Virus record (IMG/VR): IMGVR_UViG_3300020020_000143 | Location: 1-26,924 of that record | Source: a virus | Strand: one strand, 5' to 3' | DNA length: 26,924 nucleotides | Part shown: positions 1-26,924 of the stretch, piece after piece | Position numbering within the stretch: position 1 is the stretch's first letter | How the letters are laid out: each line of letters starts with the position of its first letter | Position numbers and translations under genes: made by a program | The notes under the pieces: generated by a model | Databases searched by the model: none | Seen by the model: only the letters and a program-made list of their open reading frames with translations | Told to the model about the DNA's origin: nothing

Positions 1-43
1 CGGCAAGACGCGGGCTATGCGACGCAAAGCCCGCGTCTTGCCG
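1..43. repeat. Perfect 16-bp inverted repeat at the window edge
   Basis: Bases 1-16 are the exact reverse complement of bases 28-43, with an 11-base loop. The repeat lies inside an open reading frame and begins on the very first base of the window. It may be a true hairpin in the gene or a fold-back artefact at a contig end. Confidence 0.85.
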
Positions 44-1206
44 GGTGGCTGAAGGATACATTTGATTTTCCGGCACCTGGGCCAGCCCTGGAGCGGCTGC
101 AAGAGGCTGCACGACGCGAGAACAGGCCGGCATACATCAAGGCATACTCTGAAGGCGCCAGCCTCCCGTTCGATGACGGGCTGGCGCAGATTAGCCAGGC
201 GCCGGTTGTTCAGGACGCCATCCGCAAGGCGATGGTGACGGCCAAGAACGAGGCGGCAAAACTCGATTTGCCGGCACCCAAAATTCCATTCGAATTCGAC
301 GTGAATGGCAGAGTGCAACTGAAGTCCAATCCGGACGGCAGTTCGATGACCCCGAACCTTCAGTTTTGGGACATCGTGAAGAGGAACCTGGACAAAACCG
401 GGACGCCCGAAGCTCGTGACTGGGCGCGCGTTCTGCGCGAACACCTCGACGATTTTGTACCGAGTTACAACACGGCAAGATCAGGGGCCGCCAAGTTCTT
501 CGGTGCGGAAGAGGCGCTGGAGGCAGGCGCGAAGTTCGCAACGATGAGCGGTCGAGATGCGATGTCCATTGGCGAGGCGCGCAAGGCTCTTTCCCAATTG
601 ACGGCGAGCGACCGCAAGCTATTCGAGGCCGGTTTTGTCTCCAACCTGATTGCCAAGATCGAAGATCTGAAAGACGGACAGGATGTCGTCAAGCAGATAT
701 TCAATTCCGAGTTTGCCAAAAAGCAGATCAATCTGGTGCTTGGTCCCGAGAAGGCCGCGCAATTGGAGGCAAAACTTCTGGCAGAGCGCGCCATGAACGG
801 CATCAAGAATGCGGTTCAGGGAAATTCGACCACAACGCGGCAGTGGATCGAGGCAGGGGCGGCTGGAGGGGTAGGTACTTTTGGCGGCTATGGTATCTAC
901 GACATGGACCCGCAAAAGATTGGGACTGCGGCCTTGACGGGCGCAATCCTTGCCGGCGGCAGGAAGATCGACCAGCGCGTGGCGCGTCGGGTTGCTGAGA
1001 TGCTGGCGTCTGATGATCCTAAAATACTCGATGCCGGCATCAAGATGGTCGCCAACTCATCCGTGCTTCGTGATGTTCTTCTCAAGCTGAACCTCCCCGC
1101 TGCGCGCGTCGGGGGGCAGCAGGCCGGTAATTTCCCAGCCATTCAGGCGGGCGGCGCAGTACGCGCCGACGAACAGCAGCAACAGGTTCCAGGGCCAGTA
1201 CGCTAG
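1..1206 (+). CDS. C-terminal part of a large phage virion protein (5' end outside window)
   Basis: The frame is open from base 1 to the TAG at 1204-1206, giving at least 401 residues, so the true start lies to the left. The internal ATG at 232 is not the start: the upstream codons read as normal protein (for example GWLKDTFDFPAPGPALERLQ). The segment LQFWDIVKRNLD followed by an alpha-helical, charged stretch is typical of large, poorly characterised virion proteins of alphaproteobacterial phages, some of which also carry a transglycosylase domain. A Gly/Ala-rich stretch around AAGGVGTFGGYGIYD, near residues 285-300 of the visible part, could be a membrane-interacting segment. A terminator follows directly. 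The first residues may be affected by the inverted repeat at 1-43. The exact role, such as internal virion or ejection protein, is inferred from position before the fibre genes. Confidence 0.8.
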   Translation, partial: RQDAGYATQSPRLAGWLKDTFDFPAPGPALERLQEAARRENRPAYIKAYSEGASLPFDDGLAQISQAPVVQDAIRKAMVTAKNEAAKLDLPAPKIPFEFDVNGRVQLKSNPDGSSMTPNLQFWDIVKRNLDKTGTPEARDWARVLREHLDDFVPSYNTARSGAAKFFGAEEALEAGAKFATMSGRDAMSIGEARKALSQLTASDRKLFEAGFVSNLIAKIEDLKDGQDVVKQIFNSEFAKKQINLVLGPEKAAQLEAKLLAERAMNGIKNAVQGNSTTTRQWIEAGAAGGVGTFGGYGIYDMDPQKIGTAALTGAILAGGRKIDQRVARRVAEMLASDDPKILDAGIKMVANSSVLRDVLLKLNLPAARVGGQQAGNFPAIQAGGAVRADEQQQQVPGPVR

Positions 1207-1235
1207 CAGCGCAACAGCAACGCAATAGACGAACA

Positions 1236-1259
1236 AGCCCGCCTTTCCGGCGGGTTTTT
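1236..1259 (+). terminator. Rho-independent terminator between virion gene and fibre operon
   Basis: The stem CCCGCC (1238-1243) pairs with GGCGGG (1249-1254) across a 5-base loop and is followed by five T (1255-1259). It separates the large virion gene from the fibre genes. The downstream operon may therefore depend on read-through or antitermination. Confidence 0.75.
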
Positions 1260-1274
1260 CTTTGAGGACGGAAT

Positions 1275-2246
1275 ATGTCGGGAACAATTCCATTGAGCAT
1301 GACCCAGCAATTTAATGAGTATGGCACCCCGCTGTCCGGCGGGCAACTGTACATCATCCAGGTCGGCACGGTTTCGACGCCGCAGAACGCCTATCAGGAC
1401 ACCGGGCTGACCATCCCAATGCCGTACCCGATGACGCTGGACGCGGCCGGCAGAGTGCCGCAGTTCTTCGTCGCGGACGGGTTTGTGAAAATCCGCCTGC
1501 AGGACAGTTCAGGCGTCGTGCAACTCGCCTCCGACAGCGTGATGGTGATTGGTCCCTCGTCCGGCGGCGGCGGCGGCGGCGCCACGGTAGACCCGACGCA
1601 ATTGATCCAGACCGGGAATATGATCTTTCGTTACGACGTAGGTGTTATATCCGGCTACGTCAGGCTGAATGGCCTCACGATCGGCTCGGCGACGTCTGGC
1701 TCAACTGAACGCTCCAATCTGGATTGCCAGGCGCTATTTCAGCATCTGTGGGGTGTCGATAGTGCACTCGTCGTCAGCGGAGGTCGCGGACCCACTGCGA
1801 CAGCGGACTGGACCGCCAACAAACAAATCGCATTGCCTGATTTGCGCGGACGTGTTTTTGCCGCGATGGACGACATGGGCAACACAGATGCGGCGCGACT
1901 GAGTGTCCAGGTGGCCAGCACAACACTCGGCGGAGTGAACGCTGCGAACGTAGTCGGCAGCGGCACCGACAAGGCCAGAATAATCAGAACTACAAACCTT
2001 CCGGCCTACACGCCGACTGGATCGGTTACCAACGGCGCGATCACCATTACACACAACGCCGCCAGCAACACCAGTACAGCTTCATCCGATATCACGCCAG
2101 GCTCAGTGTTGGGCACTTATACTGGCGCCACGATCACCGCCTCGCAGGCGGCCTCAGTATTCACTGGCGCCGCGCAAGGTGGCACAGCCGCGGCATTTTC
2201 CATCGTGCAGCCGACGATGGTTTGCACATTTTACATAAAGCTCTGA
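1275..2246 (+). CDS. Phage tail-collar/fibre protein
   Basis: This 323-residue protein opens the fibre operon. Residues 1-90 form a beta-rich N-terminal domain (MTQQFNEYGTPLSGGQLYII...) of the kind that attaches fibres to the tail. A poly-glycine linker follows at residues 97-102. Residues 128-193 resemble the phage tail collar domain, with a 'YVRLNGLTIG' start and the diagnostic LPDLRGR motif at 187-193. The C-terminus (200-323) is Ser/Thr/Ala-rich, as in receptor-contacting tips. The ATG has a purine-rich GAGGACGG about 4 bases upstream. The next gene starts 2 bases after the stop. The product probably sits at the tail tip and binds the host surface; the receptor is unknown. Confidence 0.75.
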   Translation: MSGTIPLSMTQQFNEYGTPLSGGQLYIIQVGTVSTPQNAYQDTGLTIPMPYPMTLDAAGRVPQFFVADGFVKIRLQDSSGVVQLASDSVMVIGPSSGGGGGGATVDPTQLIQTGNMIFRYDVGVISGYVRLNGLTIGSATSGSTERSNLDCQALFQHLWGVDSALVVSGGRGPTATADWTANKQIALPDLRGRVFAAMDDMGNTDAARLSVQVASTTLGGVNAANVVGSGTDKARIIRTTNLPAYTPTGSVTNGAITITHNAASNTSTASSDITPGSVLGTYTGATITASQAASVFTGAAQGGTAAAFSIVQPTMVCTFYIKL

Positions 2247-2248
2247 CC

Positions 2249-2587
2249 ATGTACGAAATCACATTCCCCCCGCAAAGCAATCGCGCCTCATGGGTGTTCG
2301 TCGGCATGGTGACGGACCTCGATGACAATCCGATCGATCTCGCGCCGTGCAAAATGGTGTTTTCGCTGCGCGATAAGAACAGGGTTTCGATGGAGGCATC
2401 GAGCGATAACGGCAAGCTGACCTTCCCGGCGCTCGGCACGTTTCGCTGGTTCTTCACGCTCGAGGAAATGCGCGGCTTCTGCCCAGGCCAGTGCGACACC
2501 GGGTTGACAGTGTGGAATGACGATCGAACGCAAACCGTTCAATTAAGCGTCGGGCCGCTGATCATCGTGGACGGGGTGGTGTCGTGA
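2249..2587 (+). CDS. Small phage tail-region protein, function unknown
   Basis: This 112-residue protein begins MYEITFPPQSNRASWVFVG. An upstream in-frame TTG at 2222 would overlap the previous gene. The ATG at 2249, two bases after that gene's stop, fits the operon's tight spacing better. The sequence looks like one compact beta-rich domain (VFVGMVTDLDDNPIDL, VQLSVGPLIIVDGVV) with no recognised motif. Its stop codon overlaps the GTG of the next gene by 4 bases (GTGA), implying translational coupling. Its position suggests a structural or assembly role at the tail tip. Confidence 0.65.
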   Translation: MYEITFPPQSNRASWVFVGMVTDLDDNPIDLAPCKMVFSLRDKNRVSMEASSDNGKLTFPALGTFRWFFTLEEMRGFCPGQCDTGLTVWNDDRTQTVQLSVGPLIIVDGVVS

Positions 2588-2841
2588 CAGACTTCCCGGA
2601 CATTAAACTCAAGATGATGGTGAGTTTTCCGGCAACGGTAAGTGGCGGCACCGGCATCGACGTCGTCAAGGCAAATGGCACCTACACGTTCGATCTCGAC
2701 TACAGCGAACTGGCCTTGATCTCCACCATCCCGGCGCCTGCCGTGGCGACCACTTTCCTGTTGCTGTGGGAAAGTTCGCAGAACACCTATCGCCGCATCA
2801 GCATCACCGATTTCAAGGCAGCATTGGCGGCGATCCCCTGA
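2584..2841 (+). CDS. Stand-alone fibre-anchor domain protein (paralogue of the next gene's N-terminus)
   Basis: This 85-residue protein starts with GTG inside a GTGA overlap. Almost its whole length is homologous to the first ~75 residues of the following 464-residue fibre. The shared elements, in order, are a FPAT segment, GTG-x-DV-x-KANGTY, FDLDYS, and LLLW or VLLW followed by a TY pair. A 20-base stretch around 2693-2712 is identical in the two genes. It is therefore a tandem duplicate that kept only the attachment domain and lost, or never had, the stalk and tip. It may cap or space fibres on the tail. That role is inferred from the duplication only. Confidence 0.7.
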   Translation: MTDFPDIKLKMMVSFPATVSGGTGIDVVKANGTYTFDLDYSELALISTIPAPAVATTFLLLWESSQNTYRRISITDFKAALAAIP

Positions 2842-4235
2842 TGGCACTCCTCCCCAAGGTCAAACTCAAGGCGCTGGTGTCGTTCCCGGCAACAATCCTC
2901 GACGGCACGGGGGTCGATGTCATCAAGGCCAACGGCACTTACAGGTTCGATCTCGACTACAGCGACTTCGCGCCGCCTGTTGGCGGCGTGGGGGACGCCA
3001 CACACTCCAACGTGCTGCTCTGGAATGATGTCACCGGCACTTATTCGCTGGTGCCGCTTTCGGTGCTTGCGTCCGGTGGCACCCTTCCGGAGGCGCCGAA
3101 CGATGGCATCCAGTACGGCCGGCAGTCGCTGGCGTGGACGCCTGTTATCAGCGGCGGAGTAGCGCCGGCTACGGCAATCCCGCTCGCTGACGGCGTCGCT
3201 GCGGTTGGTGTCTCACTGAAGTATGCGCGCGAGGATCATGTCCACCCGGCGGGCGCTGTAGGCAGTGGTGACGTTACTGGCCCAGCTAGTTCAGTTGCAG
3301 ACCGCATCGCGGTCTATGATGGCACCAGCGGCAAGATCATCAAGGACGGCGGCAAGACCATCGCCGAGATATTGGCGTCGGGCGGCGGCGGTGCCAGTGT
3401 TACTACGTCGGACACCCCGCCGCCAACCCCTGCCGATGGCGACCTATGGTGGCAGTCCGATACCGGTGTGCTGTTCGTCTACTACCAAGACATAAATTCG
3501 TCGGCGTGGGTATCGGCTGTGCCGGCTGTGTCTGAGAATAGCGCAGTTACAGTAAATCCGAACGTAATCATCAACGGAGACTTCCGCATCAATCAGGGTG
3601 GGTATGTTTCCGCCGCTGTGCTTGCCGCAGCAGCGTACGGTCACGATCAATGGAAAGCTGGCGCTTCTGGCGGCGACTATTCCTTTACACAACTCAAGAG
3701 CAGCACGCAGATAACCATCGCATCCGGCAAGTCGCTTATCCAGCCAATCGAGGATATCAACGTCGTTGGTGGTTCTTATGTCCTGAGTTGGACCGGCACC
3801 GCGCAGGCTCGCGCTGGCGTCAACACACTGACGCCGGCAGGGGCTTATGCGGCCAGCCCATTGCTGATTACCGGGCAAACGGCGGGTACAGTGATGTCGG
3901 TCGAGTTCAATGCGGGCACGCTCGGCACCGTCAAACTCGAAAGCGGCTCCCTTGTGACACCGTTCGTCATGAGGCCCGCCGATGAAGAATTGTTGCGGTG
4001 TTTTCGATATTGGGAAAAACTTCTAAACGCTTGTGCTGGATCGTTCCCCGGTGCGGGCAATTACTCTCACGCGCTTTGGACTTTTAAGGTGCGCAAGCGC
4101 ATCACTCCCGCTATGGCTTTTGCCAGCGGGACGGTGGGCGTAGTGTTTGAGACATCGGTAGACGGTTCGGATATTTCTGCACTAAGCGCCAACGCGCATA
4201 TAGTCGCTGGATCAATTGCAAACGCGAGGCTCTGA
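2841..4235 (+). CDS. Phage tail fibre with N-terminal anchor, stalk and carbohydrate-binding-like tip
   Basis: The start is the ATG at 2841, which shares one base with the preceding TGA; the frame runs open further upstream but only as overlap. The product has 464 residues. Residues 1-75 are the anchor domain shared with the preceding gene. Around 118-136 lies the fibre stalk motif YAREDHVHP (128-136), seen in many tail fibres. Residues near 190-225 hold a DTPPPTPADGDLWW segment also typical of fibres. From residue 239 the NPNVIINGDFRIN start marks a beta-sandwich module resembling those in other phage fibres that end in carbohydrate-binding-like folds. The protein ends abruptly in NARL. It is likely the main receptor-binding protein. 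Confidence 0.75.
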   Translation: MALLPKVKLKALVSFPATILDGTGVDVIKANGTYRFDLDYSDFAPPVGGVGDATHSNVLLWNDVTGTYSLVPLSVLASGGTLPEAPNDGIQYGRQSLAWTPVISGGVAPATAIPLADGVAAVGVSLKYAREDHVHPAGAVGSGDVTGPASSVADRIAVYDGTSGKIIKDGGKTIAEILASGGGGASVTTSDTPPPTPADGDLWWQSDTGVLFVYYQDINSSAWVSAVPAVSENSAVTVNPNVIINGDFRINQGGYVSAAVLAAAAYGHDQWKAGASGGDYSFTQLKSSTQITIASGKSLIQPIEDINVVGGSYVLSWTGTAQARAGVNTLTPAGAYAASPLLITGQTAGTVMSVEFNAGTLGTVKLESGSLVTPFVMRPADEELLRCFRYWEKLLNACAGSFPGAGNYSHALWTFKVRKRITPAMAFASGTVGVVFETSVDGSDISALSANAHIVAGSIANARL

Positions 4236-4522
4236 TGTCAGAATATCAACTCACAGCTACTGAGGAGCCTTGCCCCGTCATCTTTACGGAAGAGGACGGA
4301 ACAGTCTGGCATATCCCGCCCGATCCCGCGAACACGCACTATGCGGAATATTTGCAGTGGGTCGAGGCTGGCGGCGTGCCCGATCCCTACGTTCCGCCTG
4401 ATCCGGTGCCGCCTGAACCAAGCAACGAACAACTCGCGATATTCGATCACGAAAACCGCATCCGCTCTATCGAGGGCCAGCCACCACTGACACTGGAAGA
4501 TTTTAATAAAGGGAAATTCTGA
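4235..4522 (+). CDS. Small acidic, proline-rich tail-fibre-associated protein
   Basis: The 95-residue product overlaps both neighbours by one base (TGATG), so it is translated in series with the fibre genes. The N-terminal half is acidic. A proline-rich linker (PDPYVPPDPVPPEP) spans residues 50-63, and a helical C-terminus contains EQLAIFDHENRIRSIEGQPP. Small proteins with a proline-rich middle and this helical end commonly sit next to fibre genes and resemble tail-fibre assembly factors. No catalytic motif is visible. A chaperone or adaptor role is inferred from position and composition. Confidence 0.65.
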   Translation: MSEYQLTATEEPCPVIFTEEDGTVWHIPPDPANTHYAEYLQWVEAGGVPDPYVPPDPVPPEPSNEQLAIFDHENRIRSIEGQPPLTLEDFNKGKF

Positions 4523-5364
4523 TGGCTTACGACTTTCCCAGCACTCCGACTGTCGGCGATATTTCCAACGGCTATATCTGGGACGGAATGGCGTGGGTAC
4601 ACAGTGGATCGTCCAGTGTGCCGCCATCGACGGTTATGCGCAGCTATCTCGCGGGCTTGACGCTGTCCACGGCGGGCTCCTCTGCAACGTTCGGCATCGC
4701 GGCTGGCGTTGCGACCGATAGCACCAACGCGGTGTCGATGACGCTGGCGGCGGCCTTTACCAAGACCACCGGCACCTGGGTTGCGGGAAGCGGCAACGGC
4801 GCGCTCGACACCGGGGCGATTGCGGCGGCGGCTTGGTATCATGTGTTCTTGATCCGCAACCCGACGACCAGCGCAATGGACGTTTGCGTGAGTGTAAGTC
4901 TGACCCCCGGCGGGCTTCCGGTTGCGGCTGGCTTCACGCAATTCCGACGTATTGGTTCGATGAAAACGGCGTCATCGCTATGGGTTGCGTTTACTCAATT
5001 GGGTGACGAGTTCATGTGGGTGGCTGCTGTGCAGGATGCGACTGCCGCAGCCGTTCCGACAACGCCAACACTCATTGCCCTATCGGTTCCATCAGGAGTT
5101 AATGTCGGGGCCTTGACGCGCATCGGTATTAACATCACCGGAGCCGCTGGCTTTGCGACTTTTCATTCTCCGAGTGAAACGGTCACCTCGGTTGGCCTCA
5201 ATATCTCGCTGCAGACATATGTGGCAAACGGTTCAACCTTCCTTGCTATCGCGGCCATTCGCACCAACACGGCTGCGCAAATTCGCATGATTGCCAATCA
5301 AGCCGCGACGATCTGTTACATCAATACCTATGGCTGGAACGATCGGCGCGGGAGGGACGACTGA
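4522..5364 (+). CDS. Phage tail fibre/receptor-binding-like protein
   Basis: The 280-residue protein begins MAYDFPSTPTVGDISNGYIWDG. This is a short 'YIWDGMAWVHSG' element often found at the start of phage fibre modules. From residue 40 on, the block with YLAGLTLSTAGSSATFGIA, WYHVFLIRN and RRIGSM is a beta-rich module I recognise from many alphaproteobacterial tail fibres. The gene shares single bases with both neighbours. It is likely an additional receptor-contacting component. Its presence beside another fibre gene suggests more than one adsorption specificity. Confidence 0.7.
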   Translation: MAYDFPSTPTVGDISNGYIWDGMAWVHSGSSSVPPSTVMRSYLAGLTLSTAGSSATFGIAAGVATDSTNAVSMTLAAAFTKTTGTWVAGSGNGALDTGAIAAAAWYHVFLIRNPTTSAMDVCVSVSLTPGGLPVAAGFTQFRRIGSMKTASSLWVAFTQLGDEFMWVAAVQDATAAAVPTTPTLIALSVPSGVNVGALTRIGINITGAAGFATFHSPSETVTSVGLNISLQTYVANGSTFLAIAAIRTNTAAQIRMIANQAATICYINTYGWNDRRGRDD

Positions 5365-5723
5365 TGCCGTATGTTTCACGCAACGAAGGCGGCGCAATTA
5401 ATGGCCTGTATGCCAACGCGCAGCCGGGTTACGCCGAGGAATACTTGCCCGATGATAACTCCGAGGTGGTGGCCTTTACTGAAGCAGCCGCCAACCTGCC
5501 ATTGCCGCCCGATGCCAACGCCCGCATTGACGATGGTGTGACTGCGGCGCTGACGACGGTTGTTGCCTCGGCGCAAGCCATTCACGCCATTCCGCACGGC
5601 GGCGCCATCCCGGCCAGGTTCGAGGCGCTGCTGTTGCAGGCTGCAATTATCTCTGACGCCTTCGTCGCGATGCTTCAGGCGCAGGCTGCGCCGATGGTTC
5701 CTCCCGCGCCGCCACCGCCATGA
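5364..5723 (+). CDS. Conserved small phage tail-region protein, function unknown
   Basis: The 119-residue product has a N-terminal half of the form MPYVSRNEGGAINGLYANAQPGYAEEYLPDDN. Small proteins with this opening are regularly found among tail-fibre genes of rhizobial phages. The C-terminal half is alanine-rich and helical, ending in a proline tail (MVPPAPPPP). There is no signal peptide or membrane segment. Its last codons overlap the start of the lipoprotein gene by 4 bases (ATGA). An assembly or structural role is inferred from its place in the operon. Confidence 0.65.
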   Translation: MPYVSRNEGGAINGLYANAQPGYAEEYLPDDNSEVVAFTEAAANLPLPPDANARIDDGVTAALTTVVASAQAIHAIPHGGAIPARFEALLLQAAIISDAFVAMLQAQAAPMVPPAPPPP

Positions 5724-5917
5724 GGGCGGCCCTGCTGCTGGCCCTCATCGCATTGTCGATCGGAGGATGCGCCAAGCAGCGGCTCGGGCTCGAGTTGTAC
5801 GATCCCGAAGTCTACACACGGGCCGAGAATGACGCCATTCAGGCCGAGGTGCAGTGCAAGCAGTTGGCGAAAACGTCGGTGCAGATTGCCCGGTGCGTCG
5901 GCAACAGGAGGCCATGA
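5720..5917 (+). CDS. Small phage lipoprotein, candidate outer-membrane spanin
   Basis: The 65-residue protein has a textbook lipoprotein signal. A basic start is followed by a hydrophobic run (LLLALIALS) and the lipobox I-G-G-C at residues 14-17, which would leave a mature, lipid-anchored peptide of 49 residues. Two further cysteines occur near residues 46 and 59. The start and stop both form ATGA overlaps with neighbours. Small phage lipoproteins often act as o-spanins that disrupt the outer membrane at lysis, and the next gene encodes a small membrane protein. Against this, no Rz-like i-spanin with a coiled coil is visible nearby. An adsorption-blocking lipoprotein is an alternative. Confidence 0.7.
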   Translation: MRAALLLALIALSIGGCAKQRLGLELYDPEVYTRAENDAIQAEVQCKQLAKTSVQIARCVGNRRP

Positions 5918-6144
5918 TCATGCTTACCTCTGTCATTACGTTTTTAATCTGGCTCTGCATTTTCGCGATCGTCATCTACCTCGGGGTGCCGATTCCGCCC
6001 AAGGTACTGCAGTTGATCTGGGTCATTGTCGCGCTGATAGCCGTCCTGTGGCTGGTGCAGATGGTGACGAGCGGCGGGTCGTTCAAACTCTCGAGCCCCT
6101 TTCGCTTCGGAGACACCGCCATTGCCTCCGGCCGAACCGTTTAA
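5914..6144 (+). CDS. Small two-helix membrane protein, holin candidate
   Basis: The ATG at 5914 is preceded by a clear CAGGAGG ribosome-binding site at 5905-5911 and overlaps the lipoprotein stop by 4 bases. It is preferred over an in-frame ATG at 5854 buried in the previous gene. The 76-residue product has two hydrophobic segments: about residues 4-22 (VITFLIWLCIFAIVIYLGV) and 28-49 (VLQLIWVIVALIAVLWLVQ). A short polar tail follows. Size, two membrane spans and pairing with a lipoprotein fit a class II holin-type lysis protein. No endolysin gene is seen beside it, so this remains an inference. Confidence 0.65.
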   Translation: MIMLTSVITFLIWLCIFAIVIYLGVPIPPKVLQLIWVIVALIAVLWLVQMVTSGGSFKLSSPFRFGDTAIASGRTV

Positions 6145-6169
6145 TCCCAAAGTCTGCAAAGGTTGCTAG

Positions 6170-7456
6170 ATGGCTGATGTCGACATTCTGCCCTCACGGG
6201 GCATTCGCGCGGCGGCGCTGGTGGATGGCAATGGCATAGCCATCAACGGCACGTCCACGATCGCCCAAATGGCATCCAGGGGGATGCGGTCGATCTGCGA
6301 GGTGACGCCCCTTGGCGTCGCAGCCAATGGCGCCACGCTGCTGCAGCTCGCCTCGAGGGGCATCCGCAACTTCTGCCCGGTTAGTGAACTGGGCGTGGCG
6401 ACAGACGCTTCTACGGCCGCCACGCTGCGGCAGCGGGGCATCCAGCCAATGGTGCCGGTGTCTGCACTGGGTGTGGCGCTGACCGGATCCGCCACTACCC
6501 CGACACTGGCGCAGCGGGGGCTGGATTATTTCTGTCCGCTGAACGAGAGCGGCGGCGCCACCACGCTGATAGACCCAACGCCGCTGACGCTGCGGGCGCT
6601 GGCGGGCGCGTTTGCGCTGAGTGGCGAGGCAATGGAGCCGATCGTTGGTTATACACTAACGGCTGGCGCGGGCGCGTTTGCGCTGGCGGGGCAGAGTGCG
6701 ACGCTTACAGCACCGACACTATGGACACCAGCATCGCTGCCCAACCTTGTTGCCTGGTACAAGGCTGATGCGGGAACACTCAATGCCTCTGGCACCGCCG
6801 CCACCAACGGTCAGAAGGTAAAGGAGTGGAGAGATCAGAGCGGCAACAACAACCATATGATACAGACCGACGAGTTCCTTCAACCGGCCTTTCAGGCGAG
6901 TTCGTGGACCGGCGGCAAGCCAGCGGTTTATTTCGCGACGGTCTTTGCCGAGCGAGGCACTTTGATGGCGGCCAATGTGCAGATGGGGACGGCCTCGCCA
7001 TATTCGGCATTTGCGGTGTGCCAAATGGAGAGCGATGCCCAAGCCAATGGACGCATTCTCGCTTATGCTCATGGTGTTAATTTTGACTATCAAGGTGAAG
7101 GCGGTGTTCTTCTGGCGCGAAATGGCTCTGCACAGGAGATCGGCACCTACAGGAGCGGCTCTGTTGCGGCTATGGCTTTTCCAGCCTACGCCACCGATAT
7201 GCGAGTTGGAATTGTTGCCAGCTCCACACAGTCGACGCCGTATGTAAACAACGTGGCGGGGACGACCGTTACTGACGGGAATGTGTTTGGTAATGGCGGC
7301 TGGCTTGCAGTGGGCGGCGCGCTTAGTCCCGGCGGTGCTACCCCAGGCAATAGTCTCTGGAAGGGCAAGATCGCTGAAATCATACTGACCAAGGCTGCGC
7401 TGTCGGACACCGATCGTAACAGCCTTAACGACTACTTTATCGGGAAGTGGTCGTAA
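6170..7456 (+). CDS. Fibre protein with N-terminal 26-27-residue repeats and a LamG-like domain
   Basis: The 428-residue product has two distinct halves. Residues 8-127 contain five degenerate repeats marked by Arg-Gly at 10, 37, 63, 89 and 116, each followed about 10 residues later by a 'LGVA' type element. The spacing is 27, 26, 26 and 27. Residues 135-180 carry two copies of a GAFAL(S/A)G element. From about residue 194 the sequence LVAWYKADAG, KEWRDQSGNNNHM and the terminal AEIILTKAALSDTDRNSLND are typical of LamG/concanavalin-like sugar-binding domains. The ATG at 6170 follows a 25-base gap with an AAAGG site. It is likely a tail appendage that recognises polysaccharide. Confidence 0.75.
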   Translation: MADVDILPSRGIRAAALVDGNGIAINGTSTIAQMASRGMRSICEVTPLGVAANGATLLQLASRGIRNFCPVSELGVATDASTAATLRQRGIQPMVPVSALGVALTGSATTPTLAQRGLDYFCPLNESGGATTLIDPTPLTLRALAGAFALSGEAMEPIVGYTLTAGAGAFALAGQSATLTAPTLWTPASLPNLVAWYKADAGTLNASGTAATNGQKVKEWRDQSGNNNHMIQTDEFLQPAFQASSWTGGKPAVYFATVFAERGTLMAANVQMGTASPYSAFAVCQMESDAQANGRILAYAHGVNFDYQGEGGVLLARNGSAQEIGTYRSGSVAAMAFPAYATDMRVGIVASSTQSTPYVNNVAGTTVTDGNVFGNGGWLAVGGALSPGGATPGNSLWKGKIAEIILTKAALSDTDRNSLNDYFIGKWS

Positions 7457-10194
7457 TGGGGTATTTACGCAAAACTCTCGTTTCGGCGGCTGGTTCCAGC
7501 TTCAACGGCGGCAAGTCGCAAGTCAATCTCGCTTATATGAGCTATCCTTTTATCAATGTGATAAAGGCGTGCGGCGATGACATCAAGCAGGCCGGTGGCA
7601 CGCAGTTCGGCGCACCGGCTGATCCCAGCACGCGAGATGCCAACGGCTACCCGATGTCGATCGGAACGGGCGGCTGGATGATAACCACTGTTCATCCGCC
7701 TACAGCAGATCGTCCCGGCAATCTGATCCAGACATGGGACGGCAATGGTGTTGCGCAGAACATGGTGACGGCGGTTGCCTACACGATCACGGCGGCGACC
7801 AACGCTGCGCAGGCGGTGCTGACGCTCAACCTTGCCGCTCCGGTATCGCCCAATGCCCGCACCACCAACCAGCTCAAGACGGGCCAGTGCATTTCGCTCA
7901 ACGGCTTGTCGGGCGGGACGTGGTCTAGCGTTGAAGGCAACCGCTATCAGATCATTGACGCCGCAGTCGGTGGTGACGCAACTAAGGTGCAGATCTCACT
8001 TAGCTCGACCGGCCTCGGGGCTATCTCTGCGGGCCAATGCCGTAACAGCCTGAACAACAAGACCACGTCCGGCACCGCCTGCATCGGGCGCTATATGTGG
8101 ACGCAGGGTGCGTCGGGAGCGGGAGGAACGGAAGCATTTTCGTTAAACCCCGGCATGGCGTCGATGGATGCCTCTCCGAACTATGTGCGCAATCTTGCGG
8201 TCTATCACGACGACGACGAGGCGGCATATCTGGCCGGTGATATCTGGAGCCCGAAATATGTAGCCAAGCTGATCGAGGGAAAGTTTGGCGTTCTTCGCAC
8301 ACTGGATCTTCAGCACAACAATACTGAAAAGACAGTCAACTGGGCGTGCCGAAAGCCTGCTTCGTATGTGGCGTATGGCTCGACCACCTGGTATCCGGCT
8401 AGCTGTTCTCCGAGCGGCATAACCACAACCAACGTTGGATCTGCTTTCAGTCTGGCGTGGCCGGGCTATGTGCTTGCTGACAAGGCAATCGTGCATGTCT
8501 GGTTCAACACTACGGCGGCGGGCGCTGCGACATTGAATGTCGGCGGTACGGGGGCCAAAAACATTCTGAACGGCTTTTGCGGGCCGCTTGAAGCCGGGTC
8601 GAATACCGTCATCAATGGCGGGGTCAATGATCGTTACAGCACCCTGGTTTATATCGCCGCTCTTGGTGCATGGTCTTTGGCCGGTGGTAATGGCAATGCC
8701 GTTGGTTCGTCCGGCATGCGAACCTACCTGCCGCCCGAGTTGATGCTTTCGCTCTGCACCGCGGTTGGTGCGCATCCTTATTTCGTGGCGCCGATGTTCG
8801 ATGACACGGCGAACTGGGTGACGGGGATTGCCACCCACATGCGGGACAACGCGCCGCCGTGGATGAAATTAATCATGGAAACCACCAACGAAACTTTCAA
8901 TAACGCGGGCGGGTTTCACAACAATGGTTACGCCGTTGCAAACCAGTTCGCAGCCTCGGGTGGCTGGAATGTTACTACAGGGCTTCCCACAGGGGGCTGG
9001 TCTGGAACAAATCCATCCGCCACTGCCTACACGCCTTCATTGGTTACAACGGGCGCAACGACGACAATCACATTCACCGCACCATACCTCGGGCGGGTTG
9101 GCGGCTTCATGCTGTTCAGTGCGGGCTGGGGTGGTGTCCCTGTTCTGGATAATAAATATGCGCATGTCACCGCCATCAACGTTGGCGGCAATCCCAATCG
9201 GATAACGTTGGATGTAACGTCGACTGGAACGTGGACATCCGGCGGCACGGTAAGCCCGGCTCCCGGCGAAGTATTTGAGTGGACCGGCCGACAACTTGCC
9301 AAGATAGGCAAGGCAATCAGCGACGTCTATTCCGCGGACACATCCCGCTACGAGGTTCTGCACGGAGTGCAACTGGCGAAGGGTTCGACGCCGACAAATC
9401 CCAACGACATGGACGGGGCGATGAATGCCAAGGGGTTTGTTCTGGAGGGCGGCTGGGCCGGGTATCTGTACACGACGGCCGTCACGACGTCCTGCTACAT
9501 CAAGCCAGGCGAATACGACACGGCAGCAGAGAACACCAGAGTAACGACCTGGGCACCCAGGCAGGGAAACTGCACCATTACCGGCACATCCATGGTGGTG
9601 AACAGCGGCACAGCTCCGAGCATTGGCGACGAGGTGAGCGGGCAGGCGATCGCCTCTGGCACCGTCGTCTTGAGCGGCACTGGTCCGTTTACGCTTAATA
9701 AAACGCAGAACTATACCGGGGATTATTTCGCTGGCGTCCCGGCCACACGTCGCACGCAGGAAGATGCGTACACGCTGACGACCCAAACCACGACGGGCAA
9801 CCAAGAGTTTCTGATGGTTGCCCCGACCTATTGGCTTAACATTGCAAACTGGGCGAACGGCTGGGGCATCAAGAAAATGTACGCCTATGAAGGTGGCCCA
9901 GATCCGTTGCAGCGCAATTATACCAATTACCAGAACGAGCCGAAGGAGCAGTTTCGCCGCGCGTCCTGTCTGTCGACGACGTGGACTACGCTCGTTCAAA
10001 CAATTTATGCGTCGTGGACGCTCGGACAATATCCGCCTGTTGCGAACCAGTACCCGTCGGGTTTCACGGCGGTGTTTCCCTCGCAGTTTTACTTTGCTGG
10101 CGACAAGCCCAGGGTACAATGCTGGGCGATGTTTGCTGATATCTACGAGGCCACGCCGCCACTGTTCACGGGCATCAAGGCTTACAACCAATAG
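7456..10194 (+). CDS. Large tail-associated protein with glycoside-hydrolase-like motifs, candidate depolymerase
   Basis: The 912-residue protein starts at the ATG sharing one base with the preceding TAA. A GTG three codons upstream is less likely. The middle of the protein contains METTNETFN with Asn478-Glu479. The Asn-Glu pair is typical of the acid/base residue of clan GH-A TIM-barrel glycosidases and of related 'YSNEVWN' secreted proteins. Glu812 in YAYEGG lies near the C-terminus, where a nucleophile would be expected. Between them is a beta-rich insertion of about 200 residues, including SWNVTTG and SGTVSPAPGE. This layout suggests a polysaccharide-cleaving enzyme on the tail. Catalysis is unproven, and the insertion is larger than in ordinary enzymes. 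Its last 20 bases overlap a convergent gene. Confidence 0.7.
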   Translation: MGYLRKTLVSAAGSSFNGGKSQVNLAYMSYPFINVIKACGDDIKQAGGTQFGAPADPSTRDANGYPMSIGTGGWMITTVHPPTADRPGNLIQTWDGNGVAQNMVTAVAYTITAATNAAQAVLTLNLAAPVSPNARTTNQLKTGQCISLNGLSGGTWSSVEGNRYQIIDAAVGGDATKVQISLSSTGLGAISAGQCRNSLNNKTTSGTACIGRYMWTQGASGAGGTEAFSLNPGMASMDASPNYVRNLAVYHDDDEAAYLAGDIWSPKYVAKLIEGKFGVLRTLDLQHNNTEKTVNWACRKPASYVAYGSTTWYPASCSPSGITTTNVGSAFSLAWPGYVLADKAIVHVWFNTTAAGAATLNVGGTGAKNILNGFCGPLEAGSNTVINGGVNDRYSTLVYIAALGAWSLAGGNGNAVGSSGMRTYLPPELMLSLCTAVGAHPYFVAPMFDDTANWVTGIATHMRDNAPPWMKLIMETTNETFNNAGGFHNNGYAVANQFAASGGWNVTTGLPTGGWSGTNPSATAYTPSLVTTGATTTITFTAPYLGRVGGFMLFSAGWGGVPVLDNKYAHVTAINVGGNPNRITLDVTSTGTWTSGGTVSPAPGEVFEWTGRQLAKIGKAISDVYSADTSRYEVLHGVQLAKGSTPTNPNDMDGAMNAKGFVLEGGWAGYLYTTAVTTSCYIKPGEYDTAAENTRVTTWAPRQGNCTITGTSMVVNSGTAPSIGDEVSGQAIASGTVVLSGTGPFTLNKTQNYTGDYFAGVPATRRTQEDAYTLTTQTTTGNQEFLMVAPTYWLNIANWANGWGIKKMYAYEGGPDPLQRNYTNYQNEPKEQFRRASCLSTTWTTLVQTIYASWTLGQYPPVANQYPSGFTAVFPSQFYFAGDKPRVQCWAMFADIYEATPPLFTGIKAYNQ

Positions 10195-10858
10195 TGAAGG
10201 ATTCACCCTGACGACGGCGGCGGATGCCCATGCAAGAGATGCCTACGAAGCCAAGGATCATCATGGCCCACGTAGAAGGCTCCGGCACCGCAGCGACACC
10301 AACATATTCCGGTGCGGTATATGTGGATGGGTTTGTCCAGCCCAGCTCGATGAACCCGTAAGTCAGTGTAAACGTCAGGTCAATTTGCAGAGGTGGCGTC
10401 GTGGCTTCCCTACTATACATGCTTGGGTAGCAGGACGGGTTGCCCGAATTGCAGGAATAGACCGGGCTGTGATTTAACTGCATGAAAGAAGTGTAGTACT
10501 CGGACACGGCAAGTGACCCTGTATAGAACGCGACGGAATAGCCGGAACCAAAATGAAGCTCGCCGTTCTCATCGAACCATTGAATATAGGAGAGATCTCT
10601 GCCGGTCCCAAATACAAGCGGGCTCAGACTTAAAGTGCCAAAGTTAATCACGTCGCCCGGCTGGGCCTGAAAGGCATATACCGGGTTGATACCACCAGCA
10701 CAATTCCCCGCCGTGCAGGCGTTGGTGCTGGCAAATCCATCTGCTCGACCTCCCGTGACGCCGTCCGGCAACTCCCCGAAGATGTCGACGCTATAGTAAG
10801 TTGCGTGAGCAGCGCCGGGAGAGAGGCACAGCGCGGCAAGCAATAAAGCACGTTTCAT
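10175..10858 (-). CDS. PEP-CTERM sorted secreted protein carried by the phage (first copy)
   Basis: The 227-residue protein has a signal peptide (residues 1-19, ending A-H-A). The mature part is about 170 residues, beta-rich, with four cysteines (48, 53, 136, 143). VPEPSTWA sits at residues 191-198, followed by a hydrophobic helix and an Arg cluster (RRRR at 213-216). This is the tripartite PEPxxWA-CTERM sorting signal recognised by exosortase, so the product should be exported and processed at the cell surface by host machinery. An AAGGA site precedes the ATG. Eleven residues follow the Arg cluster, longer than usual, and their codons overlap the end of the convergent tail gene by 20 bp. It runs against the tail operon, so it is probably expressed separately as a lysogeny-time accessory gene. 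Confidence 0.8.
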   Translation of the reverse strand: MKRALLLAALCLSPGAAHATYYSVDIFGELPDGVTGGRADGFASTNACTAGNCAGGINPVYAFQAQPGDVINFGTLSLSPLVFGTGRDLSYIQWFDENGELHFGSGYSVAFYTGSLAVSEYYTSFMQLNHSPVYSCNSGNPSCYPSMYSREATTPPLQIDLTFTLTYGFIELGWTNPSTYTAPEYVGVAAVPEPSTWAMMILGFVGISCMGIRRRRQGESFTIGCKP

Positions 10859-10939
10859 GGATTTTTCCTTTGTTCTGCTTTGGCAGGATCGGGGGGAGAG
10901 TCAACAAGGCCTTGGATTAACATTAACGGAGAACATCAA

Positions 10940-11368
10940 ATGGCGGTCGCAGCGTTCCAGAAATTCAACTGCTTCGTCGAAGATCTGGCAGAGAAAAAGC
11001 ACGATCTTGGCACCGACGCGCTCAAGGTCATGCTGACCGTCACGGCGCCGGTTGCGACCAATACCGTGCGCAGCAACATCACGGATCTCTCAACGGCCAA
11101 CGGCTACACCAATGGCGGCACCGCGGCGACGCTGGGATCCTCGGTGCAGACGTCAGGCACATACAAACTGGTCCTCAACGACGTGACATTTACGGCAACC
11201 GGCGCGGTCGGGCCGTTCCGCTACGCGGTGCTGTACAACACCGTGGGCACGCAGCCGCTGATTGGCTGGTGGGACAACGGCGTCAACGTCACGCTCGCCA
11301 ATACCGAGGTTTTTACCGTCGATTTCGATGGCTCGGCCGGCGTGCTGACGATCACGTCGCCGGCGTGA
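10940..11368 (+). CDS. Small phage virion-type protein of a rhizobial phage family
   Basis: The start chosen is the ATG at 10940 with GGAGA 8 bases upstream; an in-frame ATG at 10880 has no ribosome-binding site. The 142-residue product begins MAVAAFQKFNCFVEDLAEKK. The block ALKVMLTVTAPVATNTV...DLSTANGYTNGGT, then a beta-rich C-terminus, is familiar from many rhizobial phage structural regions, usually annotated as hypothetical. It is isolated between two leftward genes and must have its own promoter or depend on read-through. It could be a tail or decoration protein; this is not established. Confidence 0.65.
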   Translation: MAVAAFQKFNCFVEDLAEKKHDLGTDALKVMLTVTAPVATNTVRSNITDLSTANGYTNGGTAATLGSSVQTSGTYKLVLNDVTFTATGAVGPFRYAVLYNTVGTQPLIGWWDNGVNVTLANTEVFTVDFDGSAGVLTITSPA

Positions 11369-11436
11369 GAGGCGGTTAGTCACTTTTCTCCCGCCTCGAA
11401 TGTTATCAATGGCTTGCGATGGGTCGTTTTTGGCCT

Positions 11437-11568
11437 GTGTGTCACTGCAAGTGCTTGATCCAAAATGGCTACGTCGTAACAGCTCGTTAAGGGTTTCGAC
11501 TAATCGCCTGTTGATTTCGTTGATGTTTTTCATGCGTGTGTCAATTTTCCGGAATTCCGTGTGTCACT
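11437..11568. other. attP: Candidate attachment-site region with three GTGTGTCA repeats
   Basis: The 195-base gap between the preceding gene and the integrase stop has no convincing gene. It holds three direct copies of GTGTGTCA (11437-11444, 11536-11543, 11559-11566); the first and third extend to GTGTGTCACT. The last two flank a 10-bp palindrome, CGGAATTCCG (11550-11559), and the third copy covers the integrase stop codon. Repeats beside a tyrosine integrase fit arm-type binding sites of attP. A core sequence cannot be identified without the bacterial attB. Confidence 0.35.
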
Positions 11569-12568
11569 CCGTGTTCGCTTTTCTCCCCATGGCATCCCGC
11601 GCCAGGCGCCGCTGGTCCGCCGCTTCGGTGTACCGCTGCACCTCGCGCAGCGACTTGTGGCCGGACCAGGCCGCTATCTGGTGGACGCTGTAGCCAAGCT
11701 CTGCCATCCGGCGCATTCCCGCCTTTCGCAGTCCATGACTGACGCACTTGGCCGGCAGATCCGCCTTCTCGATCGCGTCCGCCATGAACCGTGTCAGGCC
11801 CGGCCGCGTCATCTGCCGGCCATCTTCGCGCCCGATCAACGTCAATCCTCTTGCTGGGTAGGCCCGCAATGCCTGCTGGATCTCGATGACGATCGGCAAG
11901 CGCAGCTCGGCGCCGGTCTTTTGCTGGACGACGGTTAGCTCGTCGCCGGCAATGTCGGCCCGGCGCATCTTGGCGACATCCCCGACGCGCTGCATGGTGT
12001 AGAGCAGTAGGGCATAGGCGAGGCGCTGGCGCGTTCCCAGCGGCCATCTGGCCTCGAATGTCTGCAGTTCGCCTTCCGTCCATGTGTGGTGCGTCCCGGT
12101 CTTGTAATGGTCGACGCCGATAACGGGATTGGCGTCTACCCAGCCGGCCTTGGTGGCGTATTTGTAAAGCGCCTGCAGCACCCGCTTGGTGAGGTTCGCC
12201 ATGGCCGGCCTGTCGGCAATGTCGGAAACCAGCTTCGCTGCCTGCCTGTGCGTGATGCCGGCGGTGCGGTGCCCGTGCGACTTGGCGATCGGCTCGAGCG
12301 CCGCGCGGTAGGTTTGCCGGCTGGATTGTTTCAGGTTTCGGAACGCGCGCGAGGCGTAGAATTCAGTGATGAGTAGGCCGAGGCTTCCGGCGACTTTTGT
12401 CGTCGGCGCCGGCTTGTCGCCGAGCAGTGCCTGATAGGCGGCCATGAACTCAGGTGATCCGACGTCGCCCGGAAGGGGCTTGCGGACGGCGCCGCGACGG
12501 AAATAGCGCCTGACTTTGCCGGCGCGGTCGCGGTACTCGTTGATATATTTGAGCCTAAGCATAGTCAT
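11564..12568 (-). CDS. int: Tyrosine-family phage integrase
   Basis: The 334-residue protein has the expected order: an N-terminal arm (1-60), a SAM-like core-binding domain (62-145) and a catalytic domain (160-334). The full catalytic set is visible: Arg194 in QRVGDV, Lys217 in the beta-hairpin, His278 and Arg281 in HGLRKAG, His304 in SGHKS, and the nucleophile Tyr313 in QRYTEAAD. It should catalyse site-specific recombination between attP and the host attB. It is leftward, downstream of the PL operon as in lambda, and overlaps its small upstream partner by 14 bases. A start two codons further in (12562) is possible. It appears intact. Confidence 0.93.
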   Translation of the reverse strand: MTMLRLKYINEYRDRAGKVRRYFRRGAVRKPLPGDVGSPEFMAAYQALLGDKPAPTTKVAGSLGLLITEFYASRAFRNLKQSSRQTYRAALEPIAKSHGHRTAGITHRQAAKLVSDIADRPAMANLTKRVLQALYKYATKAGWVDANPVIGVDHYKTGTHHTWTEGELQTFEARWPLGTRQRLAYALLLYTMQRVGDVAKMRRADIAGDELTVVQQKTGAELRLPIVIEIQQALRAYPARGLTLIGREDGRQMTRPGLTRFMADAIEKADLPAKCVSHGLRKAGMRRMAELGYSVHQIAAWSGHKSLREVQRYTEAADQRRLARDAMGRKANTE

Positions 12569-12749
12569 CCCATGACGCTGCGAGGGTTGCCTTGCGGCCG
12601 TCTACAGCCGGCGGCTCGTTGTCCCCGCTGTCCACCGTGATCGAACCGTCAGGCGCGATCGTCACCTTGCGCACGCACAGGCCGGCACTCTCGGCGGCCT
12701 TGACGGCGCGCCGAACCTGGGCCTGCGTGAATGTCACAGCGCGGGTCAT
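12555..12749 (-). CDS. Small protein coupled to integrase, possible recombination-directionality factor
   Basis: The 64-residue product begins MTRAVTFTQAQVRRAVKAAESAG, a short helical stretch. A beta-hairpin (VRKVTIAPDGSITVDSGD) follows, then an acidic tail ending in SWDDYA. It overlaps the integrase start by 14 bases and is clearly co-transcribed with it. Small genes of this type often sit directly upstream of integrases in rhizobial phages. An excisionase-like role is suggested by position and size, but no winged-helix excisionase motif is obvious. The ribosome-binding site is weak. Confidence 0.6.
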   Translation of the reverse strand: MTRAVTFTQAQVRRAVKAAESAGLCVRKVTIAPDGSITVDSGDNEPPAVDGRKATLAASWDDYA

Positions 12750-12773
12750 CGGGTTTTTTTTCAGAAAATCGAG

Positions 12774-12792
12774 GAGGCGGTACAGCCACCTC
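12774..12792 (-). terminator. Possible terminator after the second PEP-CTERM gene
   Basis: On the minus strand GAGGTGG and CCGCCTC can pair (one G-U) across a 5-base loop, followed by a short ATTTT stretch. It lies 30 bases past the stop of the PEP-CTERM gene, on its strand. The T-run is short, so termination may be partial and allow expression of int from the same transcript. Confidence 0.4.
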
Positions 12793-12821
12793 CCCGAAAT
12801 ATTCCGTTGGCGGAAGGCGAA

Positions 12822-13511
12822 TTACGCCAAGCGGAATTGGTTGCGCCGGCGGTAGGCCATGAAGCCCACGCCCGCAAAGCCGAGGATCATCATCGCCCAG
12901 GTCGACGGCTCCGGTACGGCACCTTGAGTGCCGGTGTCGGTGAAGTCGGCGTAGAGGTTGAGCGTGCCGGTGTGATGCTCGCCGACGTACCACTTGTTCA
13001 GACCGGACAGGAACAGGCTGTTTTCGGCCTCAAAGTGAATGTCGGAGATTGCCACGCCAGTGAGGTTGATGGTCGAGAACAGATCAGCCGTGTCCGCTGC
13101 CGAGAACCCGAACGCCCACTCGCCCGCCAGGAACGTCGAGGAGACATTCAGTTCGTAGGTTGAGGTGCCGCCGGTCACGTTGGGGGACGTGAAGTTGAGC
13201 GCCAGGTTGTAGTTGACGTTGGAGTTGGCACCGAACAGCGGCGAGATGCTGTTGTTGGTCCAAGTCAGCTGCGCCAGCAGAACGTCGTTGGCGAACGGAC
13301 TTGCCTCGACCGAGTTGGCAACGTTGTTCGCCACGATCTGGTTGGTGCCGAGGCCCGGCAGCGTCAGGGTATTACCTGATGCGACGGGGCAGTTGGAGAC
13401 GCAGCCGGATACGTTGGAGAACGTACCAGAAGAGTTAAAAGTAACAGTCTCTGCGTTCGCGCCCCCCGCGAATGCAATTAAGGCCGTGGTCGCAAGTAAA
13501 AGTCTTCGCAT
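12822..13511 (-). CDS. PEP-CTERM sorted secreted protein carried by the phage (second copy)
   Basis: The start is the ATG at 13511. It has AAGGAG 6 bases upstream and begins a clean signal peptide ([20 protein letters not shown]); a longer reading from 13586 would bury it. The 229-residue protein has a beta-rich body that is Asn/Ser/Thr-rich. The stretch GTFSNV...GLGTNQIV...[13 protein letters not shown] resembles the 'choice-of-anchor K'/THxN-type domains of PEP-CTERM proteins. The signal VPEPSTWA is at residues 199-206, followed by a hydrophobic helix and RRR. The first 14 residues of its sorting signal match those of the copy at 10175-10858 in all but the last helix turn, though the mature parts differ. 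Host exosortase should process it. It lies within the leftward early operon between int and the small genes. Confidence 0.85.
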
Positions 13512-13589
13512 AGTATACTCCTTGATCAAGAGAAGTGGTTCGGAATGAACCGCAAAAAACAGCAGTGCTTGCGCTTTGCGCTTCATTCG

Positions 13590-13793
13590 TCATGCGCTCA
13601 GGCGGGTCGCCTCTTCCTTTTCCCGGATGTAGGACAGGATGAACTCGATATTGGACTTGATCGTCCACAGCGTGCCGGCCTCGGCCAGCACCTCGTCGTA
13701 GGTTTCCGGCCGGATGACCATCCTGCCGACGACGTTGGTCGTGGCGACGATCGAGTTGAGGGCCTGCGCCAGCGGTTCACGGTCGGGTGTCAT
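13590..13793 (-). CDS. Small early protein, function unknown
   Basis: The 67-residue product (MTPDREPLAQALNSIVATTNVVGRM...) is predicted mostly helical, with a charged C-terminus (YIREKEEATRLSA). It starts in an ATGA overlap with the gene before it. The Shine-Dalgarno GGAG lies inside the upstream gene's last codons. It is the last of the run of small leftward genes before the PEP-CTERM gene. No family is recognised. An overlapping 60-residue reading in another frame at 13598-13780 is judged a shadow. Confidence 0.6.
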   Translation of the reverse strand: MTPDREPLAQALNSIVATTNVVGRMVIRPETYDEVLAEAGTLWTIKSNIEFILSYIREKEEATRLSA

Positions 13794-13963
13794 TGGTTTT
13801 TCTCCGGTGCGAGGGCGGCGCGGGCGATACTGTCCATCTCCCAGAAATCTCCGGCTTCCACGATCTCCCGCAGCGCCGCCTCCAGAGTCGCGATGCGGGC
13901 GCGTGCTGCCATTAATTCAGATGCCTCTCGCACCTCTTTAGATGGTTCAGTTGGTGATCTCAC
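13790..13963 (-). CDS. Small early protein with coiled-coil segment and repeated C-terminal tail
   Basis: The GTG start at 13963 overlaps the previous stop (GTGA) and has GGAG 10 bases upstream. The longer ATG reading from 14011 runs into the preceding gene. The 57-residue product contains ARARIATLEAALREIVEAG, a short coiled-coil heptad pattern, and ends AALAPEKNQ. That tail closely matches the ends of the two genes upstream. Function is unknown; such helical mini-proteins are common in phage early operons. Confidence 0.6.
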   Translation of the reverse strand: MRSPTEPSKEVREASELMAARARIATLEAALREIVEAGDFWEMDSIARAALAPEKNQ

Positions 13964-14139
13964 TTGTCCTGCTCCGATGCGAGGGCGGCGCGGCGTCCGC
14001 AGATGTCGCAAAGCTCACCCGGCTGTAGATGGCACTCTCCACACGGCGGGCCTTCGCAGTTTTTCGGAATGTCGATCAGCGGGCCGTCGCGAAGTTCTTT
14101 CAGCAGATTGATGCGGCAAGCGAACACAAATGTGCTCAT
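13960..14139 (-). CDS. 59-residue cysteine-rich zinc-ribbon-like protein
   Basis: This gene is short but both ends form 4-base overlaps with neighbours (ATGA at its start, GTGA at its end), and it has GGAG at the right distance. The product begins MSTFVFACRINLLKELRDG. It holds cysteines at 28, 33, 36, 44 and 47 (CEGPPCGEC and CDIC), consistent with a small zinc-binding fold. It ends ALASEQDK, a tail shared with neighbouring genes. Function is unknown; phage mini zinc-ribbons often bind host proteins or nucleic acid. Confidence 0.6.
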   Translation of the reverse strand: MSTFVFACRINLLKELRDGPLIDIPKNCEGPPCGECHLQPGELCDICGRRAALASEQDK

Positions 14140-14402
14140 TTGTCCTGCTCCGGTGCGAGGGCGGTCGCCGCCAAAACCTTGAAGCCGGGGGAAACACAGC
14201 CATCAGGTTCGGCTATAATCACCCGCAGCGCCGTCTCCAGCGCCTCGACACGTTTTTCCAGCACCTCGATGCGGGCGGCGGCTATTTTCAGCAGCCGCTC
14301 AGTCTTGGTGTCGTAGCCGCAGTCGCACGAATACTCACGGCCTTGGCATCCCCGGAAATGGTCGCTGGTGATCTGCTCGCGCAAGGCTGACGGGATTCTC
14401 AT
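14136..14402 (-). CDS. 88-residue early protein with coiled coil and CxC motif
   Basis: The ATG at 14402 overlaps the previous stop (ATGA), which is better supported than a longer start at 14465. Residues 19-28 hold three cysteines (C19, C26, C28). Residues 34-62 (ERLLKIAAARIEVLEKRVEALETALR) form a coiled coil. The C-terminus is ALAPEQDK, repeated in neighbours. No enzyme motif is visible. The coiled coil suggests dimerisation. Confidence 0.6.
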   Translation of the reverse strand: MRIPSALREQITSDHFRGCQGREYSCDCGYDTKTERLLKIAAARIEVLEKRVEALETALRVIIAEPDGCVSPGFKVLAATALAPEQDK

Positions 14403-14731
14403 TTGCGGCACCGCCAGCTCGTTCCGCTGTCGGTGTAGACCTTGCGCATGCCGGCCCTGGTGCAAACGTCTGACACCGGCCTGTCTGCCTTCGCCAGCGC
14501 GGGCTTAGGCTCGGGCGCCGCCTCCGCGAATGGCTGCGGCTCGATGCACAAAGCCAGTTCTTCTTTCGACCAGTCCGACAGGTCGATCGTGGGGATGATT
14601 GCCCTTGAGGTGTGTCCAGAGAGGACGTAGGCGCATTTCAGGTACAGCGCCTTGTCCTCCGCGGTGAGGGTGTCGGGATCTGCTGCCAGCGCGGGCGAGG
14701 CCAAGAGCAGAAGAATGGCGAGGCTACGCAC
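14399..14731 (-). CDS. Small exported protein with N-terminal signal peptide
   Basis: The GTG at 14731 has GAGGAG about 8 bases upstream and starts a clear signal peptide, MRSLAILLLLASPALA, followed by ADP. A longer reading from 14830 would place 33 charged residues in front of it. The mature protein of about 94 residues has cysteines at 33, 62, 90 and 108, which could form two disulphides. It has an acidic/proline-rich middle and a basic end (SWRCRK). An exported product in an early lysogeny-linked operon could alter the host envelope. The family is not recognised. Confidence 0.6.
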   Translation of the reverse strand: MRSLAILLLLASPALAADPDTLTAEDKALYLKCAYVLSGHTSRAIIPTIDLSDWSKEELALCIEPQPFAEAAPEPKPALAKADRPVSDVCTRAGMRKVYTDSGTSWRCRK

Positions 14732-14885
14732 TGGCGCGCTCCTCGATCTCGGCAAGGAGATCCGCTTCGGCTTCCTCCTTGGTTCGGCCAAACCCCATAG
14801 GGCTTCCTGGACCGTCATAGGTATCGTCATCGACCGCGCACCATCGGTAATAGTAGTGCGGCGTTTTCTCTGTCAGGATCTTCAT
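14724..14885 (-). CDS. 53-residue early protein, function unknown
   Basis: The ATG shares a base with the stop of the upstream gene, and the end overlaps the exported-protein gene by 8 bases. The product starts MKILTEKTPHYYYRWCAVDDD and contains GPGSPMGFGRTKEEAEADLLAEI, a short-chain layout seen in small phage proteins of one beta-hairpin plus a helix. The start is supported by coupling rather than a strong ribosome-binding site. Confidence 0.55.
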   Translation of the reverse strand: MKILTEKTPHYYYRWCAVDDDTYDGPGSPMGFGRTKEEAEADLLAEIEERASA

Positions 14886-15253
14886 CACAGCCCCATCCGT
14901 TCATCGCGGCGCATGTCGGCACGCTGCTCGAGAGCGTCGATGCGGTCCTGCTCGAGCTGGTAATCGACGGCGTCCTGCACGCGGTCGCACCAGTCGCCTT
15001 CAAGGTAGTTGCGGATCATGGTGTTGAATGGCTCCGGCGCCTCCACGATCGGCCAGGCCTCAACGGGCGGGACGGCGGCGCGCTCGACAAACGAACGCTG
15101 GCGATAGCATTCGATATAGATGCCGGTGATTTCCCAACTGCCGTCGCGCGAGTATTCGATCTCGGCGTTGCCGTCGACGTTGCCGGCCGAGGTGTTCTTG
15201 TCGATTACGACCAGCGGCATTTCGTTTTCGAACTCAAATCGCATCGTGTTCAT
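14885..15253 (-). CDS. 122-residue early protein, function unknown
   Basis: The protein begins MNTMRFEFENEMPLVVIDKNTSAG. It has a beta-rich first half (EIEYSRDGSWEITGIYIECYR) and a helical, charged second half ending RADMRRDERMGL. It is acidic with one Trp-Cys pair (DWCDR). The start overlaps the preceding micro-gene stop (ATGA). No domain is recognised. It is the largest protein of the small-gene run apart from the repressor and integrase. Confidence 0.65.
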   Translation of the reverse strand: MNTMRFEFENEMPLVVIDKNTSAGNVDGNAEIEYSRDGSWEITGIYIECYRQRSFVERAAVPPVEAWPIVEAPEPFNTMIRNYLEGDWCDRVQDAVDYQLEQDRIDALEQRADMRRDERMGL

Positions 15254-15348
15254 TGCATTCCCCTAAATTCAGTGATGACCAGCATGTAGATTGAAACGAC
15301 CAGCGCGACGGTGATGGCGCCTGCGACGATGGCGGTTAGGTCGATCAC
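15250..15348 (-). CDS. 32-residue single-pass membrane peptide
   Basis: A GTG at 15348, one base after the previous stop, opens a 32-codon gene whose TGA overlaps the next ATG. Residues 2-26 (LTAIVAGAITVALVVSIYML) form one membrane helix, followed by EFRGMQ. A longer reading of this frame to 15588 overlaps the preceding gene and is Ser/Arg/Pro-rich, as expected of a shadow. Single-pass phage micropeptides often act in superinfection exclusion or membrane control; that is only a suggestion here. Confidence 0.5.
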   Translation of the reverse strand: MIDLTAIVAGAITVALVVSIYMLVITEFRGMQ

Positions 15349-15349
15349 G

Positions 15350-15532
15350 TCACGCCTCCACGAGGCGGGAGGCGGCGACGGTCGCCTTCGCCTTCTCGAC
15401 CTGCGCGAAGCCGTCAGCGAGCAGCAGGCAGGGAGACATCGGGTTGTGGGTGACCTTGGCGACGACCTTCTTCGCGTTGGCGAGCGTGGGTTCGGCGGCG
15501 AAGAGAGCGACGAGGGTGTGGATCGATGACAT
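15350..15532 (-). CDS. First gene of the PL operon, 60 residues, function unknown
   Basis: MSSIHTLVALFAAEPTLANAKKVVAKV begins a small helical, basic protein with one cysteine (PMSPCLLLADG). It is the first reading frame about 40 bases after the predicted PL transcription start and has GGGGA upstream of the ATG. By position it corresponds to lambda N, but no arginine-rich RNA-binding motif is visible, so an antiterminator role is not supported. Function is unknown. Confidence 0.55.
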   Translation of the reverse strand: MSSIHTLVALFAAEPTLANAKKVVAKVTHNPMSPCLLLADGFAQVEKAKATVAASRLVEA

Positions 15533-15578
15533 CGGTTAGTCCCCATTAGGCTGGCCGCGCTGGCCGGCTGATGGGCAA

Positions 15579-15607
15579 TATAAAGCACAGCTTGAGTTTG
15601 TGGTCAA
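15579..15607 (-). promoter_or_regulatory. PL promoter of the leftward early operon
   Basis: On the minus strand TTGACC (15607-15602) and TTTATA (15584-15579) are separated by 17 bases. The spacer shares CTCAAGCTGTGC with the spacer of PR. Operators overlap both elements, so the repressor should shut it off. Predicted start of transcription is near 15572. Confidence 0.7.
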
Positions 15608-15617
15608 GTGTAGCTTT
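15582..15617. promoter_or_regulatory. Left operator pair (OL) for the CI-like repressor
   Basis: Two 13-bp sites match the form AAAGC-N3-GCTTK, with CAAGY as the reverse half. They lie at 15582-15594 and 15605-15617, 23 bp centre to centre. They cover the -10 and -35 elements of PL. The same motif recurs three times between the repressor and Cro genes. Confidence 0.7.
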
Positions 15618-15668
15618 ACAATAAAGTCGAAAAGGGTCGACTTATTTTTGTGGAGTGGGGGAAGAGGG

Positions 15669-16331
15669 CTAAAGATCCAAAACGGAGCGTTTTACCCGGC
15701 CAACGACGAGTTTTTCGGCCTCGACCTTGTCCTTGACGTAGATCGGCTCGTGCATCGGGTTGGTAGAATGGGGCTGGAGCCGGGCTGGCTCTGGGCGCCA
15801 AAGCTTGTAAGTGACCCTCCCGCGGTGACAGAAAACGTATGGTTTTCCGGAAACGAGGGTGCGATCGGATTTATTGATGACGATGATGGATCCATCGGGG
15901 GAAATCCGGTCCATGGAGTCGCCGTCCACAGTAAGCGCAATATATTCGCCTCGGTCGAGGTTGTTAAAAATCATCAAAGGAAGCTGTTCCATCGCCAATT
16001 GCGACATCGGGGCCGCAAGCTTGCCAGCCGGAACGCTGTCCACCAAGCGGACTATAACTGTGTTTTTGTCGTCTGGTGTTGGTGCGGAATATCCGGACTC
16101 ATCCCCCTGCAATAACCAGCCAAGAGAGACGCTCAGAAAATTGGCGATCCTGGTAAGCTTTTCGGCCTCCGGAAAGGACTCGCCGCGCTCCCACCCGGAG
16201 ACGGCTTGGGGGCTAACCCCCAAATTAGTGGCCAATTCCGCCTGCGTGACGCGCCTTCCAATCCCGGCAGCACGAGCCGCAGCGATCCTTTTTCCGATCG
16301 ATTTGCTATCCATATCAATATCATAAAGCAT
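15669..16331 (-). CDS. cI: CI-like repressor with LexA-type self-cleaving domain
   Basis: The 220-residue protein keeps the phage dormant and should be inactivated in the SOS response. Residues 28-50 (VTQAELATNLGVSPQAVSGWERG) are an XRE helix-turn-helix. Residues 92-220 are a peptidase S24/LexA domain with the cleavage pair Ala102-Gly103 in SVPAGK, nucleophile Ser139 in GDSM and general base Lys176 in VTYKLW. The Ser-Lys spacing of 37 equals that of LexA. It is transcribed leftward, divergent from cro. The start chosen at 16331 has AGGAT upstream; a second Met at 16313 is possible. Its start codon lies inside one of the operators, implying autoregulation. Confidence 0.9.
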   Translation of the reverse strand: MLYDIDMDSKSIGKRIAAARAAGIGRRVTQAELATNLGVSPQAVSGWERGESFPEAEKLTRIANFLSVSLGWLLQGDESGYSAPTPDDKNTVIVRLVDSVPAGKLAAPMSQLAMEQLPLMIFNNLDRGEYIALTVDGDSMDRISPDGSIIVINKSDRTLVSGKPYVFCHRGRVTYKLWRPEPARLQPHSTNPMHEPIYVKDKVEAEKLVVGRVKRSVLDL

Positions 16332-16384
16332 AGCTTTATCCTGTAAACAAAGCAGAGCTTGACCTGCAACTCAAGCTGTGCTTT
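16325..16384. promoter_or_regulatory. Right operator triplet (OR) between cI and cro
   Basis: Three 13-bp sites AAAGC/CAAGC-N3-GCTTT/GCTTG lie at 16325-16337, 16349-16361 and 16372-16384, with centres 24 and 23 bp apart. The first covers the repressor ATG, the second the PR -35, and the third the PR -10. This three-site layout mirrors lambda OR. Confidence 0.75.
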
Positions 16385-16387
16385 ACA
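16359..16387 (+). promoter_or_regulatory. PR promoter of the rightward early operon
   Basis: TTGACC (16359-16364) and TTTACA (16382-16387) are 17 bases apart and share a nearly identical spacer with PL. Transcription should begin about 7 bases after the -10, at or next to the A of the cro ATG at 16394. The mRNA would therefore be leaderless. Confidence 0.7.
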
Positions 16388-16393
16388 CGCCGC

Positions 16394-16624
16394 ATGGCCG
16401 ATAAAAATGACATTGGGCTTCAGAAAGCCATTCAAGTAGCTGGGACCGGCGAGCGATTGGCCGCTGATCTCGGCATCACACCTCAAGCAATCTCGCAGTG
16501 GGAAAAGGTGCCGCTTAATCGCGTTCTCGATGTTGAGCGCGTTACCGGGATTCCCCGTAGCGAATTGCGACCCGACTTTTTTTCTGACCTGCCGCCGCCC
16601 TCCAAAGCGGAAGTCGCGTCCTAA
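16394..16624 (+). CDS. cro: Cro-like helix-turn-helix regulator
   Basis: The 76-residue protein carries GTGERLAADLGITPQAISQW (residues 17-36), a helix-turn-helix. VPLNRVLDVERVTGIPRSELRPDFF follows, the pattern of the Cro/YdaS family. It is the first gene rightward of PR and divergent from the CI-like repressor, so it should compete for the same operators and favour lytic growth. No ribosome-binding site is present, consistent with a leaderless message. The last 14 residues are a flexible tail. Confidence 0.82.
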   Translation: MADKNDIGLQKAIQVAGTGERLAADLGITPQAISQWEKVPLNRVLDVERVTGIPRSELRPDFFSDLPPPSKAEVAS

Positions 16625-16626
16625 CG

Positions 16627-16651
16627 CCCCTCGTTAACGCGGGGAGGTTTT
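16627..16651 (+). terminator. Weak tR1-like terminator after cro
   Basis: CCCC (16627-16630) pairs with GGGG (16641-16644). An inner CG/CG pair and a TTAA loop leave one T-C mismatch, and TTTT follows at 16648-16651. Its place right after cro matches lambda tR1 and could limit early transcription. The stem is imperfect. Confidence 0.4.
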
Positions 16652-16676
16652 CACTTGTGCAAATTCGGGCTGCAAA

Positions 16677-17009
16677 ATGCCAGACGCCGTTTACATCGAT
16701 CGTGCGCAGAGATGGTCGAAAGACCTGACACAGATGAAATCGCGCGGTCCCGGCGACACTGAAAACGCGATGCACCGCGTCGCAAGCGAATACGGCATCG
16801 ACTACGGGCTGCTGTGGTCGCTGCGCTACCGGCGACAGCAAATCAAAACCATAAGCGTTTCCGCGTACCAGAAAATATCTGCGGCATATCAAGCCGAATG
16901 CAATCGCCAAATGCGGAAGCTGCGTCATGAAATCGAAATCACTGAAGCCCTCGTTGGGCCTGCTGACGCTGTTGTGGCTGCGGTTAAAGCTGCTTTGGAG
17001 AAGGATTAA
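16677..17009 (+). CDS. Early phage protein, function unknown (cII position)
   Basis: The 110-residue product begins MPDAVYIDRAQRWSKDLTQMKSRGPGDTENAMHRVA. The stretch EYGIDYGLLWSLRYRRQQIKTISVSAYQKI looks like a helix-turn-helix-type segment with many basic residues. A helical C-terminus carries AVVAAVKAALEKD. Proteins of this look recur in early operons of rhizobial phages. The position after cro invites comparison with CII, but the sequence gives no specific support. It may bind DNA. Confidence 0.65.
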   Translation: MPDAVYIDRAQRWSKDLTQMKSRGPGDTENAMHRVASEYGIDYGLLWSLRYRRQQIKTISVSAYQKISAAYQAECNRQMRKLRHEIEITEALVGPADAVVAAVKAALEKD

Positions 17010-17012
17010 ACC

Positions 17013-17126
17013 ATGAAGGCATTGTTCGAAAAATTCAGAGCCGCATACGTCCGGCTGTGCGAGCGCGTCGAAAAAGAAAATGAAGTGGACGAGCGTCGTC
17101 TGCAAATGAAACAGGAGAAAAAATAA
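17013..17126 (+). CDS. 37-residue charged helical micro-protein
   Basis: This short gene sits 3 bases after the previous stop with GGAGAAGGA upstream, and its stop abuts the next ATG. The product (MKALFEKFRAAYVRLCERVEKE...) is a single amphipathic, highly charged helix ending QEKK. Tight spacing and a good ribosome-binding site support it. Its role is unknown. Confidence 0.55.
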   Translation: MKALFEKFRAAYVRLCERVEKENEVDERRLQMKQEKK

Positions 17127-17705
17127 ATGGCGGTGGTCGCAATGCATGAAGGCAAGTCAGTCGCACGTCCACTCAGCGTGCTGGTCCCGCTGATCCAGAA
17201 GGATCTGGAGCGGGCACGCGAGGCGGCAAAGCAGGCTGGAAGGCCGCATTACCAAGCAGCTGGCGAAAAGATGATCGAGGCCAGGCCGCAAATGAACGCT
17301 ACAGAGTTCGATAGTTGGTGTCAGCGCAATTTTAATGTCGGACGTAGGCAAGCCAACGAATACATAAACTGGGCTCGCCACAATTCGGGAATCGATGATT
17401 CCCCGTTCACCAGCTTCCGAGATGCGATCTCCAAAACTCGCGATAATCCTAATTACGGCAAGCCTGCTTCGTGGCGTGAAGATGTCAAGAACAACATCGA
17501 CCGCGCCCGCGCAGAAGCACAGCGCATCCAGAACGAAAACCTATCGCGGCAGCAGGAACGTGATGCTGATCGCAAGCTGGCACTGAAGCTAATCGACATC
17601 GGCTTCAAGGTGCTGGCGAAAGAACTCCACCCCGACAAGGGCGGAACGAGAGACGCGATGTCGCGTCTGAGCCGTGTGCGTGACCGGCTCAAATCCCACG
17701 CATAA
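17127..17705 (+). CDS. Phage protein with DUF3102-like N-terminus and J-domain-like HPD motif
   Basis: The 192-residue protein has AGGAG upstream. Residues 40-85 (AAGEKMIEAR...FDSWCQRNFNVGRRQANEYINWA) resemble phage DNA-associated helical domains of the DUF3102 kind. Residues 155-190 read KVLAKELHPDKGGTRDAMSRLSRVRDRLK. The HPDKGG at 168-173 is the hallmark tripeptide plus turn of J-domains that stimulate Hsp70 ATPases. Only a short helix II - HPD - helix III unit is present. It could recruit host DnaK to the phage replication complex, as lambda P does through DnaJ/DnaK. That link is an inference. Confidence 0.7.
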   Translation: MAVVAMHEGKSVARPLSVLVPLIQKDLERAREAAKQAGRPHYQAAGEKMIEARPQMNATEFDSWCQRNFNVGRRQANEYINWARHNSGIDDSPFTSFRDAISKTRDNPNYGKPASWREDVKNNIDRARAEAQRIQNENLSRQQERDADRKLALKLIDIGFKVLAKELHPDKGGTRDAMSRLSRVRDRLKSHA

Positions 17706-17717
17706 AGGAGTGCATTC

Positions 17718-18173
17718 ATGAATGAGGTCAATAGCGAGGATACTGCATTGACGGCTCCCGCCCTTGCACCATCCAAGCTGCTAGTAGCCGCAATTAACGG
17801 TCGCACGTTCATTGCAAACGGAAGATGGAATACCAGCCTCGTTGCCGATTACGTCATCGAGGAAGGAACGGACAGATGGATGAAGGTAGGAGAGGTGGCA
17901 AAGTTTGCCCACGTCACCAACAACATCCCCAACAAGGAGAAGGTCCGTCGCCGTCTCAGTGTTCTGTTCCGGGAGTTGCTTGATCGCGGACTGTTCCTCG
18001 CCATCGAGTACGGCAAGAACCAAGCGGCACTAGCCATCAAAATAGCTGACCTGACATTGGACGGCGAGAAGCAGCTCGTCATGCGCAAAATAACGCGCAT
18101 GAGAAAAAGCAAAGAGCTGACCCAAGCACAATACGAAAAGTCGATCTCCCTGTTGCACAAGACCGTTTGCTAA
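17718..18173 (+). CDS. Early phage protein, possible winged-helix, function unknown
   Basis: The 151-residue protein starts at an ATG with AAAGGAG upstream. Residues 50-110 (DRWMKVGEVAKFAHVTNNIPNKEKVRRRLSVLFRELLDRGLFLAIEY) have the helix-helix-strand look of a winged-helix DNA-binding domain. This is not confirmed by a signature motif. The C-terminus is basic (MRKITRMRKSKELT). It lies between the J-domain protein and a gap with inverted repeats. Regulatory function is possible. Confidence 0.6.
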   Translation: MNEVNSEDTALTAPALAPSKLLVAAINGRTFIANGRWNTSLVADYVIEEGTDRWMKVGEVAKFAHVTNNIPNKEKVRRRLSVLFRELLDRGLFLAIEYGKNQAALAIKIADLTLDGEKQLVMRKITRMRKSKELTQAQYEKSISLLHKTVC

Positions 18174-18253
18174 TTCCGCGCGGAAACTAGTCCCCCGCTC
18201 CACCGCGCGGAAGGACGTCGCCGAGCCATTTCTTGTCAGGGAGCGGCTCGGCG
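18174..18253. repeat. Intergenic block with palindromes and inverted repeat
   Basis: The 110-base gap after the preceding gene holds a perfect 12-bp palindrome TTCCGCGCGGAA (18174-18185) and a second copy of CCGCGCGGAA (18203-18212). CGCCGAGCC (18219-18227) is inverted as GGCTCGGCG (18245-18253). No T-run follows. It could be an operator, a processing hairpin or an attenuator within the early transcript. Confidence 0.55.
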
Positions 18254-18283
18254 GCTGACCGATCATTCAAAAAGGAAACCATC

Positions 18284-18589
18284 GTGGAAACCACCGCAAA
18301 ACTAACCCTCATCGAAGCACTACAGCCCGAGATCGCGCCGTTCGGCGATCAGGTTCATGGCCTCCTGCTCGAAAGTGTCAGCAAAATCGCTGACGACTGG
18401 ATTTCGCAGCTAACGCTGCTGCGCAAGAGCGCCGACGCGCTGGAGGCGCAGATTGTTGCCTCCGTTGCCAAGACTAAAGCCGACCTCACCACGCTGCACG
18501 AACTCGGCGCCAAGGTCGCGGCCGAGGCCCAGCGCGGTCAGGAAGTCTGCAGGCAGTTGAGCGACGGCGTTGGGAAAATCTCGACGTGA
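18284..18589 (+). CDS. Small coiled-coil early protein
   Basis: The GTG at 18284 follows AAAGGA at good distance and is preferred to a TTG-started longer reading from 18233 that would run through the intergenic repeats. The 101-residue product is almost entirely helical, with heptad-like segments (LLRKSADALEAQIVASVAKTK, LGAKVAAEAQRGQEVCRQL). It ends in a GTGA overlap with the gcrA-like gene. It probably oligomerises; function unknown. Confidence 0.6.
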   Translation: METTAKLTLIEALQPEIAPFGDQVHGLLLESVSKIADDWISQLTLLRKSADALEAQIVASVAKTKADLTTLHELGAKVAAEAQRGQEVCRQLSDGVGKIST

Positions 18590-19023
18590 CCACCGTTCCC
18601 ACCAGCATCTGGGATCTGACGCCTGGCATGACGCAGCGGTTGGCTGCGCTGCATGCGGCGCCGGAGAATTACAGCAGCAGCGAAATGGCGGACATGCTGT
18701 CGGACGAGTTCAACATCGTCCCTCCGCTCACCCGCAACGCCGTCATTGGGAAATCAAGGAGGATGAGCATGCCGCCACGCCCCCTGAAGATCCGCACCGG
18801 CCCGAAGCTGCGCCAGGAGCCGTGGAAGCCGCTCGCCGACAACCAGCCCCGCTGCGACGAGCCGTTGACGATCTATCAGCTCGGCTATGGCGACTGCAAA
18901 TACCCGGTCGAGGGAGAGGATCCACCGTACCTCTATTGCGGCAAGCAGTCGGACGAGGGCCGCTCCTATTGCCCGCCGCACTACGCGCTGACGCATCACC
19001 CGGCGCGGAAGGGATGGGAATGA
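18586..19023 (+). CDS. gcrA: Phage-encoded GcrA-family transcription regulator
   Basis: The 145-residue protein has the two marks of GcrA. One is an N-terminal helix-turn-helix ending TRNAVIGKSRRM (49-60). The other is a C-terminal cysteine/histidine segment: CKYPV (C104), YCGK (C118), YC (C129) and H132. Host GcrA binds sigma-70 RNA polymerase and activates cell-cycle promoters, many carrying methylated GANTC. A phage copy could redirect host replication and division programmes, or drive phage promoters. It differs from the host type by an extra N-terminal stretch and a long, basic linker (61-90). It starts with GTG in a 4-base overlap with the coiled-coil gene, so it is coupled to early expression. 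Confidence 0.8.
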   Translation: MTTVPTSIWDLTPGMTQRLAALHAAPENYSSSEMADMLSDEFNIVPPLTRNAVIGKSRRMSMPPRPLKIRTGPKLRQEPWKPLADNQPRCDEPLTIYQLGYGDCKYPVEGEDPPYLYCGKQSDEGRSYCPPHYALTHHPARKGWE

Positions 19024-19202
19024 CCGACAACGCGATGCCACTGCAATTTATCTACCTGACGCTGCCTGACAGCGAGCAGCCGGTGCTCAACATACGCATT
19101 GCCGGCACCGAGGAGATGCACAGGTTCGCGCTGACGCGCCGGCAGTTGCTGCGGCTCAACGCCGAGGCCGCGGATGCAGCCATGCGGGGTGAGCCGCAAT
19201 GA
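19020..19202 (+). CDS. 60-residue early protein, function unknown
   Basis: The ATG overlaps the gcrA stop (ATGA) and its end overlaps the nuclease start by 4 bases. A longer reading in this frame from 18570 is a shadow of gcrA. The product (MTDNAMPLQFIYLTLPDSEQPVLNIRIAG...) looks like a small alpha/beta domain with a helical end (LTRRQLLRLNAEAADAAM). No family is recognised. Confidence 0.6.
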   Translation: MTDNAMPLQFIYLTLPDSEQPVLNIRIAGTEEMHRFALTRRQLLRLNAEAADAAMRGEPQ

Positions 19203-19606
19203 GGCTGCGCTCACCACTCGCAACGAGCGAGCATCAGTTGCAGGCGACGCTGTGCCAGTACCTGGCGCTGGCGCTGCGGCCGGACTGCTATTTCTTCGCA
19301 GTGCCTAATGGCGGCGTCCGCCACATCCGCGTCGCGGTTCGTCTCAAAGAAGAAGGCGCCAAGCGCGGCATTCCCGACCTGATCTTCCTGATGCCGCACG
19401 GCCGCACGGCATTCCTGGAGATGAAGATCAAGGGCGGCAAGCTCTCGACCGACCAGAAGGCATTTCGCGACATGGCGCGGTCGCTCGGTTTCGAGTGGGG
19501 CATGGCGAAAACAATGGACCAGGCGATTGAATTTTTAGCGTCGATCGGGGCGCTGCGAAATTACCCAAGAGAAGAAGCAAACCAAGCACAGGAGAAAGCA
19601 AAATGA
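19199..19606 (+). CDS. VRR-NUC domain nuclease (Holliday-junction-resolvase-like)
   Basis: The 135-residue protein has the compact PD-(D/E)XK core of VRR-NUC enzymes: Glu11 in SEHQLQ, the FFAVPNGG strand (32-39), GIPD with Asp60, and LEMK with Glu74 and Lys76. Gln86 in DQK follows. Related phage enzymes cleave branched DNA. It stands directly before the Sak4-like ATPase and overlaps it by 4 bases, placing it in the phage recombination module. Structure-selective cleavage of replication or recombination intermediates is the likely role. Confidence 0.85.
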   Translation: MRLRSPLATSEHQLQATLCQYLALALRPDCYFFAVPNGGVRHIRVAVRLKEEGAKRGIPDLIFLMPHGRTAFLEMKIKGGKLSTDQKAFRDMARSLGFEWGMAKTMDQAIEFLASIGALRNYPREEANQAQEKAK

Positions 19607-20472
19607 CTGAACGTAGACTGAAGATCATAAGCGCAGACGAACGAATGGCACAGGACAGGGGCGTCAAGGCGCTCGTTGTCGGGCCGGCTGGCGTCGGCAA
19701 GACCACACTGCTCCGCACGCTCGACCCGAAGTCGACACTGTTTGTCGACCTCGAGGCGGGCGATCTCGCGGTGCGCGACATCGAGGTGGACACGTTCCAG
19801 CCCCGCACCTGGGAAGAATGCCGCGATCTGGCCTGCTATCTCGGCGGTCCCAACCCGGCACTGCCGGCAACGTCGATCTACAGCCAGGCGCATTACGACG
19901 CGGTGTGCGAGACGATGGGCGGCGCCGACGCTCTCAAGAAATACGCCACCTATTTTGTCGACAGCATCACGGTGGCGGGGCGCCTGTGCTTCCGCTGGTG
20001 CGAGCAGCAGCCCGAGAGTTTCAACGAGCGCGGCAAGAAGGACGTCCGCGGCACTTACGGCCTGATGGGCCGGGAGATGATTGCGTGGCTGACGCACTTG
20101 CAGCATGCCCGCGGCAAGAACGTGTTCTTCGTCGGCATCCTCGAAAACCTCAAGGACGAGTTCAACACCACGTCCTGGCAGTTGCAGATCGACGGCAGCA
20201 AGACCGGCAAGGAACTGCCCGGCATTGTCGACCAGATCCTGACCATGCAGTTCGTTGATTTCGGCGACGGGCAACTGGTTCGTGCGCTGATCTGCACGCA
20301 GCCCAACCCGTGGGCGTTTCCGGCCAAGGATCGTTCTGGCCGGCTCGACCAGGTTGAAGAGCCTCACCTTGGGAAATTGCTTTCCAAGATCGGCGCGAAG
20401 GGGCCGCGGCACGTCCTCAATCACAGCATTCCGCAGCAAACGGAAAAAACCGCAACCACTGAAGCAGCATAA
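19603..20472 (+). CDS. Sak4-like RecA-fold ATPase, phage recombination protein
   Basis: The 289-residue protein carries a Walker A motif, GPAGVGKTT (27-35). Further RecA-fold elements follow: TLFVDLEAGD (45-54), YATYFVDSIT as a Walker B-type strand near 115-124, and NVFFVGILEN (173-182). It matches the AAA_24 phage nucleotide-binding family, several members of which act as single-strand annealing or Rad51-like Sak4 recombinases. AGGAG precedes the start. It is followed by an ssDNA-binding DUF669 protein and an exonuclease, the usual trio for phage recombination. The C-terminal tail (QQTEKTATTEAA) is disordered. Confidence 0.82.
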   Translation: MTERRLKIISADERMAQDRGVKALVVGPAGVGKTTLLRTLDPKSTLFVDLEAGDLAVRDIEVDTFQPRTWEECRDLACYLGGPNPALPATSIYSQAHYDAVCETMGGADALKKYATYFVDSITVAGRLCFRWCEQQPESFNERGKKDVRGTYGLMGREMIAWLTHLQHARGKNVFFVGILENLKDEFNTTSWQLQIDGSKTGKELPGIVDQILTMQFVDFGDGQLVRALICTQPNPWAFPAKDRSGRLDQVEEPHLGKLLSKIGAKGPRHVLNHSIPQQTEKTATTEAA

Positions 20473-20490
20473 AGCAAAGGAGAACGTAAA

Positions 20491-21081
20491 ATGGCTATCG
20501 ATTTCAACAATGCGTCCGAACAGCGTGAGATGGGATCTCTTATTCCCGAAGGCACGATCGCCAAGGTTCACATGACCGTGCGTCCTGGCAATTCCGGCGA
20601 TGGCGGCTGGCTCAAGCGCAGCAAGAGCGGCGAAAGCCTCATGCTCGACTGTGAGTTTACCATCACAGAAGGCCCGTTCGCCAAGCGCAAGTTCTGGGGT
20701 CTATTCACGCTGGAAGGCGTGACGGAGGGCCACGCAAAGGCGGCGGATATTTCCGCGTCTCGCCTGCGCGCCATCCTCGAAAGCGCGAAGGGTATTCGCC
20801 CCGACGACGAGAGCGACACCGCAAAGGCCGGGCGCCGCATGAACAATTGGGGCGACTTCGACGGCCTGCGCTTCATTGCCAAGATCGGCATTGAAAAGGC
20901 CAAGGAGGGATCCGGCTTCAAGGACAAGAACAGCCTCGAGGCCGCCATCACGCCCGACCGCAAGGCGTGGGAGAAGGTCGAGCAGGTGCAAAAGCTCGCT
21001 GGCGGGGCGATTGCCAATGTGGCGGCTCCGTCTGTTGCGCCGGCGGAAGGTGCCGTCAAGAAGCCTGCGTGGGCTTCCTGA
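20491..21081 (+). CDS. DUF669-type single-strand DNA-binding protein
   Basis: The 196-residue protein has AAAGGAG upstream. Its opening (MAIDFNNASEQ, then IPEGTIAKVHM), the block SGESLMLDCEFTITEGPFAKRKFWGLFTLEG (46-76) and an OB-like beta pattern fit the DUF669 family. Members are encoded beside Sak4 ATPases and are thought to bind single-stranded DNA. The C-terminus is Ala/Pro-rich, basic, and ends KKPAWAS rather than in the acidic tip of bacterial SSB. It probably protects ssDNA and loads the recombinase. Confidence 0.78.
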   Translation: MAIDFNNASEQREMGSLIPEGTIAKVHMTVRPGNSGDGGWLKRSKSGESLMLDCEFTITEGPFAKRKFWGLFTLEGVTEGHAKAADISASRLRAILESAKGIRPDDESDTAKAGRRMNNWGDFDGLRFIAKIGIEKAKEGSGFKDKNSLEAAITPDRKAWEKVEQVQKLAGGAIANVAAPSVAPAEGAVKKPAWAS

Positions 21082-21082
21082 C

Positions 21083-21596
21083 ATGACGGGCGCCGTACAG
21101 CGCCTGCAGAAGATCGAGGCCGAGTGGATGGAGAAATCCATCCAGGCCTCGATCAATGCGGCAAAGCAGGTCATCACCGAACACGACATCAATGGGAGGG
21201 CCATGATTGGCTCTCTCAACAATCTTGAATGGGGATGGATCGCGTGTGCCGCGGTCTTTGCGTGGATCCGAACAAAGGCCGGCCATTCGCAGCATGCCGG
21301 GCCATTTCCCGCAGCCGTGGGAGGCTGGCGCCGCGGCATCGATCCTGCCGGCGCTGGGCGATATTCCCGGCGTGCCGTGGGACAGGCCGATCGGCGACTG
21401 GTCGAAGGACCAGATCACCACGTTTGTCTGGAATATCCACGCGCTGGTCGACAAGGCGCTGATGGCTCGTGACGAGGGCGCCGAGTGCAAGATCACACAA
21501 ACATCGCAGGAAAAAACCGAGCGTGAAATGAGCAAGCGCAATGGCGGTGGGCTGTTAGCCAGGGGAGAGTTGAGAGATGACGAAATACCGTTCTGA
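21083..21596 (+). pseudogene. Frameshifted conserved phage protein
   Basis: Two halves of one known-looking phage protein lie in different frames. The first frame starts at the ATG at 21083, one base after the previous stop. It carries MTGAVQRLQKIEAEWM...EHDINGRAMIG and EWGWIACAAVFAWIRTKA, ending in sense at about 21280. The second frame, from about 21300 to 21596, carries GHFPQPWEAGAAASILPALG, DWSKDQITTF and MARDEGAE, ending DDEIPF. The two join if one base is skipped (+1) near 21280-21315. In related phages I recall these blocks as one continuous ~140-residue protein of unknown function. Each half alone would be abnormal: the first frame continues into a composition typical of non-coding readings. 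Cause: true mutation, sequencing error or programmed shift. Confidence 0.6.
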
Positions 21597-22332
21597 GGCA
21601 ACAGCGAAGATTTTAGACTTCAACGGCGCCAACCTTTCGGCGACCAACATCTCGACGTCCATCAATAAATTCATGGATGAGGCTGCGCTTGCTGAACAGC
21701 GTGAGGAACGGCGTACCTATCTGGGCGCGTCGGCGATCGGGTCTGAATGTTTGCGGAAAATTCAGTTCGATTGGATGAGGGAAGCGGTTCATCCAGCGCG
21801 AACCAAGCGCATATTTTCGCGCGGGCATATGTTTGAAGAGATTACCGTCAAGGCTTTGCAGCAGGCGGGTTTTCGCATGGAGCGAGGAACGCCGGCCACG
21901 GCATTTACTGCGGCCGATGGCATGTTCAAGGGACATGCTGACGGCATCATTGTCGCTGGTCCGCCAGTGCTGTCCTACCCGTGCCTGTTCGAACATAAGG
22001 CGCTTGGTTCTTCCGGCTGGAAGAAACTGGAAAAGCACGGTCTGAAAGAAGCCTATCCTCAGTATGAAATGCAGGTGGCGATCTATCAGGCATACCTGGG
22101 GCTGGATCAAAACCCCGCACTGTTCACGGCTGTAAACTCCGACACTTGCGAAGTGCTGCACCTTCTTGTGCCGTTTGATGCCGAAGTGGCGCAAGCGGCC
22201 AGTGACCGCGCTGTTGCCGTTATCAAGGCAACGCAAGCCGGGGAGATGCTTCCACGCATTACAGACAAGCCAACGGATTGGCGATGCAAAATGTGTCAAC
22301 ACAGGGAATTTTGCTGGAGCCAGAATGATTGA
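21577..22332 (+). CDS. Cas4/RecB-like PD-(D/E)XK exonuclease with probable Fe-S cluster
   Basis: The 251-residue protein has GGGAG upstream. The nuclease core is visible: the opening strand and helix LGASAIGSECLRK (49-61), Glu87/Glu88 in MFEEI, Asp122 in GHADGII, Glu139 and Lys141 in FEHKA, and QVAIY (166-170). Cys58, with Cys237, Cys240 and Cys246 at the C-terminus (CKMCQHREFC), matches the 4Fe-4S arrangement of Cas4 and AddB-type nucleases. It probably resects DNA ends to give single strands for the Sak4 and DUF669 proteins. There are no cas1/cas2 genes or CRISPR, so an adaptation role is not indicated. Confidence 0.82.
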   Translation: MTKYRSEATAKILDFNGANLSATNISTSINKFMDEAALAEQREERRTYLGASAIGSECLRKIQFDWMREAVHPARTKRIFSRGHMFEEITVKALQQAGFRMERGTPATAFTAADGMFKGHADGIIVAGPPVLSYPCLFEHKALGSSGWKKLEKHGLKEAYPQYEMQVAIYQAYLGLDQNPALFTAVNSDTCEVLHLLVPFDAEVAQAASDRAVAVIKATQAGEMLPRITDKPTDWRCKMCQHREFCWSQND

Positions 22333-22711
22333 GGTTTGGAAAGAGGTTTTAGGCTTTGATGGGTTTTATGCGGTTTCAAACCTTGGCCGCATGAAATCTC
22401 TCAGCAGGACGGTCTGCCGGGAAGGCGGTAAGCCGCGGACGCTGCCGGAACGCATGATGAAATGTGCAAGGCACGCTCATGGCTATTTGCACGTTTCGCT
22501 GCGCAAGCCGGGTGAAAAGCAAATCAAGCGTCTGGTTCACCGGCTGGTCGCAGAGGCATTTCTTGGCCTCACGGCAGACAGCGAAGTCAATCACAAGGAC
22601 GGAATTAAAATGAACAATACCGTCTCCAATCTGGAGCCATGCACACACGCTGAAAACATGGCTCACGCCTGGGACAATGACTTTTTTCTTCCGAGAAAGC
22701 GCGTCGCATGA
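22325..22711 (+). CDS. NUMOD4/HNH free-standing homing-type endonuclease
   Basis: The 128-residue protein begins MIEVWKEVLGFDGFYAVSNLG, a NUMOD4 motif (1-26). It continues into an HNH_3 core with VHRLVAEAFLG, VNHKDGIKMNN and LEPCTHAENMAHAW. The catalytic histidine pair is His-Arg in VHRL and His in NHKD, with the final Asn in the NN pair. GGAG precedes the ATG, which overlaps the exonuclease by 8 bases. Such genes move between phages by cutting cognate intergenic sites. Surrounding genes are intact, so it is free-standing and not within an intron. Confidence 0.85.
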   Translation: MIEVWKEVLGFDGFYAVSNLGRMKSLSRTVCREGGKPRTLPERMMKCARHAHGYLHVSLRKPGEKQIKRLVHRLVAEAFLGLTADSEVNHKDGIKMNNTVSNLEPCTHAENMAHAWDNDFFLPRKRVA

Positions 22712-23088
22712 AAGCGGTCAACTGCATTGTGTGCGGAGTGGAGTTTCAGGCCAGAACTTGCGGCAAACTCTGTTCGCGGGCGTGCCGCATCGCGCAGAGA
22801 AAAGCAGCGCAGGATCGTTGGGTTAAGAATAACCCTGAGAAACGGCGTTTAGTTAAACAACGTTGGAGCAAGTCAAATCGCGAAAAGATGCAAGGTTATT
22901 TTCGACGCCACTATGCATCCAACCCCCAAAAAATGATCGAGCGTCGACAACTCCACTACGCGCAAGAAACCGCGGCGGTGGGAGTAATCCAAAAATTGAT
23001 TGGCAGGAAGGTCCGCTGCCGTGACGGATACATCGCCTTACGCATCCTCAAACAATTGGAGAATACATATGACCATGCAGCAACCTGA
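22708..23088 (+). CDS. Cysteine-rich zinc-ribbon phage protein
   Basis: The 126-residue protein has a cysteine set at the N-terminus: CIVC (6-9), C18, C22 and C26 within TCGKLCSRACR. This is a zinc-ribbon pattern seen in phage proteins near HNH enzymes. The rest is strongly basic and Trp/Arg/Lys-rich (RWVKNNPEKRRLVKQRW, YFRRHYASNPQKM), suited to DNA or RNA binding. It overlaps the HNH gene by 4 bases. It could be an HNH companion or an HNH-like remnant lacking the catalytic motif. Confidence 0.65.
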   Translation: MKAVNCIVCGVEFQARTCGKLCSRACRIAQRKAAQDRWVKNNPEKRRLVKQRWSKSNREKMQGYFRRHYASNPQKMIERRQLHYAQETAAVGVIQKLIGRKVRCRDGYIALRILKQLENTYDHAAT

Positions 23089-23614
23089 GAATTACCCGCA
23101 CAACCAGCACGGAGCTACGCGACAGAAAAGACGAGAGATAGAGATCGAGGCTCTGGTGGTGTCATGGATGGCCGAGGTGGATGATCCTCGCTCGTCAGAG
23201 GGGCGAAAAAACGTGCGGGAAACCTTTCTGGAATTCATGCACAGCCCCAAGGGCAAGAAGCATCTCGACGGCATTTTTGAGGCTTGGTTTCAGAACCGTT
23301 ATAGCCATTGGCTTGATCAGGAATTCCCAATTTCCAGAGAAGTGAACTTTAAGCGGGTTGAGCAGATAAAAGCCGAGAACGAAGCGACAGCGGCCAAACT
23401 AACCCAGCATGTAACCAAAGCCATCGAAACCAAGGCACAAATCATCCTGCTCGACATGATGACGCCAACCGGCAAGGCGTTGCGGGATTGCACCGGCAAT
23501 GAGTGCCGGCAGATGGGTGGCTGGTATCTGCAGCTCGCCGATCGGGTGAAGCCAAAGCAGAAGGTTGCTGCTGCGCTTGGGGAAGCTGACGTGCGGAACC
23601 TTTACCCAGAATAA
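23069..23614 (+). CDS. Conserved phage early protein, function unknown
   Basis: The ATG at 23069 has TTGGAG 8 bases upstream and overlaps the preceding gene by 20 bases; a longer reading from 23000 is not supported. The 181-residue protein has a helical N-terminus (RQKRREIEIEALVVSWMAEVDDP). The C-terminus contains LLDMMTPTGKALRDCTGNECRQMGGW and GEADVRNLYPE, a block I recognise in many alphaproteobacterial phages without a known role. CTGNEC could coordinate a metal. Next to primase, it may belong to replication. Confidence 0.65.
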   Translation: MTMQQPENYPHNQHGATRQKRREIEIEALVVSWMAEVDDPRSSEGRKNVRETFLEFMHSPKGKKHLDGIFEAWFQNRYSHWLDQEFPISREVNFKRVEQIKAENEATAAKLTQHVTKAIETKAQIILLDMMTPTGKALRDCTGNECRQMGGWYLQLADRVKPKQKVAAALGEADVRNLYPE

Positions 23615-23633
23615 GTCCCGCCATGAGGTTTCC

Positions 23634-25619
23634 GTGTCCAACCACAACATCCTCGATTTCAACCTGGCGAAACGTCAGGACGAATTGCGCAAGGGCGACA
23701 TCAGCGCGGAGAGCATTCGCGATCGGCTGAATGCGTCTGCGCAGGACTTCGTCCAGTGGCTGTTCTCGGGGCGTGCGCTGGTAGCGCGCGGCGAGGCGCG
23801 GGTTGGCGACGTCATGGGCACGCCGGGAGCTTCGCTCCGGATCTCGCTCTCCGGTGCCGACGCCGGCCTGTGGAAGGATCACGCCACCGAGGAGGGCGGC
23901 GACCTCATTGCGCTCTACCGCGCCAACCAGGGCTATGTGGGAACGGACAACTTCGTCCTGTCCCTGAAAGAGATCGCCAAGGACTATCTCGGCGACGCAG
24001 TCGAGGTTGACCGGCCGGCCTGGCGCCCGACGCCGATCGAGAAGATCGAGGCGGCCAAGGTCAAGCTGGGGACCAAGCCGCGGGACGACATGGTCCTGCT
24101 CGGCGCTCCGGTCGCGACCTATCGGTATTTCGACACGCACGGCAACCTGCTGGCGTCGGTGGTGCGGCACGAGCCTGACGGCACCCGCGCCAGCAAGACG
24201 TTCCGGCCATGGTGTTACCGCCAAGGCAAGTGGGTGCCGGGCGCGCCGGACCTTCGGCCGCTGTATCACCTGCCGACAGTTGCGACATCGCCGGCCGTGG
24301 TGCTGGTCGAGGGCGAGGGCAAGGCGGATGCCCTGCACAGCGTCGGGGTGGTCGCCACGTCGGCCATGCAGGGCGCGAGGGCGCCGATCGAAAAAACTGA
24401 CTGGTCCCCGCTGGCCGGCAAGACGGTGGTGATCTGGCCCGACAATGACGAGCCTGGCATGGTCTATGCCCGCGGCGTCTCGGCCAAACTGACATCGATC
24501 GGGTGCCGGGTGAAGGTCATCACGCCGCCGGCCGACAGGGCGCCAAAGTGGGACGCTGGCGACTGCGTGGCCGAGGGCGGGGACGTCGGTGCCATCCTGC
24601 TGACCGCGGTCGAAGTGACCGGCCAGGCCAAGCCCCGGATCCGCATCCTCGACCTGGACGACCTCGAGAACCTGGCGCCCCCGTCCTTCCTGATTGACGA
24701 GGTGCTGACCGAGGGTGGTTTGTCGGTGCTGTGGGGCCGCTCCGGTGCGATGAAATCATTCGTGGCGCTGGACATGGCCATGTGTGTGGCGGGCGGCATC
24801 CCGTGGCACGGGCGCCCCGTCAAGCAGGGGCTGGTGGTCTACCTCGCCGCGGAAGGTTCGCACGGCCTCGGCCGGCGCGCGATCGGCTGGCGCCGCACAC
24901 GGGGCCGTGATCTGCCCAAGCCCGCCTTCAAGCTGATCCCCCACAGCGTCGCACTCACCAGCGACGACCTGGACGCCATGGTTGTGGCGATACTCGCCCT
25001 GGGCGTCATGCCCGTCCTGATCATCATCGACACCCTTGCGCGCACCTTCGGCGCCGGCGACGAAAACAAGCAAGCCGATATGAATGCTTACGTTTCCGCC
25101 GCCGATCGGCTGCGTGAGGCGACCGGCGCCAATGTCCTGATTGTCCACCATTCCGGCGTCCATGAGGACAAGCGCGAGCGCGGATCCAACGTGCTGCGCG
25201 GCGCCGCCGATACCGTCATCAAGGTCAGCCGCAAGGACAACAAGCTCGACATCATCAATCATGGGCCAGAAGGCAAGCAAAAGGACGCCGAAGAATTCAA
25301 AACGATCAAGCTGGAAACGAAAAAAGTCTTTTTCGAACAAGCAGGTTGCGAGCAATCAACCCTGGTCCTGAACCTTAGAGAAGGCGAAGAACCGGCCGAG
25401 CCAGAGGGCGAGGCAGGGGTGTCATTGGGCAAAGTAGAAAAGCAAATCATCAAGGCACTGAAAGATGCCGGTGAGCCGCTCGGGCTTACCCGGCTGGCGT
25501 TGATGACCGGATCCTACAACACATCCATCACCCGCGCGCTCGATACCCTGAACGAAAAAGACCTGGTCATCCGGGCCGACGACGGGGACGAAAACCGCAA
25601 ACTTTGGAAGCTCGCATGA
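23634..25619 (+). CDS. Primase-helicase fusion (Toprim plus RepA-like ATPase)
   Basis: The GTG at 23634 with GAGG upstream gives 661 residues beginning MSNHNILDFNLAKRQDE. Residues 55-100 (GDVMGTPGASLRISLSG, WKDHATEEGGDLIALYRA) resemble the N-terminal domain of primase fusions but lack the four zinc cysteines. Toprim motifs are VVLVEGEGKADAL (222-234, Glu226) and VVIWPDNDEPG (265-275, Asp270/Asp272). The helicase part has Walker A GRSGAMKS (368-375), VVYLAAEGSHGLG (401-413), Walker B VLIIIDTLAR (461-470, Asp466) and VHHSG (504-508). A C-terminal winged-helix-like tail (600-661) may contact origin DNA. It should unwind and prime at the phage origin, which may be the adjacent iteron block. Confidence 0.88.
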   Translation: MSNHNILDFNLAKRQDELRKGDISAESIRDRLNASAQDFVQWLFSGRALVARGEARVGDVMGTPGASLRISLSGADAGLWKDHATEEGGDLIALYRANQGYVGTDNFVLSLKEIAKDYLGDAVEVDRPAWRPTPIEKIEAAKVKLGTKPRDDMVLLGAPVATYRYFDTHGNLLASVVRHEPDGTRASKTFRPWCYRQGKWVPGAPDLRPLYHLPTVATSPAVVLVEGEGKADALHSVGVVATSAMQGARAPIEKTDWSPLAGKTVVIWPDNDEPGMVYARGVSAKLTSIGCRVKVITPPADRAPKWDAGDCVAEGGDVGAILLTAVEVTGQAKPRIRILDLDDLENLAPPSFLIDEVLTEGGLSVLWGRSGAMKSFVALDMAMCVAGGIPWHGRPVKQGLVVYLAAEGSHGLGRRAIGWRRTRGRDLPKPAFKLIPHSVALTSDDLDAMVVAILALGVMPVLIIIDTLARTFGAGDENKQADMNAYVSAADRLREATGANVLIVHHSGVHEDKRERGSNVLRGAADTVIKVSRKDNKLDIINHGPEGKQKDAEEFKTIKLETKKVFFEQAGCEQSTLVLNLREGEEPAEPEGEAGVSLGKVEKQIIKALKDAGEPLGLTRLALMTGSYNTSITRALDTLNEKDLVIRADDGDENRKLWKLA

Positions 25620-25759
25620 TCAAAGTTCCATTGGTATCGTTAGTATCGTTTTTAGTATCGCGATACTGGTCGAAAAAGAGGTATCGTTGGTATCCCCCCC
25701 CTTTAGGGGGATACAAACGATACTTCGACCGATACCCCGGTGGCGGGGTAGCACCATGA
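25616..25759 (+). CDS. 47-codon repeat-coded ORF linking primase-helicase and next gene
   Basis: An ATG at 25616 overlaps the primase-helicase stop (ATGA), and the frame ends in a TGA that overlaps the next ATG (ATGA). The ORF thus exactly fills the gap. The product has Val-Ser repeats at its start (VSLVSFLVS), then basic and aromatic residues (KKRYRW) and Gly/Pro. The DNA is a block of GTATCG iterons and inverted repeats, so the coding content may be a by-product of the repeats. No ribosome-binding site other than coupling is seen. Whether it is translated is unknown. Confidence 0.4.
   Translation: MIKVPLVSLVSFLVSRYWSKKRYRWYPPPLGGYKRYFDRYPGGGVAP
25634..25735. repeat. GTATCG iteron/inverted-repeat block, candidate replication origin
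   Basis: GTATCG occurs at 25634, 25643, 25655 and 25681, with GTATCC at 25690. CGATAC or GGATAC occurs at 25661, 25709, 25718 and 25730. Spacings of 9 and 12 recur. The 18-base arm 25681-25698 pairs with 25706-25723 with one mismatch, giving a very stable hairpin with a 7-base loop (25699-25705). The symmetry extends outward through GGTCGAA (25668-25674) and its complement at 25724-25730. Iterons beside a primase-helicase suggest an origin; an mRNA regulatory hairpin is an alternative. Confidence 0.8.
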
Positions 25760-26286
25760 CCCGCCGCAAATCCCTCGCCAGCCGGGAGCCGTCAGGCAAA
25801 GTCCGGCGCCCCCCGCGCGCCGACCCAACCCTGCCGTCCCCCACCGAGGTCACCCGCCTCCGCGACGCAGCCCTCGCCGGCATGCGAGACGCCGTCTGGT
25901 CAACTCCGCTCGGGTGGCTGTACCTCTCGGGCCGCCTGTCCGGATCCCAGTTCGCCGCCGGCCGCCGCTGGGCCGACCTCGCCCGCGACTACTCCGCCGC
26001 TACCCAGTCCCCCAAGGCGCCCAGATCCGCCAACCTCGACCCCGCCGGGGGCCAGCCACCAGACCCGGATAGCCCCGCAGGCCTCAGGGAAGCCCAGCAG
26101 CACGCCCACACCCTGCACCAGTACATCTCAGCCCTCGCCATCCTCAACGTCTCGGGCACCCCCGCCAGGCGCGCCGTGGAGGCCATCTGCGAGCAAGGCC
26201 AGATGCCGGCCGGCCACCACCAACTCGCATCCCTCGGGGTTGGCCTGACCGTCCTGTCCATCTACTGGTCGGATCGGCGCCGATGA
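25756..26286 (+). CDS. Conserved phage protein, function unknown
   Basis: The ATG at 25756 is coupled (ATGA) to the preceding small ORF; a longer frame from 25687 would run through the iteron block. The 176-residue protein has a basic, Pro-rich start (MTRRKSLASREPSGKVRRPPR). The core WSTPLGWLYLSGRLSGSQFAAGRRWADL is shared, in my memory, with small proteins near the replication end of rhizobial phage genomes. The C-terminus (ALAILNVSGTPARRAVEAICEQG) is helical. The coding strand is unusually C-rich compared with the neighbours. No catalytic motif. Confidence 0.7.
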   Translation: MTRRKSLASREPSGKVRRPPRADPTLPSPTEVTRLRDAALAGMRDAVWSTPLGWLYLSGRLSGSQFAAGRRWADLARDYSAATQSPKAPRSANLDPAGGQPPDPDSPAGLREAQQHAHTLHQYISALAILNVSGTPARRAVEAICEQGQMPAGHHQLASLGVGLTVLSIYWSDRRR

Positions 26287-26609
26287 TCAGGGTAGAACTC
26301 GGCGAGGAAGTAAACCGACACGGGAAATGGCGCTGGACCTGCCCCCGCTACGCGCTGGCTGGAATTTCCAAATCCCCGCTACTTGACGCCTGCCGGCAAA
26401 TTAAACGCATGGGCGGCGACACCACAGCGGCTGTAGGGCTATTCCGCGAGGCACGGTCGGTGCCGGACTCGACATGCACCGTCGGGTGGGGTGCTGACCA
26501 CATCGTCTCCGAGCCGGACAGGGGCGGCGGGCCACGATTCGCCAAGTGGCAGGCTCACCCCATGGCAATGATCAGGCTCACCGGAGGACAAAATGGGAAC
26601 AAGAAATAA
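26283..26609 (+). CDS. Small phage protein, function unknown
   Basis: The 108-residue product overlaps the preceding stop by 4 bases (ATGA). It begins MIRVELGEEVNRHGKWRWTCPRYALAGISKSPLLDACRQIK and contains CPR and DAC cysteines plus a Gly/Arg-rich C-terminus. No domain is recognised. It is the last clearly coupled gene of the rightward early operon before the terminator. Confidence 0.6.
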   Translation: MIRVELGEEVNRHGKWRWTCPRYALAGISKSPLLDACRQIKRMGGDTTAAVGLFREARSVPDSTCTVGWGADHIVSEPDRGGGPRFAKWQAHPMAMIRLTGGQNGNKK

Positions 26610-26734
26610 CACTCCCGCGTTGCAGCCACTGCACCGTATTGTACCAAGGTACAATGTTGACAAGCGGACATAAGCAGTGTCCGGTGTGTGAAGTCGGACC
26701 CGCGCCAAAAACGCGGGTTTTTTCATGGACTTAG
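26546..26734 (+). CDS. Small zinc-ribbon ORF with uncertain start
   Basis: The frame encodes RCSHCTVLYQG and KQCPVC, a C-x2-C-x16-C-x2-C zinc-ribbon. The only in-frame start is a GTG at 26546, deep within the preceding gene. The strong ribosome-binding site GGAGGA (26583-26588) points to an ATG at 26593, which is in a different frame and gives only 26 codons. Either the start is the GTG, or one base separates the true ATG from the zinc-ribbon frame. The ORF reads through the terminator stem at 26699-26717 and stops at 26734, which is also unusual. Confidence 0.4.
   Translation: MAGSPHGNDQAHRRTKWEQEITLPRCSHCTVLYQGTMLTSGHKQCPVCEVGPAPKTRVFSWT
26698..26723 (+). terminator. Rho-independent terminator of the early operon
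   Basis: CCCGCG (26699-26704) pairs with CGCGGG (26712-26717) across a 7-base loop and is followed by six T (26718-26723). It separates the early operon from the packaging genes to the right and is a likely target for late antitermination. Confidence 0.8.
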
Positions 26735-26739
26735 CTGGA

Positions 26740-26763
26740 TGATTGTAATCATTTAGGCTAAAT
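26740..26763. promoter_or_regulatory. Adjacent AT-rich palindromes before the late genes
   Basis: TGATTGTAATCA (26740-26751) and ATTTAGGCTAAAT (26751-26763, exact 6-base arms) lie back to back in the 68-base gap between the terminator region and the next gene. They are candidate operators of a late promoter. No clear -35/-10 pair was found. Confidence 0.45.
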
Positions 26764-26802
26764 GTTCCATAATCTTCCTAAATAGTTGAGGCTTCAAAAC
26801 AA

Positions 26803-26924
26803 GTGACCTTCGTCAAGGGCAAATCAGGCAATCCAGGCGGTCGACCAACCGAAAAGCCGTTCGCCGACGCGCTGAAGATGGAAATTGCCGCAGCCGGCCG
26901 CGATCAGAAGGCCTTGCGAGCGAT
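26803..26924 (+). CDS. Start of a DUF5681-type phage protein (3' end outside window)
   Basis: The GTG at 26803 opens MTFVKGKSGNPGGRPTEKPF, then DALKMEIAAAGRD, and runs off the window. The opening GKSGNPGGRP and the following block are hallmarks of DUF5681-type proteins. These sit just upstream of, and may act as or beside, the small terminase subunit in alphaproteobacterial phages. Its position after the terminator and palindromes marks the beginning of the late packaging module. The ribosome-binding site is weak (TTGAGG about 12 bases upstream). Confidence 0.75.
   Translation, partial: MTFVKGKSGNPGGRPTEKPFADALKMEIAAAGRDQKALRA

Follow-up and report, generated by a model that had tools for sequence, protein, structure and literature searches.

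Iterons that covary with a C-terminal winged helix mark a probable replication origin behind a phage Twinkle/RepA-type primase-helicase gene

The window analysed here, the whole 26,924-nucleotide stretch of IMG/VR virus record IMGVR_UViG_3300020020_000143, looks like a temperate phage, with tail-fibre genes, an integrase, a CI-like repressor and Sak4-like and Cas4-type recombination genes. A PEP-CTERM/PEPxxWA-CTERM sorted protein encoded on the minus strand (12822–13586) adjoins the phage integrase gene (11564–12568, minus strand) and represents either cargo acquired near the attachment site or host DNA. On the plus strand, a primase-helicase gene occupies positions 23565–25619 (putative start at the first listed codon, TTG; stop codon at 25617–25619). 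Pfam and fold searches indicated that its product combines Toprim, an AAA_25 RecA-fold domain and a C-terminal winged helix, with Pfam scores of 5e-35 for AAA_25, 2e-4 for Toprim and 2e-3 for HTH_IclR. The AAA_25/RepA-type helicase domain spans residues 365–532 (24657–25160, plus strand) and the fold search returned matches to Twinkle and to RSF1010 RepA. Both the Toprim domain and the RecA-fold helicase core of a Twinkle/RepA-type (SF4) protein are present by these searches, and the protein is putatively hexameric. The Pfam search of the primase-helicase gave no SF3/AAA+ core (D5, DUF927 or Primase_Cterm), AAA_25 and Toprim being found instead.

The MarR-like winged helix at the C-terminus (residues ~620–684; 25422–25616, plus strand) is the proposed iteron-binding domain. 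AlphaFold2 predicts helices at residues 623–635, 641–648 and 652–664 and wing strands at 668–671 and 680–683; the domain modelled alone has a pLDDT of 82.5, and it resembles MarR/Z-alpha folds in the PDB. The third helix, NTSITRALDTLNE (residues 652–664; 25518–25556, plus strand), is the predicted recognition helix. A sequence-specific DNA-binding domain at the C-terminus together with iterons, as in the SaPI Rep, P4 alpha and Cch2 initiator helicases, is indicated by sequence and predicted structure. The next gene (25756–26286, plus strand) encodes 176 aa with no Pfam or PHROG family and shares 53% protein identity with a downstream gene of a relative, L016. Past the operon, at 26640–26725, a palindrome, TTGTACCAAGGTACAA, is followed by a GC-rich hairpin and a T run, which look terminator-like by eye and are absent from the output of the terminator scan.

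Directly after the primase-helicase gene, a 102 bp block (25634–25735, both strands) carries nine copies of GTATC, on the plus strand at 25634, 25643, 25655, 25681 and 25690 and on the minus strand at 25662, 25710, 25719 and 25731, with start-to-start gaps of 9, 12, 7, 19, 9, 20, 9 and 12. An earlier note on this DNA, made from the sequence alone, had described nine repeats in both orientations within 102 bases with recurring 9- and 12-base spacing, and the computed positions bear this out. The other 26.8 kb of the window contain 20 scattered copies of GTATC and no second cluster. Clustered short near-identical repeats beside a putative initiator gene, a trait of iteron origins, are therefore present; inspection of the block by eye revealed no obvious A+T-rich unwinding element. 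The third and fourth copies form a perfect 12-bp palindrome, the head-to-head pair GTATCGCGATAC (25655–25666), and an equivalent pair with a 0–3 bp gap was present in 18 of 24 blocks examined. A chance repeat was ruled out by the clustering in the window and by the significance, against shuffled sequences, of the blocks of relatives described below.

Within the block, a predicted hairpin (25680–25724) has a stem of 9+9 bp interrupted by a single mismatch, carries two iterons on either arm around a short TTTA-containing loop, and lies within an inverted repeat (25678–25698/25706–25726), in agreement with the single-mismatch hairpin and outer symmetry noticed earlier. The RNA folding comparison that had been suggested gave −72 kcal/mol for 25600–25780 against −50.2 ± 4.7 for shuffled sequences (z = −4.66), the segment being more stable than its shuffles. 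Hairpins without iteron letters were more frequent among family I and near-family blocks (21 of 29) than among control stretches (33 of 87), and the loop contained TA in 12 of these 21 and 2 of these 33, respectively. Such a hairpin could serve as a priming site by analogy with the ssi stem-loops of RSF1010 (PMC4234260).

Relatives were found with the helicase as query in IMG/VR, GTDB genomes and phage records, and the 167 distinct loci with sufficient downstream DNA were counted, a block being considered significant when a 6-mer repeated on both strands ≤230 nt past the helicase stop exceeded all 40 shuffles. Of the 167, 97 carried a significant repeat block immediately past the stop codon of the helicase gene, with approximately 49 different top 5-mers; the prediction that an alignment of related phages would reveal repeats at the same position with changed letters was borne out. 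In the remaining 70 of 167, mostly more distant relatives, the 230 nt tested contained no block that reached significance. Named or isolated phages with a block were AcaML1 (CGTCA x8), Wolbachia phage WO (TGCCA x8) and Idiomarinaceae phage 1N2-2 (GTACA x12), and none was seen in Caulobacter phage GB2A. The relatives also include a prophage of the cultured bacterium Kaistia granuli DSM 23481 (L057). Searching 397 genomes from a single bacterial order yielded two strong matches only, both already in the set, and additional IMG/VR scans added few new close members.

Within the closest family the layout of the block is constant and all copies are altered together (GTATC, GTGGC, GTTGC, CCTGC and others). 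The window and L010 have a common site order and nearly all spacings in common, with GTATC replaced by GTGGC at every site. Similarly, L006 and L002 have common site positions (13, 22, 29/30, 42, 52, 59 and 65) and a C-rich hairpin, and at every one of these positions GTTGC in L006 corresponds to CCTGC in L002. When the window was aligned with L010, the sites were less conserved (21/38) than the linkers (59/81), the nine window copies being identical to one another, and in a second aligned pair of blocks the sites were again less alike (24/44 versus 46/75). Blocks with two words (GTATC and GTGTC in L226 and L138, GTTGC and GTTTC in L012) look like possible intermediates in a change of specificity. 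Ten GTATC 5-mers are also present in L046, a distant relative with a different helicase C-terminus, and look like convergence. Away from the iteron block, a separate dense CGCTGC repeat of 11 copies was observed at L289 7570–7700 (the contig of L222).

Covariation of the iterons with the helicase was scanned in 23 family I loci using approximately 650 windows of 12 alignment columns over the entire protein, local identity being compared with similarity of the block 5-mer profile after removal of overall identity. The best predictor of the iteron 5-mer profile was residues 651–662, with a partial r of 0.44 that 0 of 5000 permutations reached (permutation maximum averaging 0.18) in a test that shuffles the 23 loci and does not fully model the tree. 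With near-duplicates dropped, the same residues gave a partial r of 0.41 (0 of 3000 permutations). These residues overlap the recognition helix (652–664) of the separately made AlphaFold2 model. In family II the motif follows overall protein identity (r 0.79), and since it tracks the whole protein the covariation there is not localisable. Individual variants are suggestive of stepwise change rather than of an established code: NKG to NDG accompanies GTTGC to CCTGC, and GDKGSF, GDKGNF and GDSGNL accompany GTGGC, GTGTC and CTGTC. The recognition helices of the window and L010 are of NTSI and KKSL type, respectively. These comparisons suggest that relatives rewrite the letters of the array together with the helicase part expected to read them.

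The window is mosaic at this point. Its helicase core is 87–90% identical to those of L002 and L016, compared with only 43% for the winged helix, which is instead 72–78% identical to those of L010 and L226, phages whose cores are only 53–56% identical to that of the window. At the DNA level identity switches lineage at ~25440, and similarity to L226 and L138 (mostly 72–80%) reaches into the block, to ~25740, past which identity drops and the next gene is again L016-lineage-like. The positions of this switch and of its end indicate that the winged helix and the block travelled together and, as judged from sequence identity, the winged-helix coding part and the iteron block (25440–25740) are exchanged between phages as one cassette. 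The functional unit thus appears to reach upstream to ~25440, inside the winged-helix coding sequence.

The block is also crossed by a 47-codon ORF (25616–25759, plus strand) with ATGA overlaps at both ends, one with the helicase stop (25616–25619) and one with the ATG of the next gene (25756–25759), as previously described. Of the 11 family I loci whose helicase stop forms an NTGA overlap, 10 have an open block frame (2.6 expected from shuffles), the other two frames being open in 4 and 2 of the same loci, whereas the frame is open in 1 of 12 family I loci with a helicase end lacking this overlap. In family II, 44 of the 47 loci with an NTGA overlap have an open block frame (19.3 expected), a count that overstates independence because these loci are mutually related. 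The peptides encoded are unrelated in sequence among relatives, which ruled out a conserved small protein; as the frame stays open all the same, what is maintained seems to be the frame and not the peptide, which would fit a coupling of translation to the next gene. The translational coupling proposed in the earlier note therefore survives for NTGA loci, in which the frame is open above expectation, but without a conserved peptide and not for the other family I loci, which mostly have no ORF. Its further suggestion that codon-compatible spacing constrains the repeats was not upheld: gaps between sites modulo 3 gave remainders 0:1:2 of 72:57:35, not generally multiples of three, and 9-bp spacings are also present in untranslated blocks, so that codon-driven spacing was ruled out. 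The Val-Ser-rich character ascribed to the ORF is merely GTATCG read in frame. In L199 and other family II loci a frame crosses the block, entering in L199 an apparent RuvC-like resolvase gene, and in AcaML1 (L307) a putative polynucleotidyltransferase gene follows the block.

The block is probably a replication origin whose iterons would be bound by the helicase's own C-terminal winged helix, an interpretation that draws on sequence comparison and a structural model. The sequences support the array, its conserved place and layout, the concerted change of its copies, the covariation with the recognition helix and the exchange of the cassette. Base composition is supportive without being proof: the detrended cumulative GC skew reaches its minimum 171–239 bp from the block in 4 of 8 long relative contigs (G003, G008, G009 and G010, two of which, G008 and G009, are related), with genes on both sides of the block mostly on one strand. 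The minimum lies 1.5 kb from the block in G006 and does not coincide with it in G004, G005 and G007; the window contig ends 1.2 kb past the block, too soon to judge, with a skew maximum nearby. The reading of the iterons as a phage origin in the earlier note is thus strengthened by conserved position and layout, helix covariation and cassette exchange, and the cumulative GC-skew check that it proposed is in agreement for half of the long relatives.

That the winged-helix-bound iterons are instead an operator or other cis-acting control element (serving autorepression, control of copy number or handcuffing of the kind seen at P4 crr) and not a start site is unlikely. Iteron elements with control roles occur in P4 and in iteron plasmids, and the covariation indicates cognate recognition only, not replication. 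The block, however, lies behind a gene and not at a promoter, a scan of 25300–26924 having given no promoter-like site, and the window has no other array, while in most of the long relatives examined no motif cluster is denser than the block. The skew data bear on both sides: 4 of 8 contigs have their minimum at the block, which argues for a start site, and the half of long relatives without one argue for a control element. It is very improbable that the block is an RNA element, a structured translated leader controlling translation of the next gene with repeats serving RNA folding: the strong RNA fold and the ATGA coupling and open frame maintained in NTGA loci are in keeping with this, but the sites are found in either orientation and change in step with a DNA-recognition helix, the ORF is missing in about half of family I, and homologues of the next gene of the window lie behind few relatives' blocks only. 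Moreover, no Rfam match of note was obtained for the block, and the scan of 25300–26924 placed no intrinsic terminator at its hairpin. A recombination, partition or packaging site for another phage protein, behind the helicase by chance, would suit the Sak4-like and Cas4-type exonuclease recombination genes upstream on the same strand but is scarcely to be expected, as the recognition helix of the helicase itself predicts the iteron word and is exchanged together with it, and no other protein is needed as explanation.

For the block as an origin we infer binding, melting, ring loading, hairpin priming and a start of replication at the block. The primase-helicase from the adjoining upstream gene would bind the nine GTATC copies via its own winged helix; the head-to-head sites would suit a pair of winged helices, and direct repeats 9 bp apart would place neighbours on nearly one DNA face. 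The bound helicase would assemble as a ring and open the DNA, and its Toprim domain would then prime, perhaps at the exposed hairpin. The open frame over the array would, in many relatives, probably keep ribosomes moving on to the next gene. Iteron word and recognition helix would change in step with each other and be passed from phage to phage as a cassette of ~300 bp.

No description of this array was found in the open-licence PMC literature, and a description elsewhere is possible. The closest systems in mechanism appear to be SaPI Rep/ori, SCCmec Cch2 and P4 alpha, from which the window differs by its Twinkle/RepA-type (SF4) helicase; judged by its Pfam domains and fold matches, the window protein falls outside the SaPI Rep, P4 alpha and Cch2 helicase families. 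According to PMC7581432, which cites Ubeda 2007, SaPI Rep uses its C-terminal domain to bind short iterons immediately 3' of its gene, and the system there resembles that proposed for the window in having a self-loading helicase, C-terminal iteron recognition and an origin downstream of its own gene. SaPI Rep has a DUF927 or D5/Primase_Cterm helicase, unlike the Toprim and RecA-fold AAA_25 of the window. In the putative SCCmec origin, 5-nt iterons (AAGTG) and inverted repeats lie behind the Cch2 helicase gene and are bound by the isolated C-terminal domain (PMC7581432). Short iterons and inverted repeats behind a helicase gene are likewise found in the window, but Cch2 is a D5-type 3'-5' helicase with three iterons and a separate primase, whereas in the window the iterons number nine and the primase, which has another fold, is fused to the helicase.

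P4 alpha unites a Toprim-type primase, a helicase and a C-terminal winged helix in one iteron-binding protein (PMC4234260). This fusion, which acts with ori1/crr, is the feature that it has in common with the window. The P4 alpha helicase is SF3, another type than that of the window, and P4 iterons are not known to form an array immediately behind the alpha gene. RSF1010, with iterons and short stem-loops (ssi) used for priming (PMC4234260), is like the window in its RecA-fold RepA helicase (a structural match), iterons and stem-loops, but divides iteron binding (RepC), helicase and primase (RepB') among three separate proteins. The pRN1 origin is, like that proposed here, a stem-loop just 3' of the gene for a primase-helicase with a C-terminal winged helix, and is conserved in structure and not in sequence (PMC4234260); its ORF904 differs in having an archaeo-eukaryotic prim/pol, an SF3 helicase and no iterons. 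In PLE RepA/ori the DNA-binding domain of the initiator covaries with the origin, and the two are swapped as one module (PMC8263062); RepA is not a helicase of the window's type, and its initiator domain is N-terminal. In geminivirus Rep/iterons, positions are conserved and sequences diverse (PMC12548392), in a rolling-circle system whose Rep is likewise not a helicase of the window's type.

A wider generalization is offered tentatively, as a possibility rather than a probability. Widespread phage Twinkle/RepA-type (SF4) primase-helicases may be their own origin-binding initiators, with helix and word diversifying rapidly and in step on a fixed scaffold under pressure from conflict or incompatibility among phages that co-infect, a simple residue-to-base code readable from natural variants and an origin that in many is also kept as a translated frame. 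The origin proposed for the window would show how a Twinkle/DnaB-like helicase can locate its start site when no separate initiator or loader takes part. The approximately 20 matched helix-iteron pairs would form a natural series for how an initiator retargets all copies at once. Arrays of this kind would also be a simple guide to candidate origins across many uncultured phages, and would allow incompatibility of origins to be tested in related phages.
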